Assembly: GCF_014873535.1 (NCBI RefSeq)
Contig: NZ_JADBEF010000001.1
Coordinates: 5,022,001 to 5,086,000, forward strand
Reading direction: 5' to 3'
DNA length: 64,000 bases
Origin: Nonomuraea africana
GTDB taxonomy: Bacteria > Actinomycetota > Actinomycetes > Streptosporangiales > Streptosporangiaceae
In this document: positions 1-64,000 of the stretch, piece after piece
Numbering within the stretch: position 1 is the stretch's first letter
Layout of the letters: the number at the start of each line of letters is the position of its first letter
The notes under the pieces: generated by a model
The model's input: only the letters and a program-made list of their open reading frames with translations
The model's database searches: none
Told to the model about the DNA's origin: nothing
Translations under genes and position numbers: made by a program

Positions 1-3
1 TAG

Positions 4-104
4 GACTCCAGGGCCGTGGAACGCCGGCGTCGGGCCTGGCGGGAGGGTGGCACCGAGGGGCTGGCCTCGCGCGGTTCGCCGGGTCGGCCGCCGAAGCGCC
101 TGTG
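4..104 (+). pseudogene. IS630-type transposase HTH fragment
   Basis: A short reading with the helix-turn-helix style of IS630-family transposases (AVERRRRAWREGG followed by GLASRGSPGRPPK). It has an in-frame TAG at bases 1-3 and loses the family pattern after about base 104, so it is a remnant. The rest of such a gene is not visible. The family call is by pattern only. Confidence 0.4.
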
Positions 105-233
105 GATAAGCCGACTTTGTGCAGGGGATCCGCAAGTCGGCGCCTGAGATATACGGACCTGGTGCACAACGTCACCTTCTGCCGGCGGGAAATTCGGGTG
201 CGGAGGGTCGGTGGGGTGGTGTGTGATCGGGGG

Positions 234-1103
234 ATGGCGATCGAGATGGGTAGGCCGGAAGTCGACGGGCTCGGTGACGTGGTGCGGGTGTTGGCGGAGT
301 GGCAGTACGACGGAGGGCCCGTGCAGTTGCATCCGGGGGATGTGGGGTGGTTCTGGCGGTTCGGTGAGGAGCGGATGGCGGAGGCTACGCGGACCTGGAG
401 TCGGGCTGGGGAGGTTCTGGCGGTCGGGCTGCTGGATGGTCCGGAGTTGCTGCGGTTGGCGTTCGCGCCGGAGGCATTGCGGGACGAGGAGTTGGCGCAG
501 CAGGTGGTCGAGGACGTGTCGGCGCCTGAGCGTGGTGTGCTGCTCGAGGGCAAGATGTACGTCGAGTCGCCGATGGGTGCGCTGGTCCAGGACCTGTTGT
601 TCAAGGACGGCTGGGAGAGCGACGAGCCGTGGACACCACTTCGGCGCGTCCTCGGCGAGCCTGTGCCGGATCCCGGCGTACGCGTCGAGGTGATCGGGCC
701 GGAACAGGCGCACGAGTGGACCGCGGTCCTGCGGGCGTCGTTCGACGGGTCGACGTTCACCGACGAGCGCTGGCACGCGATGGCGGCAGGTACGCCGTAC
801 GTCGACGCGCGGTGCCTGGTCGCTCGCAACGAGCAGGGCGAGGCGGTGGCGGCCGTGACGGTGTGGTCGGCGGGTGAAGGCAAGCCCGGGCTGATCGAGC
901 CGATGGGCGTGCACCGGGCACACCGCCGGCACGGTTACGGCAAAGCGATCACAGTCGCCGCGGCGCGCGCACTCCAGGAGTTGGGTTCGTCCAGCGTGGA
1001 CGTGTGCACGCCGAGCTCCAACGTCGCCGCCGTAGCCACCTACCAGTCGGCCGGCCTCGAGCGGTTGCCCGAGAGACGGGACCTGTACCGCAACGCTTAC
1101 TGA
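234..1103 (+). CDS. GNAT family N-acetyltransferase
   Basis: A 289-residue protein with a C-terminal GNAT domain that would transfer an acetyl group from acetyl-CoA to an unknown amine. The acetyl-CoA loop RRHGYG lies at about residues 231-236, preceded by the strand ending EPMGVH and followed by a helix and the NVAAVATYQSAGL segment typical of GNAT motif B. The N-terminal 110 residues are a less conserved accessory region. The frame is open further upstream to 102, but that part is basic and poor in typical codons, so the ATG at 234 was chosen; GTG at 216 or 219 is possible. It stands alone between remnants, and the substrate cannot be inferred. Confidence 0.8.
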   Translation: MAIEMGRPEVDGLGDVVRVLAEWQYDGGPVQLHPGDVGWFWRFGEERMAEATRTWSRAGEVLAVGLLDGPELLRLAFAPEALRDEELAQQVVEDVSAPERGVLLEGKMYVESPMGALVQDLLFKDGWESDEPWTPLRRVLGEPVPDPGVRVEVIGPEQAHEWTAVLRASFDGSTFTDERWHAMAAGTPYVDARCLVARNEQGEAVAAVTVWSAGEGKPGLIEPMGVHRAHRRHGYGKAITVAAARALQELGSSSVDVCTPSSNVAAVATYQSAGLERLPERRDLYRNAY

Positions 1104-1236
1104 GGCTTTCCATGCCCACCGCTTGCGTGGCCACGGCAGTGGTCAGCGCGGCGCGCGGGAACCGGTCCAGAAGCGTCCCGGTGATGCTCACCCCGGCCAG
1201 ACACGCCACACCGAAGGTCACGAACAAAAGACGTTG
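1104..1236 (-). pseudogene. MFS transporter fragment
   Basis: The minus strand reads LLFVTFGVACLAGVSITGTL, then LLDRFPRAALTTAVATQAVG, which looks like two membrane segments of a major facilitator transporter with the cytoplasmic LDRFPR loop between them. There is no start, and the frame degrades on both sides. It is an isolated piece just downstream of the acetyltransferase gene on the opposite strand. Confidence 0.5.
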
Positions 1237-1429
1237 ACCGTGTTCGGAGAAAAGCCGCTCACGTCGCCCAGGACCGACGGGCACGCCTTTCCCACCCCGG
1301 CCCCGGCCTGACCCTCGCCAATGTCCCCCATCGTGAGCGCCGTCTGGGCGGCGTTCCCACGCCATGCCGTCTCGATCGTCGGCTGGCTCGATGCCCTGGG
1401 CCGACGAACGCCACGGGTACAGCCCAGGT

Positions 1430-1630
1430 CTACAGTTGCCGGCTCAGCGACGGAACCGGGCTGTCGTCGGCGCGGACTTCCTGTGCCGCAGGGGTCTCTC
1501 GGGTGCCGGTGGGGGCGACGCGCCGCAGGAGCAGGAGCGCGAGCACGAGCAGCCCCGCGGCCAGGCCACCGCTGATGAGGGCGGCGGCGTGCAGTCCGGA
1601 GGCGAATGCGTTGCGCACGGTCGCCGCCAT
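1430..1630 (-). pseudogene. C-terminal fragment of a DHA2-type MFS transporter
   Basis: The minus strand reads MAATVRNAFASGLHAAALIS and a following hydrophobic run ending LLLLRRVAP, then a polar tail and a stop. This matches the last transmembrane helix and tail of EmrB/QacA-type (14-TM) drug exporters. Everything upstream of about 1630 on this strand is replaced by the oppositely oriented multicopper-oxidase fragment, so this is a truncated remnant. It may have belonged with the fragment at 1104-1236. Confidence 0.55.
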
Positions 1631-1649
1631 CGCCTCGCCGAGACGGCTC

Positions 1650-1808
1650 GCCGTCCAGTTCGGCCGGTTCACCGACCCGGCCACGCCGTACATGTACCAC
1701 TGCCACATCCTCCGGCACGAGGACTCCGGCATGATGGGGCAATTCGTGATCGTGAAGCCCGGCACCGAGAACCAGGTGCCCCGCACGATCGCCGCCCACC
1801 ACATGTAG
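1650..1808 (+). pseudogene. Multicopper oxidase C-terminal fragment
   Basis: The plus strand carries YMYHCHILRHEDSGMMGQFV, the last copper-binding segment of multicopper oxidases (HCHxxxHxxxGMM: the Cys binds type 1 copper and the His residues bind type 1 and type 3 copper). Only about 50 residues remain, ending in a stop at 1806-1808. Upstream it is fused to unrelated sequence at about 1650. It is not derived from the intact oxidase at 42678-44210, whose corresponding segment differs (HCHNLPHASEGL). Confidence 0.7.
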
Positions 1809-1863
1809 CGTCGACCGCTTCGCGTGTCCAGACCACCGCCTTCGACTACGAGCACATGAGCCT

Positions 1864-2031
1864 GGAGAGTGCACGGCCGGGCACCGGAACTCGAAGGGGC
1901 CGAACGCCGGCTTCGGATGGCAGGCGTCCACCCGATACAACGCCTGCTGGAGCAAGCTCATCCGCGTCGGCGAATACAACAAGAAGGGAGAGAACGTCCG
2001 GCCGCAAGCTGGCGCACGTTGTCGCCAGTGA
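1864..2031 (+). pseudogene. Unidentified C-terminal gene fragment
   Basis: A stretch with strongly GC-biased third codon positions reads NAGFGWQASTRYNACWSKLI, followed by RVGEYNKKGENV and a stop at 2029-2031. The composition looks like the end of a secreted or enzyme domain, but I do not recognise the family. The frame changes at about 1860, so the gene is broken. Codon use is the only evidence that it was coding. Confidence 0.3.
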
Positions 2032-2099
2032 GCGCGGTCGCCGCAACCCTCCTCACCACATAGCGCGTAGACGCGAAAACGCGTTGCCGTAGATGCTCT

Positions 2100-2116
2100 C
2101 AAAACGTATGGTTTTG
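2100..2116. promoter_or_regulatory. Palindromic operator upstream of MFS gene
   Basis: The inverted repeat CAAAAC-GTATG-GTTTTG (perfect 6-bp arms, 5-bp spacer) lies 5 bases before the GTG start of the MFS gene. Its AT-rich arms stand out from the local GC content. It could bind a dimeric repressor; no regulator gene adjoins it. Confidence 0.45.
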
Positions 2117-2121
2117 CGCTC

Positions 2122-3348
2122 GTGATCACAATGGTGGAGCGAGTCCTGCCTGCCCGGCTGGGGACAGGATTCCGGTGGTTGCTGGCCTCGAGCTGGCTGA
2201 CAAATCTCGGTGATGGGGTCGCGGCCGCGGCGGGCCCACTGCTGATCGCGACGTTGACTCGCGATCCGCTGATGATTTCGCTGTCGGCCCTGGTGGGCTG
2301 GGCGCCGCCGCTGCTGTTCAGCCTGTATGCGGGCGTGCTGTCGGATCGGTACAACCGGCGCAGGATCGTGCTGGTCGCGAACGCGGTGCGGGCCGTGGTG
2401 CTGGCGGCGCTCGTCGCGCTCATGGTGACCGGCACCGTGACCGTGGCGACGGCGCTGGTGGCGCTCACGCTCCGGTCCATCGCCGAGGTGTTCGCCGACA
2501 ACGCGACAGCCACGCTGACTCCCATGATGGTCAGCAAGGACGATCTCGTCATCGCCAACGCCCGCTTGGGCACGGGATTCATCACGCTCAATCAGCTCGC
2601 CGGGCCGCCGATCGGCGCGGCACTGTTCGGCCTGGGCTTGACCTGGCCGTTCGCGGGCCAGCTGCTCCTGGCGGTGGCGGGGATCGTCCTGGTCTCCCGG
2701 ATCACGTTGCCGCCGCACGGCCGACAGGCCGACGATCTCATGCCTAACACCGTACGGGAACTGATCGCCGGGTTCAGCTGGACCATCCAGCACGCGGCGG
2801 TCCGCACTCTGGCGCTCACAATCCTGATCTTCAACTTCACGTTCGGCGCGGCCTGGTCGGTTCTCGTCCTCTACACCCAGGAGCAGCTCGGCCTCGGCGC
2901 CCTGGGCTTCGGTCTGATGACCACCATCGGCGCGATCGGTGGCTTGATCGGCACCAGCCTGTACGGGGCCATCACCCGCAGGGTGAGCCTCGGCGCCCTG
3001 ATGCGGATCGGCCTCATCATCGAAACGTTCACTCACCTGGGCTTGGCCCTGACCCATTCGCCGTGGGTCGCCGGGGGCATCTTTCTGGCCTTCGGCGCGC
3101 ACGCGTTCATATGGGGCACGACCTCGGTCACCGTCCGCCAGCGCGCGGTTCCGCGCGAACTGCAGGGCCGAGTGGGCAGCGTCAACACCGTCTGCGTCTA
3201 CGCCGGTCTGGTGGTCGGCTCGTTGATCGGCGGTGTCCTGGCCACCCGCCTCGGTGTCGCAGCGCCCTTCTGGTTCGCCTTCGCTGGTTCCGCGGTGTTC
3301 GTGGTGCTGCTGTGGCGGCAGCTCATGCTCATCGCCCACGACGACTGA
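2122..3348 (+). CDS. MFS transporter, MefA/EntS-like (DHA3 type)
   Basis: A 408-residue, roughly 12-helix inner-membrane exporter of the major facilitator superfamily. Helices 2-3 are linked by the conserved loop GVLSDRYNRRR (about residues 72-82). The sequence style, including the VPRELQGRVGS segment before helix 10, is that of the MefA/EntS branch that exports macrolides, siderophores or other small molecules by proton antiport. GTG at 2122 starts the frame, with ATG at 2131 as an alternative; neither has a strong ribosome binding site. A palindrome sits immediately upstream. The substrate is unknown, and it is a single-gene unit. Confidence 0.85.
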   Translation: MITMVERVLPARLGTGFRWLLASSWLTNLGDGVAAAAGPLLIATLTRDPLMISLSALVGWAPPLLFSLYAGVLSDRYNRRRIVLVANAVRAVVLAALVALMVTGTVTVATALVALTLRSIAEVFADNATATLTPMMVSKDDLVIANARLGTGFITLNQLAGPPIGAALFGLGLTWPFAGQLLLAVAGIVLVSRITLPPHGRQADDLMPNTVRELIAGFSWTIQHAAVRTLALTILIFNFTFGAAWSVLVLYTQEQLGLGALGFGLMTTIGAIGGLIGTSLYGAITRRVSLGALMRIGLIIETFTHLGLALTHSPWVAGGIFLAFGAHAFIWGTTSVTVRQRAVPRELQGRVGSVNTVCVYAGLVVGSLIGGVLATRLGVAAPFWFAFAGSAVFVVLLWRQLMLIAHDD

Positions 3349-3398
3349 GATGTTCGGTGGATGTGAACGCTCGATCTGGTCGACGACACCCCGACTCC

Positions 3399-3530
3399 GC
3401 GCCTGACGTGGTGTTCACCAGCGGATTCGACTCCATCGCGGAGGATGCCTTCTTCGCCGTCGCGGCGCTGCGTCGTGGCTACAACTTCCTGGCCTACGAC
3501 GGCCCGGGCTGGGTGCCGCGCTCCGCGAGC
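3399..3530 (+). pseudogene. Alpha/beta-hydrolase fragment
   Basis: The reading VVFTSGFDSIAEDAFFAVAA, then LRRGYNFLAYDGPG, matches the segment before the nucleophile in acylaminoacyl-peptidase-like or FrsA-like alpha/beta hydrolases (GGFDS...RGYNVLLFDGPGQG). The catalytic elbow is absent because the frame turns into unrelated sequence at about 3530. It is a remnant downstream of the MFS gene. The rest of 3349-3879 shows no other gene. Confidence 0.55.
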
Positions 3531-3879
3531 AGCACCTGTTCTTCCGTCCCACTGGCAGGCGGTCATCACCCCCGCCGCACAGACCCCGGTTCGGCGGCGC
3601 TGGCCGGCCTACTTGCCTAACGTGGCTTAACGACCTTCCAGCGGCTGACCAGCAAGTTCGCTTGACAACCCCAGATAACGATCACCCATCGCGCTCTTCT
3701 GGTGGGTTCGCTGTGTCGAGCCAGCGGCTGCGCCGGTGCTAAGAGAGCAACCGGGTGTTCCACGTTCAAGTTCATTTCCCACTGATCTTTCCGTCGTAGT
3801 GTCGAGACGGTCGGATCGGCTCCGACCTTCTCGTGACGGCGCCGGATGGCGGCGCCGGTGGATCGAAGGAAGGCTCGCG

Positions 3880-4458
3880 ATGAGCAAGGTAGTGCTGGAT
3901 GTGTCGATGTCCCTGGACGGGTTCACGGCGGGACCGAACGTTCGGAAGGGGGAGCCTATGGGGGACGGCGGCGAACGGCTGCACGAATGGATGGCCGGGA
4001 AAGGGCCGGACGGCGGGGTCGACATCGGCATCCGCCGACAGGTGGACGCGGCGGTAGGCGCCGCCGTCATCGGACGGCGTACCTTCGACCTCGGCGTGGT
4101 CCCGTGGGGCGGCACACCATGGCCCGGCGTCCCGAGCTTCGTGGTCACCCACCGGACCAGGGAGGACCTCCTCGGCGACAACGGCGGGACGTTCGCCTTC
4201 GATGGGCTGGAGGCCGCAGTCCGACGCGCCAAGGATGCCGCCGGAGACAAGGACGTCCTGGTGCTGGGTGCGGACGTCGCCCGGCAGTTGCTCAGGGCGG
4301 GCCTGCTCGACGAGGTATGGCTCCACCTCGTCCCCCTGCTGATGGGCGCGGGCACACCGCTGTTCGCCGGGGAGCGGGCCGAGCTGATCCCGGAGGGGAA
4401 ACCCGTCGCGGGAACCGTGTCCGTGACCCACCTGCGCTACCGCGTCCTGAAGCCCTGA
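3880..4458 (+). CDS. Dihydrofolate reductase family protein (RibD C-terminal type)
   Basis: A 192-residue protein of the DHFR/RibD C-terminal fold, common in actinomycetes as stand-alone NAD(P)H-dependent reductases of unknown substrate. It opens with MSKVVLDVSMSLDGFTAGPN, the family's first strand and loop. Then come VIGRRTFD (nucleotide-contact helix), the LVLGADVARQLL segment and the C-terminal PLLMGAGTPLF strand. ATG 3880 is preceded by GAAGGAAGG at 3865-3873, a good ribosome binding site, and it aligns with the family start although the frame is open to 3736. No operon partner is seen. Confidence 0.85.
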   Translation: MSKVVLDVSMSLDGFTAGPNVRKGEPMGDGGERLHEWMAGKGPDGGVDIGIRRQVDAAVGAAVIGRRTFDLGVVPWGGTPWPGVPSFVVTHRTREDLLGDNGGTFAFDGLEAAVRRAKDAAGDKDVLVLGADVARQLLRAGLLDEVWLHLVPLLMGAGTPLFAGERAELIPEGKPVAGTVSVTHLRYRVLKP

Positions 4459-5065
4459 CGCCCTTGACGTTCGCTGCCTCGCAGCGTGACGACGGGCGAA
4501 GTGTCCACGCATCTGAGCGAGGGCGAGGACGAACCCTGCCAGCGCATCGGTCTCCAGCGCGTCCAAATCGTCCGGAGTCGCCTGGGCCCGCGCGCCCCGC
4601 GGGCGTCGTCAACAGCCAGAACGGTCCCCACCTCGTCAGCCGGGACGTCGATGTCAGCTTCAGCCTCGACCATCGTCCCAGCGCGCCGCCGGAGTGCTCA
4701 CACCTCTCATGCTGATGTGAGCCATCGAAAATAACCCAGTGACGCCATGTCACCGCCACTGACAAGAACCTGTCGCGAGCCAAAAACTTGTCGCTCAACA
4801 CACAGTGCGGAAGGGGACCGCTCACTTGTATTGACATTGTTCCTGCGCCGTTACTACCGGCACCCCAATTCCGCCGGTTCCAGCGCCTCAATCTCCCACC
4901 GCACCGGATGGTCGATGCCGAGCCTGCCAATAGCGGCCAGGGTGACGGCTTCGGGAGTTCAGGGCCGAGGAAGGAGTCTGTCCTGATGGCACATGTTGCG
5001 GGCTATCGAGGGGTAGCGGTGCAGCTAGGGAGGACTACCGCCGGCTTCGCTCAGCCGGCGAGGAG
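4459..5065. other. Gene-free stretch with an inverted repeat
   Basis: I find no convincing gene here. The inverted repeat GCTCACA (4696-4702) / TGTGAGC (4716-4722) could be an operator. TTGACA at 4831-4836 is a possible -35 element, but no -10 element sits at normal spacing. A 27-codon reading at 4986-5069 with a GGAAGG-like leader ends at the start of the next unit and may be a leader peptide. Confidence 0.3.
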
Positions 5066-5075
5066 ATGAACGTCA

Positions 5076-5147
5076 ATGAGCAACCGCCTGCCGGTGGCAG
5101 AGCTGGGCACCAAACAAGACGTGACCGAGGTCAAGAAAAGAGCATGA
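5076..5147 (+). CDS. Possible 23-codon leader ORF coupled to the DUF3618 gene
   Basis: The reading starts ATG 5076 (MSNRLPVAELG...), ends in TGA at 5145-5147, and overlaps the ATG of the DUF3618 gene at 5144 in an ATGA junction. AGGAG at 5061-5065 lies 10 bases before ATG 5076, so ribosomes would load here and could couple to the next gene, whose own leader is weak. It may instead be the tail of a lost upstream gene. I do not recognise the peptide. Confidence 0.35.
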   Translation: MSNRLPVAELGTKQDVTEVKKRA

Positions 5148-5731
5148 CGATGACCACCAGCGGATCTCACAGCACGAATGACTCGACCAAGGTCGGGCCG
5201 CCCCAGGGTGATGACCAGGCCGACTCCGCCGAGCAACTGCGTGCCGATATCGTCCAGGCGCGCGAGAATCTGGGGGACGACGTGGAGGCGCTGGTCGCCA
5301 AGGCCGACGTCAAAGCCCGCGCCAAGGACAAGGCCGGGCAGGTCAAGGCGAACCTCGCCGCTCAGGCGCACCAGGCCGGAACCCACGTCCGGACCATGTC
5401 CACCGAGGTCACCACCAAGGCTCGGGAGATCGCAGCGAAGGACACTATGCCAGCGGTGCGCCGCGGTGCCGCGGCCGCCGCCGCAGCCGCGACGGCGGGC
5501 GGCGGTGCCGTCGCCGTGACGGCGTGGCTACGCCGCCGCAACGCCCCCCGGCAGACCACCTGGCAGCGAGCGGTGCAGGCCGCTCGGCAGAGCGGAGCGC
5601 GGGTGCGCCATGCCGCCACGTCACCGGCGGCCACGCCCAGGGCGTGCGGCGCAGCAGCCGCAGCGATCGCCCTGCTCATGCTGGTGTGGCTGCGCCGTCG
5701 CCCGGCCCGCCGGCAGGTCGGAGTGGGGTGA
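5144..5731 (+). CDS. DUF3618 domain-containing protein
   Basis: A 195-residue protein with an N-terminal DUF3618 segment (QLRADIVQARENLGDDVEAL then KADVKARAKDKAGQ) predicted to form an amphipathic helix, followed by an Ala-rich stretch and one C-terminal hydrophobic helix (AAAAIALLMLVWL) before a basic tail. In actinomycetes this family sits with holin-like, DUF4235 and YihY genes and is thought to be an envelope- or membrane-associated helper; its biochemical role is not known. ATG 5144 was preferred over 5066, because at 5066 the AGGAG motif would abut the start codon. It heads a three-gene operon with the next two genes. Confidence 0.8.
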   Translation: MTMTTSGSHSTNDSTKVGPPQGDDQADSAEQLRADIVQARENLGDDVEALVAKADVKARAKDKAGQVKANLAAQAHQAGTHVRTMSTEVTTKAREIAAKDTMPAVRRGAAAAAAAATAGGGAVAVTAWLRRRNAPRQTTWQRAVQAARQSGARVRHAATSPAATPRACGAAAAAIALLMLVWLRRRPARRQVGVG

Positions 5732-5737
5732 GGTGCG

Positions 5738-6031
5738 ATGGCCCTGTTCTACAAGCCACTGTCGCTGCTGTTCAGCGTGCTGGGCGGACTGATCGCCGGT
5801 GCGCTGTTCAAGCAAGTGTGGAAGGTCGTTGCGGGCGAGGATGATGCCCCTGATGCCGACGATCAGGACTACACCTGGCGGCAGGTGCTCGTGGCCGCCA
5901 TGGTGCAGGGGGCCATCTTCGGCCTGGTGAAGGCGGCCGTTCAACGCGCCGCCGCACACGGTGTTCGCAAGACGACCGGGCGCTGGCCGGGCGACGACCG
6001 ACGCAAAACCCTCGAAAGCTCACGGTCATGA
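5738..6031 (+). CDS. DUF4235 domain-containing membrane protein
   Basis: A 97-residue protein with two predicted membrane segments (PLSLLFSVLGGLIAGALF and the later VLVAAMVQGAIFGLVKAAV) separated by an acidic loop, GEDDAPDADDQD. This is the usual DUF4235 architecture and length. It begins 6 bases after the DUF3618 gene and overlaps the YihY gene by 4 bases (ATGA), so the three are very probably co-transcribed. The function is unknown. The basic C-terminus suggests the cytoplasmic side. Confidence 0.85.
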   Translation: MALFYKPLSLLFSVLGGLIAGALFKQVWKVVAGEDDAPDADDQDYTWRQVLVAAMVQGAIFGLVKAAVQRAAAHGVRKTTGRWPGDDRRKTLESSRS

Positions 6032-7017
6032 GTAAACGCGCCAACGCCGCCGACCGGCCAAGGGGACCGGCCGGCGGTGACACCCCGGATAAGCCGACCG
6101 AGCTGCCCACGAGGTCGTGGTGGGATGTGCTCAAACGCACCGTCAAGGAGTTCCAGGGGGACAACCTCACCGACTGGGCCGCGGCTCTGACCTACTACGC
6201 GACCTTGTCGATCTTTCCCGCGCTGCTGGCCGTGGTCTCGGTCCTCGGCCTGTTCGGTCAGGCGACCACCCAGTCGCTCATCGACAACCTGAGCGCCATG
6301 GCACCCGGGGCCGCCCGGCAGACTCTCAATACCGTGCTGCAGGCCCTACAGAGCAACCCGCGTGCCGCCGGTATCGCTGCGATCATGGGTATCGTCGTCG
6401 CGCTGTGGTCGGCCTCGGGCTATGTGGGGGGGTTCATGCGGGCCGCCAACATCGTGTACGAGATGCCCGAGGGACGTCCCATCTGGAAGACCCTGCCGCT
6501 GCGCCTGGCCATCACCACGGTCCTGGTGATCTTGACGGCGATCGGCTCGGTCGCGGTCGTGTTCACCGGCGGGCTGGCCGATCAGGCCGGAAAGGTCCTC
6601 GGAATCGGCGAGACCGCGCTGGTGATCTGGGGCATCGTCAAGTGGCCGATCCTGGTGATCATGGTGGCGCTGGTCCTGGCCCTGCTGTACTGGGCCGCGC
6701 CCAATGTCAAGCATCCCGGGTTCCGCTGGCTCACCCCCGGCAGCATGCTCGCCGTCGTGCTGTGGATCGTCGCGTCCGCCGCGTTCGGCTTCTACGTGGC
6801 CAACTTCGGCTCCTACAGCAAGACCTACGCCGCCCTGGCCGGCGTCATCGTCTTCCTGATCTGGTTGTGGATCACCAATATCGCCGTGCTGCTCGGGGTG
6901 GAGTTCGACGCCGAAATCGCCCGCGAACGCGCCATCAAGGACGGACACCCCGCCGGCCAAGAGCCTTACGTCGAGCCCCGCGACACCCGCAAGTTCGGCA
7001 AGGACGAGCCGGATTGA
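6028..7017 (+). CDS. YihY/virulence factor BrkB family membrane protein
   Basis: A 329-residue YihY/BrkB-type protein with about six transmembrane helices between a basic N-terminus and a charged tail. The family signature DNLTDWAAALTYYATLSIFP (residues ~47-66) is clear, as are LWSASGYVGGFMRAAN and the final segment WLWITNIAVLLGVEFDAE. Its role is not settled; BrkB was linked to serum resistance, and the old RNase BN assignment is wrong. It overlaps DUF4235 by 4 bases and ends this envelope operon. The length is normal for the family. Confidence 0.9.
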   Translation: MSKRANAADRPRGPAGGDTPDKPTELPTRSWWDVLKRTVKEFQGDNLTDWAAALTYYATLSIFPALLAVVSVLGLFGQATTQSLIDNLSAMAPGAARQTLNTVLQALQSNPRAAGIAAIMGIVVALWSASGYVGGFMRAANIVYEMPEGRPIWKTLPLRLAITTVLVILTAIGSVAVVFTGGLADQAGKVLGIGETALVIWGIVKWPILVIMVALVLALLYWAAPNVKHPGFRWLTPGSMLAVVLWIVASAAFGFYVANFGSYSKTYAALAGVIVFLIWLWITNIAVLLGVEFDAEIARERAIKDGHPAGQEPYVEPRDTRKFGKDEPD

Positions 7018-7193
7018 AGGGCAGATCGAGCGCGCCGTCGGCGAGGGGCCGCCGGCCAGCGGTGGACGGCCGCCGCCGTTGACGAGATCGCCGAGCACGT
7101 CGAGCGGCTGACCCTGTACCGCTTCAAAAGTCGTTGCAGGACGCTTGACCTGCGGATCGACCTGGGACGAAGGCTCAGGCATGATCGGTTCTT

Positions 7194-7409
7194 GTGCCTC
7201 ACCGTCTCTTCTACCTGCTCATGATCCGGATGTTCGGCTGGCTGGTGCAGCTGGGCCGAAGCGAGGCGGCCAAGGACGCCGAGATCATGGTGCTCCGGCA
7301 TGAGGTGGCGGTGCTGCGGCGTCAGGTCGTCCGGCCGAAGCCGGACTGGGCCGATCGAGCGATCCTGGCCGCCCCGGCGCGGTTCTTGCCACCGGGGCTG
7401 CAGGCTTAA
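7194..7409 (+). pseudogene. N-terminal fragment of an integrase-core transposase
   Basis: The fragment begins GTG 7194 and reads [18 protein letters not shown], the leucine-rich N-terminal segment of actinobacterial IS481/IS3-like integrase-core transposases. It stops at 7409 without the DDE domain. The C-terminal part of a similar transposase survives at 45130-45446 on the other strand, so two pieces of this family lie in the window. Confidence 0.6.
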
Positions 7410-7450
7410 CTCGTCCAGGAGGGGCTGTTGCAGGCGCGCGTCCCGCACGG

Positions 7451-7573
7451 ATGGACCAACGCCAGGGGGTCCTGGTTGAGGGCCGCAGCGGCGTGGTGCT
7501 CGTCGACGTGCTGCCCCTGGATGAGCAGGCCCTGCAGGACGAGGCGGCCTTGTGGCGGCGCGGCGAGCTGTGA
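7451..7573 (+). pseudogene. Unidentified short coding fragment
   Basis: A 40-codon reading with strong codon bias: GVVLVDVLPLDEQALQDEA, then ALWRRGEL and a stop. Such ends occur in small antitoxin-like or regulatory proteins, but I cannot assign it. It has no ribosome binding site and no partner gene. Bases 7574-7695 hold nothing else I can support. Confidence 0.25.
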
Positions 7574-7695
7574 TCGCCGCGTGAAAAAGGGGGTGTCGGT
7601 AAGGATGACTCCACCAGCCGCCATCTGTGCGTTCCTGCGGGTCAGCGGCAAGGCTAAGAGGTCCGCGGGCGGTGGGTGTGGTTTTGGCGCTTCGA

Positions 7696-9108
7696 TCAGC
7701 GCGTGCCGGCGGCGTGCTCGTGGGCGGACGCGAGTCGGCGTGCGGCTTCGATCAGCTCGGTGCGGTCGGCGGTGGCGGCGAATCCGAGGCGTAGGTAGGC
7801 CGCCGGGAGTTCGGTGGCGAAGTAGCGGTTGCCGGCGCTGACGGCGACGCCGTGCTGACGGGCCGTGTCGGCGATCACGGTGTCGTCGGTGCCGTACGGC
7901 AGGCGGACCCACAGGTGCAGTCCGCCCGTGGGGATACGGGTGAGGGTCCAGTGGGGAAGTTCGTGGGTGACGGCGGCCGCCAGCGCTCCGCACCGCTCCC
8001 GCAGGGCTGCGGCCAGAGAACGGACATGACGTTCCCACGTGGGAGAGCTGAGGAGTTCGAGCGCTGTTTCCTGGAGCGGGCGGGTGACGAAGAAGTCGTC
8101 GACCAGGCGGGTGGCGCGCAGGCGTTCCATCACCGGGCCTCGGGCCACCAGGGCGCCGATGCGCAGGCTCGGCGCCGCCGGTTTGGTGAGCGAGGTCAGG
8201 TAGACCACGGTGCCGTCGCGATCGTCGGCCAGCAAGGGCGGAGGCACCGGCGTGCCGTGGCCGAGGTGCCGCGCGAAGTCGTCCTCGATCACGAATGCGC
8301 CCGCTGCCCTGGCCGCGTCGATGATCTGCCGGCGACGTTGTGGCGCCAGCACGGTGCCGGTGGGGTTGTGATAGGCCGGCTGGCAGTACAGCAGGCGTGC
8401 GCGGGTCATGGCGAAGGCGTCGGCCAGGAGGTCGGGTTGCAGGCCGTCGGCATCCATCGGCACCGGTACCGGGCGCAGGCCGGCTGCCCTGGCGGCGGCT
8501 ATCGCTCCCGGATAGGTGGGCGACTCCATCAGGATGGGGTCACCCGGCGCCGCGATGGCCCGGAACGCCATGGAAAGGGCGCTCTGCCCGCCGGCCGTGA
8601 CCAGGATGTCGTCCGCGCTCACGCCGCCGCCGACCATGGCGGCGAACACGCTGCGCAGGGCCGCCAGGCCGCTGGCGGGGGCGCGGTCCCAGGCGTCGGG
8701 GCGGCGTGCGGCGCGGGCCAGCGCCGCGGTCAGGATCTGGGTGGGCTGGAGCGATCGATGCAGGTAGCCGCCGTCCAGCATGATCGTACCCGCGGGTGGC
8801 GCACCGACGGCGCCGGTGAGGATTCGGATGTCCACGGTCCGGTCGGCGAGGGTGACGGTCTGCCAGGCTGTGTCGGCCACTTCGGCGCGCCGCTGGGCGC
8901 GTGCTGCCACGTACGTGCCGCTGCCTGGACGGGTGACCACCAGGCCCTCGGCGGCGAGCGTGGCGATCGCCTGTGACACGGTGGCGGGGCCGACCTGGTA
9001 GCGCCGGATCAGCTCGCGGCTGCTGGGCAGACGGTCGCCCGGTGACAGCCGGTCGATCATCGCGCGCATCCTGGTCGCCAACTCCGCAGAACTGCTACTG
9101 TCTGACAT
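7696..9108 (-). CDS. MocR-type GntR/aminotransferase transcriptional regulator
   Basis: A 470-residue fusion of an N-terminal GntR winged helix (residues ~10-70: PGDRLPSSRELIRRYQVGPA and EGLVVTRPGSGTYVAAR) with a type I aminotransferase-like domain. The latter has the DDILVTAGGQSALSM segment, the CQPAYHNPTGTVL substrate loop and the pyridoxal phosphate Lys in TSLTKPAAPS. MocR/PdxR proteins bind DNA and sense pyridoxal phosphate or amino compounds. It is divergent from the PLP-enzyme and exporter genes and probably controls them. Its ATG at 9108 overlaps the ATG at 9107 on the other strand. The -10-like TATTAT (9122-9117) just upstream suggests a leaderless message. Confidence 0.85.
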   Translation of the reverse strand: MSDSSSSAELATRMRAMIDRLSPGDRLPSSRELIRRYQVGPATVSQAIATLAAEGLVVTRPGSGTYVAARAQRRAEVADTAWQTVTLADRTVDIRILTGAVGAPPAGTIMLDGGYLHRSLQPTQILTAALARAARRPDAWDRAPASGLAALRSVFAAMVGGGVSADDILVTAGGQSALSMAFRAIAAPGDPILMESPTYPGAIAAARAAGLRPVPVPMDADGLQPDLLADAFAMTRARLLYCQPAYHNPTGTVLAPQRRRQIIDAARAAGAFVIEDDFARHLGHGTPVPPPLLADDRDGTVVYLTSLTKPAAPSLRIGALVARGPVMERLRATRLVDDFFVTRPLQETALELLSSPTWERHVRSLAAALRERCGALAAAVTHELPHWTLTRIPTGGLHLWVRLPYGTDDTVIADTARQHGVAVSAGNRYFATELPAAYLRLGFAATADRTELIEAARRLASAHEHAAGTR

Positions 9109-9122
9109 GAGAACTGATAATA
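9096..9122. promoter_or_regulatory. Back-to-back leaderless promoter candidates at overlapping start codons
   Basis: The CATG at 9106-9109 supplies the start codon of both divergent genes. For the plus strand, TACTGT at 9096-9101 ends five bases before the ATG. For the minus strand, TATTAT (complement of 9117-9122) ends eight bases before its ATG. Both would place transcription starts at or next to the start codons. Neither has a good -35 element. Confidence 0.4.
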
Positions 9123-10354
9123 GCGCTTCCATAGTTTCCCCAGAATCGCTTCTGGACGTCGCGGCCCTGCGCGCGGACACCCCCGGCGCCGGCGACGTCG
9201 TGCACTTCAACAACGCCGGTTGCGGTCTGCTGGCCGCGCCTGTGCTGGCCGCGATGGTCGACCACCTGCAGCTGGAGGCGAGCATCGGTGGCTACGAGGC
9301 CTCGGCCGCCCGCGCCGAACAAGTCCGCGAGTTCTACGCCGAGACCGCTGCCCTGATCAACTGCGCTCCCGAGAACATCGCGTTCGCCGGTAGCGCCACC
9401 CACGCGTTCTCCACCGCCCTGTCGGCGATCCCGTTCGAGGCCGGTGATGTCATCCTCACGACCCGCAACGACTTCATCTCCAATCAGATCGCCTTCCTGT
9501 CGTTGAGCAAGAGGTTCGGCGTGCGTGTGGTGCACGCTCCTGACGCGCCCGAGGGCGGGGTGGACGTGGCGGCGATGGCCGCCCTGATGCGCGAGCACCG
9601 GCCCCGGCTGGTGGCCGCCACCCACATCCCCACCAACTCCGGCCTGGTCCAGCCGGTCGCCGACATCGGCCGACTCTGCCGCGAACTGGATCTGCTGTAC
9701 CTGGTCGACGCCTGCCAGTCGGTCGGCCAGTACCCGATCGACGTCGCGGAGATCGGCTGCGACCTGCTCACCGCCACCTGCCGCAAGTTCCTGCGCGGCC
9801 CCCGCGGCTCTGGCTTCCTGTACGTGTCCGACCGCGTCCTGCGCGCCGGCTACGAGCCGCTGTTCATCGACATGTACGGCGCGCGCTGGGTCGAGCCGGG
9901 CCGCTACCAGCCCGTCGAGACGGCAGCCAGATTCGAGGACTGGGAGTTCCCCTACGCCATCGTCCTCGGCTGCGCCGCCGCCGCACGCTACGCCCGCCAG
10001 GTCGGCATGGACGCCATCGCCCGCCGTACCCCCGCCTTGGCCGCCGGCCTGCGCGACAGGCTCGCCGATCTGCCGGGAGTCCGCGTGCTCGACCACGGCC
10101 GGCAACTGGGCGCCCTGGTCACCTTCACCATCGACGGCTGGCAGCCGGAGCCGTTCAAGGCCGCCATGGACGCACGTCGTATCAACTCGGCACTCAGCTT
10201 CCGCCACTTCGCGCAGTTCGACTTCGGTGACAAGGACATCGACTGGTGCCTGCGCCTGTCGCCGCACTACTACAACACCGAACAGGAAGTGGACCAGGTC
10301 GTCGCGGCGGTCGCCGACCTCAGCGTCGCAGGCGGCAGCCGTGACGACCGCTGA
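9107..10354 (+). CDS. Aminotransferase class V-fold PLP enzyme (cysteine desulfurase/selenocysteine lyase-like)
   Basis: A 415-residue fold-type I enzyme of the class V aminotransferase / SufS-like group. The family opening DVVHFNNAGCGLLAAPV is at residues ~30-46. VDACQSVGQYPIDVAEIGCD gives the cofactor-contact Asp. The pyridoxal phosphate Lys is in TCRKFLRGPRGSGFLYV. The C-terminal ALSFRHFAQFDFG and RLSPHYYNTEQEV segments are typical of stand-alone members that act on an unknown amino acid. ATG 9107 was kept because the conserved DVAALRADTPG segment precedes any other possible start. It overlaps the following MFS gene by 14 bases, which suggests production or detoxification plus export of one compound. 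Confidence 0.8.
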   Translation: MRTDNSASIVSPESLLDVAALRADTPGAGDVVHFNNAGCGLLAAPVLAAMVDHLQLEASIGGYEASAARAEQVREFYAETAALINCAPENIAFAGSATHAFSTALSAIPFEAGDVILTTRNDFISNQIAFLSLSKRFGVRVVHAPDAPEGGVDVAAMAALMREHRPRLVAATHIPTNSGLVQPVADIGRLCRELDLLYLVDACQSVGQYPIDVAEIGCDLLTATCRKFLRGPRGSGFLYVSDRVLRAGYEPLFIDMYGARWVEPGRYQPVETAARFEDWEFPYAIVLGCAAAARYARQVGMDAIARRTPALAAGLRDRLADLPGVRVLDHGRQLGALVTFTIDGWQPEPFKAAMDARRINSALSFRHFAQFDFGDKDIDWCLRLSPHYYNTEQEVDQVVAAVADLSVAGGSRDDR

Positions 10355-11651
10355 ACCTCTCACCGAGCCGGGTGCTGCCTCCGCGCAGGAAGGACTGTGG
10401 CGCAACAGCGACTTCCTGAAGTTCTGGCTCGGTGAGACCCTGTCGCTGCTCGGCACCCACGTCACCAACCTCGCGCTGCCGCTGACCGCGATCTACGCCT
10501 TCCACGCCACCGACGAGCAGGTCGGTCTCCTGCGGTTCCTGCAGCTCGCGCCCTACCTTGGGCTCGCTCTGCTGTTCGGGGTCTGGGTTGACCGGGTCAG
10601 GCGGCGGCCGGTCATGGTGTGGGCCAACCTCACCCGGATGGTCCTGCTCGCCCTGATCCCGGTCCTGTCCTGGCTGGACGCCCTCAGCATGGCACCGCTA
10701 CTGGTCATCGCCTGCGTCATCGGCGTCGCATCGGTGCTGTTCGACGTGAGCTGGATGTCCTTCGTACCCACCCTCGTGAAGGACCCCAAGCACTACGTCG
10801 AGGCCAGCGCCAAGATGGGGATCAGCTCGTCGGCGGCTGACGTGGCCGGTCCCGGGCTCGCCGGTGCCCTGATCAGTGCGCTGACGGCGCCGGTGGCGTT
10901 GGTCGTCGACGCGTTCTCCTACCTGGTGTCACTGGCGTCCCTGCTGCTGATCCGCACGCACGAGCCACGCCCAGAACCACCTGCGGCGAAGAGACGCCTG
11001 CTGACCGAACTGCGCGAGGGTCTGCGCTGGGTCTTCGGCAACCAGATCCTGCGAGCGCTGGCCCTCGTCGGGTTCTGCTGCAACTTCTCCATGGTCACCG
11101 TCTGGACCATGTTCCTGCTGTACGGCACGCGTGACCTGCAGCTGGACTCCACGACCCTGGGCGGCATCTTCGCGACGGCCTCCGTGGGCGGCTTGATCGG
11201 CGCGGTGATCTCCCGGAAGATCATCGCGCGATTCCGGCTCGGGCTGGTCTATCTCGTGGCTCAGACGGCTCTCCTGCTGGGCCCGACACTGATCGTCCTG
11301 GCGGGCGGCCCGAGGCCGGTGATGGTGGGGGTGTTCGTCCTGTCCTTCTTTGCCACCTACCTGGGCCTCGGCGTCGCCAATGTCATCATCGTCAGCCTGC
11401 GCCAGACCAGCACCCCGCAGGCGATGATGGGCCGCATGACCGCGGTCTTCCGCACCTTGCTGTTCGGTGGCGGCGCACTCGGCGGTCTGTCCGCCGGCCT
11501 CCTCACGGGTGCGGTCGGCGCCAAGGGAGCGCTCACCACGGCGGCCATCGGCTCGGCCGCCGTAGTGATCGGGCTCATCATCTCCCCGGTGAGCCGGCTC
11601 CGCACCCTGCCACCAGCGCCGCCAGAACCCGCCGCTGCCGGAAACGGCTAA
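10341..11651 (+). CDS. MFS transporter
   Basis: A 436-residue MFS exporter starting at GTG 10341 inside the end of the PLP-enzyme gene (14-base overlap, so translationally coupled). It has about 12 helices, the loop FGVWVDRVRRRPVMVW between helices 2 and 3, and the VLFDVSWMSFVPTLV segment typical of the MefA/EntS-like branch. The Pro-rich tail (PPAPPEPAAAG) is cytoplasmic. With the PLP enzyme and the divergent MocR regulator it forms a self-contained module; the substrate is likely the enzyme's product or a toxic amine, which is inference. Confidence 0.85.
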   Translation: MTTAEPLTEPGAASAQEGLWRNSDFLKFWLGETLSLLGTHVTNLALPLTAIYAFHATDEQVGLLRFLQLAPYLGLALLFGVWVDRVRRRPVMVWANLTRMVLLALIPVLSWLDALSMAPLLVIACVIGVASVLFDVSWMSFVPTLVKDPKHYVEASAKMGISSSAADVAGPGLAGALISALTAPVALVVDAFSYLVSLASLLLIRTHEPRPEPPAAKRRLLTELREGLRWVFGNQILRALALVGFCCNFSMVTVWTMFLLYGTRDLQLDSTTLGGIFATASVGGLIGAVISRKIIARFRLGLVYLVAQTALLLGPTLIVLAGGPRPVMVGVFVLSFFATYLGLGVANVIIVSLRQTSTPQAMMGRMTAVFRTLLFGGGALGGLSAGLLTGAVGAKGALTTAAIGSAAVVIGLIISPVSRLRTLPPAPPEPAAAGNG

Positions 11652-11763
11652 GCACGACCTGTCGTGGGGTGCCCGTTAACGCGGCTGCTACCAGCCGCCA
11701 TTTCGGGTTTGACCTGCGCGATCAGTGTGTGCGGCGGCGGGGTGCCAGGACCTCGGTGATTTT

Positions 11764-11988
11764 GGCGATGGCTTCGGGTCCAGGTATCGCAACGCCATCG
11801 CGCTCGCCTTGATCGAGCGTGCGCGCGTGCGCGGCGAGCTGCGCGCAGACCTTGACGCCGAGGCGCTGTTCGGCCAACTGGTCGGCGCGCTCTACTACCG
11901 AGTATTGATCACAGGCGCGCCGATCGACCGGGCCTCCGCAGAACGGCTCGTGTCCTCCGCGCTCGAAGGGAGCCTGACATGTCAATGA
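11764..11988 (+). pseudogene. TetR regulator C-terminal fragment
   Basis: The reading RNAIALALIERARVRGELRA, then LFGQLVGALYYRVLITGAPI, is the C-terminal ligand/dimer domain of TetR-family repressors. The helix-turn-helix half is missing. It runs into the cupin gene with a 10-base overlap, so the cupin gene may once have been controlled by or co-transcribed with it. On the minus strand, 11722-11780 ends another unrecognised frame (EAIAKITEVLAPRRRTH). Confidence 0.65.
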
Positions 11989-12509
11989 TCGTGGAAACGG
12001 CCATTGTCCGCGAGGTCGACGTCGAGACCATCATCTCGCCCACGGCCACGGGACGGCTGCTGCTCGACTCCAGCGACACTGGCGGTGCGCTGAGCACCGT
12101 CAGGATGACGCTCGCCGAAGGCGCGGACGGCGCTGTGCCCCATCACCACGCCACTTCGACCGAGCTGTTCTACGTCTTGGAGGGCAAGGCCCGCGTCCTG
12201 TCGGGCGAGGAGGTCGTGACGCTGGTGGCGGGCGACGTGGCAGCCGTGCCCCCCCGTCGGCAGCCTTTTCATCCTCTACGTCGGGGAGTGCGTACTCCTG
12301 CTACGCGGGAGATCCTCGAACACCCGGCCGCCCCCCTGACAGCGGCCAATCTGGCCCGGCTCGGCGAAGGTCTTCTCCGCGACACCGGATTCGAGCCGAC
12401 CTTCGCCCTTGATCCGGCCCTGCGAGCGGTGCTGGATACGGCGCTGATAGTCGTGGAGCGCGACGTTCGCGCCGCGGGGATCACCGGTGCTCCGGCTGAT
12501 CATCCCTGA
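11979..12509 (+). CDS. Cupin domain-containing protein with aberrant C-terminus
   Basis: A 176-residue reading. Residues ~30-95 are a cupin barrel with metal-site motif 1 (VPHHHATSTELFYVLEGKA) and the start of motif 2 (LVAGDVAAVPP). After PP the usual PxGxxH motif is missing and the remaining ~80 residues (LTAANLARLGEGLLRDTGFE...) do not look like cupin sequence. A frameshift in the C-rich run at 12249-12255 or a fusion to another gene's tail is likely. Cupins of this type are small metalloenzymes or sensors. ATG 11979 overlaps the TetR fragment. Confidence 0.6.
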   Translation: MSMIVETAIVREVDVETIISPTATGRLLLDSSDTGGALSTVRMTLAEGADGAVPHHHATSTELFYVLEGKARVLSGEEVVTLVAGDVAAVPPRRQPFHPLRRGVRTPATREILEHPAAPLTAANLARLGEGLLRDTGFEPTFALDPALRAVLDTALIVVERDVRAAGITGAPADHP

Positions 12510-12789
12510 CCGGAACAACAGCGGCTATGCCCAAGTGGAGTTCGCGGGCGGTTACCACGGCAACGGCATCCGGCCCGCCGAGGGAAGAGACCCCCAAGGG
12601 GCACTTGCGAGCGTCGCCGACGCCACCCAAGAAACGATCATGGAGCTGACCTGGACGGTCTGGGCCGTCTGCCCCGTGCACGATCAGGGCCTGCACGCCG
12701 AGCTGGAACATGAGGTGGCCGTTTGGCGGTGCACGGCTGGTGGAACGCACACCGTTGCACCAGTTGGTGGACTTTCCGCCGAACACTGA
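12487..12789 (+). CDS. Conserved small protein of unknown function
   Basis: A 100-residue protein starting at GTG 12487. The pattern GYAQVEF, NGIRPAEGRDPQGALASVAD, TWTVWAVCPVHDQGLHAELE and VWRCTAGGTHTVAPVGGL recurs in many actinomycete hypothetical proteins as I recall them. Cys and His in CPVH and WRC suggest a small zinc-binding fold. It overlaps the aberrant end of the cupin frame by 23 bases, which supports the view that the cupin C-terminus is out of its original frame. The function is unknown. Confidence 0.6.
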   Translation: MLRLIIPDRNNSGYAQVEFAGGYHGNGIRPAEGRDPQGALASVADATQETIMELTWTVWAVCPVHDQGLHAELEHEVAVWRCTAGGTHTVAPVGGLSAEH

Positions 12790-12871
12790 TAGCGATCTGT
12801 CGGCCGGTTGCTGGAGATCAGCCCTTGACGGTGTAGCGCCGTGGGATGCCTTTCAGAAGTGCTGGGCCTTC

Positions 12872-12922
12872 AGTGGTACCAGAACTCATGAGTGGTCCCA
12901 AAACTGGCCGACAGTGGTGCCA
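12872..12922. repeat. Three copies of AGTGGTNCCA
   Basis: AGTGGTACCA (12872-12881), AGTGGTCCCA (12891-12900) and AGTGGTGCCA (12913-12922) are spaced 19 and 22 bases apart; the last extends to the near-palindrome AGTGGTGCCACT. Such phased repeats look like operator half-sites. No intact gene follows until 13575. The rest of 12790-13149 has no recognisable gene. Confidence 0.4.
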
Positions 12923-13149
12923 CTTCAACCGTCGTAATCACTGCCCCGACGCCGACCTTGGCGGCATCCGCATCGCCGCCCGAATCCAGGACCACCTCCC
13001 GCCCGACACACGGCGCGGACGGAACCGAACCGGTCGGCCTCGTAGTAGGACACCGCTCTGCGGGGTGGCAGGTCGTGCGGTCAGATACCCCACCAGTAAG
13101 ACGATCTTCTTTGTGCGATGGGTTCCCGGCCTGCAGTCGTCGCCTGGCC

Positions 13150-13376
13150 GCCGCCCGCGCTCGCGGTCAGCGCCTGGGCCGCCCGCCGGCGATGACCCCC
13201 GAGCAGGTCCAGCACGCCCGCGACCTGCTCACCCGGCCGGAGAACACCGTCTCCTCTATCGCCCGGCTCCTGGGTGTCAGCCGCTCGACCATCACAAGTA
13301 CGTGCCCGAACTCGCGATGGGCCGCCCTGCCGTCGAACAGCCAACGGCGCGGGCCGAACTGGAGGCGGGAAGCTGA
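13150..13376 (+). pseudogene. Serine resolvase/invertase C-terminal fragment, frameshifted
   Basis: The reading RARGQRLGRPPAMTPEQVQH, then NTVSSIARLLGVSRSTI, is the DNA-binding end of a Tn3-resolvase/Hin-type recombinase. At about 13290 one base is missing. The next frame continues KYVPELAMGRP to a stop, exactly the expected end (STIYKYVPEL). The catalytic serine domain is absent upstream. It is thus doubly broken: truncated and frameshifted. Confidence 0.75.
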
Positions 13377-13538
13377 TTCCCCAGATCATCGCCTACTTGG
13401 CGGCTGGTGGCATGTTGGTTCACTGCACCCCGTCTTGTGGAGCCGGTAATGCAGGCCGCCTCGGGTGGCAAGGCGGGGATGGCGGACCAGCAAGAGCCCG
13501 AAGAGAAGTGCGGGCTCAAGAAAATCAAGATCCACCTC

Positions 13539-13575
13539 TTGAAACTTGAAGTCTCGCCTGGGTATAACTTAAATA
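13539..13575 (+). promoter_or_regulatory. Sigma-70-type promoter giving a leaderless DUF2089 message
   Basis: TTGAAA at 13539-13544, an 18-base spacer and TATAAC at 13563-13568 form a good vegetative promoter. The predicted transcription start falls on the ATG at 13575, which has no ribosome binding site. An AT-rich island surrounds it. Confidence 0.6.
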
Positions 13576-13952
13576 TGACAGAGCAGGCGATGGACTGGCA
13601 GGAACTCACGAACCTGACCCGGGGCCAGCCGTTCGTCGTCGAGCGGGTGCGCCTGGCAGGCAACGGCGTCGCGATCGAGGGCGTGTTCGAGCTGCCGCAA
13701 CTGGCTCAGCTCAACGTCGAGGATCAGATCTTCGTCACGGCGTTCGTGCGGTGCCACGGTTCCATCAAGCAGATGGAACGGATCTTCGGGGTGAGCTACC
13801 CGACGATCAAATCACGACTGAACCGGATCACGCAGATGCTCGACTTCGTCGAGACAGATCCGGCACCGTCGCGGGCCGACATCATCGATCGGTTGCGCCG
13901 CGGCGAGATCACCGCACAGCAGGCATTGTCCGAATTGGAGGGCCGGACGTGA
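13575..13952 (+). CDS. DUF2089 domain-containing protein
   Basis: A 125-residue DUF2089 protein. The N-terminal part (VERVRLAGNGVAIEGVFELP) lacks the usual Cys pairs of the zinc ribbon. The helical part EDQIFVTAFVRCHGSIKQME and FGVSYPTIKSRLNRI resembles a helix-turn-helix, and the C-terminal RADIIDRLRRGEITAQQALS is the short SHOCT-like helix pair. Such proteins are thought to be regulators of membrane-associated operons. The start at 13575 is set by the promoter and by homology; the frame is open upstream. It ends in TGATG overlapping the next gene. Confidence 0.8.
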   Translation: MTEQAMDWQELTNLTRGQPFVVERVRLAGNGVAIEGVFELPQLAQLNVEDQIFVTAFVRCHGSIKQMERIFGVSYPTIKSRLNRITQMLDFVETDPAPSRADIIDRLRRGEITAQQALSELEGRT

Positions 13953-14209
13953 TGCCGCAGTTGCTGACCGTACGGGTCAAACGCCCGGACGGTCGTCGCA
14001 TCAGGGTCTGGGTCCCGATACTCCCGGTAGTGCTCGTGCTCTCACCGGTCGTGGTCCTGACCGTACTGGGGGCGGCCGTGGCCTGCCTCGTGTATCGCGT
14101 CAGTGTGGTGCGGGCACTCGGCACCGGCTGGCGCATCGTCTCCGCGTTGCCCGGCACCCGGGTCGACGTCGAGCAGGGCCGTACGGCTGTGCTCGTAACT
14201 ATCCGATAG
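13952..14209 (+). CDS. Small membrane protein in DUF2089 operon
   Basis: An 85-residue protein with one or two hydrophobic segments (VWVPILPVVLVLSPVVVLTV and LGAAVACLVYRVSVVRAL) and an N-terminal basic strand TVRVKRPDGRRIRVW. The start is ATG 13952 (overlapping the upstream TGA by one base) or GTG 13949 in the same frame. It lies between DUF2089 and SHOCT-like genes, an arrangement common in actinomycetes and Firmicutes near YvlB/LiaX-like genes. The function is unknown; an envelope-stress role is inference. Confidence 0.7.
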   Translation: MPQLLTVRVKRPDGRRIRVWVPILPVVLVLSPVVVLTVLGAAVACLVYRVSVVRALGTGWRIVSALPGTRVDVEQGRTAVLVTIR

Positions 14210-14220
14210 GAGAGGTTCCG

Positions 14221-14643
14221 ATGAACGAACAGCGCAAGGACATCCTCGACATGCTGGCCGAGGGCAAGATCACCACAGAGGAGGCGGAGCAGCTCATCGC
14301 CGCGCTCGAACCGGACCAGCCGCCGGCGGCGTCGAGTCTCGGCGCCCGGCCGAAGGGCAAGGCGAAGTACCTGCGGCTGGTGGTGCACACCCTTGAGGAC
14401 GGCGAGCCGGGGCGGGTCGACGTGCGGGTGCCGCTGCAGCTGCTGCGGGCCGGCGTACAGCTGGCGGCCCTGATCCCGCCGCAGGCACTGGAGCGGGCCA
14501 ACGCCGAACTGAACAAGTCGGGCGTGCCGTTCGACCTGGCGCAGGTCAAGCCCGAACACCTCGAGGCGCTCGTGGAGCACCTCGACGAACTGACCATGGA
14601 GGTCGAACAGCCCGATGCCCAAGTGCGTGTCTTCTGCGAGTAG
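14221..14643 (+). CDS. SHOCT-like (YvlB/LiaX N-terminal-like) protein
   Basis: A 140-residue protein whose first 30 residues (QRKDILDMLAEGKITTEEAE then QLIAAL) are the SHOCT-like helix-turn-helix found at the N-terminus of YvlB/LiaX. The rest (LRLVVHTLEDGEPGRVDVRV, PLQLLRAGVQLAALIPPQ) looks like a small beta/alpha domain. AGGAGAGG at 14209-14216 is a strong ribosome binding site for ATG 14221. It is the last gene of the DUF2089 operon and is followed by a perfect terminator hairpin. It is presumably cytoplasmic. Confidence 0.75.
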   Translation: MNEQRKDILDMLAEGKITTEEAEQLIAALEPDQPPAASSLGARPKGKAKYLRLVVHTLEDGEPGRVDVRVPLQLLRAGVQLAALIPPQALERANAELNKSGVPFDLAQVKPEHLEALVEHLDELTMEVEQPDAQVRVFCE

Positions 14644-14667
14644 GCGCCGTCTAGTTGGACGGACCCC

Positions 14668-14693
14668 CGGGAGGGTGCTGGAACACCCTCCCG
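14668..14693 (+). terminator. Terminator hairpin after DUF2089 operon
   Basis: CGGGAGGGTG (14668-14677) pairs perfectly with CACCCTCCCG (14684-14693) around the six-base loop CTGGAA. No T-run follows, which is common in high-GC actinomycetes. It lies 25 bases after the stop at 14643. Confidence 0.7.
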
Positions 14694-14756
14694 AGGCCGC
14701 GCCCGCTACAGCAGAGCACGGTTGAACTGCCAATCTGAACTTTAGCCGCTCATCGG

Positions 14757-14973
14757 CGCGGCCCGGTCAACCTCCACACCGGCAGCGGCGAGGTCCGCGT
14801 CCGCGCGATCGGCGCCTGCGGGGTCATCAAGAACTCCGGCGGATACCCCCGAATCGGCGAGGCCACCGGCGACCTACGGGTGAACTCGGCCAGCGGCGAC
14901 ATCGTCGTCGACCACGCGCACGGCGCGCTCACCGCGAAGACCGCCTCGGGCTCCATCCGGGTCGGAGGGGCCG
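14757..14973 (+). pseudogene. DUF4097 beta-repeat fragment
   Basis: The reading GEVRVRAIGACGVIKNSGGY, RIGEATGDLRVNSASGDIVV and ALTAKTASGSIRVGGAA shows the parallel beta-strand repeats of DUF4097 (head-to-tail GxxxxxTxSGxI units). There is no start, and it runs directly into PadR-like sequence, so an internal deletion fused two genes here. Confidence 0.65.
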
Positions 14974-15087
14974 CCGCGCAAGGTGTATTGCCTGAACGCA
15001 CGCGGACGGGAGTATCTCGACGAGTCCTGGAGGACCTGGAGCTTCCTCACCGAACGGCTCGAACAGCTCCGCGAAGGAGGTAAGTAG
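14971..15087 (+). pseudogene. PadR-family regulator C-terminal fragment
   Basis: The frame RKVYCLNARGREYLDESWRT, then LTERLEQLREGGK and a stop, is the C-terminal end of a PadR winged-helix regulator (RKVYxLTxxGRxYL). The DNA-binding helices are lost at the junction with DUF4097. PadR genes usually precede DUF1048 and ABC exporter genes, as here, so this is the decayed controller of the next unit. Confidence 0.65.
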
Positions 15088-15140
15088 ACGTGGCCGTAGG
15101 GCTGAGCGAGCCGAAGCGGCGCTACCGGTAGTACCTGGAG

Positions 15141-15532
15141 ATGGTCACCGGGCCGATCGAGGACAAGCGGCGCTATCGGCAGTACAAGGCACGCACGCAG
15201 CGGCTTCCCGCCACCTATCACACGGCGATCGATGCGCTGCAGCGGTACCTGCGGTTCTTCAGGCCGTCGGATAAGGCGGACAGCCTGCTGGCGACGCTGG
15301 AGGATCTCGCCGATCTGTTCGAGCAGAGCGCGGCGAACGGAACCCCGCTCCGCGAAGTCGTCGGGGGGACCCGGTGGAGTTCGCCGAGGCGTTGCTTGCG
15401 AACTACCCGCAGGGTCAGTGGATCAGCCGGGAGCGGGAACGGCTGACCAACGCCATCAATCGCGCCATCAATCGCGCCATCGATCGCGTCACGGGCGACA
15501 AGCCCGTGACGAAACAGAGAACGGATATCTGA
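15141..15532 (+). pseudogene. DUF1048 protein, frameshifted
   Basis: The N-terminal frame (PIEDKRRYRQYKARTQRLPA, LLATLEDLADLFEQSAANGT) is in phase to about 15365. There a run of six G lacks one base. The C-terminal part continues in another frame as DPVEFAEALLANYPQGQWIS and ends at TGA 15530-15532, directly followed by the ABC gene ATG. A possible upstream start at GTG 15090 is cut off by an in-frame TAG at 15129. DUF1048 proteins pair with PadR regulators; their role is unknown. The homopolymer makes a sequencing error possible. Confidence 0.7.
15449..15490 (+). repeat. 12-bp tandem repeat in DUF1048 tail
   Basis: AATCGCGCCATC occurs at 15458-15469 and 15470-15481 with diverged copies on each side, coding for repeated AINR units. 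It is a short in-frame expansion within the broken DUF1048 gene. Confidence 0.7.
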
Positions 15533-16360
15533 ATGACAGCCAATAAGGTCCGAGGGCCTGTGATCCACGTGCAGGGCCTGGAGAAGTCGTACAAGGAGCT
15601 GCAGGTGCTGCGCGGCGTGGACTTCGACGTGGCGCGGGGCAGCATCTTCGCCCTGCTCGGCTCGAACGGGGCGGGCAAGACCACGGTCGTGAAAATCCTG
15701 TCCACGCTGCTCAAGGCCGACGCCGGGACGGCCCGCGTCCACGGCTTCGACGTGTCCACGCAACCGGCGGACGTGCGGGAGTCGATCAGCCTGACCGGGC
15801 AGTTCGCCGCCGTCGACGAAATCCTCAGCGGGCGCGAGAACCTCGTGCTGGTCGCCCGGTTGCGGCACCTCAAGAATCCCGGCAAGATCGCCGATGACCT
15901 GCTGGAGCGGTTCTCGCTGACCGACGCGGGCGCGCGGAAGGTGTCGACGTATTCGGGTGGCATGCGCCGCCGCCTCGACATCGCGATGAGCCTCATCGGC
16001 AATCCGCCGGTCGTCTTCCTCGACGAGCCGACGACCGGGCTCGACCCCCAGGCGCGCATCGAGGTGTGGCAGGCCGTCAAGGAACTCGCCGACCGGGGTA
16101 CGACGGTGCTGCTCACCACGCAGTATCTGGACGAGGCCGAACAACTCGCCGACCGGATCGCGATCCTGCACGAGGGCCGGATCATCGTGAACGGCACCTT
16201 GGCCGAGCTCAAGCAGCTGCTCCCGCCCGCCAAGGTCGAATACATCGAAAAGCAGCCGACCCTCGAGGACGTCTTCCTCACCCTCGTCGGTGACAACGGC
16301 AGGAACGGCACGCCGGCCATGACCGCAACGTCGGCACGGACGCGTAAGGAACAACGATGA
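15533..16360 (+). CDS. ABC transporter ATP-binding protein (DrrA-like)
   Basis: A 275-residue ATPase subunit of an ABC-2-type exporter. It has Walker A GSNGAGKT at 43-50, signature SGGMR at 141-145, Walker B VVFLDEP at 160-166 and the switch His replaced by Gln (TTQYLDEAEQLADRIAIL), as in DrrA proteins. The C-terminal extension (VEYIEKQPTLEDVFLTLVGD) is typical of drug-resistance ATPases. ATG 15533 directly follows the DUF1048 stop, and the gene overlaps its permease by four bases. It likely exports a hydrophobic drug or lipid. Confidence 0.9.
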   Translation: MTANKVRGPVIHVQGLEKSYKELQVLRGVDFDVARGSIFALLGSNGAGKTTVVKILSTLLKADAGTARVHGFDVSTQPADVRESISLTGQFAAVDEILSGRENLVLVARLRHLKNPGKIADDLLERFSLTDAGARKVSTYSGGMRRRLDIAMSLIGNPPVVFLDEPTTGLDPQARIEVWQAVKELADRGTTVLLTTQYLDEAEQLADRIAILHEGRIIVNGTLAELKQLLPPAKVEYIEKQPTLEDVFLTLVGDNGRNGTPAMTATSARTRKEQR

Positions 16361-17118
16361 CCAAGCATTTCTTCGGCGACACCGCCGCCCTGCTGGGACG
16401 ATCCCTGCGCCACATCACGCGCAGCGTGGACACCATCATCACGACCACGATCATGCCGATCGCCATGCTGCTGCTGTTCGTCTACGTGTTCGGCGGCGCG
16501 ATCAACACAGGGTCGGAGTCGTATGTGAACTACCTGCTGCCCGGCATCCTGCTCATCACGGTTGCTTCGGGCATCGCCTACACGGCATTCCGGCTCTTCC
16601 TGGATATGAAGAACGGCATCTTCGAGCGATTCCAGTCCATGCCGATCGCGCGGTCGTCCGTGCTGTGGGCGCACGTGCTGACCTCGCTGGTCGCCAATCT
16701 GATCTCGCTTGTGGTCGTGATGCTCGTGGCCCTGCTCATGGGCTTCCGCTCGGGGGCGGGAGTGCCGGCGTGGCTCGCGGTCGCCGGCATCCTGATCCTG
16801 TTCACCCTGGCGCTGACATGGATCGCCGTCATCCCCGGCCTGTCCGCGAAGACCGTGGACGGCGCGAGCGCGTTCTCCTACCCGCTCCTCTTCCTGCCGT
16901 TCCTCAGCTCGGCCTTCGTGCCCACCGACACCATGCCCGGCCCGGTGCGCGCCTTCGCCGAGCACCAGCCGGTGACCTCCATCGTCAACGCCATCCGCGA
17001 CCTGTTCACCCAGCAGCCGGTCGGCACCGACATCTGGATCGCCCTGGCCTGGTGTGTCGGCATCCTCATCGTCGCGTACGCCTTCGCCATGAACACCTAC
17101 CGCCGCAGAATCGCCTAG
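16357..17118 (+). CDS. ABC-2 type permease (DrrB-like)
   Basis: A 253-residue permease with six predicted helices. It starts in a 4-base ATGA overlap with the ATPase gene. The segments SVDTIITTTIMPIAMLLLFV, GILLITVASGIAYTAFRLFL and the ABC-2 signature region PLLFLPFLSSAFVPTDTMPG plus FAEHQPVTSIVNAIRDLF are characteristic of the DrrB/ABC2_membrane family. With the upstream ATPase it forms a complete two-gene exporter at the inner membrane. The PadR remnant upstream suggests that the original drug-responsive control is lost. Confidence 0.9.
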   Translation: MTKHFFGDTAALLGRSLRHITRSVDTIITTTIMPIAMLLLFVYVFGGAINTGSESYVNYLLPGILLITVASGIAYTAFRLFLDMKNGIFERFQSMPIARSSVLWAHVLTSLVANLISLVVVMLVALLMGFRSGAGVPAWLAVAGILILFTLALTWIAVIPGLSAKTVDGASAFSYPLLFLPFLSSAFVPTDTMPGPVRAFAEHQPVTSIVNAIRDLFTQQPVGTDIWIALAWCVGILIVAYAFAMNTYRRRIA

Positions 17119-17193
17119 GTAGCTGTCTCCTTAGACCGATCAGTCAGCAATTTCGGTGGCGCGGTGCCACCACCTCGCCACGGAGGAGGCCGG

Positions 17194-17799
17194 ATGCCGG
17201 CAGATCCGCCCAGCTCACCCGCGCTGCGCGCGTCCGACGCGGACCGCGACCGGGTCACCGAACTGCTGCGCGCCGCCGTCGCCGACGGCCGGCTCGACCC
17301 GGTCGAGTTCGACGAGCGGCTGGACGTGGCGCTGGCCGCCCGCACCATCGACGTGCTGGCCCCGCTCATCACCGATCTGATCGCGGTGCCAGGCGGCGAC
17401 GGCGCACTCACGCTGCCGTTCGCTGGGACGCCGGCCGAGCCGGCCGCCGAACTGCTCACCATCAATGAGCGGCACGGCTCGGTGCGCCGTGACGGCCGGT
17501 GGACTCTGCCGTACCGGCTGGCGCTGCGCACCGCGTGGTGCGACGTGATGCTGGACCTGACCAGCGCGGTGCGCAGCGCGCCCGAGCTGGTCATCGAGCT
17601 GCGGGTGCGCGGCGGCAACGTGGAGTTAGTCCTCGCGCCGGGCATGGTGGTGGACGCCAACGAGCTGTCGGTGCGGCACAGCAACCTCGCGATCAGCAGG
17701 GACGCGGGCGACAACACGCCGGAGACGCTGCAGGTCCGCTTGGTAGGCCGAATGCGGCACGGCCGGCTCGACACCCGGTGGCAGACGCCGCGCCGGTGA
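17194..17799 (+). CDS. DUF1707 domain-containing protein
   Basis: A 201-residue protein with an N-terminal DUF1707 motif (LRASDADRDRVTELLRAAVA and GRLDPVEFDERLDVALAART), a short helix pair common in actinomycete membrane and regulatory proteins. The C-terminal half is beta-rich (NVELVLAPGMVVDANELSVR) and resembles cell-wall-active antibiotic-response domains. There is no membrane segment. GGAGGAGG at 17182-17189 is an excellent ribosome binding site for ATG 17194. It sits 75 bases after the ABC permease and ends before a strong terminator. The function is unknown. Confidence 0.75.
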   Translation: MPADPPSSPALRASDADRDRVTELLRAAVADGRLDPVEFDERLDVALAARTIDVLAPLITDLIAVPGGDGALTLPFAGTPAEPAAELLTINERHGSVRRDGRWTLPYRLALRTAWCDVMLDLTSAVRSAPELVIELRVRGGNVELVLAPGMVVDANELSVRHSNLAISRDAGDNTPETLQVRLVGRMRHGRLDTRWQTPRR

Positions 17800-17804
17800 C
17801 GCGG

Positions 17805-17836
17805 CAGGGCCCGGATACCGCGGTATCCGGGCCCTG
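17805..17836 (+). terminator. Perfect 16-bp-arm terminator palindrome
   Basis: Bases 17805-17820 (CAGGGCCCGGATACCG) and 17821-17836 are perfect reverse complements, six bases after the DUF1707 stop. This is a loop-poor actinomycete-style terminator. Confidence 0.7.
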
Positions 17837-17938
17837 ACATCTCGCACGTGGTGCGGGCGCGCCGCCGTGCTACGGCCTGTCATTTACGACGGCACCGCCG
17901 CCGACGAACCGTTCTTCCTGCTCATCCCCTAAACCCCT

Positions 17939-18547
17939 GCCGCCGTGCCCGAACCCCCGACCGCACCCGGGCGCTGGCCCGCGGCGACGTCGACACGCTG
18001 CTCACGGCCCCCGTCCTGGCCCTGCGTGAGCGCACCCTGTTTCGGCTGCTGTACGAAAGCGCGGCCCGGGCCGAGGGTCCTGGCCCTCGACGTCGACGAC
18101 CTCGACCTGCGCAACCGCCGCGCCAAGGTACGGCGCAAGGGCGGCGCGGTCGACGTCATCGTCTGGCGCACCGCCACCGCCCGACTTCTGCCCCGTCTGC
18201 TGGACGGCCGCCGCACCGGCCCGGTCTTCCTGACTGGCCGCCGCGCCCGGGTGGAGCTCCCCCCGGGCGACGTGGATGTCGCCTCCGGCCGGGCCCGGCC
18301 GACCTACCGCCGCGCCGCCGAGCTGTTCGAGACCGCCACTGCCGACCTGCCCGGCGGTCCATGGGCCCTGCATCAACTGCGCCACAGCGCGCTCACCCAC
18401 GCCGCCGAAGACGGCGCCAACACCTCCACCCTGCTGGCCTACTCCGGCCACACCTCGGTCGCCTCGCTGGCCCGCTACGCGCGCGTCTCTCCTGAGGCGC
18501 TTGCCCGTTGGCAGGAAAGCCGTGACCCGGCGGCCCGCCGGCACTGA
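17939..18547 (+). pseudogene. Tyrosine recombinase (XerC/integrase-like), frameshifted
   Basis: The catalytic half of a tyrosine recombinase. Frame one reads RGDVDTLLTAPVLALRERTL and LFRLLYESAARAE (arm with the first catalytic Arg position). After one extra G near 18076, frame two continues VLALDVDDLDLRNRRAKVRR, the HQLRHSALTHAA box (catalytic His and Arg) and GHTSVASLARYARVSPEAL with the nucleophile Tyr. It ends at 18547. The N-terminal domain is absent. It is a dead integrase, possibly from the element whose tRNA-like end lies at 23395-23434. Confidence 0.75.
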
Positions 18548-18847
18548 GCCCGGGGTCGAGGAACCGGCGGACAGCCGTTGGCGCTGAGAGTGATCATGCA
18601 TGGCAAACAAGCACGATCTTGGAGGAGTCAAGCCCACCGATGCGGGCAACGACTGATGGTCACGCTGACGGCGCCAGGCAGATCGCCTTGCGCGACGACG
18701 CCCACGGCGAGGTGTACTGAGACACTGGGGTCACCAAACAGGGCGCCTCCTCAGTCGCCAGATACGTCCTCACCCTGGTCGCCAAGTGCATCATGAAGAC
18801 AACCAGCGCCTACGTCTGTCAAGGCCAGCCCGCACTATCGTTGCGGC
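18548..18847. other. Gene-free stretch
   Basis: About 300 bases between the recombinase remnant and the phosphotransferase gene. A short reading RQIALRDDAHGEVY near 18675-18720 has good codon bias and a stop; it may be the tail of a lost gene. No regulatory motif is clear. Confidence 0.3.
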
Positions 18848-19707
18848 ATGAACACCCCGGCGGCGGAAGCCCACATCGACGACGACCTTGTGGACCGCCT
18901 GATCCGCACGCAGTACCCGGATCTGGTGGGCCCGCTTACCCCCGTCGCCAACGGCTGGGACAACATCATCTACCGCCTGGGGACGGACCTGTCCGTACGG
19001 CTGCCGCGCCGCCAGGTTGCCGTCGACCTCATCGTCAACGAGCAACGCTGGCTGCCGGTCCTGGCCGAGTACGTCGAGGTCCCGCTGCCCATACCCGTCA
19101 GGGCCGGCATGCCCGGCGAGGGCTACCCGTGGCCGTGGACGATTGCGCCCTGGTTCGAAGGCCGCACGGTTGCCGACGTGCCGCCGTCCGACCGCTCCAG
19201 CATCGCCGTCCCGCTGGCCGACTTCATGACGGGCCTCCACCGGCCCGCACCGCCTGATGCACCGCGTAATCCCGTCCGCGGCGTCCCGCTCGCCGCCCGC
19301 GACGAAGCGGTACGGCAACGCCTACAGTCCATTCCCCGATCAGCTGAGCTCCTCCCCCTCTGGGAGAAACTGGCCGCCCTCCCGCCCTGGCAGGGCCCCG
19401 CGCTCTGGCTCCACGGCGACCCGCACCCGGGAAACCTCCTACTCGACGGGGAAGGGCTGGCGGTGTCCTGGACTTCGGCGATCTCACCAGCGGCGATCCC
19501 GCCACCGACCTGGCAGCCGCGTGGCTGGTGTTCGACGAGAACGCGCGCGAGGTATTCCGATCACGCGTGGACGCCGACGAGGTGACCTGGGAGCGCGCAC
19601 GGGGCTGGGCCCTTGCCATGGGCACTGCTCTGGTCGTCTACTCGGCCGATAACCCCAGCATGGCGGCCATTGGCGATCACGTCCTCGACCAGGTGCTTCT
19701 CGCCTAG
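18848..19707 (+). pseudogene. Aminoglycoside phosphotransferase family protein, frameshifted
   Basis: A near-complete APH/choline-kinase-fold protein. Frame one gives VANGWDNIIYRLGTDLSVRL (nucleotide loop and Lys/Arg strand), ADFMTGLHRPAP and the catalytic LWLHGDPHPGNLLLDGEGLA (HGDxxxxN). One base is missing at about 19470. The metal-binding VLDFGDLTSGDPATDLAAAW and the rest follow in the next frame to TAG 19705-19707. With that single base restored it would be about 286 residues, normal for the family. Either a recent inactivation or a sequencing error. The substrate is unknown. Confidence 0.8.
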
Positions 19708-19976
19708 AGGTGTTACGCAGCACCCGATAGAGCACGGTCAGACAACGGCGGTAGCTCGGAGACTGGATCCGGGGATGGGCGCCCAGCACCTTCTGAGAGA
19801 GGATTCATTGCAGCGCCCGCCGCAACGACGGCTTGTTCATGCGATCGCACCGACAATCCGACCAGCCGTTTCGAGCCCATTCCAAGATCATCCTGGGTAA
19901 TTCTGTCCGGTGCACTGTTCCGCGATCAACGCGCTGACCTCCGCAAACGCCGCCACTCCGGCAGCCATCTCGCATT

Positions 19977-20290
19977 GTGTACGTTTTATGGCGATTCGGC
20001 GAGCTCGCCGCCCGCGCCGAGGACCAGGCGGCCGCCATCGCCGCGCTGTACGACGAGATCCGCCAAGGCGATCACGCGGTGCGCCGTACCGGCTTCGGAC
20101 TGGTCCGGCTCGCCGCCCGCCCGGCCGACGCCGGTGTGGCGCCGTGGGGCGTGTGCCCCCGAACACGGCAACACCCTCACCTCAACCGGAGGCCTGACAC
20201 GGTGTCATGCCCGGAGGGTGTGACCGCACCTGGGGTAGCGTGTGCTGGAGCTGCTCGCCCAACGTCTCCTTGAGAATGGTCTCCGACGGT
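19977..20290 (+). pseudogene. Remnant of a small Cys/His protein of mobile-element type
   Basis: Frame one reads VYVLWRFGELAARAEDQAAA and YDEIRQGDHAVRRTGFGL. An extra C near 20158 moves the frame to PEHGNTLTSTGGLTRC, and a further shift gives MPGGCDRTWGS. Together they restore a pattern (CPEHG...C..PGC.RTW) of small zinc-binding proteins I associate with actinomycete integrative elements. Two frameshifts make it a pseudogene. Bases 19708-19976 and 20291-20429 show nothing else. Confidence 0.4.
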
Positions 20291-20429
20291 TCCATGACCT
20301 GTGAGCCGGGACAGGAGGTCGTGGGCGTTTGGACCTGTCGGGACTGAAGATCATGCGGTGGCCGGGATCGACGATATCGCCGCCGTCGGCTCAAGGCGAT
20401 GGCTCGGCGCCGTAAATGCCGGCGACCGC

Positions 20430-21050
20430 CTACTCGAAGAGAGACGAGTCTCCGGTGCCTCGGCGGAGGATCTCAGGCTCGCCCTGCGAGAAGTCGACGA
20501 CCGTCGTCGGGGTGGCGCCGCATTCGCCGGAGTCGATGACGGCGTCCACCACATGGTCGAGCCTCTCCTTGATCTCCCAGCCCTGCGTCAACGGCTCGGT
20601 CTCGTCGGGCAGCAGCAGGGTGCTCGACACCAGCGGTTCGCCGAGCTCGGCCAACAGTGCCTGCGTGACGACATGATCGGGGATCCGGACGCCGACCGTC
20701 TTCTTCCGGGGATGCAGCAACCGCCGCGGCACCTCCTTGGTCGCGGGCAGGATGAACGTGTAGCCACCGGGGGTCGCCGCCTTGATCGAGCGGAACAGCG
20801 CATTGCTTACATGGACGAACTGGCCGAACTGGGAGAAGCCCCTGCAGACCAGGGTGAAATGGTGGTCACTGCCGAGGCTGCGGATCTCCCTGATGCGCTC
20901 TATGCCCTCCTTGTTGCCCAGCCGGCACCCCAGCGCGTAGCACGAGTCCGTCGGGTACGCGATCAGCCCGTCCGCATGCAAAAGCTCGACCACCTGGCTG
21001 ATCAGCCGAGGCTGCGGACTGTCCGGATGCACATCGAAATACTTCGCCAC
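20430..21050 (-). CDS. L-threonylcarbamoyladenylate synthase-like protein (YciO type)
   Basis: A 206-residue YrdC/Sua5/YciO-fold protein. The pocket motifs [20 protein letters not shown] (residues ~30-49) and the Lys/Arg-rich nucleotide site are present, as are [20 protein letters not shown] and [20 protein letters not shown]. True TsaC makes the threonylcarbamoyl adenylate used for the t6A tRNA modification; YciO-type paralogues carry this fold but may have another role. The SxTLLLPD and [18 protein letters not shown] ends match YciO more than TsaC. It is complete, stands alone and is surrounded by remnants. Confidence 0.85.
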
Positions 21051-21603
21051 ACCCAGAGCTTAGGAGCGGAGACTTCACCGTGACACACGACCCACAAAGG
21101 CTGCCTGGAGGTGCCGGGCAAGGTCACGTCCGGCAAAGCGAAGCCTTCGTCGAGGCAGCGGCGAACTCGGCGGCCCTGGCGGCCTGCGGGACGGGCGTGG
21201 CGGAAGGCCCTGATGGCTCCAGACTGCAACGGCGCGCACGGGGATCGGACTGTTGGGCATGGCGAAGCCCGCGGCAGTCCAGTGGCGTTCGCCGCTAATG
21301 ACGAAAAGCACTCCCTGTTCAAGAGCGCTCACGGCAAGCGAGACAGCCGGCCAGGGATCTTCCCGGGCATCATGGCAAAGGTAACGGGGCTGGCCGCAAT
21401 GGCTGCCGCCACCACTTCCAATGTCGGCCGCATACGCTCTTCCATCTCGACTGCAGAAACTCGCAGATATTTGCAAGCCGGATCAGATCCGAGAACGAGA
21501 ATGTGCTCGAAGCGGTGAAATCTACTCGGTGCTCGTGTGGGCGACCAGAAATGAATTCCAGCTTCGTTGTCGTGGAGCGAGACGTCGAGGTTGGTGTACC
21601 CCC

Positions 21604-21716
21604 GTTCAGCACCTGGGCTGACAGGTGCAGGCCTTTGGCCAACTGTCGGAGGAGTTCCGCGCTCGGCGTGCGCAGAGCACGCTCCACCTGACTCGACTCG
21701 GATAGGGGGTGCAGGC
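21604..21716 (-). pseudogene. XRE-type helix-turn-helix fragment
   Basis: The minus strand reads LSESSQVERALRTPSAELLR, then QLAKGLHLSAQVL, the recognition-helix half of a Cro/C1-type DNA-binding domain. It has no start or continuation. In the rest of 21051-22016 the minus strand has a coding-like stretch near 21215-21365 (LAVSALEQGVLFVISGERHW) that I cannot identify. Confidence 0.5.
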
Positions 21717-22016
21717 CTTTGTTGTGGCAGCGGGAGCTTCCGGCTGGCTTTTTGTCTGGTGAGTCATGCGCGGGTCCTGGCCGAGGCTGGATGCGAGTCC
21801 TCTCGGGGTTGCCTTGATCACGACAGACTCCATAGTTACACATAGTAGCAATAGATTGCTCTATGTAGAGTTGCTGGATCTGCGGAGCCAGAACCACGCA
21901 CTCCTGCCCCGGGATCGTAAAGGCAGGCGCGATGGCCAACGAGACTCCTGTGCCGCTGGACCCGGCGAGCTTGGAGGCGTGGATCTACCTGCTTCCCCAT
22001 CTCACGAGACCTTCCG

Positions 22017-22634
22017 TCAGCGCTCCACTGACCCTCCCGCTCCGGTCCCCTGGTGACCACCGTGCGCGACCGTGAGCCAGGTGATGAGGTGCTCCAGCGC
22101 GGCGGTCGCACTCTCGCCGGAGGCGTCGACCTCGGGCACGAGGTCGGAGGCAGCCCGTCGTAGTTCGACCCAGCCCAGGTAGGCGGCATAGGCGGTGACC
22201 GCTTGGCGTCTGGCCGGTGCGGGCGCCAGACCCAGGTCGGTATAGAGGTCGGTGAGGTAGGCGATCCTCTGTTCGGTGACCCTGCGCAGGATCGGGGCGA
22301 CCCGCGGGTGGTCGGCGTGGGCGACGATCGCGGGCTCCAGGCCGCTGATGTCCCCCTCCCCCAGCGCGGTGGAGAACAGGGCCGCCAGCCTCTGACGAGG
22401 GTCGGAGATGTCCTCCAGTTGCGAGATCAGGGCCGTGGTGTGGTCGGTCTCCCACCGTTCGAGCGCGGCGGTCAGCAGCGCGTCGCGGTCTTTGAAGTGC
22501 CAGTAGAAGCTGCCGCGCGTGGCTCCCAGTTCACCTGCCAAGGCGTTGACCGAGACAGCGGCCACGCCGCCGCGGGCCATCGCTTGTAGGGCCGCAGTAG
22601 ACCAGTCGTCAGGGGTCAGGTGCCTTTTCACCAT
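22017..22634 (-). CDS. TetR/AcrR family transcriptional regulator
   Basis: A 205-residue TetR repressor. Its helix-turn-helix occupies residues ~10-55 (VSVNALAGELGATRGSFYWH ending FKDRDALL), and the C-terminal all-helical domain matches the TetR_C type with the LYTDLGLAPAPARRQAVTAY segment. ATG 22634 aligns with the family and leaves a 62-base gap to the divergent DUF3995 gene. That gap carries the palindrome TGTATGG-N5-CCATACA, a probable operator for autoregulation and control of the neighbour. The inducer is unknown. Confidence 0.85.
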   Translation of the reverse strand: MVKRHLTPDDWSTAALQAMARGGVAAVSVNALAGELGATRGSFYWHFKDRDALLTAALERWETDHTTALISQLEDISDPRQRLAALFSTALGEGDISGLEPAIVAHADHPRVAPILRRVTEQRIAYLTDLYTDLGLAPAPARRQAVTAYAAYLGWVELRRAASDLVPEVDASGESATAALEHLITWLTVAHGGHQGTGAGGSVER

Positions 22635-22647
22635 GCCCGTACAGTAG

Positions 22648-22677
22648 TGTATGGTCACGCCATACAAGGGTGTATGG
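22648..22677. promoter_or_regulatory. TetR operator
   Basis: TGTATGG (22648-22654) and CCATACA (22660-22666) form a perfect 7-bp inverted repeat around TCACG. A third half-site TGTATGG lies at 22671-22677. It is centred between the divergent TetR and DUF3995 starts. Confidence 0.65.
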
Positions 22678-22696
22678 AAGGGAAAGTGGGATCACC

Positions 22697-23143
22697 ATGA
22701 CGCTGATGAAACTCGCTGGTGGAACGGCTGCGCTCGGCCTGGCCGCCGTCGGGGCGCTGCACGCAGTCTGGACATTCTCGCCCTGGCCTCTGGCCAGTCG
22801 GGCCGACTTCGCCCGCACGGTCGTCGGGGTTGCCGAGGCCGACGCTCCGGGACCAGGTTTGACGGCCGCGGTGGCAGCGGCACTCGGGACCGCCGGCTTC
22901 CTCGTCGCCGCACAGGCCGGCCTGGCTCCCCGCGTGCTGCCCACCCGGCTCGGCACTCTGGCCACATGGGCCATCGCGGGCGGGCTGCTGCTACGCGGCG
23001 GAGCGGGTCTGGCCACCTCCGCACTCGCCAAGCCCACCGATTACACCCGCTGGGACCTGGTGGCCTACTCCCCGCTGTGCCTGACACTCGGCGCCCTAAC
23101 GGCCTACATCGCCACCTCAGCGACCAAGCAGGGTCAGCCATGA
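22697..23143 (+). CDS. DUF3995 domain-containing membrane protein
   Basis: A 148-residue protein with four predicted helices and the DUF3995 pattern: ALHAVWTFSPWPLASRADFA near the N-terminus, then two hydrophobic hairpins and the final DLVAYSPLCLTLGALTAYIA. GGGAAAG at 22680-22686 is a modest ribosome binding site for ATG 22697. It is divergent from a TetR gene with a clear operator between them, so it is probably induced by a small ligand. The function is unknown. Confidence 0.75.
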   Translation: MTLMKLAGGTAALGLAAVGALHAVWTFSPWPLASRADFARTVVGVAEADAPGPGLTAAVAAALGTAGFLVAAQAGLAPRVLPTRLGTLATWAIAGGLLLRGGAGLATSALAKPTDYTRWDLVAYSPLCLTLGALTAYIATSATKQGQP

Positions 23144-23394
23144 CCCGCCGGATTCCCCGCTTGGCGATCCCCTGATCGGCGTGCACTTCCTGGTGGGCGT
23201 GCCGGCCTGGAGCACCTTCGGGACATGGTCCCGCACGGATCCACCAAGCCAGAACTCCGGCTCTCAGCGCACTGCAGCAGTCGTTCCCGATCACTGGTAG
23301 AACAGCACACAGGCCCCTGGTGGAGATGGTTGCTCTTGGTCGACAACCCTTCTACCAGGGGTCTTCCTGCTTCTGGATCAAGAACGATGATCCC

Positions 23395-23434
23395 GGGCGG
23401 GTGGGACTTGAACCCACGACCCACGGATTATGAG
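23395..23434 (-). other. tRNA 3'-half remnant (possible att site)
   Basis: The minus strand reads the anticodon loop CTCATAA (anticodon CAT) followed by TCCG, a five-base variable loop and an intact T arm (GTGGG-TTCAAGT-CCCAC) ending in CCGCC. The 5' half of the anticodon stem does not match, and no D arm or 5' acceptor strand exists. It is therefore the 3' half of a tRNA-Met/Ile2-like gene, as left by integrative elements that recombine in tRNA genes. The rest of 23144-23597 holds only two GAGCAACC repeats (23554-23561, 23565-23572). Confidence 0.55.
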
Positions 23435-23637
23435 AATCCTCGGCTAATGTCGCACGGTGTCGCGATGTGCCGTTTTATATGGCTCTGGGTGCGATTTTCT
23501 TCGCCGTTGTGTTGGGTGCTGTCAATGCGTGCCGGGCCGTATCCCACACACGCGAGCAACCGCCGAGCAACCACGTTTCCTTTACCGTTAGCCTTAGGTG
23601 TCATTTGTCCGCATGTGCATCATCGCCGAGCAGGGCC

Positions 23638-24992
23638 CAGGGCTGAAGCGTTCTCATGTGGCGAGACCGAGTAGCTGAAGCCCGTCGCCTGGGTGGCTGC
23701 GGTAGTGGTCAGTGGCGGCGCTGATGTTGGTCCAGCCGATCAGGCGGGCCAGGCCGATGGCCAGGTTGCGCAGGCTCGCCAGGATGCGTGGAGCGGCGCC
23801 TTTCCGCACTCTGCAGGCGTCTTCGTGGTAGGTGACGTCGCGGATGTGGTGCAGGGCCTCGATGCTCCAGTGGCCGCGGATGAGGGTGGCGAGGTGGGCG
23901 TGGAGGATCCGGCCCGGCGGGAGACTGGTGACGGCGTAGATCGTGACGATGGTGGTCTTGCCGCTCTTGTGGTCGGTGCGGCGGCGCTTGACCTGGATGG
24001 CCTGCAGGGCGTGCGGGAAGGGCAGGCCCGGGCGGGCGGTGCAGATCTTCATGCGGCGGATCTCGCGGCGGCCATGCCCGGTCTCGTCGGTGCGGTCATT
24101 GAGGATGGCCTCGCGCCAGGGCAGGGCCTTGAGTCGGCGGTGCAGGGTGGGCTGGTTGCCCTTGACGACGAGCAGGTAGTGGCCGCCGGCGGCGACGATC
24201 TGGCGGGCATGTTCGTGCTGGGTGTGCAGGGCGTCGGCGGTGATCACCACGCCGGACAGATTCAGGTCGGCCAGCAGCGGCGTGAACGCGGGGATCTCGT
24301 TGCTCTTGGCCTGGATCTGGGCTTGGGCCACGACGGTCTGGGTGTCGTGGCGGACGGCGGCCAGCAGGTGGGTTACGCCGTCACCGGTGCGGCTGCCGCG
24401 CAGCGTCTTGCCGTCCACGGCCAGGCCGAGTAGCGGTTGTCGGGTGCTGGGGGTGGGCGGTGCGGCGCAGGCGGCCAGCTTGGTCAGATAGGCGCAGGTC
24501 GCGGTGTCGAAGGCGTCGCCGTCCAGGCGGGCCAGCAGCCGTCCCAGGGTGCTGGCGGCCAGCCGCGTCGCGGCGGGCAGGCCGAGCTGGACGCGTAGTT
24601 CAGGGTCGCATCCGGTGATGAATCTGGTGATCTTCGCCAGGGAGGTGGCGCCGCCGAGTACGGCGAGCAAGGCTAAGGCCAGCAGCGGTCCGAGTTGGTA
24701 GCGGCGCCCGCGACGGTTACGTGGGTCGGGTACGGCATCCAGGACATCGGCCAACGCGGGCAGGTCGGTCAGGTCCGTCATCGGGTCGGTGGTGGTGACG
24801 TGCTCCAGGTGGCGGGAGAGCACGTCGATCGGGGAAGATGGCACGCGAACGCGGCCCCTGTTCTTGATCGACTGGCTAGACACCGACGATCATCAGGGGT
24901 CGCGTTTGTCATCTCCGCACCGGGGCGCCCTCAACCATCTGCCCGTCTACAGGGCTACGACCGTCTCACCAGCCGAGAACGCTTCAGCCCTG
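23638..24992 (-). mobile_element. ISAs1-family insertion sequence, complete
   Basis: A 1355-bp element. Both ends carry CAGGGCTGAAGCGTTCTC (18 of 18 identical, inverted), then seven variable bases and GAGAC. It is flanked by perfect 10-bp direct repeats GAGCAGGGCC at 23628-23637 and 24993-25002, the target duplication size expected for ISAs1-type elements (8-10 bp). It encodes one full-length transposase and appears recently inserted and possibly active. Confidence 0.9.
23654..24844 (-). CDS. ISAs1 family transposase
   Basis: A 396-residue DDE transposase of the ISAs1 group. The N-terminal DUF4372-like region reads [20 protein letters not shown]. Catalytic motifs are [16 protein letters not shown] (first Asp), [18 protein letters not shown] (second Asp) and [20 protein letters not shown] (Glu region). 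It is full length and undamaged. GTG 24844 ([14 protein letters not shown]) is preferred; the frame is open to another GTG at 24883. It lies wholly between the element's inverted repeats. Confidence 0.9.
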
Positions 24993-25234
24993 GAGCAGGG
25001 CCAGGCCTTATTGCCGATCGAATTCATCGCCGCGCCCCTGCTCTTGCTCGCCTACGGCGTGATCCGCATCCTCGACGGTCTCGACGGCAGCCGCGGCACG
25101 GCGAGTCGCGTACCCGCGTGACCAGACCGCTCGGAGGTCGCGATCTGGCTCTTCGAGATCGACGCCGCCCCGCCGGTTGCCGACGGCGCCTCCTCAGTCG
25201 ACCGATGCGACGTGGCACCGAGGGTGGCGCGCAA

Positions 25235-25250
25235 TGTGATGTGGTTCACA
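25235..25250. promoter_or_regulatory. CRP/GlxR-type binding site
   Basis: TGTGA-TGTGGT-TCACA matches the CRP/GlxR consensus TGTGA-N6-TCACA at all ten arm positions, and one extra base pair on each side (A/T) also fits. It lies 86 bases before the FAD oxidoreductase start and just upstream of an ECF41-like promoter. Confidence 0.55.
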
Positions 25251-25259
25251 TCCGCGACC

Positions 25260-25286
25260 TGTCACGCCCGGTGCGGGCTGTTTGTC
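25260..25286 (+). promoter_or_regulatory. ECF41-type promoter
   Basis: TGTCACG (25260-25266), a 16-base spacer and TGTC (25283-25286) closely match the ECF41 promoter as I recall it (TGTCACA-N16-CGTC), one mismatch in each box. It is 50 bases before the FAD oxidoreductase ATG, and an ECF41 sigma gene follows downstream. Confidence 0.6.
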
Positions 25287-25336
25287 CCATGGGCGTCACC
25301 GGCACCGAAACCGGTGCCCGACCTTGGGAGAACGAA

Positions 25337-26515
25337 ATGAACAACGGCCACCGCATTGTCGTCCTTGGCGCCGGCTACACGGGCATGTTCAACGCCATCC
25401 GGCTGGCCCACCGCACCCGCCGGACCGGCGTGAAGATCACGCTGGTCAACCCTTCGAGCCGGTTCGTCGAGCGGCTGCGGATGCACCAGATCGCAGCCGG
25501 GCAGGAGCTGGCCGACCACCAGATCCCCGACCTGCTCGCCGGAACCGGCGTCACGTTCGTCCAGGGCGCCGCCACCGCCATCGACCCCGAGGCTCGGCAG
25601 ATCACCGTCGACGGTGCCGAGACCCTCGAGTACGACACGCTCGTCTACGCGCTGGGTAGCTCGACCGACACCAGCAAGGTCCCCGGCGCCGACATCCACA
25701 CGTTCACCCTGAACAGCCCGGAGATCGCCGGCCGGTTCGCCGAGCGGCTCACCGAGATCGCCAAGGCCGGCGGCACCGTCACCGTCTGCGGCGGCGGCCT
25801 GACCGGCATCGAGGCGGCCACCGAGATCGCCGAGAGCCACCCGAGCCTGAACGTCACGCTGATCAGCTTGGAGGAGCCCGGCGGCATGATGGGTGCCGAG
25901 GCCCGCGCCTACCTCTACCGCGCGCTGGACCGCCTCGGCGTCGCCCTGGAGACCGGCTCCCGCGTCACCAAGGTGCTGCCCGACGCGGTCGAACTGGCCG
26001 ACGGCCGGCTCGTCCACTCCGACGCCTGCCTGTGGACCACCGGCGTCAAGGTGTCGCCGCTCGCCGCCGACGCCGGGATCGCCACCGACGACCGCGGCCT
26101 CATCCTGGTCGACGCCACGCTGCGATCAGTGTCCCACCCGGAGATCCACGCCGTCGGCGACGCCGCAGCGGTCCGCCTGGCCTGGGGGCAGATCCACGGG
26201 ACCTGTCAGAGCGGCCTGCCCACCGCCCAGTACACCGCCGACACCATCGCGCGGCTGCTGCGCGGCAAGGCCGTCAAGCCGTTCCGCTTCGGCTACTTCC
26301 ACCAGCCGGTCAGCCTGGGCCGCCGCGACGCGGTCATCCAGTTCACCAAGGCCGACGACACCCCCGGCCGCTGGTACCTCACCGGCTGGGCCGCCGTCGC
26401 GTACAAGGAGATGGTCAGCGGCAGCCCCCTCCTGACGTACCGGCTCAGCAAGCGCATGAATGTCACCACCATCGTCTCCAAGGGCGGCCGCGCCACCCGC
26501 AAGCTCGCGGCATGA
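25337..26515 (+). CDS. NAD(P)/FAD-dependent oxidoreductase (NDH-2-like)
   Basis: A 392-residue flavoprotein of the pyridine nucleotide-disulfide / type II NADH dehydrogenase group. The FAD-binding Rossmann motif is VVLGAGYTGMFNAIRLAHRT (residues ~7-26), the NAD(P) motif is VTVCGGGLTGIEAATEIAES, and the second FAD contact IHAVGDAAAVRLAWGQIHGT is near residue 270. No redox-active Cys pair or clear membrane anchor is seen. GGGAG at 25326-25330 serves ATG 25337. Upstream ECF41 and CRP-like sites and the adjoining ECF41 gene suggest induction by that sigma factor. Confidence 0.85.
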   Translation: MNNGHRIVVLGAGYTGMFNAIRLAHRTRRTGVKITLVNPSSRFVERLRMHQIAAGQELADHQIPDLLAGTGVTFVQGAATAIDPEARQITVDGAETLEYDTLVYALGSSTDTSKVPGADIHTFTLNSPEIAGRFAERLTEIAKAGGTVTVCGGGLTGIEAATEIAESHPSLNVTLISLEEPGGMMGAEARAYLYRALDRLGVALETGSRVTKVLPDAVELADGRLVHSDACLWTTGVKVSPLAADAGIATDDRGLILVDATLRSVSHPEIHAVGDAAAVRLAWGQIHGTCQSGLPTAQYTADTIARLLRGKAVKPFRFGYFHQPVSLGRRDAVIQFTKADDTPGRWYLTGWAAVAYKEMVSGSPLLTYRLSKRMNVTTIVSKGGRATRKLAA

Positions 26516-26584
26516 CGGGTACCGACTCCCAGCGCCGTGATCTCGGGCTTGCCGCCCAGGTGACGGCGCTGGCAACATGAGCCG

Positions 26585-27484
26585 GTGATCGTGATCGACG
26601 GCAGGGCCGAGGAGGACCCGTACATCGAGAACAGGCGGCTGCTGTTCGCCACTGCCTACCGCATGCTGGGCAGCGTCACCGACGCCGAGGACGTCCTCCA
26701 GGACGCCTGGCTCACCTGGAGCACCGCCGACCGCGACGCGATCCACCACCCCAAGGCCTACCTGGTGCGAACGGTCACCAACCTGTCGCTGAACCGCCTC
26801 ACCTCCGCGCGGGCCACGCGCGAGACCTACGTCGGCCCGTGGCTCCCCGAACCGCTTTTGACCTCCCCCGACATCGCCACGGAGACCGAATTGGCCGACA
26901 CCGTCTCCATGGCGATGATGGTCGTCCTGGAAACCCTCAGCCCCGTCGAACGCGCTGTCTTCCTGCTCCGCGAGGTCTTCGGCTACTCGCACGCCGAGAT
27001 CGCCGAGACCCTCGAACGTCCCGAGCCGACGGTCCGCCAGATCGCCCACCGCGCCCGCGAGCACGTCCAGGCCCGCCGCCCCCGCTTCGACACCGACGAG
27101 GCACAGCGCCGGCAGGTTACCGCGCAATTCATGAAGGCCTGCGCGGGCGGGGACCTGAACGCCGTGATGGAACTGCTCGCCCCCGACGTCACCGCCTGGT
27201 CCGACGGCGGTGGCAAGGTCACCGCCGCCCGCCGCCCCCTCCACGGCACCGACCACGTCGCGCGCTGGATCGTGGGCTTCCTGGCCAAGCCCGAGCTGGC
27301 CGCCCTGACCATGGAGCCCGCCGTCATCAACGGCGAGCTTGGCATCCTGGCCACTCTCGACGGCTACGCCGTCGGCGCCCTGTCGTTCGACCTCGTCGAC
27401 GGCCACATCCAAAATCTGCGCTTCCAGGTCAACCCCGACAAGCTCAGCGGCCTCACCCCCGACAACGGCCTGGCATTCCTCTGA
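26585..27484 (+). CDS. ECF41-type RNA polymerase sigma factor (SigJ-like)
   Basis: A 299-residue ECF sigma factor with a fused C-terminal SnoaL-like domain. Region 2 covers residues ~15-75 (LFATAYRMLGSVTDAEDVLQ), region 4 covers ~112-162 (LSPVERAVFLLREVFGYSHA then EIAETLERPEPTVRQIAHRA), and SnoaL follows. The ECF41 hallmarks WLPEP (86-90), DGGGK (207-211) and NPDKL (283-287) are all present. In this group the C-terminal domain replaces an anti-sigma factor, and targets are usually adjacent oxidoreductase-type genes, matching the FAD enzyme upstream. GTG 26585 is the probable start. Confidence 0.9.
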   Translation: MIVIDGRAEEDPYIENRRLLFATAYRMLGSVTDAEDVLQDAWLTWSTADRDAIHHPKAYLVRTVTNLSLNRLTSARATRETYVGPWLPEPLLTSPDIATETELADTVSMAMMVVLETLSPVERAVFLLREVFGYSHAEIAETLERPEPTVRQIAHRAREHVQARRPRFDTDEAQRRQVTAQFMKACAGGDLNAVMELLAPDVTAWSDGGGKVTAARRPLHGTDHVARWIVGFLAKPELAALTMEPAVINGELGILATLDGYAVGALSFDLVDGHIQNLRFQVNPDKLSGLTPDNGLAFL

Positions 27485-27656
27485 TGCGCGAACGCGGGCA
27501 TCGTCTGCGGGCAGCTCGGTGACCCTGTCCAAGCCGTCGCAGGAGGCACTCAACGATCTCCCGTATATCGGCCGCCGCCCCCGACGATGTCCATCGAAGG
27601 CACAGGTGTCGAAGGCGAGCGGCTGTCCGTGGTCAAGACCTTCACGGTGTGAGGAC

Positions 27657-27962
27657 CTACGGAGCGGATTCCTGTGACGCCTCGACCAAGGTCCGAAGGG
27701 TCAGTGGCCGGGCCAGGATCCGGTCCAGGACTCTCTGGGCGTGACGCAGATGGGGGGTGGTGAAGTGCTCGTCGAAGGCCTGCCGGTTCTCCCACCGTTC
27801 CACGATCACCATGCGGGCCGGGTCGTTGGGGTCGACATAGGCCCGATACGAGAGGCAACCGGGTTCGTCCAGCGTTGGCTCGATCAGGGCTTCCAGCGCC
27901 GTGCGGAGCCGATCATGCTGGTCTGGGGCGGCGAGGAACTCGGCGATGACGAAAAGGGACAT
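27657..27962 (-). CDS. Quinol monooxygenase (ABM domain)
   Basis: A 101-residue ABM-fold protein resembling YgiN-type quinol monooxygenases: FVIAEFLAAPDQHDRLRTAL, then CLSYRAYVDPNDPARMVIVE and RWENRQAFDEHFTTPHL. Such small ferredoxin-like enzymes oxidise quinols without a cofactor. ATG 27962 aligns with the family; the frame is open to 28007. It begins 13 bases after the aldo/keto reductase stop, so the two form an operon read away from the XRE regulator. Confidence 0.8.
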   Translation of the reverse strand: MSLFVIAEFLAAPDQHDRLRTALEALIEPTLDEPGCLSYRAYVDPNDPARMVIVERWENRQAFDEHFTTPHLRHAQRVLDRILARPLTLRTLVEASQESAP

Positions 27963-27975
27963 GGCCCGGCCTCCT

Positions 27976-29016
27976 TCATGCGTGGCGGGCGGGACCTCTG
28001 CCCGCACCGGAGACCGTGATCGCGGTGGCGATCTCCTCGATGTCGGCAGGGCTCAGCTCCAGCGAGCCCGCTCCGATCCAGCCGTCCACCTGGGCGGCCT
28101 TGCGCGCGCCCACGATCGCCCCGGTGATGCCGGGCCAGGCGAGCACCCAGGCGATGGCCACCTCGGCCACGGAACGGCCATGGCGTTCAGCGATCGGCCG
28201 CAGCGCGTCGGCGAGCTGGAGGTTGGCGGTCAGGCCGGTCGTGAAGTCGTGGTGGGCGGTCCGCCAGTCCTCGGCGGGCAGTCCGGCCACGCGCTCGGCG
28301 GAGAAGGCCCCGGTGAGCAGGCCGGACTGCAGCGGCGAGTAGACGATCACACCGGTCTCGTGCGCGCGTGCCCAGGCGATCTCATCGGCGGACGACCGGT
28401 TGATCGCCGAGAACGGCGGCTGGATGACGTCGACATGGGCGATCTGCTCGGCCGCCTCGAGCAGGTCGGGCGTGTGATTGGACAGCCCGATCGCCCGGAC
28501 CTTGCCTTCGGCCTTCAGGTCGGCCATGACCTGCCAGTACTCCTCCAGCGGCGTGGCGTTGGGCGACACCGCTCCGAAGCCGCCACCGGCGTACTCCAGC
28601 GATTCGCCGGTGTCGGGATAGTGCACCTGGTACAGGTCGATGTGGTCGACGCCCAGCCGCCGCAGCGAGTCTTCGAGCTCGCGGCGGACGCTGTCCGGCT
28701 TCATGATCCGCCGAGGCGAGGCCGACGGATTGTCCGGGTCCCAGACCAGGCCGAGCTTGGTGAAGATGTACGGGCGATCGGCCTGCGGCAGGTCGGCGAC
28801 AGCCTTGCCGACCAGTTCCTCCGAATGGCCCAAGCCGTACACCGCGGCGGTGTCGATCCAGTTGACGCCCGCGTCGAGCGCGTGGCGGATCGCGGCGACC
28901 GACTCAGCGTCGTCCGTGGCCCCCCAGCTGAAGGCCCAGCCCGAGCCCGACACGGCCCACGAACCGAAGCCCAATCGGGTGATCTCCATGCCGGTACGGC
29001 CAAGCGTGACAGTCAT
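27976..29016 (-). CDS. Aldo/keto reductase
   Basis: A 346-residue NADPH-dependent aldo/keto reductase. Catalytic residues are visible: Asp and Tyr in WIDTAAVYGLGHSEELVG, Lys in FTKLG and His in YQVHYPD. The cofactor-binding segment with VGARKAAQVDGWIGAG and the AIAWVLAWPGITGAIVG strand are near the C-terminus. It reduces aldehydes or ketones of unknown identity. It is divergent from an XRE regulator, and a CCGGAAC palindrome lies 28 bases before its start. It leads the operon with the ABM monooxygenase. Confidence 0.9.
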   Translation of the reverse strand: MTVTLGRTGMEITRLGFGSWAVSGSGWAFSWGATDDAESVAAIRHALDAGVNWIDTAAVYGLGHSEELVGKAVADLPQADRPYIFTKLGLVWDPDNPSASPRRIMKPDSVRRELEDSLRRLGVDHIDLYQVHYPDTGESLEYAGGGFGAVSPNATPLEEYWQVMADLKAEGKVRAIGLSNHTPDLLEAAEQIAHVDVIQPPFSAINRSSADEIAWARAHETGVIVYSPLQSGLLTGAFSAERVAGLPAEDWRTAHHDFTTGLTANLQLADALRPIAERHGRSVAEVAIAWVLAWPGITGAIVGARKAAQVDGWIGAGSLELSPADIEEIATAITVSGAGRGPARHA

Positions 29017-29044
29017 GAGTGATGCACTCCCGTGAATCGGAAAG

Positions 29045-29059
29045 CCGGAACCGTTCCGG
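29045..29059. promoter_or_regulatory. Palindrome between aldo/keto reductase and XRE regulator
   Basis: CCGGAAC-C-GTTCCGG is a perfect 7-bp inverted repeat with a one-base centre, 28 bases before the reductase ATG and in the 136-base divergent gap. It is a plausible operator for the XRE protein. Confidence 0.5.
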
Positions 29060-29152
29060 CGGATTCAACCTTCGGCGATTCACGCCAGGTCAGGCAGTGC
29101 CCGGCTCTGCCTAGGCACGCCATGACCAGGCATCCACCTAAATCGCGAAATA

Positions 29153-29992
29153 ATGGGACATATGATCTTCGATCGACGTGTCGAACTGGGTGAGTTCCTC
29201 CGATCGCGTCGCGCCCGGCTCCGTCCCGAGGAGTTCGGCCTGACCTCCTACGGACGGCAGCGCCGGGTTCCCGGACTGCGTCGCGAGGAGCTGGCGCAGC
29301 TGGCCGGGGTCAGCGTCGATCACTATGTACGGCTGGAGCAGGGACGCAGCCTGCAGTTCTCGGCGGAGGTCCTGGACGCGGTGGCCAAGGCCTTGCGTCT
29401 GGACTCGACGGAACGGGAGCACCTGTACCGGCTGGCCCGCCCCGCTCCGGCCGCGGCCGAAGAACCGGCGGACAGCCCGCCGCTGCGTCCGGGCATCCAC
29501 AGCCTGCTCTCCGCGATCAGCGGTGCCCCTGCCTACGTGGTCGACCGCACGACCGACGTGCGGGCATGGAACCGGCTGGCGGCGGCGTTCATCACCGACT
29601 TCGGCGAGCTCCGCGCCGCGGAGCGCAACATGGCCAGGCTGGTATTCCTCGACGACGGCGTGCGCGACCTGTACGTCGACTGGTGGGCACGGGCTCGCGA
29701 CGTGGTGGCCTTCCTCCGGCTGGACGTGGCGCGCCCACCCGTTCCTCCTGCCGCCCAGGCCCTGATCGAGGAGCTGTCGGCCGCCAGCCGCGAATTCCGC
29801 CAGATCTGGGCCGAGCACGACATCAAGGCCCCCGAGCACGGCAGCCACCGATACAGGCATCCGCTCGTTGGCGAGCTCGAATTGACCTACGAGACGCTCC
29901 GGCTACCCGGCCACCCCGACCTCGCCCTGGTCGTCCACACCGCAGAGGAGGGATCCTCCGCCCAGGAAGCACTCCGCGTCCTGATGCAGTAA
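29153..29992 (+). CDS. XRE family regulator with MmyB-like ligand domain
   Basis: A 279-residue transcription factor. The N-terminal helix-turn-helix reads VPGLRREELAQLAGVSVDHY and VRLEQGRSLQFSAEVLDAVA (residues ~40-80). The C-terminal PAS-like MmyB domain has VVDRTTDVRAWNRLAAAFI, GSHRYRHPLVGELELTYETL and LPGHPDLALVVHTAEEGSS. MmyB-type regulators usually control a divergent oxidoreductase gene, as here (aldo/keto reductase), and bind a fatty-acid-like or quinone-like ligand. ATG 29153 and ATG 29162 are both possible starts. Confidence 0.85.
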   Translation: MGHMIFDRRVELGEFLRSRRARLRPEEFGLTSYGRQRRVPGLRREELAQLAGVSVDHYVRLEQGRSLQFSAEVLDAVAKALRLDSTEREHLYRLARPAPAAAEEPADSPPLRPGIHSLLSAISGAPAYVVDRTTDVRAWNRLAAAFITDFGELRAAERNMARLVFLDDGVRDLYVDWWARARDVVAFLRLDVARPPVPPAAQALIEELSAASREFRQIWAEHDIKAPEHGSHRYRHPLVGELELTYETLRLPGHPDLALVVHTAEEGSSAQEALRVLMQ

Positions 29993-30064
29993 TCCCCGTA
30001 TTTCGGTACTCATACCGAGGGCGATACGGATGTCTTGGCAGGAGGTAAGGCTTAGCGCAAGCGC

Positions 30065-30283
30065 GCTGGCTGAGGAGGCGGCCTGGATGAAGGCGACCTG
30101 CCGGTTGACAATGGTCAGGTGCCGGATCGGCTCGGCGGTGACTCGGTGCAGGTCGCCCAGCGCGCGCAGCTCGGCCAGTACCGGGCCGACCTCGGCCAGG
30201 TCGAGGTCGGCACGCGGGTCACGGAGCAGCCGACGGTAGAGACGTTCCTGCTCGGCGGTCAGCCCCAGGCTGCCCAGACTCAT
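30065..30283 (-). pseudogene. N-terminal fragment of a LuxR/TrmB-like regulator
   Basis: The minus strand reads MSLGSLGLTAEQERLYRRLL, then RDPRADL, as at the start of actinomycete HTH/LuxR regulators. It then jumps to VGPVLAELRALGDLHRVTAE, an internal segment, so a deletion has joined two parts. No LuxR box remains. TCGGTA-CTCA-TACCGA at 30003-30018 may be a terminator for the XRE gene. Nothing else is seen in 29993-30562. Confidence 0.5.
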
Positions 30284-30562
30284 CAGCACCTCCTCTCGTC
30301 GGAGACTCTCGGCTGGTCACCAGACGGCCCATCCGTACGTCGGGGACGGGGCTGCCGGTCTTTGAACGAGCTGGTCCGGCGTCAGGGCATATGCCGGAAT
30401 GGAGTACGGCTCCGCCACTCACGCCAGAGCGGAAGTCATTCCGATCTGGGCGAGCTCGTCGGGGGACGGCACCGGGCCTGCCGTTGACTCTGAGCCGGCC
30501 GCAGGGAGACTCCCGCGATCGCTGAGCCGGCCCGCAAGATCAGCGGAGGCCTCGACGCCGGG

Positions 30563-31495
30563 TCACGCCAACTCCTCCTTGAAACCCTGCCGCCAGGAGG
30601 GATAACGCAGCTGCCAGCCGAGCTCGGCCTTGGCCTTGGCGTTGGAGAAGCCGCGCCCCTCGGTCAACATCAGCACCGCCACGTCTCCGGCCAGCGGCCG
30701 GGCCAGCCAGGCGGGGATCCGCATCGGCCGCTTCGCGCCCGCGCACGCCGCCAGGTACGGCAGCCACTCGTTCGCCGGCGCCGGTTCGTCGTCGACGATG
30801 TTGAACACGCCGCGGGCCTGCTGCTCCACGGCCAGGACGGTAGCGGAGGCCGCGTCGTCCAGATGTATCCACGAGCAGTATCCGGCACCGCTCCCGACGA
30901 CCGGGAACTGCCGCTTGCGCACGGGGCCGACCAGGTCGTCCATGGCGCCGGGGCCGTAGAACCAGCCGTAGCGCAGGACAGCGCCGCCGGCCTTGACGAC
31001 CACGTTCTCGACGTGGCCGAGCGCCGCCATCCCGGGCTCGGCAGGGGTCCCCGTCATCGGGTCCAGCCCGTCCTGCTCGGTCTTGACCCAGCCGCCCTCG
31101 CGGATGCCGTTCCAGGCGCCGTAGGCCTGCGCGACGAAGTGAGGGACGCCGGTCGCCTCGGCGGCGGCCAGCAGGTGATCCGTTCCCTCGGTGCGCAGCC
31201 GGTTGGTGCCGGCGAACCATCGATCCATGTGCTTCATGTCGGCCTTGCCGGCGCGCTTCACGGAGATCGCGGTCATCTGGTGCACGATCACCTCCGGCCG
31301 GGCCTTGGCCACCGCCTCGCCGACCGAGACCGCATCCAGCCCGTCCATCACGACCGCCTCGGCGCCCATCTGTTCCAGCAGGCCCAGCCTGGCGGTGCTC
31401 GTCGTTGTCGCCGTCACCTGGTGGCCACGTGCCACGAGCTGCGGCACCAGCCGCCGCCCCAGCACCCCGGCCCCTCCTGCCACGAATACCCGCAT
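30563..31495 (-). CDS. NAD(P)-dependent epimerase/dehydratase
   Basis: A 310-residue extended short-chain dehydrogenase/reductase. The NAD(P) motif VFVAGGAGVLGRRLVPQLVA (GGxGxxGxxL) is at residues 3-22, and VGSGAGYCSWIHLDDAASAT is the family's conserved segment near residue 210. The catalytic YxxxK is not clear: AYGAWNGIRE is at the expected place but lacks the Lys, so it may be an atypical reductase or nucleotide-sensing member. It is divergent from a TetR gene with a strong inverted repeat between them. It is probably controlled by that regulator. Confidence 0.8.
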   Translation of the reverse strand: MRVFVAGGAGVLGRRLVPQLVARGHQVTATTTSTARLGLLEQMGAEAVVMDGLDAVSVGEAVAKARPEVIVHQMTAISVKRAGKADMKHMDRWFAGTNRLRTEGTDHLLAAAEATGVPHFVAQAYGAWNGIREGGWVKTEQDGLDPMTGTPAEPGMAALGHVENVVVKAGGAVLRYGWFYGPGAMDDLVGPVRKRQFPVVGSGAGYCSWIHLDDAASATVLAVEQQARGVFNIVDDEPAPANEWLPYLAACAGAKRPMRIPAWLARPLAGDVAVLMLTEGRGFSNAKAKAELGWQLRYPSWRQGFKEELA

Positions 31496-31681
31496 GATCT
31501 CTCCTTTGACGTAGGTGTCTGCCTCTGAGACGAAACAGCCGGGCCAGTTCGTGACACGGAAGGCACGACAGTCAGGAAAGACCGTTCACTGCTGTCGCTC
31601 GCCGCCTCCACAAGATCAATGGTGCGGCGAGTCATGCCGTGCGTTGGTCTTGCCTGAGCCTCGCTCAGAGATTTACAGGTG

Positions 31682-31725
31682 TGCATTCACTGCACTGCTA
31701 TGCAATGAATGCATCAAGATATACT
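31682..31725. promoter_or_regulatory. Operator and -10 element upstream of TetR gene
   Basis: TGCATTCA (31682-31689) and TGAATGCA (31706-31713) are perfect inverted arms 16 bases apart, with extra TGCA cores between them. TATACT at 31720-31725 is a good -10 element for the TetR gene. The 297-base divergent gap holds no other gene. Confidence 0.55.
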
Positions 31726-31792
31726 CATGTCGTGTGCGGCCGTCAACACGGCCGCCGGCCAACACGACCGACCCGGGGGATGAAAGGACACG

Positions 31793-32419
31793 ATGACCAG
31801 TGGAGAGCCAGTCCGCCGCGGCGGACGCGACGCGCAGCGCCGCCGTACCCGCAAAGCGATCATCGAAGCGGCGGTACGGCTGAGCGCCGGCGGCGCGACG
31901 CCGTCCATCGACGAGATCGCCGCCGCCGCCGACGTGTCACGTCGCACGATCTACATGCACTTCCCGTCCCTCGACCACCTGCTGATCGACGCAACCGCCG
32001 GCGCGATCAACGACCCCCCGGTCGAGCAGGCACTGGCCGACCCCGCGCTCGCAGGCGATGCCGCAGCCCGCGTAGACGCCCTCATCCAGACCCTGCTGGA
32101 GCACTCACCGCAATCGCTTCCCCTGGGCCGCCGACTGATCCGCCTGACCGTCGATATGCCAGTGAACGACACCCAAGAACCGCCCACCCCCCGCCGGACC
32201 CAACGCCGGGTCGGATGGCTGGAACGGGCCTGCGAACCGCTCCGCGACACCCTGAGCGAGGAATCATTCCAGCGCCTGATCTCGGCCCTGACCATCGTGG
32301 TCGGCTGGGAGGCGCAGATCGCCCTGCGCGACGTCCGCGGCCTTGACCCCCAGGCCGAACAGGAGACCATCAGGTGGGCCGCACGCGTCCTGGTGGAGGC
32401 GGCGATCAAGGAAGGGTGA
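31793..32419 (+). CDS. TetR/AcrR family transcriptional regulator
   Basis: A 208-residue TetR regulator. Its helix-turn-helix lies at residues ~20-65 (AIIEAAVRLSAGGATPSIDE then IAAAADVSRRTIYMHFPSLD). The C-terminal domain is helical, with VVGWEAQIALRDVRGL near the end. ATG 31793 follows AAAGGA at 31781-31786. It is divergent from the epimerase gene and likely represses it and itself through the TGCATTCA repeat. A strong terminator follows at 32500-32526. Confidence 0.85.
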   Translation: MTSGEPVRRGGRDAQRRRTRKAIIEAAVRLSAGGATPSIDEIAAAADVSRRTIYMHFPSLDHLLIDATAGAINDPPVEQALADPALAGDAAARVDALIQTLLEHSPQSLPLGRRLIRLTVDMPVNDTQEPPTPRRTQRRVGWLERACEPLRDTLSEESFQRLISALTIVVGWEAQIALRDVRGLDPQAEQETIRWAARVLVEAAIKEG

Positions 32420-32499
32420 CCGCCGCCCTCGCTGCTGCTCGGCCGACTTTCGTCATCAGACGACGCGTGCCGGGTGGCGCGGGGCTCGGGCCGCAATCA

Positions 32500-32526
32500 C
32501 CCTCCGCGAGGCTGAACCGCGGAGGG
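32500..32526 (+). terminator. Terminator hairpin after TetR gene
   Basis: CCCTCCGCG (32500-32508) pairs perfectly with CGCGGAGGG (32518-32526) around a nine-base loop, followed by CCTTTCCC. Confidence 0.6.
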
Positions 32527-32675
32527 CCTTTCCCGTTGGCTCCAGTTCGCTCGGGCAGGACAACGTCCGAGATTGCGACCGCGCCCGCAACACCCTTCTC
32601 GCCGCCACGGCGCTCGCCACGAAGGGACAGGGCCGATCGCGCTCTCCCCGCTGGATCCGCTGCCCGAGCCGTGCA

Positions 32676-32832
32676 ACCCGCGCCGGCGAGCATCTCCAGG
32701 CTGATCCTCGTGTCGTTGTTCCTGGCGGTGGGGTCGAACCCTGCGGTGCGCTGGCTGCAGGGGCGTGGCCTGCCGCGAGCAGCAGCGAGCGGCGTCGTGT
32801 TCGCCTGTACCGCGTCAAAACCCATCGCATAG
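32676..32832 (+). pseudogene. AI-2E family transporter fragment
   Basis: The reading SRLILVSLFLAVGSNPAVRW, then LQGRGLPRAAASGVVFA, matches the first membrane hairpin of AI-2E/PerM-type transporters. It ends after about 50 residues in a stop. No other part of the gene remains. Confidence 0.6.
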
Positions 32833-32970
32833 GGCATCCTTCTGATGTTGTCGCGGGACACCCCGGCGTCCGCGGGAGAGGGCGACTGGAGCAGCTCCCC
32901 TCATGAGGAGTCCGCCGATCCGCGAACGCCATTCGCCTGACGAATGTGGTTTGCGACGGTCATTTGGGCC

Positions 32971-32996
32971 TTGACCACATGTTACCCATCGGTAAC
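32971..32996 (+). promoter_or_regulatory. Promoter/operator region of the secreted lipase
   Basis: TTGACC at 32971-32976 is a likely -35 element. It is overlapped downstream by the inverted repeat GTTACC-CATC-GGTAAC (32981-32996), placed where a repressor would block RNA polymerase. The lipase starts at 33029. Confidence 0.45.
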
Positions 32997-33028
32997 CATC
33001 GGCTCACAACGAATGAGAGGAGCTCGTC

Positions 33029-34168
33029 ATGCGTCTCCGCCTCCTGTCTCTGATCGCCCTGCTGGTCGCCTCCCTCGGACTTGCCGCACCGGCTCACGCG
33101 GCCTCGGCCGGGAACGTGATCTCCGCCCAGCCCACGACCGTCTACCTCGCGCCGGGCAAGCTTCTCGAGGTGCCCGTCGACGCCTGGCGCCTGCTGTATC
33201 GCTCCACCTCGGCCACCGGCCGGCTCAACGCGGTGTCCGGCACCTTACTGGTGCCCAAGACCGACTATCCCTTCGGCAGGCGGCCGATCATCGGGTACGC
33301 CGTGGGCACGCACGGGATGGGGGACCAGTGCGCTCCCTCCACCAGCATGAACGAGGGCCGCGAGGCGGAGCTGGCCCTCATCAGCCTCTTCCTGCTGAAG
33401 GGCTTCGCCGTCGCGGTCACCGACTACGAGGGGCTCGGCACGCCCGGCACCCACACCTACATGGCGGGGATCTCCCAGGGCCAGGCGGTCCTGGACTCGG
33501 TGCGGGCAGCGATGCGCGTGCCGGACGCCAGGCTGTCCGCGGACGCGCCGGTCGCGATCACGGGCTACTCCCAGGGCGGCTCCTCCGCCGCATGGGCCGC
33601 ACAACTCCAGCCCTCCTACGCTCCTGAGCTACGGCTGCGCGGCGTGGCCGCCGGCGGCGTCCCGGCAGACCTCAAGGCCGTCGCCCAGCACCTGGAAGGA
33701 TCCGCCTCCTTCGGCCTTGCCGCGGCGGCGGGCGTCGGGCTCGACGCGGCCTACCTCGAGCTGGACCTGGAAGCCGACCTCAACGAGCGCGGCCGCGCCC
33801 TGCTCGCCGACGCGGCGGACGACTGCGTGGCCGAGATCAACGCCAAGCTGGCCGGGCTGCGGTTCTCCGACCTGTCGTCCCTGGACCTGCTCAACCAGCC
33901 CAAGTGGGTGGCCCGGCTCATCGAGAACCGGCTCGGCGCCGCTGCGCCTCGGGTGCCCGTGTTCCTGTACCACGCGCAGGGCGACGAGATCATCCCGCAC
34001 TCGGTCGGCGCCACCCTGCGGTCACAGTACTGCTCGGCTGGGGCCCGGGTGCGCTGGGTGAGCCTTCCCGCCGGCAACCATGTGCTCGGCGCTGTCAAGG
34101 GTGGGCCCTTGGCCGTCGAGTGGCTGGCGCTTCGCCTGCTCGGCGTCCCGGCGACCAACAACTGCTGA
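33029..34168 (+). CDS. Secreted lipase family alpha/beta hydrolase
   Basis: A 379-residue exported enzyme of the secretory lipase (LIP) family. A Sec signal peptide (MRLRLLSLIALLVASLGLAA, cleavage near PAHA-AS) is followed by the LLYRSTSATGRLNAVSGTLL strand region, the nucleophile elbow GYSQGG (Ser181) and the late DEIIPHSVGA and AGNHVLGA segments carrying Asp and His. It should hydrolyse acylglycerols or other esters outside the cell. GAGAGGAG at 33013-33020 serves ATG 33029. A palindrome overlaps the promoter region and a large terminator hairpin follows. Confidence 0.88.
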   Translation: MRLRLLSLIALLVASLGLAAPAHAASAGNVISAQPTTVYLAPGKLLEVPVDAWRLLYRSTSATGRLNAVSGTLLVPKTDYPFGRRPIIGYAVGTHGMGDQCAPSTSMNEGREAELALISLFLLKGFAVAVTDYEGLGTPGTHTYMAGISQGQAVLDSVRAAMRVPDARLSADAPVAITGYSQGGSSAAWAAQLQPSYAPELRLRGVAAGGVPADLKAVAQHLEGSASFGLAAAAGVGLDAAYLELDLEADLNERGRALLADAADDCVAEINAKLAGLRFSDLSSLDLLNQPKWVARLIENRLGAAAPRVPVFLYHAQGDEIIPHSVGATLRSQYCSAGARVRWVSLPAGNHVLGAVKGGPLAVEWLALRLLGVPATNNC

Positions 34169-34177
34169 CCCCGCTCC

Positions 34178-34228
34178 GCCCGCCGTACCCATCCCGGTTC
34201 ATCCCTCGGGCTCTCGCGTACGGCGGGC
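34178..34228 (+). terminator. Long-loop terminator after lipase gene
   Basis: GCCCGCCGTAC (34178-34188) and GTACGGCGGGC (34218-34228) are perfect 11-bp inverted arms with a 29-base loop, ten bases after the lipase stop. Confidence 0.5.
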
Positions 34229-34321
34229 ACATCTCCGGCAAGGGGACGCGACGCCAGCGATCCGAGAACGGCGTGGGTCTCCCGGGCGTTCGACGAGTTA
34301 CAGGGGACGGGCCGGTCTGCG

Positions 34322-34535
34322 GCCCCCTTTTAACGCTCTGATCTGGGAGGAGTCCACCGCGGCTCGGGAGAAGTCGAGCGCGTCGGCCGCGCGCAGCCGA
34401 TCGAGCAGCACCTCGTGCAGGCGCTGCCAGACGCCGGAGGCGTTCCACTCGGCCAGGCGCCGCCAGCACGTCATGCCCGAGCCGTAGCCCAGCTCTTTGC
34501 GGCAGATGCTCCCAGGCGATGCCGGTGTGCAGCAC
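34322..34535 (-). pseudogene. IS5-type transposase N-terminal fragment
   Basis: Minus-strand pieces HTGIAWEHLPQ and, one frame away, GYGSGMTCWRRLAEWNASGV and HEVLLDRLRAADALDFSRAA form the N-terminal domain of an IS5-group transposase with the first catalytic Asp (AVDSSQIRALKGG). A frameshift at about 34493 and missing ends make it dead. The rest of 34169-34866 holds only the lipase terminator and no gene. Confidence 0.7.
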
Positions 34536-34866
34536 GGTTGGTGATCACTGCCGCTACGTTCTGTACCCGGACGACCCGGCACCCTCCCCTGAGTGAGCGC
34601 CTGTCGTCCGGAGCGCGATAACCGCTGACTAGCTCGTGCACCACGGACGGCCCGGCTCACCGGACGGTGACCACACCCGCCTGGTTCATGCCTCCTGCCA
34701 CCGGAGCCATCTCTCCCGGCGTGCTGACCCCGCTCGCTGGCCCCGCCATCCTGGTCACCGCCCTCGCCCCCGGACAGCCTGCGGCTGCGCCGCCTTCTCG
34801 ACTGCCTGCCCTGACATGACCTTGGGAATTCGGCTCATTGTCGGCGCCGACGGATAACCTCGCCCC

Positions 34867-35292
34867 ATGTGGCGAGAGCTGGTGGCCGAGCTGACGGATG
34901 ATCACGACTTTGCCGACCCGGTCGGCATCCGCGAGGTGGAAGAAGCGGAACAGGCGCTAGGCCATCCGCTACCCGAAGTGCTGGTTTCCCTGCTGCGTGA
35001 GACGAACGGCATCAGAGGCGCGTACGGCCTCGGGCTGGTGTGGTCGCTGAAGGAAATCGTCGAGGAGAACCTGCACTTCAGGAGCGGCTTTTTCAACTGG
35101 ATGTACATGCCGTTCCATCCGCTGCTGTTCTTCGCCGACGCCGGCAACGGCGACCGGTTCGCCCTGAAACTTCCTCCGGTGACCCGCGAGGACGTGTTCT
35201 GCTGGGATCACGAGGACGACAGCCGCACGTGGGCGGCTCCGGACGTGGCCACGTATCTGCGCTGGTGGCTCACCGGTCACCTGAAGGTATGA
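34867..35292 (+). CDS. SMI1/KNR4 family protein
   Basis: A 141-residue SMI1/KNR4 (SUKH-like) domain protein. The pattern VEEAEQALGHPLPEVLVSLL, RETNGIRGAYGLGLVWSLKE and LLFFADAGNGDRFAL is typical, with DDSRTWAAPDVATYLRWWL at the end. In bacteria this fold often provides immunity against toxins of contact-dependent or polymorphic systems, but many are stand-alone. No toxin gene is adjacent; the codon-biased fragment at 35409-35620 is unrecognised. ATG 34867 has no clear ribosome binding site. Confidence 0.8.
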   Translation: MWRELVAELTDDHDFADPVGIREVEEAEQALGHPLPEVLVSLLRETNGIRGAYGLGLVWSLKEIVEENLHFRSGFFNWMYMPFHPLLFFADAGNGDRFALKLPPVTREDVFCWDHEDDSRTWAAPDVATYLRWWLTGHLKV

Positions 35293-35408
35293 GCAGAGCA
35301 CGTCCACGACGCCGCCCTTCACCGAAAGTCGTCCATCTTGCGCTGAAGGTTGGGCGAGGCTTGGCGGCCGAAGCTGGGCATGTCGTCCTCGAAGGGGTGC
35401 GAGCCGGG

Positions 35409-35620
35409 ATGGCCGTCGAACAGCAGGCACAGCTCGGGGTTGTCGAGGCGCTCGCCGAGCATTTCGACGATCTGCGCGACGCGCGGACCGCCGCCGTGGC
35501 GGTCGAGGCCATCGACGCTCATCTGGCGGCGCCCGATCCGAGCTGGGAAGTCATCCTCGCCAGCGGCTACGTCGCCAACTGGCGGCTCACGTCCGACCCC
35601 GGCGGACGCCCTCGGGTGGC
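35409..35620 (+). pseudogene. Unidentified coding remnant
   Basis: A plus-strand reading with strong GC3 bias: LAEHFDDLRDARTAAVAVEA, IDAHLAAPDPSWEVILASGY, VANWRLTSDPGG, then loss of pattern. The minus strand is also open here, but its codon use is poorer. I do not recognise the family. Confidence 0.25.
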
Positions 35621-35791
35621 GTGTACGACCTCAGCCTCCAGCAGTCTTCCGCTCGGTTGGCACATTCGGCGGCTGCGGGCGGTCCCGATGACCCCCCGGT
35701 GTTCCACGCCCGCGCTGACCTTGACCGAGTGACTGGCGCGGCCCCGGCCTACTGAGGCTGGGGCAGGTCCTGGACTCGGCGCCGAATATGG

Positions 35792-35945
35792 TCAGGCATG
35801 CCCCTCCAGCAACTCGGCGAGAACGTCAGCAACGTGGATCGCGGGTGCGGGGAGCCGCCCGCGCAGATGCGGAGGGATCAGCTCGGGGTCGGTGGCCGCC
35901 CGCCTCCTCGCCACCGCCGCCACCACCCGCCCGTGGCGGTTGCGC
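35792..35945 (-). pseudogene. Unidentified C-terminal fragment
   Basis: The minus strand reads RHGRVVAAVARRRAATDPEL, then IPPHLRGRLPAPAIHVADVL, and ends in a stop. The codon bias is strong. It is cut at its upstream side exactly where the dispersed repeat at 35943 begins. The family is unknown. Confidence 0.3.
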
Positions 35946-36031
35946 CTGCCGGAAAGTCCATCCACGCAGTTCAAGCGGCATGTGAGTACTCGTGGAGAAC
36001 CCCTCCGAGCCGATCTCGACGTTTGTCGGCG
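35943..36031 (+). repeat. Dispersed repeat, copy A
   Basis: This ~89-bp segment is highly similar (about 80% over the core by eye) to 45043-45127; both contain GAGTACTCGTGGAG and CCGAGCCGATCTCG. Copy B lies at the 3' end of a transposase remnant, so this may be an orphan end of the same insertion sequence. Confidence 0.6.
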
Positions 36032-36074
36032 TACCCACGGCGCACCGGCCGCGGGAGGTCGCAAGGGAGTCGTC

Positions 36075-36446
36075 ATGCGTCTGTTGAAGCAGCTCGTGCC
36101 CGTCGCGGCAGTCGCCGCCATCGGCAGCGCGGGCGTGCAGGCAGTGGGGAGAAATCCGTACCTCACCCTGGTCCTCGGTGTCGTGACGGCCGTGCTCGCG
36201 CTGTTCGTGTACGCCCGGATGGTGCGCAGGTCCGAGCACCGCGCGCCGGTCGAGCTGGCCGCGAAGGGCGCCGCCACCACCACCGCCCGCGGGATGCTGA
36301 TCGGTGCCGGGATGTTCGCGGCCGTCATCCTGAACATCGCCTTCCTGGGCGGCTACCGGGTCGACGGCATGGGCTCGGTGACTGGCGCGGTGGCGATGGT
36401 CGGGTTCATGGCCGCCGCCGCCGTGACGGAGGAGGTCGTCTTCTGA
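36075..36446 (+). pseudogene. CPBP family intramembrane protease, truncated
   Basis: The start of a CPBP (CAAX/Abi) protease. ATG 36075 is preceded by AAGGGAG, and there are three to four hydrophobic helices (LVPVAAVAAIGSAGVQAVGR, YLTLVLGVVTAVLALFVYAR). The sequence then reaches VTEEVVF, the beginning of the catalytic EExxxR motif, and ends at TGA 36444-36446. The remaining half with the FxxxH and HxxxN motifs is gone. The break coincides with the edge of an integrase remnant on the other strand. Confidence 0.7.
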
Positions 36447-36925
36447 TCGATCCAGCGTAGCCCGGCCGCCTCACCGCGGCGCAGCCCGCGCAGCGCGATC
36501 AGCTGCCACAGCGGATACAGCCGGTCGCCGCGCGCGAAGGTGAGGAACTCGGCCAGCTGCTCGGCGGTCCACACCGCCACCGCCGGCCGCTCGCCACCGC
36601 GCCGCCATGCGCGGGCAGCCGGATCACACGCGCCGGGTTGGATGCGATCAGGCCCTCACGGACCGCGGCGTTCAACGCCGCGCGCAGCGTCGCCCGGATC
36701 CGGTGCAGGGTGGAGGACGCGATCGGCTCCCCGTACCGGTTAAGCCGCCCAGCCAGCATGGCGAACATCCGCGCGATGTCGCGGCCGGCCAGCTCGGTCA
36801 GTTCGATCCGGCCCAGATACGGGATCAGATGCAGCCGCACGTGATCGGCGTAGGCCTTGCGGGTGCTGGGCCGCAGCTGGTGCTGCTTCTCCAGCCAGCA
36901 GCGCAGCCACCGTGCCAGCGTGCAT
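36440..36925 (-). pseudogene. Phage-type tyrosine integrase fragment, frameshifted
   Basis: The minus strand carries the core-binding domain (RLHLIPYLGRIELTELAGRD, RIRATLRAALNAAVREGLIA, SNPARVIRLPAHG). After a frame change near 36575 it continues VWTAEQLAEFLTFARGDRLY and PLWQLIALRGLRRGEAAGLR, including the first catalytic Arg. The rest of the catalytic domain is missing. It truncates the CPBP gene on one side. Confidence 0.75.
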
Positions 36926-36965
36926 CCCGCCCTGCCACCCCGTTCCCCCCTGCAGAGATCATTCT

Positions 36966-37112
36966 TTGCTGGTGATCCCGGCCGCGACCGCAGACTACGA
37001 CCACCGCTACGTGCTGCCCGTGATACCGCTGGCCTGCCTGGCCGCCGCCCTCACGCTCATCCCCCTCACTCCCCCACCCGAACCAGCCACTGAGAGCCTC
37101 GGGATGCACTGA
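36966..37112 (+). pseudogene. Membrane-protein C-terminal fragment
   Basis: The reading PAATADYDHRYVLPVIPLAC, then LAAALTLIPLTPPPEPATES and a stop, resembles the last membrane segment of polytopic glycosyltransferases (DxRYVLPxxPL). The upstream part is lost at the junction with the integrase remnant. Bases 37113-37217 show no gene. Confidence 0.4.
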
Positions 37113-37217
37113 GTCGCAGGGAACGCGGTGACCTGCCGGGTGATCACTGCGAGGTAGCCTGCCCGTCTCCTCAACCGCCTTCTTCGCTGGTGGGAACGGC
37201 AGACCGGCAGAGCCCGC

Positions 37218-38051
37218 CTACCCGGGCTCGGTCTTACGCCAGCGGGCTTCGAAGAAGGAGTAGACCCCAAAGATCACCAGGCCCAGCGCGACGGCAACCA
37301 GCAGCCAGGGGCCGAACGGTGTTGTAGCGATCTTACGCAGCGTCCCGTCCAGACCTTGAGCCTCCTTGGAGTCGAACGTGGCGGCGGCGATGATGAGGAA
37401 CACCCCGAGGACGCTGAAGACGCCTCCTCGCGCGAGGATGCCCATGAGCCCCAGCGTCTCGACCGTCCTGCGGGTGTGCGCGTTCATCTTTGCCATGTGC
37501 AGGTTGTCGATGAACTTCTTGAGGACGGCCTGCACCATCATGCCGACCCCGACCCCGACGACGCCGAGACCGATCAGCAGCACCAGCCATCGGCCACCCG
37601 TATGGCTCATGAGCGTCGCGGTGAAGTCCTTGGATTGGGTGTTGCCCGAACGTTGGCCCCCGACGCCCATCAGGAATCTGACGACGCCGATGCAGAGGGC
37701 TACGTAGATGGCGGCGAGGGCCAGCGATGCCAGCCGCTTTGCGACCGTGTGCCCGTTCGGGCTGGCCTGCCCCTACACCACCTCAGCGAGCCGCCACAAC
37801 GCCAGCCCCGCAAAGCCGACAGCAACCAACCACAAGAGCACGAACCCGCCGGGATGCGCGGCGACAGCATGCAGCGCGCCCGCGGCATCAGCCGCCTCAC
37901 CACCGATCCCGAGCGCGATCTGTACGGCCAGCAAACCGATCAGCACGTAATTCACACCACACGCCACGAACCCGCCGCGCGCGAGCCCCTCCAACCAACG
38001 GCTGGACGCCGCCTTCCGGCCCGCGGACTCGACCCCGCGCTTCATAGCCAT
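37218..38051 (-). pseudogene. DUF1206 membrane protein with in-frame stop
   Basis: A six-helix DUF1206 protein with three repeated helix pairs (LEGLARGGFVACGVNYVLIG, LMGILARGGVFSVLGVFLII and their partners). Both halves lie in one frame and are separated only by a TAG at 37773-37775, after ALWRLAEVV and before GQASPNGHTVAKRLAS. A TGG-to-TAG change would explain it. Without it the protein is about 277 residues, normal for the family. The start is ATG 38051. It could be a true nonsense mutation, a suppressed codon or a base-calling error. Confidence 0.75.
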
Positions 38052-38316
38052 CACAGACCGCCTCCAAGCTCGGCGCGGCAGCCACCAGATGGCCAAGCCC
38101 AGGCCGGGCCACAGCCAGGAGGGTCCAGACGATGATGATCGTGTCTGCCTCCTGGGGCAGCAGGTGGCTATCCAGCCGCGCCTGCCCCGAAGGCGGGGCT
38201 CGAAACACTGATGCGGGACGGCGTTGATCGGCAGAGACGAGGCTGCCGGGCGATGATGACCGCCGCCTCGCCTGGGAGGGGCGCTCCTCGAGCACCCTCC
38301 CCAACGACCGTCAGCG

Positions 38317-38505
38317 TCATGTACGGCGCGAGCCGCCGAGGAAGCCGCCGGTGCTTCCCGCGCCGATCCCCGCCTGGTGCAGAGCCAGCAGGCACAGGCC
38401 GAGCAGCATGAACGTCACGCCGCTGATCCCGCCCGGGATGTCGATGCCCAGCACGTCGAGCAGGAAGCCGATCCCGAAGATGATCGCCGCCACGATGGCG
38501 AGCAC
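38317..38505 (-). CDS. Small two-helix membrane protein
   Basis: A 62-residue protein with two hydrophobic helices (AIVAAIIFGIGFLLDVLGI and SGVTFMLLGLCLLALHQAGI) and a Gly/Ser-rich basic tail. This arrangement is common among actinomycete small membrane proteins of unknown role. It starts at GTG 38505, immediately after the stop of the upstream gene (38507), so it is co-transcribed with the two acidic proteins. No catalytic motif is visible. Confidence 0.6.
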   Translation of the reverse strand: MLAIVAAIIFGIGFLLDVLGIDIPGGISGVTFMLLGLCLLALHQAGIGAGSTGGFLGGSRRT

Positions 38506-38506
38506 C

Positions 38507-39136
38507 TCACCTCACCTCATCTTCGGGGCCGGACAGCGCGAGCAGTTGTTCAAGCATGGCCCGGTAGTCGCGAAGAGCCAGCCTGAGCTGCTCGGTGTCG
38601 CCCTGGTCGGTGTTCTTCCATCGATCGCCCAGCTCGCTCGTGCGCGTGGTCAGCGAACTGGTGAGCGCGTTGACGATCTCGTCGACCAGCTCGCCCGCCT
38701 GCTCCATCGCCTGGCGCGGGTCGTCCACGAACGTGGCCTGCAGGTCTCGCCAGCGCGTGTGGGCCTGCTCAACGTCCTGGTCGAACAGGGCAGGGCTCTG
38801 CGGTGGTACGGCCTGCGCCCGGGCGGGTTCGGGCTCGACCGGCACGTCGGCGGTGGCGGCGTTGGGGTCCTTGGACCGCCTGTCCTGGACTTCGACGTCG
38901 GGGTCGGTTGAACCCTGGGCCTCGTGGCCCGTCGGCTCCTCCACCGCAGGGGCATCCCTGCGGGCCTGTTCCTGTTCCACGTGCGCATGGCCAGGGCCCG
39001 TCGCTGGGACGTCGTCCTTGTTCACCGCGTCGTCGTGCTGCCGCGGCGTTTGCAGATCTTCGTCTTCGTGCTTGCGCGGGTCCATGTCGTCACCGTCCTC
39101 CGGGATCGCGACGGGAGGTGCCTTCGTCTTGGTCAT
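38507..39136 (-). CDS. Conserved acidic protein of unknown function
   Basis: A 209-residue soluble protein. The first ~115 residues are very acidic and low in complexity (IPEDGDDMDPRKHEDEDLQT). The C-terminal 90 residues form a helical, probably coiled domain (QAHTRWRDLQATFVDDPRQA, MEQAGELVDEIVNALTSSLT, LRLALRDYRAMLEQLLAL). I recall the C-terminal part as a recurrent actinomycete hypothetical protein. It overlaps the end of the upstream small gene by 47 bases. No function can be given. Confidence 0.65.
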   Translation of the reverse strand: MTKTKAPPVAIPEDGDDMDPRKHEDEDLQTPRQHDDAVNKDDVPATGPGHAHVEQEQARRDAPAVEEPTGHEAQGSTDPDVEVQDRRSKDPNAATADVPVEPEPARAQAVPPQSPALFDQDVEQAHTRWRDLQATFVDDPRQAMEQAGELVDEIVNALTSSLTTRTSELGDRWKNTDQGDTEQLRLALRDYRAMLEQLLALSGPEDEVR

Positions 39137-39326
39137 CGCGGCCCGTCGCCGGATCCCGGCGGGAGGCGCGGTCGTTGGCCGGCGACTCCCCGAGGAGCTC
39201 CTCGAACAGGGAGCGGTAGTGCATCATCGCCTGGCGCGACTCCTCCGTCGAGGCCTTCTTCGCGGCCGCACGGCCGCTGACCTCATGGGCTTGCCGGTAG
39301 TGGTCGAGAGTGTCGCCATGTCCCAC
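39090..39326 (-). CDS. Small conserved protein, YRSLFEEL motif
   Basis: A 78-residue protein: DTLDHYRQAHEVSGRAAAKK, then EESRQAMMHYRSLFEELLGE and a charged tail. The MMHYRSLFEELL core resembles the C-terminal RDYRAMLEQLL helix of its neighbour, suggesting related or interacting proteins. It overlaps that neighbour by 47 bases. The start codon is uncertain. Confidence 0.45.
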   Translation of the reverse strand: MGHGDTLDHYRQAHEVSGRAAAKKASTEESRQAMMHYRSLFEELLGESPANDRASRRDPATGRDDQDEGTSRRDPGGR

Positions 39327-39567
39327 CGAAAGTTTCGATGACTTCGCGCGCAGTACCTGGACTAGCGTCTGGCACGATCCTCGTGCTCGCGCTCGTGGCC
39401 ACTATGCCGACGAGCAGCAGCGCGGCCTGCGGGCTTCACTTGACGCACCGCTCGCCGACTGGCCAGTTAACCCACCCGCAAGGACACAGAAGTGCCGTGA
39501 CGAGAAGCTGCCCTGATCCCGCAACGTGACTGCGCTCAGTTCGGAAAACCCGCGCCCGCGCCGGGCG

Positions 39568-39723
39568 TCAGAACCAGTGTCGTCGGCCAGCGACTGGACG
39601 CCCGATGGAGCCCAACAAGAGCAGCACGAGGCCGATGACGAGGAGGACGGCGCCGACCGTATACAGGATCGAGATGCCGAGGAGCCACCCAAGCACCACC
39701 AGGATCACACCGAGGACGATCAT
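39568..39723 (-). CDS. DUF6131 family small membrane protein
   Basis: A 51-residue protein, MIVLGVILVVLGWLLGISIL followed by a second hydrophobic helix and the tail GRPVAGRRHWF. This is the DUF6131 pattern as I recall it: two helices and a conserved basic aromatic end. AAGGAGG is a perfect ribosome binding site 6 bases before the ATG at 39723. A palindrome GCTACG-N6-CGTAGC lies 30 bases upstream. The function is unknown. Confidence 0.7.
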   Translation of the reverse strand: MIVLGVILVVLGWLLGISILYTVGAVLLVIGLVLLLLGSIGRPVAGRRHWF

Positions 39724-39752
39724 GACATCCTCCTTGGAAACATGAATCCTCT

Positions 39753-39770
39753 GCTACGTGGTCGCGTAGC
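39753..39770. promoter_or_regulatory. Palindrome upstream of DUF6131 gene
   Basis: GCTACG-TGGTCG-CGTAGC (39753-39770) is a perfect 6-bp inverted repeat in an AT-richer segment, 30 bases before the DUF6131 start. It could be an operator. Confidence 0.35.
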
Positions 39771-39984
39771 AATTGTAATATTCCCTGGTCGCTGGCGTCT
39801 AAATCGTTCGAGCGGTCCCACCTGTGGGTCCTGCAGGGAATTGACATGCGGCATGACCGGGGCGGGAAGGAAATCTCGTCGAGCCATGGGTGGGCAGGGG
39901 GCGCCGTCGTTCCAAGTCTGCCCAGCACGCAGCACCTCTCTGTCTCACGCCGTTGGGATCAGAGAGGTATGACGGCGGAAATGC

Positions 39985-40610
39985 GAAGCCGACCGGCTGC
40001 CAGTGGAACCTCCTGCCGCACGATCTGCCGCCGCGCAGCGCGGTCTACTACTACTTCGCTCTGTGGCGTGATGACGGCACCGACCAGACCATCCATGACC
40101 TGCTGCGCTGGCAGACTCGGGAGAAGAAGGGGCGATTAGCCGACCCGAGCCTGGCCGTGCTGGACACTCATAGCGTGCATGCGGCGGCCGGGGTGCCCGC
40201 CGACACGACCGGCAAGGACGCGGGCAAGAAGGTGCCCGGCCGCAGCGCGGCCTGGCCGTGGACGTGCTCGGCCTGGTCATCGCGGTGGTGGTGCTGGCTG
40301 CCTCGGCGCATGAGAATGTCGCCGGTACCGCGCTGCTGGACCGTCTGGCCACCCAGGCCCCCACTGTCCAGAAAGTTCTGGTCGACCAGGGGTTCAAGAG
40401 CTCGGTCGTCACCCACGGCGCTTCGCTCGGGATGCAGGTGGAGATCGTCGAACGCCATCCCGCAGACCGGGGGTTCGTTCCCCAGCCCAAGCGGTGGGTG
40501 GCGGAGCAGACCTACGGCATCCTCATGCTGCACCGCCGTCTGGTGCGCGATTACGAGCATCGCCCCACCAGCTCCGAATCGCGCGTGTACTGGGCGACAC
40601 GCACTCGGCC
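39985..40610 (+). pseudogene. IS5-type transposase, frameshifted
   Basis: The DDE core of an IS5-group transposase. Frame one runs from QWNLLPHDLPPRSAVYYYFA to LAVLDTHSVHAAAGVPADTT and GKDAGKKVPGR. A missing A near 40243 (AAG to AG) moves the frame to GLAVDVLGLVIAVVVLAASA, HENVAGTALLDRLATQAPTV and KRWVAEQTYGILMLHRRLVR. The very start and end are also lost. A smaller IS5-type piece lies at 34322-34535. In 39327-39567 and 39771-39984 I see no intact gene; a signal-peptide-like reading at 39338 (PGLASGTILVLALVATMPTS) leads nowhere. Confidence 0.8.
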
Positions 40611-40831
40611 GTTGACACGGTCCGGCCACACCGTGGCCCGCCTGGCCGATCCCGGATCCGCGCTTACGGCGAGCACGCATCGCGACGCTGCAGACCTCGA
40701 TGGGCGGGGATCGGTCAGAAAGCGGTCTGTGGAACGGACAGTGCCCACGCCTAGATTCGGTCCATTCCTGCATTTTGACCCACATGGCTGGGCGAATGCC
40801 TCATCCCACCTCGTCGTAACAGGAGAAGATC

Positions 40832-41407
40832 ATGAAACCCGCCCTGCCCATCGGTGTCGTGATCGCGGCTCTGGCCGCCACCACTGTCGCCGCGCCCGCG
40901 GCCGCTTCCACCGATGCCTCGGCCGGGGCCGCCGCAGGGACGCCGGCCGCCGCCCCGCCGGCCGGCACCTTGAACATCAGCAACCGCCGGACCAACCTGC
41001 AGCTGGAGGTCGGCGACGTCGGCGCCAGCGGCAAGGGCAGGGTCTTCAGCAGGTTCGCCCGCGGCGGCGGCGACACCGAACAGCAGTGGAACTTCATCAA
41101 CGGTGGCAAGCTGGTGAGCAGGAAGCTCGTCCGAGGGCAAACCGTGTGCCTGGAGACCGACAGCGCCGATCGACTGTTCGTGGCCCGGTGCGTGGGTGGC
41201 AAACAGACCCAGAAGTGGGCGTTCAAGCTGGCGCTCGACGCTCCGGGGGCCTTCAAGGACGCCTTCGTCATCCAGAACTTCGCGACGAAGAAATGCGTGA
41301 CCAGCGCCGAGGCGAATGCGCGGCGCAACGCCGCGGTAGGCGTCGGCTCCTGCAAGAGCGGCAACCTGCTCCAGCAGTGGTTCCCCGCACCGCTCGTTCG
41401 CGACTAG
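40832..41407 (+). CDS. Secreted ricin B-like (RICIN) protein
   Basis: A 191-residue exported protein. A signal peptide (MKPALPIGVVIAALAATTVA, cleavage near PAAA-ST) and an Ala-rich linker precede one beta-trefoil-like domain from about residue 45. It has the repeated ricin-type QxW marks EQQWNF, TQKWAF and LQQWFP and two or three Cys pairs (CLETD...ARCVG, CVTS...GSCKS). Such domains bind carbohydrates outside the cell. AGGAGA at 40820-40825 serves ATG 40832. A second secreted protein of similar design lies at 51453. Confidence 0.75.
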   Translation: MKPALPIGVVIAALAATTVAAPAAASTDASAGAAAGTPAAAPPAGTLNISNRRTNLQLEVGDVGASGKGRVFSRFARGGGDTEQQWNFINGGKLVSRKLVRGQTVCLETDSADRLFVARCVGGKQTQKWAFKLALDAPGAFKDAFVIQNFATKKCVTSAEANARRNAAVGVGSCKSGNLLQQWFPAPLVRD

Positions 41408-41505
41408 TGTCCCGCGCGGCGGTCTTGGACCATACGGGGAATGACCGTCATGGGGACGAAGGTACGGGTGACGGCGTCGTTCCAGTAGGCGACACCGACC
41501 GGCGC
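41404..41505 (-). pseudogene. Unidentified gene tail
   Basis: The minus strand reads VGVAYWNDAVTRTFVPMTVI, then PRMVQDRRAGH and TAG, with strong codon bias, overlapping the ricin-like gene's stop codon. Stops just upstream show it is only a tail. The family is unknown. Confidence 0.3.
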
Positions 41506-41568
41506 CTATCAGTCGTGTGATCGATACGCCGAAGTTTCCGGGGCCCGTAGCCGCGACACATCTGTCAA

Positions 41569-41702
41569 ATGACAGCGGCCGACGTCAAAGATTGGTGGGA
41601 ATGGCCTCGGGCCGCGGCTGAACGCCTCTCGAGCGATCTCCACGCGGCTGCTCATCCCGAGGTCAGCGGGGAGGGTCCGGCGGTCCTGCTCCTGCACGGT
41701 GT
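41569..41702 (+). pseudogene. Alpha/beta-hydrolase N-terminal fragment
   Basis: The reading AAAERLSSDLHAAAHPEVSG, then EGPAVLLLHGV, has the first strand and the oxyanion HG of an alpha/beta hydrolase. It breaks off at about 41702. Confidence 0.35.
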
Positions 41703-41756
41703 GCTCGCTTCGCTTACGGCTGACCTCATCGACGGCGCCCGGGCTTGGCCGCTTAG

Positions 41757-41925
41757 CACGCCGAGGGCGCCACCTCGAGCACCTGGTAGATCGGCTCGAC
41801 GCCGCACCGGTCGCGATGGGCGTCGATGAAGGCGATCGTCGGGCGGTCGGGGGCGCTTTCCCGGGCGCAAAGAGCGGCCGCCGACTTCAGGATCTCGTTG
41901 GCCCGGCGCAGCTCACGCACTCCCG
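41757..41925 (-). pseudogene. IS3-type transposase junction fragment
   Basis: The minus strand reads ELRRANEILKSAAALCARES, then APDRPTIAFIDAHRDRCGVE and PIYQVLEVAPSA. This is the end of OrfA and start of OrfB of IS3-group elements (LRRANEILK...FIDxHRDxxGVEPIC). Both ends are missing. Bases 41926-42217 have no gene except the leader of the next operon. Confidence 0.7.
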
Positions 41926-42217
41926 CTCAGTGGATCCTGCAGCACTGAGCAGAGGGTGGGCAGTCAGTGGACTGCCTATGAGCACACGCACCGCTTGAGG
42001 TCACCATCACCGGGAGCCGGACGGGTGACTCGGAAGGGACCCGTGATGGCCGCCCACATCCCCCGTCGTGTCACCCAGGCGAAGCCGTCCACCAGGACGC
42101 CTTGGTGTACTTCCTGGCAACCTTCCGAGTCGCCGAGCACCCCCACCGTGTCGCGCTCCCCACCGCGACACGCGACAACAGCGGCTCCTGACAGCCGCTA
42201 TTTAAAAGGAGGGCGTG

Positions 42218-42688
42218 ATGAAACACGTCTACAAGGTCTTGGCTTATCTGGTAGCGATCGAGGTGGCCGTGCAAGCGGCGATGGCAGTCTGGGGTGACGC
42301 CGGGCTCGGCAAGTGGATCTCTGAGGGCGGCGTGCTCGACAAGTCGTTCTCCGAGAGCGGGGGCACACCGTTTCCGGAGGTCGCCGGCCTTATCGGCCAC
42401 GCCCTGAACGGGATGTTCGTGATCCCGGCCATCGCGCTGCTGCTGCTGATCTCGTCGTTCTGGGCGAAGGTCCCGGGAGCCGTGAAGGCGGCCGGGCTGG
42501 TGCTTCTGCTCGTCGTCCTGCAGGTCACCTTCGGCGTCGTCGGCCACAGCGTTCCGCTCGTAGGCGCCGTGCACGGCCTCAACGCGCTGCTGCTGTTCAC
42601 CGCGGCGCTCTACGCGGCACGTCGCGGCGCGGCCGTGAGCCCGCCCGTCACCACGCAACCGCAGCCCGCGGCCGGCCATGCGGCGTAG
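42218..42688 (+). CDS. DUF6220-like membrane protein
   Basis: A 156-residue integral membrane protein with about four helices (VYKVLAYLVAIEVAVQAAMA; PAIALLLLISSFWAKVPGAV; AAGLVLLLVVLQVTFGVVGH; AVHGLNALLLFTAALYAARR). The pattern of conserved His in GHALNG, GHSVPL and VHGLNAL resembles small haem- or quinone-associated membrane proteins of the DUF6220 type. AAAAGGAGG at 42207-42215 is a strong ribosome binding site. It overlaps the multicopper oxidase gene by 11 bases, indicating a shared role at the membrane. Confidence 0.7.
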   Translation: MKHVYKVLAYLVAIEVAVQAAMAVWGDAGLGKWISEGGVLDKSFSESGGTPFPEVAGLIGHALNGMFVIPAIALLLLISSFWAKVPGAVKAAGLVLLLVVLQVTFGVVGHSVPLVGAVHGLNALLLFTAALYAARRGAAVSPPVTTQPQPAAGHAA

Positions 42689-44210
42689 TCGCCCCAGTGA
42701 CGGCCGCATCCGTCTCGCAGTCGCGTACGCCGCGACCGCGGCCGTCCTTGGGCCGCTGATCTGGCTCTGGCAGGACAGCCTGCTGCCGGAGGCGTATTCG
42801 GTCATGGACATGGGGTACGCGGATTACGGGGGCGGGCCGAGCGGCTCCATGGAGCATTCCGGGGGAGGCGCATCGGCCCACGGCGGCCACGCACGGCAGG
42901 AGGGGGCCGGGCGTGACGTCACCCAGCTGATCGCCGACCCGGACCGTCCGGCTGACATCGCGGTGACCGTGGTCGCCCGCAAGCAACGGTTCCGGCTGGC
43001 CTCCGGCCGCGCTTTCGAGGGGTACACGCTCAACGGCCAGTCGCCCGGACCGGTCATCAAAGCGACCCAAGGCCAACTGGTCCAGGTGCGACTGGTCAAC
43101 GAGTCGGTGCCAGGGGGCATCACGCTGCACTGGCACGGCCTCGACGTGCCAGGCGCCGCGGACGGAGTCGCCGGCGTCACCCAGGACGCGGTCGCCATCG
43201 GCAAGGAGTTCACCTACCGGTTCATCGCCGACCAAGCGGGCACCTTCTGGTATCACTCACACCAGATGTCGCACGAACAGGTGCGCGGGGGCCTGCTCGG
43301 GGCACTGGTCGTCACACCGCCGGGCAAGAGCGCCGACGCGAGCCAGACGATCGACGTCGAGGCGTTGGTGCACCTGTACAACGGAGTACGCACCATCAAC
43401 GGCCGCGAGGGCGACGTCCCCGTCCGGGTGCCACCCGGCGCACGGGCACGGGTCCGGGTGATCAACACCGAGTACGGCGTCATGCCCGTCTGGGTCAGCG
43501 GCGCGCCATACCGGCTGGCCGCCATCGACGGCACCGAGATCAACGAGCCCACGCCGGTCCAGGACAAGGCCGTGGCGGTGGCCGCCGGAGGACGCGCCGA
43601 CATCGAGGTGACCATGCCCGAAGACGGCTCACCGGTCCGGATCCACCTCGGCGGCCCGTCCGCCGTCGTGCTCGGCTCGACATCGCACGTCCCACCCCCG
43701 ATCCCCCGGCCGGCGGCAACGCTCGACCCGCTTACCTACGGCACCCGCGCGCCGCTCGCCTTCGACCCCGGCACACCCGACCGGCGCTTCGAGTACGACA
43801 TGGGGCGCCGCCCCGGCTTCCTCGACGGGGTCCCCGGGCTGTGGTGGACCATCAACGGTCACATGTATCCGGACGTGCCCATGTTCCACGTAGCCCAGGG
43901 CGACGTGGTGCGGATGCGCATCTCGAACAACAGCGGCGAGGCCCACCCCATGCACCTGCACGGCCACCACGCGGTCGTGCTCAGCCGCGACGGCGTGCCC
44001 GCCACCGGCAGCCCCTGGTGGGTCGACTCCCTCGAGGTCGGCGTCGGCGAGACGTACGAGATCGCCTTCGTCGCCGACAACCCGGGCATCTGGATGGACC
44101 ACTGCCACAACCTGCCCCACGCCTCCGAAGGACTGACCGCCCACCTCATGTACGAGGGAGTCACCACACCCTTCACCGTGGGAGGCCCGGCCGAGAACGA
44201 ACCGGAGTGA
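42678..44210 (+). CDS. Multicopper oxidase (membrane-anchored)
   Basis: A 510-residue multicopper oxidase with an N-terminal hydrophobic anchor (residues ~12-30) and a His/Gly/Met-rich linker (~43-76). All four copper motifs are present: LHWHG (151-154), WYHSH (191-195), HPMHLHG (423-429) and DHCHNLPHASEGL (474-486, Cys for type 1 copper). The axial position is Leu rather than Met, usually raising redox potential. It oxidises phenols or metal ions outside the membrane and reduces oxygen to water. It is coupled to the DUF6220-like protein by overlap. It is complete, unlike the fragment at 1650. Confidence 0.9.
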   Translation: MRRSRPSDGRIRLAVAYAATAAVLGPLIWLWQDSLLPEAYSVMDMGYADYGGGPSGSMEHSGGGASAHGGHARQEGAGRDVTQLIADPDRPADIAVTVVARKQRFRLASGRAFEGYTLNGQSPGPVIKATQGQLVQVRLVNESVPGGITLHWHGLDVPGAADGVAGVTQDAVAIGKEFTYRFIADQAGTFWYHSHQMSHEQVRGGLLGALVVTPPGKSADASQTIDVEALVHLYNGVRTINGREGDVPVRVPPGARARVRVINTEYGVMPVWVSGAPYRLAAIDGTEINEPTPVQDKAVAVAAGGRADIEVTMPEDGSPVRIHLGGPSAVVLGSTSHVPPPIPRPAATLDPLTYGTRAPLAFDPGTPDRRFEYDMGRRPGFLDGVPGLWWTINGHMYPDVPMFHVAQGDVVRMRISNNSGEAHPMHLHGHHAVVLSRDGVPATGSPWWVDSLEVGVGETYEIAFVADNPGIWMDHCHNLPHASEGLTAHLMYEGVTTPFTVGGPAENEPE

Positions 44211-44558
44211 GCTGGTTTCGTCCACGATGAGCACGTCGCCTTTGTGGGTGATGAGCAACAGGGGTGCGGCCCGCCGCGAACGCTCCAAAAGCCCATCGGG
44301 TTCTTGAGCGTGCTGCGGATGGAGGGCGAAATCTACATTTCCCCCAGAACGTCGCTCACTGCCCGGATCGGCCGACTGGCACAGTCCTGTTCACCCGCGC
44401 TGCCCCCGCCCGTCACGGCCGGCCCAGCGCGAGAGTCTCCCGACGGAGTGAGCGAGAAGTGGGCAGCAGATGAATTGTTGCTTGAGTAGCAGGCGAAAAT
44501 ACCCTCCGCAGATCCGCATCCGCGAAGCACTTGCCGTTCGTCGTTAAGGAACTTCTGC

Positions 44559-44612
44559 ATGCGTATCGGCTTCGCAGTACCTCAATATGGCGCCTTCGCC
44601 GACCCAGCCGCC
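44559..44612 (+). pseudogene. Copy of the LLM oxidoreductase N-terminus
   Basis: The reading MRIGFAVPQYGAFADP matches the start of the intact LLM oxidoreductase at 63893 (minus strand), and the DNA is nearly identical over about 48 bases (three or so substitutions). Sequence identity is lost after the proline codon. It is a small duplicated fragment. The surrounding 44211-44640 has no intact gene. Confidence 0.7.
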
Positions 44613-44640
44613 ATCTGTGCTTCCCACAGGTAGTGATTCA

Positions 44641-44805
44641 ACGGGGCAGATTCATGGGTAGCCGGAGGGTGAACGTCGCGCCGTGACCAGAGACGCTTGC
44701 CACGGTTGCGGAGCCCCCGTGGGCCTCAGCCAACTGGCGAACGATGGCCAACCCCAGTCCACTCCCGCCGGTCTGCCGGTTACGCGACTTGTCGGCGCGC
44801 CACGC
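44641..44805 (-). pseudogene. Histidine kinase C-terminal fragment
   Basis: The minus strand reads [20 protein letters not shown], then [20 protein letters not shown], the G2 box and end of a sensor-kinase HATPase domain. Only about 50 residues remain. It is fused to the end of the response-regulator remnant, as if a deletion removed most of both genes. Confidence 0.75.
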
Positions 44806-45045
44806 CCCCCTGCTGCCGTCCATCGGTCAGTTTGTATCCGACGCCGAACACGGTCACCAGGTGAGCCGGCCTCCGAGGATCAAGCTCGATCTTCTTGCGC
44901 AGGTTCGCCATGTGCACATCGATCGCACGCTCGGTGGAGTCACGGTCATAGCCGTTGGTCCGCTCCAGCAGCTGCTGGCGGGTGAATCAGGTTCAGCGGC
45001 CATCGCCCGGAGAATCTCGAATTCGTCTGGCGTGCACGCCTGCAC
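44780..45045 (-). pseudogene. OmpR-type response regulator C-terminal fragment
   Basis: Minus-strand pieces CTPDEFEILRAMAAEP and, after a frameshift near 44985, RTNGYDRDSTERAIDVHMAN, LRKKIELDPRRPAHLVTVFG and VGYKLTDG form the winged-helix output domain of an OmpR/PhoB regulator. The receiver domain is missing. It precedes the kinase fragment in the usual regulator-kinase order. Confidence 0.75.
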
Positions 45046-45127
45046 CTGCCGAAAATTCCATCCATGCAGGTCAAGCGTTATGCGAGTACTCGTGGAGGAC
45101 TCCGCCGAGCCGATCTCGTCGGCGTAT
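45043..45127 (+). repeat. Dispersed repeat, copy B
   Basis: This copy matches 35943-36031 with a short gap after GATCTCG. It lies between the response-regulator remnant and the stop codon of an integrase-core transposase remnant, so it is probably the terminal region of that insertion sequence. The plus strand also reads MRVLVEDSAEP, like a response-regulator start, probably by chance. Confidence 0.6.
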
Positions 45128-45129
45128 GT

Positions 45130-45446
45130 TCAGGTCGATGATTCGTTGGGGTCCGTGATCGGGTCCGGGACAGTACGCAGCGGGGCGGCTTGGGCCAGGG
45201 CTTGATGGGCGCGGTGCTGGTTGTAGAAGTGTTCGTACTCGCGTAGGGCGTGCCGCAGGTGGCGCTCGTTCCAGAGCAGGCAGCGGTCCAGGAATTCGTG
45301 GCGGCACGACTGCGCACCCATCGCTCCATGATTGAGTTCATGCGCGGCATCCGGATCCCGGTGAGTACGGTCTGGATACCTGCCGAGGCGGCGCAGGCGT
45401 CCATGGCGGTGGTCGTCCCGTTGTGCGTCTTGGCGCCGAAGATCAC
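45130..45446 (-). pseudogene. Integrase-core transposase C-terminal fragment
   Basis: Minus-strand pieces GIQTVLTGIRMPRMNSIMER and, after a frameshift near 45318, CRHEFLDRCLLWNERHLRHA and LREYEHFYNQHRAHQALAQA are the end of the rve DDE domain with its catalytic Glu region. It ends at 45130. The N-terminal piece at 7194-7409 belongs to a similar transposase. Confidence 0.7.
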
Positions 45447-45670
45447 CTCGTCGGAAACCGCCCCCGCAGTGAGTCGACGCCCATGTTCCCCACCGTCTCG
45501 ATCGCACCCTCAAAGCCGAGGGTGATGACGAGTGACGTGACCCGGTCAGACCGGCCGCGCTCAGGTGCCCGGACAGTTAGTGAACAGCTTTCGGAGTGGT
45601 GGGCGAATAATTTCGTCTACCAGACTCTGGCTCCTCAGAAACGTGTCTTCGAAAACTTAGGGAGCTATCA

Positions 45671-46129
45671 GTGTTCAGACCAATTGCCAAGGCGGCGAGT
45701 TGCGCCATGGCCGCGGTCGCCCTCGCCGGGATCACCACCGCGGTGACCGCAACCCCGGCACTCGCAGACGGCACCGCCTGTAAGAGCGGAACGCTGAAGT
45801 CCGTACGCTCGGACGCCATCAACGCCGAGGGGTGGAGTGCCGAGGCGCGGGTGAAGGTCTGCATCCAGACCAGCAATAACACCAGAAAAGCCCTCGTTTC
45901 CAGCTGGATCACCTGGGTGGACACGGACCCCGTCTGCAGCATCAGGTTGCAGTATCTCGGGCCGCGTGGCTGGAGCGACGACGGAGACCCGGTGCACTGG
46001 TACGACAACCGCTACAAGTACCCGCAGCCGATGGGCGGGGTGATCGGCAACTACACCGGCCGCGTCAAACTGTGGTGCAAGGGCGAGCGAGCCTACCTGG
46101 ACTCCCCCAGCCGGTATCTGACCTGGTAG
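45671..46129 (+). CDS. Small secreted protein of unknown function
   Basis: A 152-residue exported protein. A signal peptide (IAKAASCAMAAVALAGITTA, cleavage near ALA-DG) is followed by a mature domain of ~120 residues with four Cys (ACKSG, VCIQT, VCSIR, LWCKG), probably two disulfides, and many aromatic residues (WYDNRYKYPQP). The design is that of small beta-sandwich exoproteins of actinomycetes; no enzyme motif is visible. GTG 45671 is preceded by GGAG at 45661-45664. A 19-bp-arm terminator follows. Confidence 0.7.
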   Translation: MFRPIAKAASCAMAAVALAGITTAVTATPALADGTACKSGTLKSVRSDAINAEGWSAEARVKVCIQTSNNTRKALVSSWITWVDTDPVCSIRLQYLGPRGWSDDGDPVHWYDNRYKYPQPMGGVIGNYTGRVKLWCKGERAYLDSPSRYLTW

Positions 46130-46204
46130 TGACACGCCCGCCACCGGCAAGGAGGCGTGGGAGTCCTGGGGGCGACCGGAGTCAGGGACCGCAGTGATCA
46201 CGCG

Positions 46205-46248
46205 TGTGCCTTCCCGGCCGACGTTGGCGCGTCGGCCGGGAAGGCACA
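46205..46248 (+). terminator. Terminator with perfect 19-bp stem
   Basis: The arms 46205-46223 (TGTGCCTTCCCGGCCGACG) and 46230-46248 are perfect reverse complements around the six-base loop TTGGCG, followed by TCCTTTCC. It ends the secreted-protein transcript ahead of the P450 gene. Confidence 0.75.
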
Positions 46249-46345
46249 TCCTTTCCGACCGCACCCCTCGCGTTTCCTGGCAAGGCCGCGGAATGAACGT
46301 CATCTACGCGGATCAAAGAATCAGGGCACAAGAGTGAGGAGCGTC

Positions 46346-47557
46346 ATGCCAATCCCCACGACCGGGGACACCCGGCCGAACCCGTTCACCGCCGTCGCCG
46401 ACGGAGAGCGGCACGCGATCTACGCGGAGCTCACCGGCAAGGGGCCCGTCCATCGCGTGACCCTGCCGACCGGCCGGCAGGGCTGGATGGTCACCAGCCA
46501 CGCCGAGGCCAGGGCGCTGCTGTCGGACCCGCGGCTGGTCAAGGGCGGCTGGCAGACCGGCGTGTACGCGAGCAAACTGGGCGAGGACACGGCCCGAGCC
46601 ATCCACACCAGCATGCTCCACAGCGACCCGCCGGACCACACGAGGCTGCGCAAGCTCATCACCTCGGTGTTCACCCGGCGGAGGGTCGAGATGCTCGCCC
46701 CCGGGATCCAGCAGATGACCGGCGACCTGCTCGACGCGCTCGGCGGCCAGGACGTGGCGGACCTCGTCCCCGCCCTCGCGGTCCCGCTGCCGATCAACGT
46801 CATCTGCGAGCTGATCGGCATCCCTATGGAGGCCAGACCCGACTTCCGGAGCTGGACCCCGCTGATCGTGTCGCCGGACATCCACGGCTTCGAGGAATAC
46901 CAGCGGGCCGCGCTGTCGATGCTCGCGTACACCCGCGGCCTGATCGAGGACAAGCGGCGCAAGCCGCGCAACGACCTGCTCTCGGACCTGATCGCCGCCC
47001 GCGACGGCGAGCACAGGCTCTCCGAGGACGAACTGACCTCGATGGTCTACCTCCTGGTCATCGCGGGGCACGAGACGGCCGCCCACCTGATCGCCAATGG
47101 CGTACGCGCGCTGCTCACCCATCCCGGCCAGCTCGCTCTGGTCCGCGAGCGGCCCGAGCTGCTCGAACCGGCGATCGAGGAGATGCTGCGCTACGACGGC
47201 CCGCTGCAGAACACGCTGCCGTACTGGACCGCCGAGCCCGTCGAGGTCGGCGGTGTCACGATCCCCGCCGGCGAGCTGGTGATCGTGGCCCTGACCGCGG
47301 CCAACCGCGACCCCGCGCAGTTCCCCGGCGGCGACGTGCTCGACATCACCCGCGAGGCGCCCGCGCACACCGCGTTCGGGCACGGCCTGCACTACTGCGT
47401 CGGCGCGCCACTCGCCCGCACCGAAGCGCGCATCGCCCTCGGCATGCTCCTCGACCGCTACCCCGCCCTGCGCCTGGCCGTTCCCCCCGGCACCCTCACC
47501 AGGACCGCGTCACTGCTGATCAACGGCCTGGACGCCCTCCCGGTGCACCTTCGCTAA
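46346..47557 (+). CDS. Cytochrome P450
   Basis: A 403-residue bacterial class I P450 (CYP105/107-like by length and motifs). It has the I-helix oxygen-binding AGHET (240-244), K-helix ExxR (E279-R282) and the haem loop FGHGLHYCVGAPLAR with Cys351 as the haem ligand. It hydroxylates an unknown substrate using electrons from ferredoxin and a reductase; no ferredoxin gene is adjacent. GAGGAG at 46336-46341 serves ATG 46346, with GTG 46334 as an in-frame alternative. It converges on the MctP gene. Confidence 0.9.
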   Translation: MPIPTTGDTRPNPFTAVADGERHAIYAELTGKGPVHRVTLPTGRQGWMVTSHAEARALLSDPRLVKGGWQTGVYASKLGEDTARAIHTSMLHSDPPDHTRLRKLITSVFTRRRVEMLAPGIQQMTGDLLDALGGQDVADLVPALAVPLPINVICELIGIPMEARPDFRSWTPLIVSPDIHGFEEYQRAALSMLAYTRGLIEDKRRKPRNDLLSDLIAARDGEHRLSEDELTSMVYLLVIAGHETAAHLIANGVRALLTHPGQLALVRERPELLEPAIEEMLRYDGPLQNTLPYWTAEPVEVGGVTIPAGELVIVALTAANRDPAQFPGGDVLDITREAPAHTAFGHGLHYCVGAPLARTEARIALGMLLDRYPALRLAVPPGTLTRTASLLINGLDALPVHLR

Positions 47558-47717
47558 GACCTGGTTCTCGAATCTTCTGACAGCGTGGGAGCGCCGCTGG
47601 TCGGTCTGGGCGCCCAGTTGGCGGCGGTGGTCAAGGCGGCGAGTGCTGAGGGTGCTCGCGCGGCGGCTTCGCCCCAAGTGCCCCTGGCCGCTGCCGCCGG
47701 CGCTGAACCACGGCGAA

Positions 47718-47745
47718 GCCCGCCCCCGGGCGTGCGGGAGCGGGC
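47718..47745. terminator. Possible bidirectional terminator between convergent genes
   Basis: GCCCGC (47718-47723) and GCGGGC (47740-47745) form a GC-rich hairpin in the 203-base gap between the convergent P450 and symporter genes. The stem is short, so support is modest. Confidence 0.35.
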
Positions 47746-47760
47746 CGTGCGGGTGCCGGG

Positions 47761-49374
47761 TCAGTGCGAGCCGGTCAGATCCAGGTGCTTGACCTTGGGG
47801 TCGCCCTCGTCGGCGAAGTAGTCGCCGCGCGAAGTCGCGTCGTCGCCGTCGGCGATCTTGGCCGCACGGAACAGCAGTGTGCCCAGCGCGGCCACCGCCA
47901 GGTTGACGATCAGTCCAACGAAGCCGGCGTAGATGGTCATCTTGGTGTCGAGGCCCAGGTTGGACAGGCTGAACGCGGACCCGCCGAAGTGCAGCTTCCC
48001 GCTTCCTGGCGCGCCCGGAATGGTGTACAGCATCCACATGCCCGCTGCCAGGCCCGCGGCCCAGCCGGCGAGCAGGCCGCTCTTGTGGAACCAGCGGGTG
48101 TACAGGCCCAGGGCCACCGACGGCAGGGTCTGCAGGATGATCACGCCGCCGATGAGCTGCAGGTCGATGGCGAACTGCAGGTCGAGCAGCAGGATGCAGG
48201 CCACCGCGCCGACCTTGACCACCAGGGAGACCAGTTTGGAGACCCTGGCCTCCTGGGCGTCGGTGGCGTTCTTGTTGAGGTATTCGCGGTAGATGTTGCG
48301 GGTGAACAGGTTGGCCGCGGCGATCGACATGATCGCGGCGGGAACGAGCGCGCCGATGCCGATGGCGGCGTAGGCGACACCGGTGAACCAGTCGGGGAAC
48401 AGCTGGTCGAACAGCTGGGGCACGATGGTGTTGTTGTCGGGCTTGCCGTTCGGGTTCATGATCGGTTTGGTGCCGGCGGCGATGGCCATGAAGCCGAGCA
48501 GCGCGATCAGGCCGAGCACGAGGCTGTAGGCGGGCAGCGCCGACATGTTCCGCTTGATCACGTTACGGTTCTTCGACGCCAGCACGCCGGTGAGGCTGTG
48601 CGGGTAGAGGAACAGCGCCAGCGCTGAGCCGAACGCCAGCGACACGTACTGCAGCTGGTTGCCGGCGTTGAGCAGGGTGCCGTCGCCAAGTGCGGGGGTT
48701 GCCGCGAACTTGGCCCCGGCCGCGTCGAAGATGGCTCCCCAGCCGCCGAGCTTGGCCGGCAGGTAGAGGACCGCGGCCAGGATGACGATGTAGATAAGCG
48801 CGTCCTTGACGAACGCGATCAGCGCCGGCGCGCGTAGTCCGGACTGGTACGTGTAGGCGGCCAGGATGGCGAACGCGATGATGATCGGCAGATGCCCGGT
48901 GATGCCCATCGATTTGAGCACCGCCTCGATGCCGACCAGCTGCAGCGCGATGTACGGCATGGTGGCCACCAGCCCGGTGATGGCGACGGCCAGCGCCAGC
49001 GTGGGCGAGCCGAACCGGGCCCGGACGAAGTCGGCCGGGGTGACGAACCCGTGCACGTGCGACACCGACCACATCCGGGCCAGCACCAGGAACACCAGCG
49101 GGTAGACCACCACCGTGTAGGGCATCGCGTAGAAGCCGATCGCGCCCGCCCCGAACACCAGCGCGGGCACCGCGACGAAGGTGTAGGCGGTGTACAGATC
49201 GCCGCCGACCAGGAACCAGGTGATCCAGGAGCCGAAGTTCCGGCCGCCCAGCCCCCACTCGTTCAGGCTGGCGATGTCGTCGGGCCGTCGCCAGCGCGCG
49301 GCCACGAACCCCATGCCGCTGACGAGCAGGAACAGCAGGCCGAAAACGACCAGCTCGGTCGTGTGCCCACTCAC
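47761..49374 (-). CDS. mctP: Monocarboxylate uptake permease (MctP-like sodium:solute symporter)
   Basis: A 537-residue member of the sodium:solute symporter family with about 13 helices. GFVAARWRRPDDIASLNEWG, LGGRNFGSWITWFLVGGDLY and TAYTFVAVPALVFGAGAIGF near the N-terminus, and the internal helix with VGALVPAAIMSIAAANLFTR, are typical of MctP, which imports lactate, pyruvate and alanine-like substrates. GTG 49374 overlaps the stop of the DUF3311 gene by four bases (GTGA). The MctP/DUF3311 pair is a recurrent actinomycete arrangement. The gene converges on the P450. Confidence 0.88.
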   Translation of the reverse strand: MSGHTTELVVFGLLFLLVSGMGFVAARWRRPDDIASLNEWGLGGRNFGSWITWFLVGGDLYTAYTFVAVPALVFGAGAIGFYAMPYTVVVYPLVFLVLARMWSVSHVHGFVTPADFVRARFGSPTLALAVAITGLVATMPYIALQLVGIEAVLKSMGITGHLPIIIAFAILAAYTYQSGLRAPALIAFVKDALIYIVILAAVLYLPAKLGGWGAIFDAAGAKFAATPALGDGTLLNAGNQLQYVSLAFGSALALFLYPHSLTGVLASKNRNVIKRNMSALPAYSLVLGLIALLGFMAIAAGTKPIMNPNGKPDNNTIVPQLFDQLFPDWFTGVAYAAIGIGALVPAAIMSIAAANLFTRNIYREYLNKNATDAQEARVSKLVSLVVKVGAVACILLLDLQFAIDLQLIGGVIILQTLPSVALGLYTRWFHKSGLLAGWAAGLAAGMWMLYTIPGAPGSGKLHFGGSAFSLSNLGLDTKMTIYAGFVGLIVNLAVAALGTLLFRAAKIADGDDATSRGDYFADEGDPKVKHLDLTGSH

Positions 49375-49598
49375 TTGGTCATCCGGTAGACGATCGTGGT
49401 GGCGGCGACGCCCACCGCGATGAAGGCCGTTTGCAGCCAGTAGAAGAGCGGAAAGCCCAGCAGGCGCGGCTCGTCGGCGTTGAACAGGAACGTCAGCAGC
49501 GGCAGCACGATCGGCACGACCAGCAGCCAGTTCCACGGGCTGCGGTCAGTGTGTGTCCCGGACCCCGCGGCGCCGACGCCGGCCACTTTTCTCGTCAT
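49371..49598 (-). CDS. DUF3311 domain-containing protein
   Basis: A 75-residue protein with two hydrophobic helices (WLLVVPIVLPLLTFLFNADE and GFPLFYWLQTAFIAVGVAAT), the standard DUF3311 layout ending VYRMTK. It is nearly always encoded next to an SSS-family symporter and is probably an accessory membrane subunit. ATG 49598 was chosen; the frame is open to 49661. A 4-base overlap couples it to the permease gene. No gene occupies 49599-50161. Confidence 0.85.
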   Translation of the reverse strand: MTRKVAGVGAAGSGTHTDRSPWNWLLVVPIVLPLLTFLFNADEPRLLGFPLFYWLQTAFIAVGVAATTIVYRMTK

Positions 49599-50161
49599 CG
49601 GGTTTACTCCATTACTTTCTTGGGCGCGTCCACTCAAAATGAGCGCGAGATTCAGATACACCTATCGCGGCACGTCAACTGAACAGCCGTTATCGAGCCC
49701 ATTCTTGGGACGGGACCGCTGATAGGAATGATCGGTGAGCCCGGTGATCAGAAACACGTTCGTTCTCTGCCCAATTCGCGGCCACCGGGAGAGTGTGGTC
49801 CGAGCCGAGCAGCGGCGCGCCCCCGGAGTCGCCCGGGTTGGGTGAGCAATGACCGAGCAGAAAGCGGTCTTACCTCGGGACAGCCGTCCCGGCGATGGTA
49901 TTCGTGGGCCCCATGCGGGCCCTGGCTCGGCCGGGACTTGATCTCAAATGGCACCCGGCAGGGCTCGGACGAATCGAGACGTGAAATGAAGGCTGCTCGG
50001 ATACTGCGTGCGCTGACCGATCTGGCGGGGACGGCTGTCATGGTCGCTCTGACCTGTACGTCTCCACACCGGCATGTGAATCGGCGTCGGCCGGATGCCG
50101 AACGTCAAGCCAACGGTGGTCATTGACCTGGCCCGCACGCGCGGCAGTACAGGCTGAAGTC

Positions 50162-50790
50162 GTGGAGGGCAGATTGGACGGCTACGACTACATCGTCGTA
50201 GGCGGCGGAACCGCCGGGTGCGTGCGCCTTTCCGAGAACGCTCACGCGGCCTCCGGCTCGACGGTCGACTGGCCGCGCGGGCTGGGGGCGGTGCTGGACC
50301 GGCCCAACCTCGATGTCGTGACCGGCGCGCTGGTCCACCACGTACGCGTCCGGGACGGGCGGTGCACCGGCGTCGACTACACCGTCGACGGCGTCACGCT
50401 CCGCGCGGGCTGCCCCGGAGAGGTCGTGCTCTGCGCGGGCACGGCCGGGTCGCGGCGCCCACCCGAGCGTGCCGCCCCTGCTGGACCCGGACTACCTCTC
50501 CGACGTCCGCGACCTGGACGCGATGGTCGCGGGGCTCAGGCTCGCCCGTCAGCTCGGCAACGCCGCAGGTCTGGACCCGTGGCGGGGCGAGGAGGTACTG
50601 CCGAGGCCCGGACTGAACAAGGACGGCACCATACGTGCGTACCTGCGCAGGAATCCGAACTCCTTCTACCACTACGCGGGCACCTGCCGGATCGGCACCG
50701 ACGACATGGCGGTAGTGGACCCCGACCTGCACGTACGGGGCATACGAGCCGATCAGGCGTTCGCCCGACGAAACCCGACATGCGCACACA
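50162..50790 (+). pseudogene. GMC oxidoreductase, internally deleted
   Basis: The start YDYIVVGGGTAGCVRLSENA is the FAD-binding motif of glucose-methanol-choline oxidoreductases (two residues short in GCVVAARL). Middle pieces are NLDVVTGALVHHVRVRDGRC and EVVLCAGTAGS. The end, in another frame, reads YLSDVRDLDAMVAGLRLARQ, NSFYHYAGTCRIGTDDMAVV and DPDLHVRGIR with the active-site His region. Over half the gene is deleted, so it is dead. Confidence 0.8.
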
Positions 50791-50959
50791 CCGATGACGG
50801 CCGCGACCGCGACCACAGGTGTCAAGAGGGGAGAATCCACAGTGATCGCGCGAGTGAGCGTGCGCGGGGAGCGAAGCCTGGCTGAGGTGCTGCAAGCCGA
50901 CCTCGCCGAGTGGACGCGACGCACAAATAGATACGTGGAGATCTGGGCGTTGCCCGAGC

Positions 50960-51274
50960 ATGCCGTGCCGCCCCCGGGCGACCACGGCGGTGTTGTCGGT
51001 CGTGAGGATGGTGCTGTCCGCTGTGGAGCGGCGCGAGCTGGCGCGTACCGTGTCGCTCGCCGTCACCGTGGCGCCCTCCGGGCTGCGCCTGACAGCGAGT
51101 TTCGACAGAGCCGACGACAAGGACGTGGACGGAACGGACGAAGGCTTCGACGTGCCTTCGATGCGCGCCGCCTTCGCCGAGGCGGGCGGCACGCTGAACG
51201 TGACGACCTGCGCCGGAGGCGCGACGGTCAATGGCACCATCCCGGCCACCAACCTGCGCCGACGGGCCCGCTGA
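50960..51274 (+). pseudogene. Sensor histidine kinase HATPase fragment (NarL-type partner)
   Basis: The reading VTVAPSGLRLTASFDRADDK, then GTDEGFDVPSMRAAFAEAGG and TLNVTTCAGGATVNGTIP, is a decayed copy of the ATP-binding end of NarX/DesK-like kinases (normally GxGLxGMRERVAxxGG). Key glycines are replaced. It has no upstream domains. Confidence 0.55.
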
Positions 51275-51452
51275 CGCTTGGGCCGAGGCACCGACCGGCG
51301 ATCGCGCCCGCGCAGGGCAGATCACCGCATTCACAAAGACGGACAGGTAATGAGCAGCGAAGTGATCTGGTCGAGCGGAAACGGGCCGCGTACGTTTTCC
51401 TCGCGACCCGGCAGTCGGCGTCGCCAGTCCACGCATGCTCTGGAGATATTCG

Positions 51453-52037
51453 ATGATGCGAAGACATACGAGGTTATTCGCAAGTCTGGCCGTCGCGGCG
51501 GCACTGCCCGCGGTCACCGCTCAACCCGCACAGGCCGTCGCCGGCCCGCGCACCGCGGCCGCCTATTCCTGGCATCAACTGCAGTCCGCGACCGGCCATT
51601 GCCTCGTCCCCCGCGGCCGAACCGTGAAGGCGTTGCCCTGCAAGCCGGGTCAGTGGCTCTGGCGGGAAGTCGTGGTCCCCGCGCGCGACACCTTCACGGC
51701 GGACTCCCACATGTTCGTGTACGGCGAGGGCAAGACCGTGGATCCCGATGGCGGCACGTGGTGCCTGGACACCAACGGGATCTCGGAAGCCTATATGAGC
51801 AAGTGCGACAGCAATAGGGCGGACGATGGGCAACTGTGGTATCCGCTGTCCGATAGGAGGGTGAACGACTACTACTACTTCACCCTGGTCTCGGAGCAGT
51901 CCATGGGCAAGTGCAAACAGCTCGTCCACGCCGGCGGAGACACCGGAGTGACCCATTGCCCGCCTGGCATGCTCGATAAATCGCCCAGCAACCAGAATTG
52001 GCGGTTCGGACAGCCGAAGGGTGAATACCACTGGTAA
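51453..52037 (+). CDS. Secreted ricin-type protein
   Basis: A 194-residue exported protein. A basic n-region and signal peptide (MMRRHTRLFASLAVAAALPA, cleavage near AQA-VA) are followed by a Cys-rich mature domain with Trp-rich repeats (GQWLWREV, DGQLWYPL, SNQNWRFG) that echo the QxW marks of beta-trefoil lectins. Cys pairs include HCLVPRG...LPCKPG, WCLDTN...SKCDSN and KCKQLV...THCPPG. It is likely a carbohydrate-binding exoprotein, similar in design to 40832-41407. TGGAG at 51441-51445 fits ATG 51453. A terminator follows. Confidence 0.7.
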   Translation: MMRRHTRLFASLAVAAALPAVTAQPAQAVAGPRTAAAYSWHQLQSATGHCLVPRGRTVKALPCKPGQWLWREVVVPARDTFTADSHMFVYGEGKTVDPDGGTWCLDTNGISEAYMSKCDSNRADDGQLWYPLSDRRVNDYYYFTLVSEQSMGKCKQLVHAGGDTGVTHCPPGMLDKSPSNQNWRFGQPKGEYHW

Positions 52038-52067
52038 ATATCATTCAATTCTTCTGAAACACGGAGC

Positions 52068-52087
52068 CCCCGGCGTGGCCGGGGTTT
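52068..52087 (+). terminator. Rho-independent terminator
   Basis: CCCCGGC-GTG-GCCGGGG (52068-52084) followed by TTT. It ends the secreted-protein transcript. Bases 52088-52268 show no gene. Confidence 0.7.
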
Positions 52088-52268
52088 CCGCTGCGTCGGC
52101 CCGGGTTTGCCTCTCCTGGCCGTATCGGAACACAGGCGCCCGGCCGTGGCGGTGACACCGGCCGCCGGGCGATCTCCCGGATGACCTCTGCGGAGGGGAA
52201 CGCGGCGCTCATCGGGCGGAGTTCGAGCATAAGGTGAAAGGCCGGCTGCCCCGGGCTGTTGGCGTCGT

Positions 52269-53147
52269 TCAGCGGGTGAGCAGGTCGCAGATGGCTCTGG
52301 CGATGTCGGCCGGGGCCTCTTCGGCCATGAAGTGGCCGCTGGTGACGGTGCTGTGGTGCAGGTCGGGGGCCCAGGCGCGCCACAGGGCGGCGGCGTCGAA
52401 GCCGAGGGCGGCGCCCCAGTCCTGCTGGAGCACGGTGACCGGCATCCGCAGCCGGTTCCCGGCGTCGCGGTCGGCCTGGTCGTGGATCACATCGATCCCG
52501 GCCGAGGCGCGGTAGTCAGCCACGATCGAGGGCACCGCGTTCCGGCAGGCGTCCAGGTAGGCGGCGCGCACGTCGGCGGGGATCGCCTGGGGGTCGTTGG
52601 TCCAGATGTCGAGGAAGTAGCCGAAGAAGGCGTCCGAGCTGGCGGCGATCATCTGCTCGGGCAGGCCAGGCGGCTGGGCCATCAGGTAGAGGTGGAAGCC
52701 GACGGCGGCGCTGGTGCCGTGCAGCACGTCCCACATCTCCAGGGTGGGCAGCACGTCGAGGCTGGCCAGGTGGGTGATCGTCTCGGGGTGGTCGAGTGCG
52801 GCGCGGAAGGCGACCAGGGCGCCCCGGTCGTGTCCGGCCAGGGCGAAGCGCTCGTGACCGAGCGCGCGGGCCAGGGCGACAATGTCGGCGGCCATGGTGC
52901 GCTTGGAGTAGACGTCGGGGCCGGTCTCGGCGGGCTTGTCGCTGGCGCCGTAACCCCGCAGGTCGGGAACGATCACGGTGTGGTCGGTCGCGAGGTCGGC
53001 GGCGACGTGCCGCCACATCAGGTGCGTCTCGGGGAAGCCGTGCAGCAGCACGATGGGGCTGCCCGAGCCGCCGATGGCCACGTTCAGGGACACGCCGTCG
53101 GCGACGTGGACGCGCTGGTAGTCGAAACCGGGAATGACAGGCGTCAT
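52269..53147 (-). CDS. Alpha/beta hydrolase, haloacetate dehalogenase-like
   Basis: A 292-residue hydrolase. The oxyanion strand is VLLHGFPETHLMWRHVAADL (residues ~33-52). The nucleophile elbow GHDRGA carries Asp107 instead of Ser, as in haloacetate and haloalkane dehalogenases and epoxide hydrolases. The charge-relay His is in VTSGHFMAEEAP. PDLRGYGASDKPAETGPDVY fits the fluoro/haloacetate dehalogenase branch. The substrate could be a haloacid or an epoxide. It stands 132 bases downstream of the STAND regulator on the same strand and may belong to the hydrolase cluster. Confidence 0.85.
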   Translation of the reverse strand: MTPVIPGFDYQRVHVADGVSLNVAIGGSGSPIVLLHGFPETHLMWRHVAADLATDHTVIVPDLRGYGASDKPAETGPDVYSKRTMAADIVALARALGHERFALAGHDRGALVAFRAALDHPETITHLASLDVLPTLEMWDVLHGTSAAVGFHLYLMAQPPGLPEQMIAASSDAFFGYFLDIWTNDPQAIPADVRAAYLDACRNAVPSIVADYRASAGIDVIHDQADRDAGNRLRMPVTVLQQDWGAALGFDAAALWRAWAPDLHHSTVTSGHFMAEEAPADIARAICDLLTR

Positions 53148-53279
53148 GATTGCGCCCTTTCAAGGAAGTGAACGGAGACCTATAACGTGCCGCGCGCGGA
53201 TGAGCATGTGATCAGCGCGCCATCGTGGCCGGGCTTTGACTACGACTGGCGGCCGAGGCAGGACCCAGAAGAAGACCAG

Positions 53280-55436
53280 TCACCTGATCTGGGCGTTCTT
53301 GGCAAGGGTGCGAGATGGGCGGTATCTGTGTGGAAGATCGCTTCGACGAGCGGGTCGGGCAGGTGTTCTTCCGTAGAGTTCGCGGTGCCACAGGCTCGCG
53401 CACACGCGTTCGATGCCACTCGTGAGATGCCGACGATAGGTGGTGAAGGGCAGGCCGAGACGTTCGGCGGCGACTTCCTGAGCGGGGGCGCCGCGTAGGA
53501 ATGTCATGGCCAGGGCGCGGTGGAGTTTATGGCTGCGTGGATCGTCGCGCAGGCTATTGATCGTCTCTTGTATCAGGTCCCGTAGAGCGGCGCCGGGATC
53601 GGATGCGGGATGTTCGGTGACGAGTCTGCTGCGGGCCAGGACATTGGTGGCCAGCGCGCTGGGCTGGAACATCTGACGCAGCGCGGTGCGAACGGCGTCG
53701 GTGAACTGTTCGTGGGACAGCACGGCGAGTTGGCATGCCGGGACGTCGGTGTGTTCCTGCCGTCCTGCCCGCAGTAGGTACTTCAGGCGTTCCAGCCACG
53801 CCTGCGCGGATACCGCACGCCAGTCATGGGCGAACAGGCCGTAGGTTTGCCCACCCAGTTGTGGCCGTTCGGTGATGTCATGCATGTCATAGTGGCGCTG
53901 GTAGCCGGCGGAGGAGTCGGGGTCCTGGATGACCACGTAGGACCAGGCCATGCGTTCGGAGCGCAGGCAGTTGCTGATGGCGCGCCATTGGATGAGGTCC
54001 ATCACCGGCGAACTGCCGCGGTAGGGAGGTAGGACCCAGCTGCGGCCGATGGCCAGGTGTTCGCCGGCGCGTAGTGGGGTGGTGGCGCGGGCGTGTGCCC
54101 AGACGGTAGCGGTGATCGGATCGGTGGCGAGTTCGTGTTCGTCGAGGTGTTCCAGGCGTAGCCAGGCGCAGAAGGCGACCGGCTGGCCGGTTTCTGTGAG
54201 CCGGTAGAGGCGGAACGCCTGGGGCTGGCGTTCGGCCCAGTAAGCGGCGCCGGCTGCGGATTCCTCGTTCTCCGCGGCGTTGGCCACCTGGATCAGCGCG
54301 TCGATGTCCTGGGGCTGGAAGAGGTCTTCTTGGACCTCTCCTTGTCCGCGCCAATGGTGGAAGTCGGAGGTCATCGCATTGTGGCGGTACAAGAAGTACA
54401 GAGATCCGACCGCGTCCGGCGCATCGCGGTCGGCCACGCTGCAGAGCCTGCCGACATGATGGGCGTGGATGCGCTGATGCATGTCGGCGTAACCTTGCGG
54501 GTCGCGCCAGCGTAGGTCGGCTTCCACCACTTCGCGGATCACATCGTGGGGGAACAAACCTTGAGTGGTGGATTCGACGAACGGCAGCCGGCGCAGCCAG
54601 GCGAACAGTTGCGTTACATCACCTGGCGATGCTTGTCTTGATGTGGCTTCGTCCTGCATGACCTCGCGTAGCAGGGTCTCGGTGGTCATGTAGGTGTGGG
54701 CGCACACTTCCAGCGCATACCGGTGTTCGGGGGATGGGATTTCGCCGATCAGTTGGTCCAGCAACGTAGCCACCACGTTCTGATCCGGGCTCCACCGGCT
54801 GCTGGCCTGCCGGTCCTTGACCGCCACCGCGGCGCCGATCGCCAGGGCCAATGGATGCCCGCCGGCGAAGGCCAGCAGCGGCTCCTGCAGATCGGCCGTC
54901 ACCCCGCGGGCGGCCACCAACGCCCTGGCCTCCGCGGGCGCCAGGTCTCGCAGCGACATCATCTCCAGAGCGTGTGCCCAGCCTGGGTCGGCACGCCAGG
55001 CAATGGCGGGCGGGGTGCGGCCGGCCACCACGACCAGCGCTTCTTCGGGCATCCTGGGCAAGAACCGTTCGTGTAGCCACCCCTCCAGGCCTTGAATCTG
55101 TTCGAAGGCGTCGATCAGCAACACCGTCCGCTCGTCGCGCAGCATCGGGGCGGCCTCGGCTTCGAACACCTCAGGTGAGGCGGTGATGGTGCGTCCGTCG
55201 ATCGTGGCCACCGATCGGCCGACCGTCGCGGCTTCCTGGGCGAAGCGTCGCAGCAACGCCGATTTGCCGATCCCGCCGGGCCCGTGCACGAACATCACGC
55301 TGCAATCGCCGCCGAACAGGGCCGAGCCGAAAACCGCCAGTTCCTCCTCCCGCCCGACGAACGCTGCTTCACGTGCACTCTGCAGACGCCGCCCCAGCAG
55401 GCCGAACCGCTTTTCCGCCCGCTCATCCGCCGCCAT
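53280..55436 (-). CDS. STAND-type ATPase with GNAT-like and helix-turn-helix domains
   Basis: A 718-residue multidomain protein. Residues ~25-200 form a STAND/NB-ARC-like ATPase: Walker A GPGGIGKS (52-59), Walker B TVLLIDAFEQ (~104-113) and the ELP-like FAGGHPLALAIGA. Residues ~405-545 look like a GNAT fold (QAFRLYRLTETGQPVAFCAW, GRSWVLPPYRGSSPVMDLIQ, AGYQRHYDMHDI). Residues ~635-690 carry a helix-turn-helix (APAQEVAAERLGLPFTTYRR). It reads like a ligand-triggered transcription factor with an acetyltransferase-type sensor. ATG 55436 was taken; TTG 55439 precedes it. The GNAT reading is by pattern. Confidence 0.7.
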   Translation of the reverse strand: MAADERAEKRFGLLGRRLQSAREAAFVGREEELAVFGSALFGGDCSVMFVHGPGGIGKSALLRRFAQEAATVGRSVATIDGRTITASPEVFEAEAAPMLRDERTVLLIDAFEQIQGLEGWLHERFLPRMPEEALVVVAGRTPPAIAWRADPGWAHALEMMSLRDLAPAEARALVAARGVTADLQEPLLAFAGGHPLALAIGAAVAVKDRQASSRWSPDQNVVATLLDQLIGEIPSPEHRYALEVCAHTYMTTETLLREVMQDEATSRQASPGDVTQLFAWLRRLPFVESTTQGLFPHDVIREVVEADLRWRDPQGYADMHQRIHAHHVGRLCSVADRDAPDAVGSLYFLYRHNAMTSDFHHWRGQGEVQEDLFQPQDIDALIQVANAAENEESAAGAAYWAERQPQAFRLYRLTETGQPVAFCAWLRLEHLDEHELATDPITATVWAHARATTPLRAGEHLAIGRSWVLPPYRGSSPVMDLIQWRAISNCLRSERMAWSYVVIQDPDSSAGYQRHYDMHDITERPQLGGQTYGLFAHDWRAVSAQAWLERLKYLLRAGRQEHTDVPACQLAVLSHEQFTDAVRTALRQMFQPSALATNVLARSRLVTEHPASDPGAALRDLIQETINSLRDDPRSHKLHRALAMTFLRGAPAQEVAAERLGLPFTTYRRHLTSGIERVCASLWHRELYGRTPARPARRSDLPHRYRPSRTLAKNAQIR

Positions 55437-55537
55437 CAAGATCTCTCTTTGTGTCCAACTTGGGAAAGTCCGTCATGCATGGCCCATCACCGCTTCCGGA
55501 CCGTGGCGCTCGGCTTGTGCAGTGCGCCCGTGGTCTC

Positions 55538-56365
55538 TCAGCGGGCGGCGCGGCGGATGAGGTCGGTGACCGCCGCGGGTTCGGAGACCGAGATCGCGTG
55601 TGAGGCGCCCTTGACGCTGACGGTGCGGGCGTCGGCGCGCTCGGCCATCCACTGCTGGGCCTTGGGCGGGATGTTGTAGTCCTGGCCGGCGATCAGGGCG
55701 TAGGAGCGGATGTCCTTCCAGGCGGCCTTGGTGGCCTTCTCCTCCAGTGCCAGGGTGGAGACCGGCCGCTGGGTGGCGGCCATGATCGCGGCGGTGGTGG
55801 CGGGCACGTCGGCGGCGAACTGCTTGCGGAACCTGTCCTGCTTGATGGTCAGTTCGGTGCCGGTGCCGCCGCCGGGCAGGGGGTAGGAGGCCTTGCTCAG
55901 GGTTTCGCCCAGGGTGCTGCCGGGGAACTTGCCGGCCAGCTCACCGGCGCTTTCGCCGGCGTCGGGGATGAACGCGGCGATGTAGACCAGGGCCTTGACG
56001 TCGGGGTCGCCGGCGGCTGCCTGGCTGATGACCGAGCCGCCGTAGGAGTGGCCGACCAGGACCACGGGTCCTTGCACGGTGTCCAGGACGCTGCGCAGGT
56101 AGGCGGCGTCGCTGCTCAGTCCGCGCAGGGGGTTGGCCGTGGCGAGGACGGGGTAGCCGTCGCGCTGCAGGCGCCGGATGACGTCGGACCAGCTGGAGGC
56201 GTCGGCGAAGGCGCCGTGGACAAGGACGATGGTCGGCTTGGCCTTCTGCGAGTTCGCGGCGCTACTGGTCGCGGTGGCGGCCAGCAGCGAGCCGACCACG
56301 ACCGGAGCGATGGCCATGGTGGCGAGGGTACGAACGACCAAGCGGGTGCGAGAAGAACGGGACAT
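55538..56365 (-). CDS. Secreted alpha/beta hydrolase (EstC/salicylate-esterase-like)
   Basis: A 275-residue exported esterase. A twin-arginine-free signal peptide (residues ~8-36, VVRTLATMAIAPVVVGSLLA) precedes IVLVHGAFADASSWSDVIRR, the elbow VGHSYGG (Ser107) and the final GASHAISVSEP with the catalytic His. The family includes plant SABP2/MES-like and bacterial EstC enzymes acting on small carboxylic esters. ATG 56365 follows AAGGAAAT. It is the exported paralogue of the gene at 56629-57339, about 50% alike by eye, and probably arose by duplication. Confidence 0.85.
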   Translation of the reverse strand: MSRSSRTRLVVRTLATMAIAPVVVGSLLAATATSSAANSQKAKPTIVLVHGAFADASSWSDVIRRLQRDGYPVLATANPLRGLSSDAAYLRSVLDTVQGPVVLVGHSYGGSVISQAAAGDPDVKALVYIAAFIPDAGESAGELAGKFPGSTLGETLSKASYPLPGGGTGTELTIKQDRFRKQFAADVPATTAAIMAATQRPVSTLALEEKATKAAWKDIRSYALIAGQDYNIPPKAQQWMAERADARTVSVKGASHAISVSEPAAVTDLIRRAAR

Positions 56366-56628
56366 AGCGATTTCCTTAAAGGTTGTTGCTGGCAGATGGC
56401 GGTCCTGCGGGGGATACGTACTTCCCGCCATGGCCACCGAGAGCGGGTTGACCGGACATACCCCCCCGCCACGGAGGCGGGGCGACGCCCGCGCATCGGC
56501 GACGAGCGCCGTGAGGGCTTGGATGACGGCTCGGCGGATCGCCCGTCTGAGGGCGACCCGCCGAGCCGGCCGATGTTACCGACTCTCCCGGTGGCTGATG
56601 TGCTGGTCGGCTTTCGGCGTGAGGGCCG

Positions 56629-57339
56629 TCATGCCACGGCTTTGACGGCCTTGAGGATGACATCGGCGACGGCGATGGGCTGGGAGGCGGGCAACGCGTG
56701 CGAGGCGCCGGCGATCTCCACCTGCTCGCGGGCACCGGCCCGTTCCGCCATGAACCGGTGGGCGGCAAGCGGGATGTTGAAGTCCAGTTCGGGATAGACG
56801 AACCAGGACGGCAGGTGCCGCCAGGCCGGCGGACCGGACTTGTCCTGCAGCGCCCGATCGTTCAACGGCCGCTGGGTGACGGCGTCCAGGGCGGCGCGCT
56901 CCGGCGGCAGGTCGGCGGCGAACTGCTGGTGGTAGCGCTCCTGGCGGATGTACAGATCGGTGCTGCCATCGGGCAGCGCGACCGCGTTCAGGGTCTCGCC
57001 GAGTGTGCTGCCGGGAAAGCGGCCGCTCAGCTCGGCGATGCTCTCGCCCTCCTCGGGCGCGAACGCGGCCACGAACACCAGCGCCTTGACCCGGTCGTCG
57101 CCGCGGACGGCGCCCGAGATGACCTGGCCGCCGTAGGAATGGCCGACCAGGACGACCGGGCCGTCGAGGGAGGACACCAGGCCGGCTACGACGTCGGCGT
57201 CACCCGACAGGCTACGCAGCGGGTTGGCGATGGCGATCACGCGCAGGTCATGCTCACGCAGCCTGGTGATGACGCCGTTCCAGCTGGCCGACTCGGCGAA
57301 CGCCCCATGGACGAGAACGACGGTGGGCGAAGTGGTCAT
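56629..57339 (-). CDS. Alpha/beta hydrolase (cytoplasmic EstC-like paralogue)
   Basis: A 236-residue hydrolase with VVLVHGAFAESASWNGVITR, the elbow VGHSYGG (Ser68), FPGSTLGETLNAVALPDGST and GASHALPASQP with the catalytic His. It lacks a signal peptide but otherwise aligns throughout with the upstream paralogue, including the PxTAALDAVTQRP-like segment. It lies 8 bases from the HSL-type gene at 57348, in the same direction, so the two are an operon. The substrate is unknown. Confidence 0.87.
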   Translation of the reverse strand: MTTSPTVVLVHGAFAESASWNGVITRLREHDLRVIAIANPLRSLSGDADVVAGLVSSLDGPVVLVGHSYGGQVISGAVRGDDRVKALVFVAAFAPEEGESIAELSGRFPGSTLGETLNAVALPDGSTDLYIRQERYHQQFAADLPPERAALDAVTQRPLNDRALQDKSGPPAWRHLPSWFVYPELDFNIPLAAHRFMAERAGAREQVEIAGASHALPASQPIAVADVILKAVKAVA

Positions 57340-57347
57340 GATTACTC

Positions 57348-58295
57348 CTAGCGGGTCTTCAGCGCGGTGGACAGAAAGTCGATGGCCTGGCGGATGGCCC
57401 TTTCGGCGGCATGAGTGCCGCGCAGGGCGTTGAGCATCACGAAGTCGTGGATGACGCCCTGGTAGCGCACAGCGGTGACCGCGACCCCGGCCGCGCGCAG
57501 CTTGTTCGCGTACTCCTCGCCCTCGTCGCGCAACACATCGGCCTCAGCGGTGATGACGAGTGCCGGCGGCAGCCCGGCCAGCTCCTCCAGGCTCGCTCGC
57601 AGCGGCGAGGCGGTGATCTGCGCACGCTCGGCGGGATCGGTGGTGTACTGGTCCCAGAACCACTGCATGCCGTCGCGGCGCAGGAAGTACCCCTCGGCGA
57701 ACTCGTGGTAGGAGCCGGTGTCGAAGGCGGCGTCGGTGACCGGATAGAACAGCACCTGCGCCGCCAGCGGAATCCCGCCCCGCTCCTTGGCCAGCAACGT
57801 GAGCGCGATGGCCATGTTCCCGCCGACCGAGTCTCCGGCGACCGCCAGACGGGAGGCGTCCAGACCATGGGCGGAGCCGTGCTCGACCACCCAGCGGGCG
57901 GCGGTGTGGACCTGTTCGATCGCGACCGGGTAGCGGGCCTCGGGGGAAGCGCTGTAGTTGACGAACACCACCGCCGCGCCCACGCCGAGGGCCAGCTCGC
58001 GGGCCAGACGGCCGTGGGTGTGGTCGTTGCCGAACACCCAGCCCGCCCCGTGCACATAGATGATCACCGGCAGGGGGCCGCTCACCCCCGCCGGCCGGAA
58101 CACGCTCACAGTCAGCCCGTCGGCGACCGTGAGAATCTCCTTGCCGGTGCCGGGCACCTCGATCTCGGGCGTCTGAGCCTGGTCCACGGCCTTGCGGCCG
58201 TCGGCGGGATCGAGGTCGAACAGGTAGGGCGGGTTGGCGGTGGCCTCGGCGAAGGCCTGCGCGGCCTCCTCGAGAACCGGTTTGACAGTGGACAT
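57348..58295 (-). CDS. HSL-family alpha/beta hydrolase (esterase)
   Basis: A 315-residue hormone-sensitive-lipase-type esterase. It has the oxyanion motif HGAGW (82-86, variant of HGGG), the elbow GDSVGGN (Ser156), the Asp region LVITAEADVLRDEGEEYANK and His in YQGVIHDFVMLNAL. The pattern DLDPADGRKAVDQAQTPEIE at the N-terminus is typical of actinomycete HSL members. It hydrolyses short-chain esters or prodrugs. It precedes and is co-directional with the EstC-like gene and is about half-identical to the next gene upstream (58461). Confidence 0.87.
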   Translation of the reverse strand: MSTVKPVLEEAAQAFAEATANPPYLFDLDPADGRKAVDQAQTPEIEVPGTGKEILTVADGLTVSVFRPAGVSGPLPVIIYVHGAGWVFGNDHTHGRLARELALGVGAAVVFVNYSASPEARYPVAIEQVHTAARWVVEHGSAHGLDASRLAVAGDSVGGNMAIALTLLAKERGGIPLAAQVLFYPVTDAAFDTGSYHEFAEGYFLRRDGMQWFWDQYTTDPAERAQITASPLRASLEELAGLPPALVITAEADVLRDEGEEYANKLRAAGVAVTAVRYQGVIHDFVMLNALRGTHAAERAIRQAIDFLSTALKTR

Positions 58296-58460
58296 CCTGG
58301 CCTCTTTCCCTGTGCATGACGTGCCGCTGCGGCCTCACGCACCTCAGCCTGACAAACCTGCCTTTCCGGACACATCAGTAAAACGACTGGTCTGTCGCTG
58401 GCTGCATCCTGAAGCGAGGGGACCCATCTCCTCCGCGGGTGGGGAGGCGGCCTGCCGGTG

Positions 58461-59456
58461 TCAGCGCCGGTCGGCCAGGGCGTCTTTGAGGAAGCGGCCA
58501 CCCTGCCTCACCGCGGCCACCGTGGGCGGGCTGTCCCGCAGCGGGTTCAGGAATGCGAAGTCGTGCACCGTCCCCAGGTAGCGCACGCAGGTCACCGGCA
58601 CGCCCGCCCGCCGCAGCAGGCGCGCGTACTGCTCACCCTCGTCCCGGACGACGTCCGCCTCCGCCGATACGACCAGGGCGGGAGGCAACCCCGAGAGATC
58701 CGCCGTGGTGGCCCGCAGCGGCGAGGCAGTGGGTTCGGCGATCTCATCGCCGTCGTCGGTGTACTGCTGCCAGTACCACTCCAACGCCGCGCGCGTCAGA
58801 AGGTAGCCGGACGCGAACTTTTCCCGCGACACGGTGTCGCAGTACGGGTCGGTCGTCGGGTAGTACAGCAGCTGCGCGCGGATACGGGGGCCGCCACGCT
58901 GCTTGGCCATCATGGTGAGCGCCGTCGCCATGGTCGCACCGGCACAGTCGCCGGCCACCGCCAGCCTCCGGCCATCCAGCCCCAGGGCGGCGGCCTGCTC
59001 GACCAACCAGGTCAGCACCGCGTACGACTCCTCGAGGGCGACCGGGTAGCGGGCCTCGGGCGTGCGGGTGTACTCGGGCACCACGAACGCGGCGCCGCTG
59101 GCGGCCGCCAGCTCGCAGATCATGCGCGCGTGAGTCCGCGCGTCGCCGAGCATCCAGCGGCCGCCGTGCAGGTACACGACCACGGGTAGAGGACCGGCCG
59201 TCCGTGGAGGCCGGAACGTCCAGAAGCCGACGAGCCCGGAGGGGCCCACCGGCGCCACCGCGTACTCGGCGTCTACATCGAAGTCGTCGTGCGCGTGGCC
59301 CTGGATCTCCAGGAGCGCCTGCCGGCCGTCGAGCGGACCGAGCTGGTGCAGGTAGGGCGGTGCGGCCGAGGCCTCGACGAACCGCTGAACGAGGGGATCG
59401 AGGACGACGGCCAAGCGGTCGGGCTCTCCTGGGCCCGTGACGGGCTCGAAACTCAC
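58461..59456 (-). CDS. HSL-family alpha/beta hydrolase with Cys nucleophile
   Basis: A 331-residue paralogue of the preceding esterase: YLHGGRWMLGD oxyanion loop (residues ~96-105), LVVSAEADVVRDEGEQYARL and YLGTVHDFAFLNPL with the expected Asp and His. The elbow reads GDCAG, with Cys171 (codon TGT) in place of the catalytic Ser of GDSAG. It may be a thiol hydrolase, a transferase or inactive. GTG 59456 was chosen, following GGAGAGGTGAGG; the frame is open to 59504. It stands 165 bases from its paralogue. Confidence 0.82.
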   Translation of the reverse strand: MSFEPVTGPGEPDRLAVVLDPLVQRFVEASAAPPYLHQLGPLDGRQALLEIQGHAHDDFDVDAEYAVAPVGPSGLVGFWTFRPPRTAGPLPVVVYLHGGRWMLGDARTHARMICELAAASGAAFVVPEYTRTPEARYPVALEESYAVLTWLVEQAAALGLDGRRLAVAGDCAGATMATALTMMAKQRGGPRIRAQLLYYPTTDPYCDTVSREKFASGYLLTRAALEWYWQQYTDDGDEIAEPTASPLRATTADLSGLPPALVVSAEADVVRDEGEQYARLLRRAGVPVTCVRYLGTVHDFAFLNPLRDSPPTVAAVRQGGRFLKDALADRR

Positions 59457-59610
59457 GCGCCTCACCTCTCCTGTCGTCGTAGTGATCAACGAGCAGCGGC
59501 CCACGGGCCGCTGGGGCGATCGCCCTCGGCGCTGCCCTCCGTCTGCGACGACCCGGAATCTCTGCCGCCTTCGGAGATGGGCGCATCCGCCGGACGGCTC
59601 GCCGTGGCGG

Positions 59611-62546
59611 TCACAGATCGCCCAGCAGAGCCCGGAGTTGGTTGCGGCTGCTCACGCCGAGCTTCGGATAAACGTTGTAGAGGTGATAGCTGACCGTGCG
59701 CGGGGAGAGCATCAGCTGCTCGGCGATCTCTCGGTTGCGTAGTCCCTGCGCCGCCAGCCGTACGATCTGGCGCTGCTGGGCGGTCAGCCCCGCCAGCGGA
59801 TCGGCCGGGGCGGGCGAGGTGGCCACACCACTGGCCCGCAGCTCACCGCGTGCCTCCTCGGCCAGGCCGATCGCGCCGAGCCGGGTGAACGACTCCAGCG
59901 CCGTGGCCAGGAGCGGGCGGGCGTCCAGCGGGCGTCGCCGCCTGCGCAGCCACTGCGCGTAGTGCAGCCTCGCCTGGGCCCGGGCCAGCGGCCACTCCTC
60001 GCCCACCGGGTTCACCGTGGCCAGCCGGAAGTGGTGCTCGGCGTCCTTCGGGTCGCCGGTCAGCGCGGCGGCGTGGTGAAGCAGCAGCGTCATCCGGGTC
60101 GTCGGCCGCGGGCCCAGCGCGGTGCGCACCGCCGCCACGATGCGGGCCGCCTCTTCCCACTGGCCCGTCCGCTGGGCGGCCGCCGCGAGGTCGGCCACCG
60201 ACCGGTGCGACAGGAAGTAGTGCAAAGGTGCGCCGTCCCCGTCGAACAGCAGCCGGAAGTGACGAAACGCGCCGTCGAAGTCGCCCGCCGCCGCGGCGGC
60301 GGTGCCGGCGGCGTGCAGCAGGCGCGCGTGTGTGGCCCGGTTCTCCTCCAGGCCGACGGCCGTCCAAGCCGGGTCGGCCGGCATGACTGCGGGCTGACCG
60401 CGCAGGGCTTGGAGGGTCACCCGCAGCGCCTCGACGTCGATCTCCAGGTGCCGCAGCTTGTGCACGGCCGCGAGCGTCGCGGCCTCCTCCAGCAGGTCGT
60501 CGGCCTCCGCCCACCGCCCGGTGTCGATCAGCGCCGAACCCATCAACGCCAGCGTAGGAGCGGCAACGCCCATGGAGCCATACGTGCGGAACATGGCGTA
60601 CGCCTGCCGGAGGGACTCCACGCACAGCTCGGACTCGTCGGCCGCCCAGGCGATGCAGCCAACGGCGCTCAACCGGTTCATCTGCGCGACGCCGACCAGC
60701 GGCTCCGGCAGGTTCGGCCGCAAGGTCCGCCGCAACAGCTCGGGGGCGTTCGTCGGGTCGGCCCCGGCCAGGGTGGAGGCCCGAACCGCGTCGAAGGCCG
60801 CGATCGTCTCCAGCTCCGCGTAGGGCGTGTCGCCGCCCCCGGTCTCGATCCGGTCGAGCAGGCCCGCTATCCGCCCCTGACCTCGGGCAGCCCTGACTGG
60901 AACGCGACTCCCTGAAGCACGGCGGTCAGGGCGAGCGCCGTCGTACCATGCTTCGGGGACTTCGGCTCCAGCGCTCCGAGCAGCACCTGGAACGCCTCCC
61001 GCTGGTGGCCGAACAACGACAGGGCCATGCCGGCGCCGCACGCCGCCAGGCCTAGCACGTCCGGATCATGAGTCAGCGCCGTGACCTTGCCGTACAGCTC
61101 GCGCACCCACGAGGGGTCGCCGGCGTTGTTGGCGGCCCTGAGCGCCTTGGCGTACCGGCGTGCCCGGTCCCTGGCTGCGGGGCTGCACTCCGCCGAGCGC
61201 TCCAGCGCCCGCGCCGCCGCGAAGAACCCGCCGCGCCGCTCGGCGAGCTCCGCGGTGTCCTCCAGCGCCGCCGCCACCGACTCGTCCTGGCCGAGGCACG
61301 CGGCGGCCAGATGCCAGGCCCGGCGGGCCGGATCCGCCGTCAGCGCCGCTGCCAAATCCCGATGCGCCCGCTGCCGGAGGTAGGCCGGGGCCCCGTGATA
61401 CGAGCCTGCACGCGCCAGCGGATGCCGGAAGGCGACTCGCCCGTCCGCGACGGTGACCAGGCCGGCGGCCTCGGCGGGAGCCCATACCGCGATATCCTGC
61501 CCCGCGCCGGCGGCGGCCATGATCGTGGCGAGGTCTTCGTACTCCGACGCCGCCGCGTACAGGATCAGCCGCTGGGTGATCTCCGGCAGGCCGTGCAGAC
61601 GCGCTGCGTACATCTGCTGGATGCGCTCCGTCCGCGGCAGCCCACCATCGGGCAGCGCTCCCGTGCCACCCATCTTGGCCGCCCGGCACAGCTCGATGAT
61701 GGCCAGCGGATTTCCGCCGGCCTGCTGGAGCAGGTCGATCCGCGTACGGCCGGTGGGCGGGTGCGGCTGAGCGTCCACGAGGTCAGCCGCGGCCTGCTCG
61801 CTCAATGGCCCCAGCAGCAGCGTGGGCAGGTCCCCGGCGACACCCTCCGGGGGAGTCTGCCCACGCGACGTCAGCAGCACCGAAACGTCCTCCGCCGCGA
61901 TACGGCGGGCCACGAAGCCGAGGACGTCGAGAGAGTCTCGGTCGGAGTGCTGGACGTCGTCCACGACCAGCAGGACGGGCCGCCGCCGGGAGACGCCTGT
62001 CAGCAATGTCAGGACCGCCACACGCAGCAGCATCGGGTCCGGCTGCCCGCCCACGGGAGCGATGCCCACCGCGCTCTCCAGCGCCCCCCGCAGATGCTCG
62101 GCAAGAGTGCCGGCCTCCGGCAGGACAGGAAGAAGCAACTGGTGCAAGGACGCGAAGGACTGCTGCGACTCCGCTTCGCTGCCCTGACACGCCAGCACGA
62201 CCCATCCGCCGCCGCGCGCATGGTCGGTGGCGGCGGCCACCAACCTCGTCTTGCCAGTGCCGGCCTCGCCGAGCAGGAGCAGGATCCGCGATTCGCCGCG
62301 CTCCGCCTCGATGACGTCCAGGATGCGACGGATCTCGGACCGCCGGCCGACCAGCGTCACAGCGGGCTCGGCCACACGCGTGACGCTGTGCCCGCCGTCT
62401 CTCCGACGCCTGCTCCGGAGGTGCTGGTGGACCGTGCGGGAGGGACACAACCGGTCAGTTCGTTCACGGCATGCTTCCTCTCCCGTCGCATCACTGCCCC
62501 GAGGCCTGCGACTACTCGACCGCAGCGCCGCAGCGGATTCACGCAT
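59611..62546 (-). pseudogene. MalT/LuxR-type large ATPase regulator, frameshifted
   Basis: A ~970-residue LAL-type regulator split by one frameshift near 60890. The N-terminal part has VTLVGRRSEIRRILDVIEAE, Walker A LGEAGTGKTRLVAA and Walker B PVLLVVDDVQHSDRDSLDVL. A long tetratricopeptide-like region follows. The C-terminal part, in the other frame, ends in a LuxR helix-turn-helix (LTAQQRQIVRLAAQGLRNRE then IAEQLMLSPRTVSYHLYNVY). Joining LPEVR to GRIAGLLDRIE restores continuity. ATG 62546 has AGGAGG eight bases upstream; GTG 62375 fits the domain start better. It likely controlled the hydrolase genes. Confidence 0.8.
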
Positions 62547-62779
62547 TCTCCCATCCTCCTCACCCAACGGCGGACACCGGGACTGCCCAGTAAACGGCTC
62601 TGTCTCTCCTCTTCCTGTCCCAACACTGACGCGTCGGGCGTTTGAAACAATGCGGCCGACGCCGGCCGACCAGTGCGGATTCTGTTTCATGGGTTGTTGC
62701 ATGCGGCTGGACGACCGAAACACCCACATGAAACGATCTCGGGGCGCGCGACGACGACTTCGTGCGCATGGAAAGCCAA

Positions 62780-62916
62780 CGACTGCCCCATACGGCCGCG
62801 AACAGCGCGGCAACAGCGCTACTCCTCCATGCCGGGGAGCCGTGCACGTACAACACGCTGCAGTCGGGGTCGTACGGGGCGGCACCGAAGGCCGCCAGTT
62901 CCTCCGCCCCTCCGAC
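62780..62916 (-). pseudogene. Remnant paralogue of the STAND regulator N-terminus
   Basis: The minus strand reads GGAEELAAFGAAPYDPDCSV, then LYVHGSPAWRSSAVAALFA, matching the first 65 residues of the STAND protein (REEELAVFGSALFGGDCSVM, FVHGPGGIGKSALLRRFA) with the Walker A Lys lost. It is a decayed second copy upstream of the LuxR-type gene. No other gene is visible between 62547 and 62975. Confidence 0.6.
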
Positions 62917-62975
62917 TGTGCGCGGCACCACAGCATCGGGCTTGCGACTACTCATTCGGGAAGGCCGTTGTCCGC

Positions 62976-63893
62976 TCAACCCGCGCGCAGCCCCGTGATG
63001 AGGGACTCCGCGACATCCAGCAGTTCGCCGCGCGATCGTGTCGTCGCCTGCACGTCGACGAACACTTCATGAGCGCCCGCCGCGCCCAGGGCGAACAGGT
63101 ACTCGATGATCTGGCTCACGGTACCGGCATGGGGCACGTGGGCAGGGTCGGCCGGCTCATCAACGATCATCGGATTGAGCCGTATCACCATGCGCAGCGC
63201 CGATGGGTCCCGGCCGGCCCGCTCGGCGGCCTGTAGCGCCGTACCCCACAACGACTCCAGGTACGGCTGAGGCAGTGCCGCCCCCAGCCAGCCGTCGGCG
63301 CGCCTGCCGACGCGTTCCAGGGCCGCATGGGTGAAACCGGCGAGCAGGATCGGCGGACGGGGTCGTTGGGCGGGCTTGAGGTGAACGTGGGAAGGCGGCA
63401 CCGTCCACAGCGGCCCCTTGTGCTCCACCACCTCCTCGGCCCAGAGGGTCTCCATCAGGTCGAGCGTCTCCTCCAGCCGGACGCCCCTCCCCTGCCAGGG
63501 CACCCCCGCCGCCGCGTACTCGTCCCGCAACCAGCCCAGCCCGATGCCCACGTCCAGCCGCCCGCGGCTGAGCAGGTCGAGCGAGGCCAGGCTGCGAGCG
63601 AGCACGACGGCCGGCTGCCACAAGGCGTTGAGCGTGCTGGTCCCCAGCCGTATGTCGCTCGTGCTGAGGGCCGCCAAGGTCAGGGCCGACAACGGATCGA
63701 AGAACGTTGTGAAGGCCTCCGGGATCGTGCCGTCTCCCCCAGGATATGGATCACTGGGTGCCAGTGGCACGAGGATGCGATCACTCGCCCACAGGCTGTC
63801 GTAGCCCATGCTCTCCAAACTCGCACTGGCACGGCCGATGAATTCCGGGTCGGCGAAGGCGCCATATTGTGGTACCGCGAAGCCGATGCGCAT
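62976..63893 (-). CDS. LLM class F420-dependent oxidoreductase
   Basis: A 305-residue luciferase-like monooxygenase-fold enzyme of the TIGR03619 type, expected to use coenzyme F420. It begins MRIGFAVPQYGAFADPEFIG. It has the SMGYDSLWASDRILVPLAPS strand, the VGIGLGWLRDEYAAAGVPWQ cofactor segment, RPRPPILLAGFTHAALERVG and a C-terminal helix. ATG 63893 was chosen by family alignment; the frame is open to 63980. It transfers hydride to an unknown substrate. A fragment nearly identical to its first 16 codons lies at 44559. Confidence 0.88.
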   Translation of the reverse strand: MRIGFAVPQYGAFADPEFIGRASASLESMGYDSLWASDRILVPLAPSDPYPGGDGTIPEAFTTFFDPLSALTLAALSTSDIRLGTSTLNALWQPAVVLARSLASLDLLSRGRLDVGIGLGWLRDEYAAAGVPWQGRGVRLEETLDLMETLWAEEVVEHKGPLWTVPPSHVHLKPAQRPRPPILLAGFTHAALERVGRRADGWLGAALPQPYLESLWGTALQAAERAGRDPSALRMVIRLNPMIVDEPADPAHVPHAGTVSQIIEYLFALGAAGAHEVFVDVQATTRSRGELLDVAESLITGLRAG

Positions 63894-64000
63894 GCAGGAT
63901 CCTTTGACCTTGAACGAAAAGTGATTGTGGCGTGGAACGCCGCGTCCATCGCCGATCGCCACCGGGCAACGCCCAGGCACTGACTTCGGTACCGAGGGCT

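Follow-up and report, generated by a model that had tools for sequence, protein, structure and literature searches.

A conserved LAL regulator and hydrolase gene order in Nonomuraea africana and related actinomycetes, with cysteine at the nucleophile position of one HSL-type protein

Eight genes lie on the minus strand of a 64,000-nucleotide stretch of the Nonomuraea africana genome (hereafter the window; contig NZ_JADBEF010000001.1, positions 5,022,001 to 5,086,000), between window positions 52269 and 63980, and they raise the question of whether such a group works as one system or holds a smaller unit among neighbours of other origin. A preliminary description favoured one system, proposing that two large ATPase regulators frame a set of enzymes dedicated to sensing and degrading ester- or halogen-containing compounds. 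The genes that it named are all found on this strand, and Pfam supports the assignment of the hydrolases, of the LAL-type regulator and of the luciferase-like F420 protein. From the comparison with other genomes, we consider it probable that the run of LAL, HSL2, HSL1 and small esterase gene(s) is a LAL-regulated operon, and that the STAND, abh and F420 genes were brought to it by rearrangement.

In the direction of transcription, this run begins with the LAL-type regulator (59611..62573; AAA_16 ATPase, TPR-like region and GerE/LuxR HTH), followed by HSL2 (58461..59504) and HSL1 (57348..58295), which belong to the Abhydrolase_3 (HSL-type) family, and then by est_cyt (56629..57339) and its second copy est_exp (55538..56437), two small hydrolases of the Abhydrolase_6 family. 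The enzymes form two paralogous pairs, as had been described, with 52% identity between est_exp and est_cyt (233 aa) and 49% between HSL1 and HSL2 (305-320 aa). By eye, est_exp has a signal-peptide-like N-terminus, its likely start being the internal Met25, and est_cyt has no signal peptide. Outside the core are the STAND-type ATPase (53280..55439), the Abhydrolase_1 protein abh (52269..53147) and the F420-dependent luciferase-like oxidoreductase (62976..63980; TIGR03619). Elsewhere in the window, at 50121-51291, short ORFs resemble by eye a decayed gene, one of them with a GMC-oxidoreductase-like FAD motif (DYIVVGGGTAGC).

Four genes make up the conserved core: LAL, HSL2, HSL1 and the gene of a small alpha/beta hydrolase (esterase). 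In genome G030, one homologous DNA block of 7.2 kb with 88% identity (window positions 55420-62573) runs from LAL through est_exp and comprises LAL, HSL2, HSL1, est_cyt and est_exp. Orthologues of HSL2 were found in 11 of 341 genomes of the family, spread over 4 of 68 genera, with the best six candidates per genome scored and E limited to 1e-105, and 49 of the 54 genomes of the genus have none at the cut-off used; the module is rare, which weighs against the LAL-operon reading. An even sample of 394 genomes from across the class, family members included, gave HSL2-query matches in 14 (E up to 1e-95, best five candidates per genome), which are of the HSL2 type in N. africana (G000) and in a genome of another family (G572) and carry serine in the other 12. 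Both surveys used strict E-value limits, so HSL2 may also occur outside the matched genomes. HSL1 adjoins HSL2 in all 12 genomes, with an AraC-type gene intervening in G316. LAL adjoins HSL2 in 11 of the 11 genomes with sequence there, being upstream on the same strand in 10 and divergent in G572; this count omits G338, the contig of which ends 177 bases upstream, and the G264 contig carries the LAL C-terminus only. An esterase gene lies downstream in 11 of the 12, as a tandem pair in four (G000, G030, G260 and G273), the exception being G572, where no esterase was found in the 7.9 kb downstream of HSL1, a point that counts against the LAL-operon reading. The order LAL-HSL2-HSL1-esterase is thus kept in four genera (with LAL off the contig in one) at 44-94% protein identity, and LAL-HSL2-HSL1 also in the other family. 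G338, which belongs to another genus, retains HSL2 at 85%, HSL1 at 93% and est_cyt at 90% identity. Gene calls by script relied on ORF length and on GC by codon position; being heuristic, they missed some genes, such as HSL2 in L209, and the final core-gene counts were made by tblastn.

Since the LAL, HSL2, HSL1 and esterase genes recur in other genomes and control regions are nearly empty of them, the core is not a product of chance. None of 20 control regions, placed at hand-chosen round coordinates, holds a LAL-like regulator, an NB-ARC-type regulator or an est gene (E up to 1e-20), and one holds an HSL gene. A first set of 20 HSL regions has est in 17 and a large regulator in 16; these regions were DNA matches to a query including est and part of LAL and are hence est-biased (L118, picked by est and without HSL1, was omitted). 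A second set of 20, consisting of HSL1 matches in rank order with earlier-examined ones skipped, and thus of top ranks only, has est in nine and a LAL/NB-ARC/XRE/SARP-type large regulator in seven (regions up to 18.5 kb), with 13 having no such regulator; the G001 locus within this set is the core module. Small hydrolases next to large ATP-binding regulators recur in the genus, and the regulators are exchangeable. Other HSL1 loci stand beside XRE/NB-ARC/TPR regulators (L104, L106-L108, L110, L114 and L117; H3) or SARP-type (BTAD/NB-ARC/TPR) regulators (L103, L112 and L113; H6), which mostly replace LAL.

The regulator at the head of the core had been described as a large LuxR-type protein, and its N-terminal AAA_16 ATPase and C-terminal GerE HTH are indeed both present, as in LAL (MalT-like) regulators of the LuxR family. 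In the window assembly, however, they are encoded in two frames: the gene appears as two overlapping ORFs (60867-62936 and 59611-61041), and near the split at 60873 it is one base shorter than the G030 orthologue. The orthologues in G030, G009, G031 and G001 are single ORFs, and so is that in G273, which holds both the ATPase and the LuxR HTH domains. The break in the window is either a true frameshift or a sequencing or assembly error, and it is counted against the LAL-operon reading. LAL (MalT-like) regulators are known beside maltose or antibiotic genes; the window LAL, one base short, differs from them in being paired with esterase genes. Against PADLOC models, its N-terminal part gives weak matches to Avs2 (E 0.003) and RtcR (E 0.006). 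In G316, the LAL gene adjoining HSL2 (L211:9702-11979) also matches in two frames, the break being elsewhere than in the window, which is a further point against that reading.

HSL1 has the features of a family IV esterase, keeping the GDSVG nucleophile, ADVLRD and HDF motifs, with the HGGG-type oxyanion loop reading HGAG. HSL1 and HSL2 align over nearly their full length with bacterial HSL (family IV, Abhydrolase_3) esterases such as PDB 4v2i, 7yc0 and 4ob7 (best E against PDB HSL esterases 5.9e-98 and 1.5e-82, respectively), and the acid, the His and the oxyanion loop region are kept in both. They differ from these esterases in the HSL1 oxyanion motif, in the Cys in place of Ser in HSL2, and in being a paralogue pair encoded with a LAL regulator. 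Both score below the cut-offs for the LipP1 equivalog (NF058653, cut-off 350; HSL1 286.9 and HSL2 255.2 bits) and for chloramphenicol hydrolase (NF033149, cut-off 500; 219.2 and 190.3 bits). The small hydrolase est_cyt resembles plant SABP2-type methyl esterases and other Abhydrolase_6 proteins (1y7h, E 6.6e-6; 6tj2, E 7.7e-8), with GHSYGG, Asp and His present as in the SABP2 type, but the similarity is low. Outside the window, est_exp also adjoins HSL1 in G029, G021 and G005. Neither est_exp nor HSL1 matches a PADLOC model at E up to 0.01.

An unusual feature of the core is in HSL2, in which Cys187 (codon 58944..58946, derived from the residue index) occupies the position of the nucleophile Ser within the motif GDCAG, where HSL1 reads GDSVG. 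The family fold is clear (PF07859, E 3.3e-66), and Asp284 and His314 are kept. Cysteine stands at this position in all 12 distinct HSL2 orthologues (GDCAE in G316), in place of the serine expected of the family. Among HSL-type matches at E up to 1e-12 that cover the motif in the collected loci (87 distinct ones at 133 places), the nucleophile residue is Cys in 12 and Ser in 74, with one gap, and all 12 proteins with Cys group together as one clade in a FastTree phylogeny of 85 proteins (support 0.97). A second cysteine, at residue 222, is invariant in HSL2 (12/12), the corresponding residue being Phe in 52 of 52 HSL1-class proteins. Between N. africana and G030, dN/dS estimated with a simple counting script is 0.25 for HSL2, 0.16 for HSL1, 0.22 for est_cyt and 0.37 for est_exp, and the HSL2 value points to purifying selection. 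A literature search by titles and abstract beginnings, mostly excluding subscription papers, returned no account of a Cys-nucleophile HSL variant; PMC6986724 deals with a GCSAG motif, whose Cys precedes the serine, and was judged not to be on this subject.

The loss of the serine might mean that HSL2 is not an enzyme and serves HSL1 as a non-catalytic partner or ligand-binding subunit. Plants have receptors that derive from HSLs and lack a full triad, such as the gibberellin receptor GID1, and they give a precedent for this role, with which the replacement of the nucleophile Ser in 12 of 12 orthologues and the Ser paralogue always adjoining would agree. However, the His motif HDF is kept in all 12 and the Asp motif ADVVRD in all five displayed (window, G030, G031, G009 and G572), and a dead subunit would need neither. 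In addition, Cys-Asp-His triads work in other alpha/beta hydrolases, the passages of PMC11878206 on such triads naming dienelactone hydrolase, PhaZ and PHA synthase and not the HSL cluster. A non-catalytic role for HSL2 is therefore doubtful in our estimate. Only tentatively do we propose that HSL2 and HSL1 form a two-subunit hydrolase switched on by its own LAL regulator, in which the Cys-nucleophile subunit, possibly under redox control via Cys222, would carry out chemistry beyond the reach of serine HSLs, namely an acyl-thioester step of a thioesterase, lactonase or acyl-transfer kind.

At its downstream end, the core borders on the STAND gene, which the preliminary description had presented as a STAND/GNAT-like/HTH regulator. 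The ATPase domain is the part that is recognised best: a P-loop domain of the STAND NTPase kind is matched in 33 of 33 family members (E up to 1), and the window copy, with a GPGGIGKS loop, scores just below the Pfam cut-offs for nSTAND_NTPase5 (31.2 against 34 bits) and AAA_16 (31.7 against 32.6 bits). The remaining parts are less distinct. No GNAT family is among the 25 commonest Pfam/NCBIfam families listed for 33 STAND homologues, and a profile search of PDB sequences with the GNAT/HTH half gave no match. HTH-type matches among the same homologues are weak (sigma70-ECF in 5 of 33, best E 0.013; AraC-like QhpR in 8 of 33, best E 0.0023). AlphaFold gave a poor model of the C-terminal half (two sequences, pLDDT 42) with a GNAT-like strand order, for which the top Foldseek matches were mostly GNAT-type and sub-threshold (best E 4.8e-3). 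A GNAT-like middle part is thus weakly suggested by modelling, and the HTH-like C-terminus is likewise weakly supported. The STAND protein matches no PADLOC model at E up to 0.01, and its candidacy as a known defence gene was rejected on this ground.

The STAND gene lies outside the core and belongs to a separate multi-copy family. This genome has five full-length paralogues and several fragments, and a named relative is found in Spongiactinospora (Streptosporangiaceae). Across 52 full-length copies (more than 600 residues aligned) from 28 genomes, an Asp/Glu racemase gene lies within four called genes of STAND in 18 copies (17 genomes), as do MurF/D-Ala-D-Ala-ligase-like genes (18 copies, 17 genomes), and the exact convergent order of STAND, racemase and two MurF/Ddl-type genes occurs in 10 of the 52, with domains verified on one representative each. 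At L079:5356-13628 and similar loci, STAND is convergent to racemase, MurF-like and D-Ala-D-Ala-ligase-like genes, often with a two-component system on the opposite side. Such loci may be a module for peptidoglycan modification that has a STAND protein of its own. Shortened STAND genes are seen at G000:C1:3284712-3285263 and G046:C1:7627973-7628530; in these, the N- and C-terminal pieces lie near each other, as though the middle had been lost by deletion.

The junction between STAND and the esterase genes coincides with a break in homology, as the G030 operon block ends at 55420, within the first STAND ORF codons, and homology to the STAND family (G046 copy) starts at 55412. Since G030 has a Dyp peroxidase gene there instead, we read the window STAND as having come in by replacement where the esterase block ends, within an accessory region. 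It seems to have taken over the beginning of a Dyp peroxidase gene. The G030 Dyp-type peroxidase that follows est_exp (L140:9666-10646) has the same first residues, MMAADER, as the window STAND ORF.

A rival reading, that of the preliminary description, takes all eight genes as a single detoxification system in which both STAND and LAL act as sensors. The genes share a strand and short gaps. The preliminary description named as its refutation that the genes be found together in no other genome and not be co-expressed, and it is not refuted on this ground, since G046 holds STAND, F420, est_exp, HSL1 and est_cyt within about 11 kb. The STAND there is the sister of the window copy (71%, support 100/100); some 0.9 kb separates it from est_exp, HSL1 and est_cyt, and the F420 orthologue is 4.6 kb away on the other side. 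This arrangement indicates that a looser STAND-hydrolase link is older than this genome, which counts against a reading confined to the core, and in the three genomes of the genus with est_cyt and HSL1 at 86% identity or more, these genes lie within about 7 kb of some STAND. However, the gene order in G046 differs, neither LAL nor HSL2 adjoins the cluster, HSL2 is absent and a LAL-like gene is more than 20 kb off (38% identity), and the association may reflect shared ancestry and is not read as function. In the wider STAND survey, 50 of the 52 copies have no est/HSL gene within four called genes, the two exceptions being the window copy and one in G046. Among 44 STAND regions (E up to 1e-10), est_exp is found in six, est_cyt in three, HSL1 in three and HSL2 in two; a 39-region set omits L010, L078, L119, L131 and L132, of which L010, L119, L131 and L132 hold est/HSL genes or remnants. 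Conversely, G029, G021 and G005 carry est_exp (86-90% DNA identity) on contigs without a listed full STAND, and G338, with est_cyt and HSL1 at 90-93%, has no STAND on its 10-kb piece. Queries with STAND, abh and F420 gave no match in the regions retrieved from the other 11 HSL2 genomes (two of these regions being short, L207 of G338 at 10.1 kb and L210 of G264 at 6.4 kb); the one exception is G030, where another, different STAND lies 4.7 kb from est_exp. With the breakpoint at the STAND start, these observations led us to reject the two-sensor system, and an eight-gene unit is improbable. The neighbourhood comparison that had been suggested earlier therefore upholds the grouping of LAL, HSL2, HSL1 and esterase, and leaves STAND, abh and F420 outside it, and a frame of two sensors around the unit is not supported.

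Another explanation is that the region is only an accessory island in which catabolic genes were shuffled together and serve no common function, their linkage stemming from shared descent and tandem duplication. Many genes are common to G000 5074-5120 kb and G046 4620-4662 kb, in scrambled order, and fragments of est_exp and est_cyt with 86-98% DNA identity lie 9-30 kb from the window copies, with IS200-type transposase and tyrosine recombinase genes close by. High-identity est remnants within about 10 kb of STAND copies also occur at other places in this genome and in G039 and G045:C68, which shows repeated rearrangement there and is a point against a reading confined to the core. However, the core order is kept across four genera and, as LAL-HSL2-HSL1, in another family, and at 44-94% identity drift would not be expected to keep it. 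The island explanation is accordingly unlikely, and the LAL-regulated operon remains the preferred reading, with rearrangement accounting for its neighbours. Around the window copies, fragments of est_exp (98% DNA identity), est_cyt (86-88%) and abh (86%) were seen at L010:6852-7018, L009:7652-7841, L009:9069-9507 and L010:19695-20000, about 9-45 kb downstream. The shuffled region also contains a tyrosine recombinase gene, which has an HTH partner and adjoins a STAND copy, and the gene of an IS200-type transposase (L009:16811-18183 and L009:11791-12096).

The original proposal also extended to halogenated compounds, and abh had been described as dehalogenase-like. Over nearly its full length, abh aligns with fluoroacetate dehalogenase (3r3u, E 3e-59) and with the epoxide-hydrolase-like 4bat (E 1.8e-65), but the resemblance is one at the family level only. 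In fluoroacetate dehalogenase, an Arg pair binds the carboxylate, and His, Trp and Tyr bind the halide. The HDRG nucleophile region with its Asp, the first Arg, the His and the Tyr are kept in abh, but Leu stands in place of both the second pocket Arg and the halide-site Trp. A dehalogenase function of abh is not supported by its sequence, and halogen degradation was rejected as a role of the cluster.

As LAL with duplicated esterase-type hydrolases is conserved in several genera, it is reasonable to infer an operon dedicated to ester hydrolysis and equipped with a sensor of its own, and to this extent the earlier idea of an ester-sensing and ester-degrading system survives, with one sensor in place of two. 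Family membership and gene order make an operon for sensing and hydrolysing esters plausible, and from them we also infer induction, co-transcription, the kind of substrate and cooperation between HSL1 and HSL2. In this operon, the ATPase/TPR part of LAL would bind a small inducer, and its LuxR-type HTH would activate the genes downstream of LAL. The serine HSL-family protein HSL1 and the SABP2-like esterase(s) would hydrolyse the inducer or a related ester, with the exported esterase copy acting extracellularly. HSL2, with its Cys-Asp-His set, may act with HSL1 as a cysteine hydrolase, thioesterase or lactonase of different substrate preference or, alternatively, be the slow-turnover half of the HSL1/HSL2 pair. 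The STAND, abh and F420 genes would have arrived by rearrangement in an accessory region holding several STAND copies.

The comparison separates a seemingly linked STAND gene from the module as a member of a separate multi-copy family. The module itself is possibly an inducible esterase operon for mining. If HSL2 is active, it would represent a natural Ser to Cys change of nucleophile in a well-studied esterase family, and a Cys enzyme retained across genera beside a serine paralogue and its own regulator. HSL1 and HSL2 are thus a natural pair for asking what the change of nucleophile buys.
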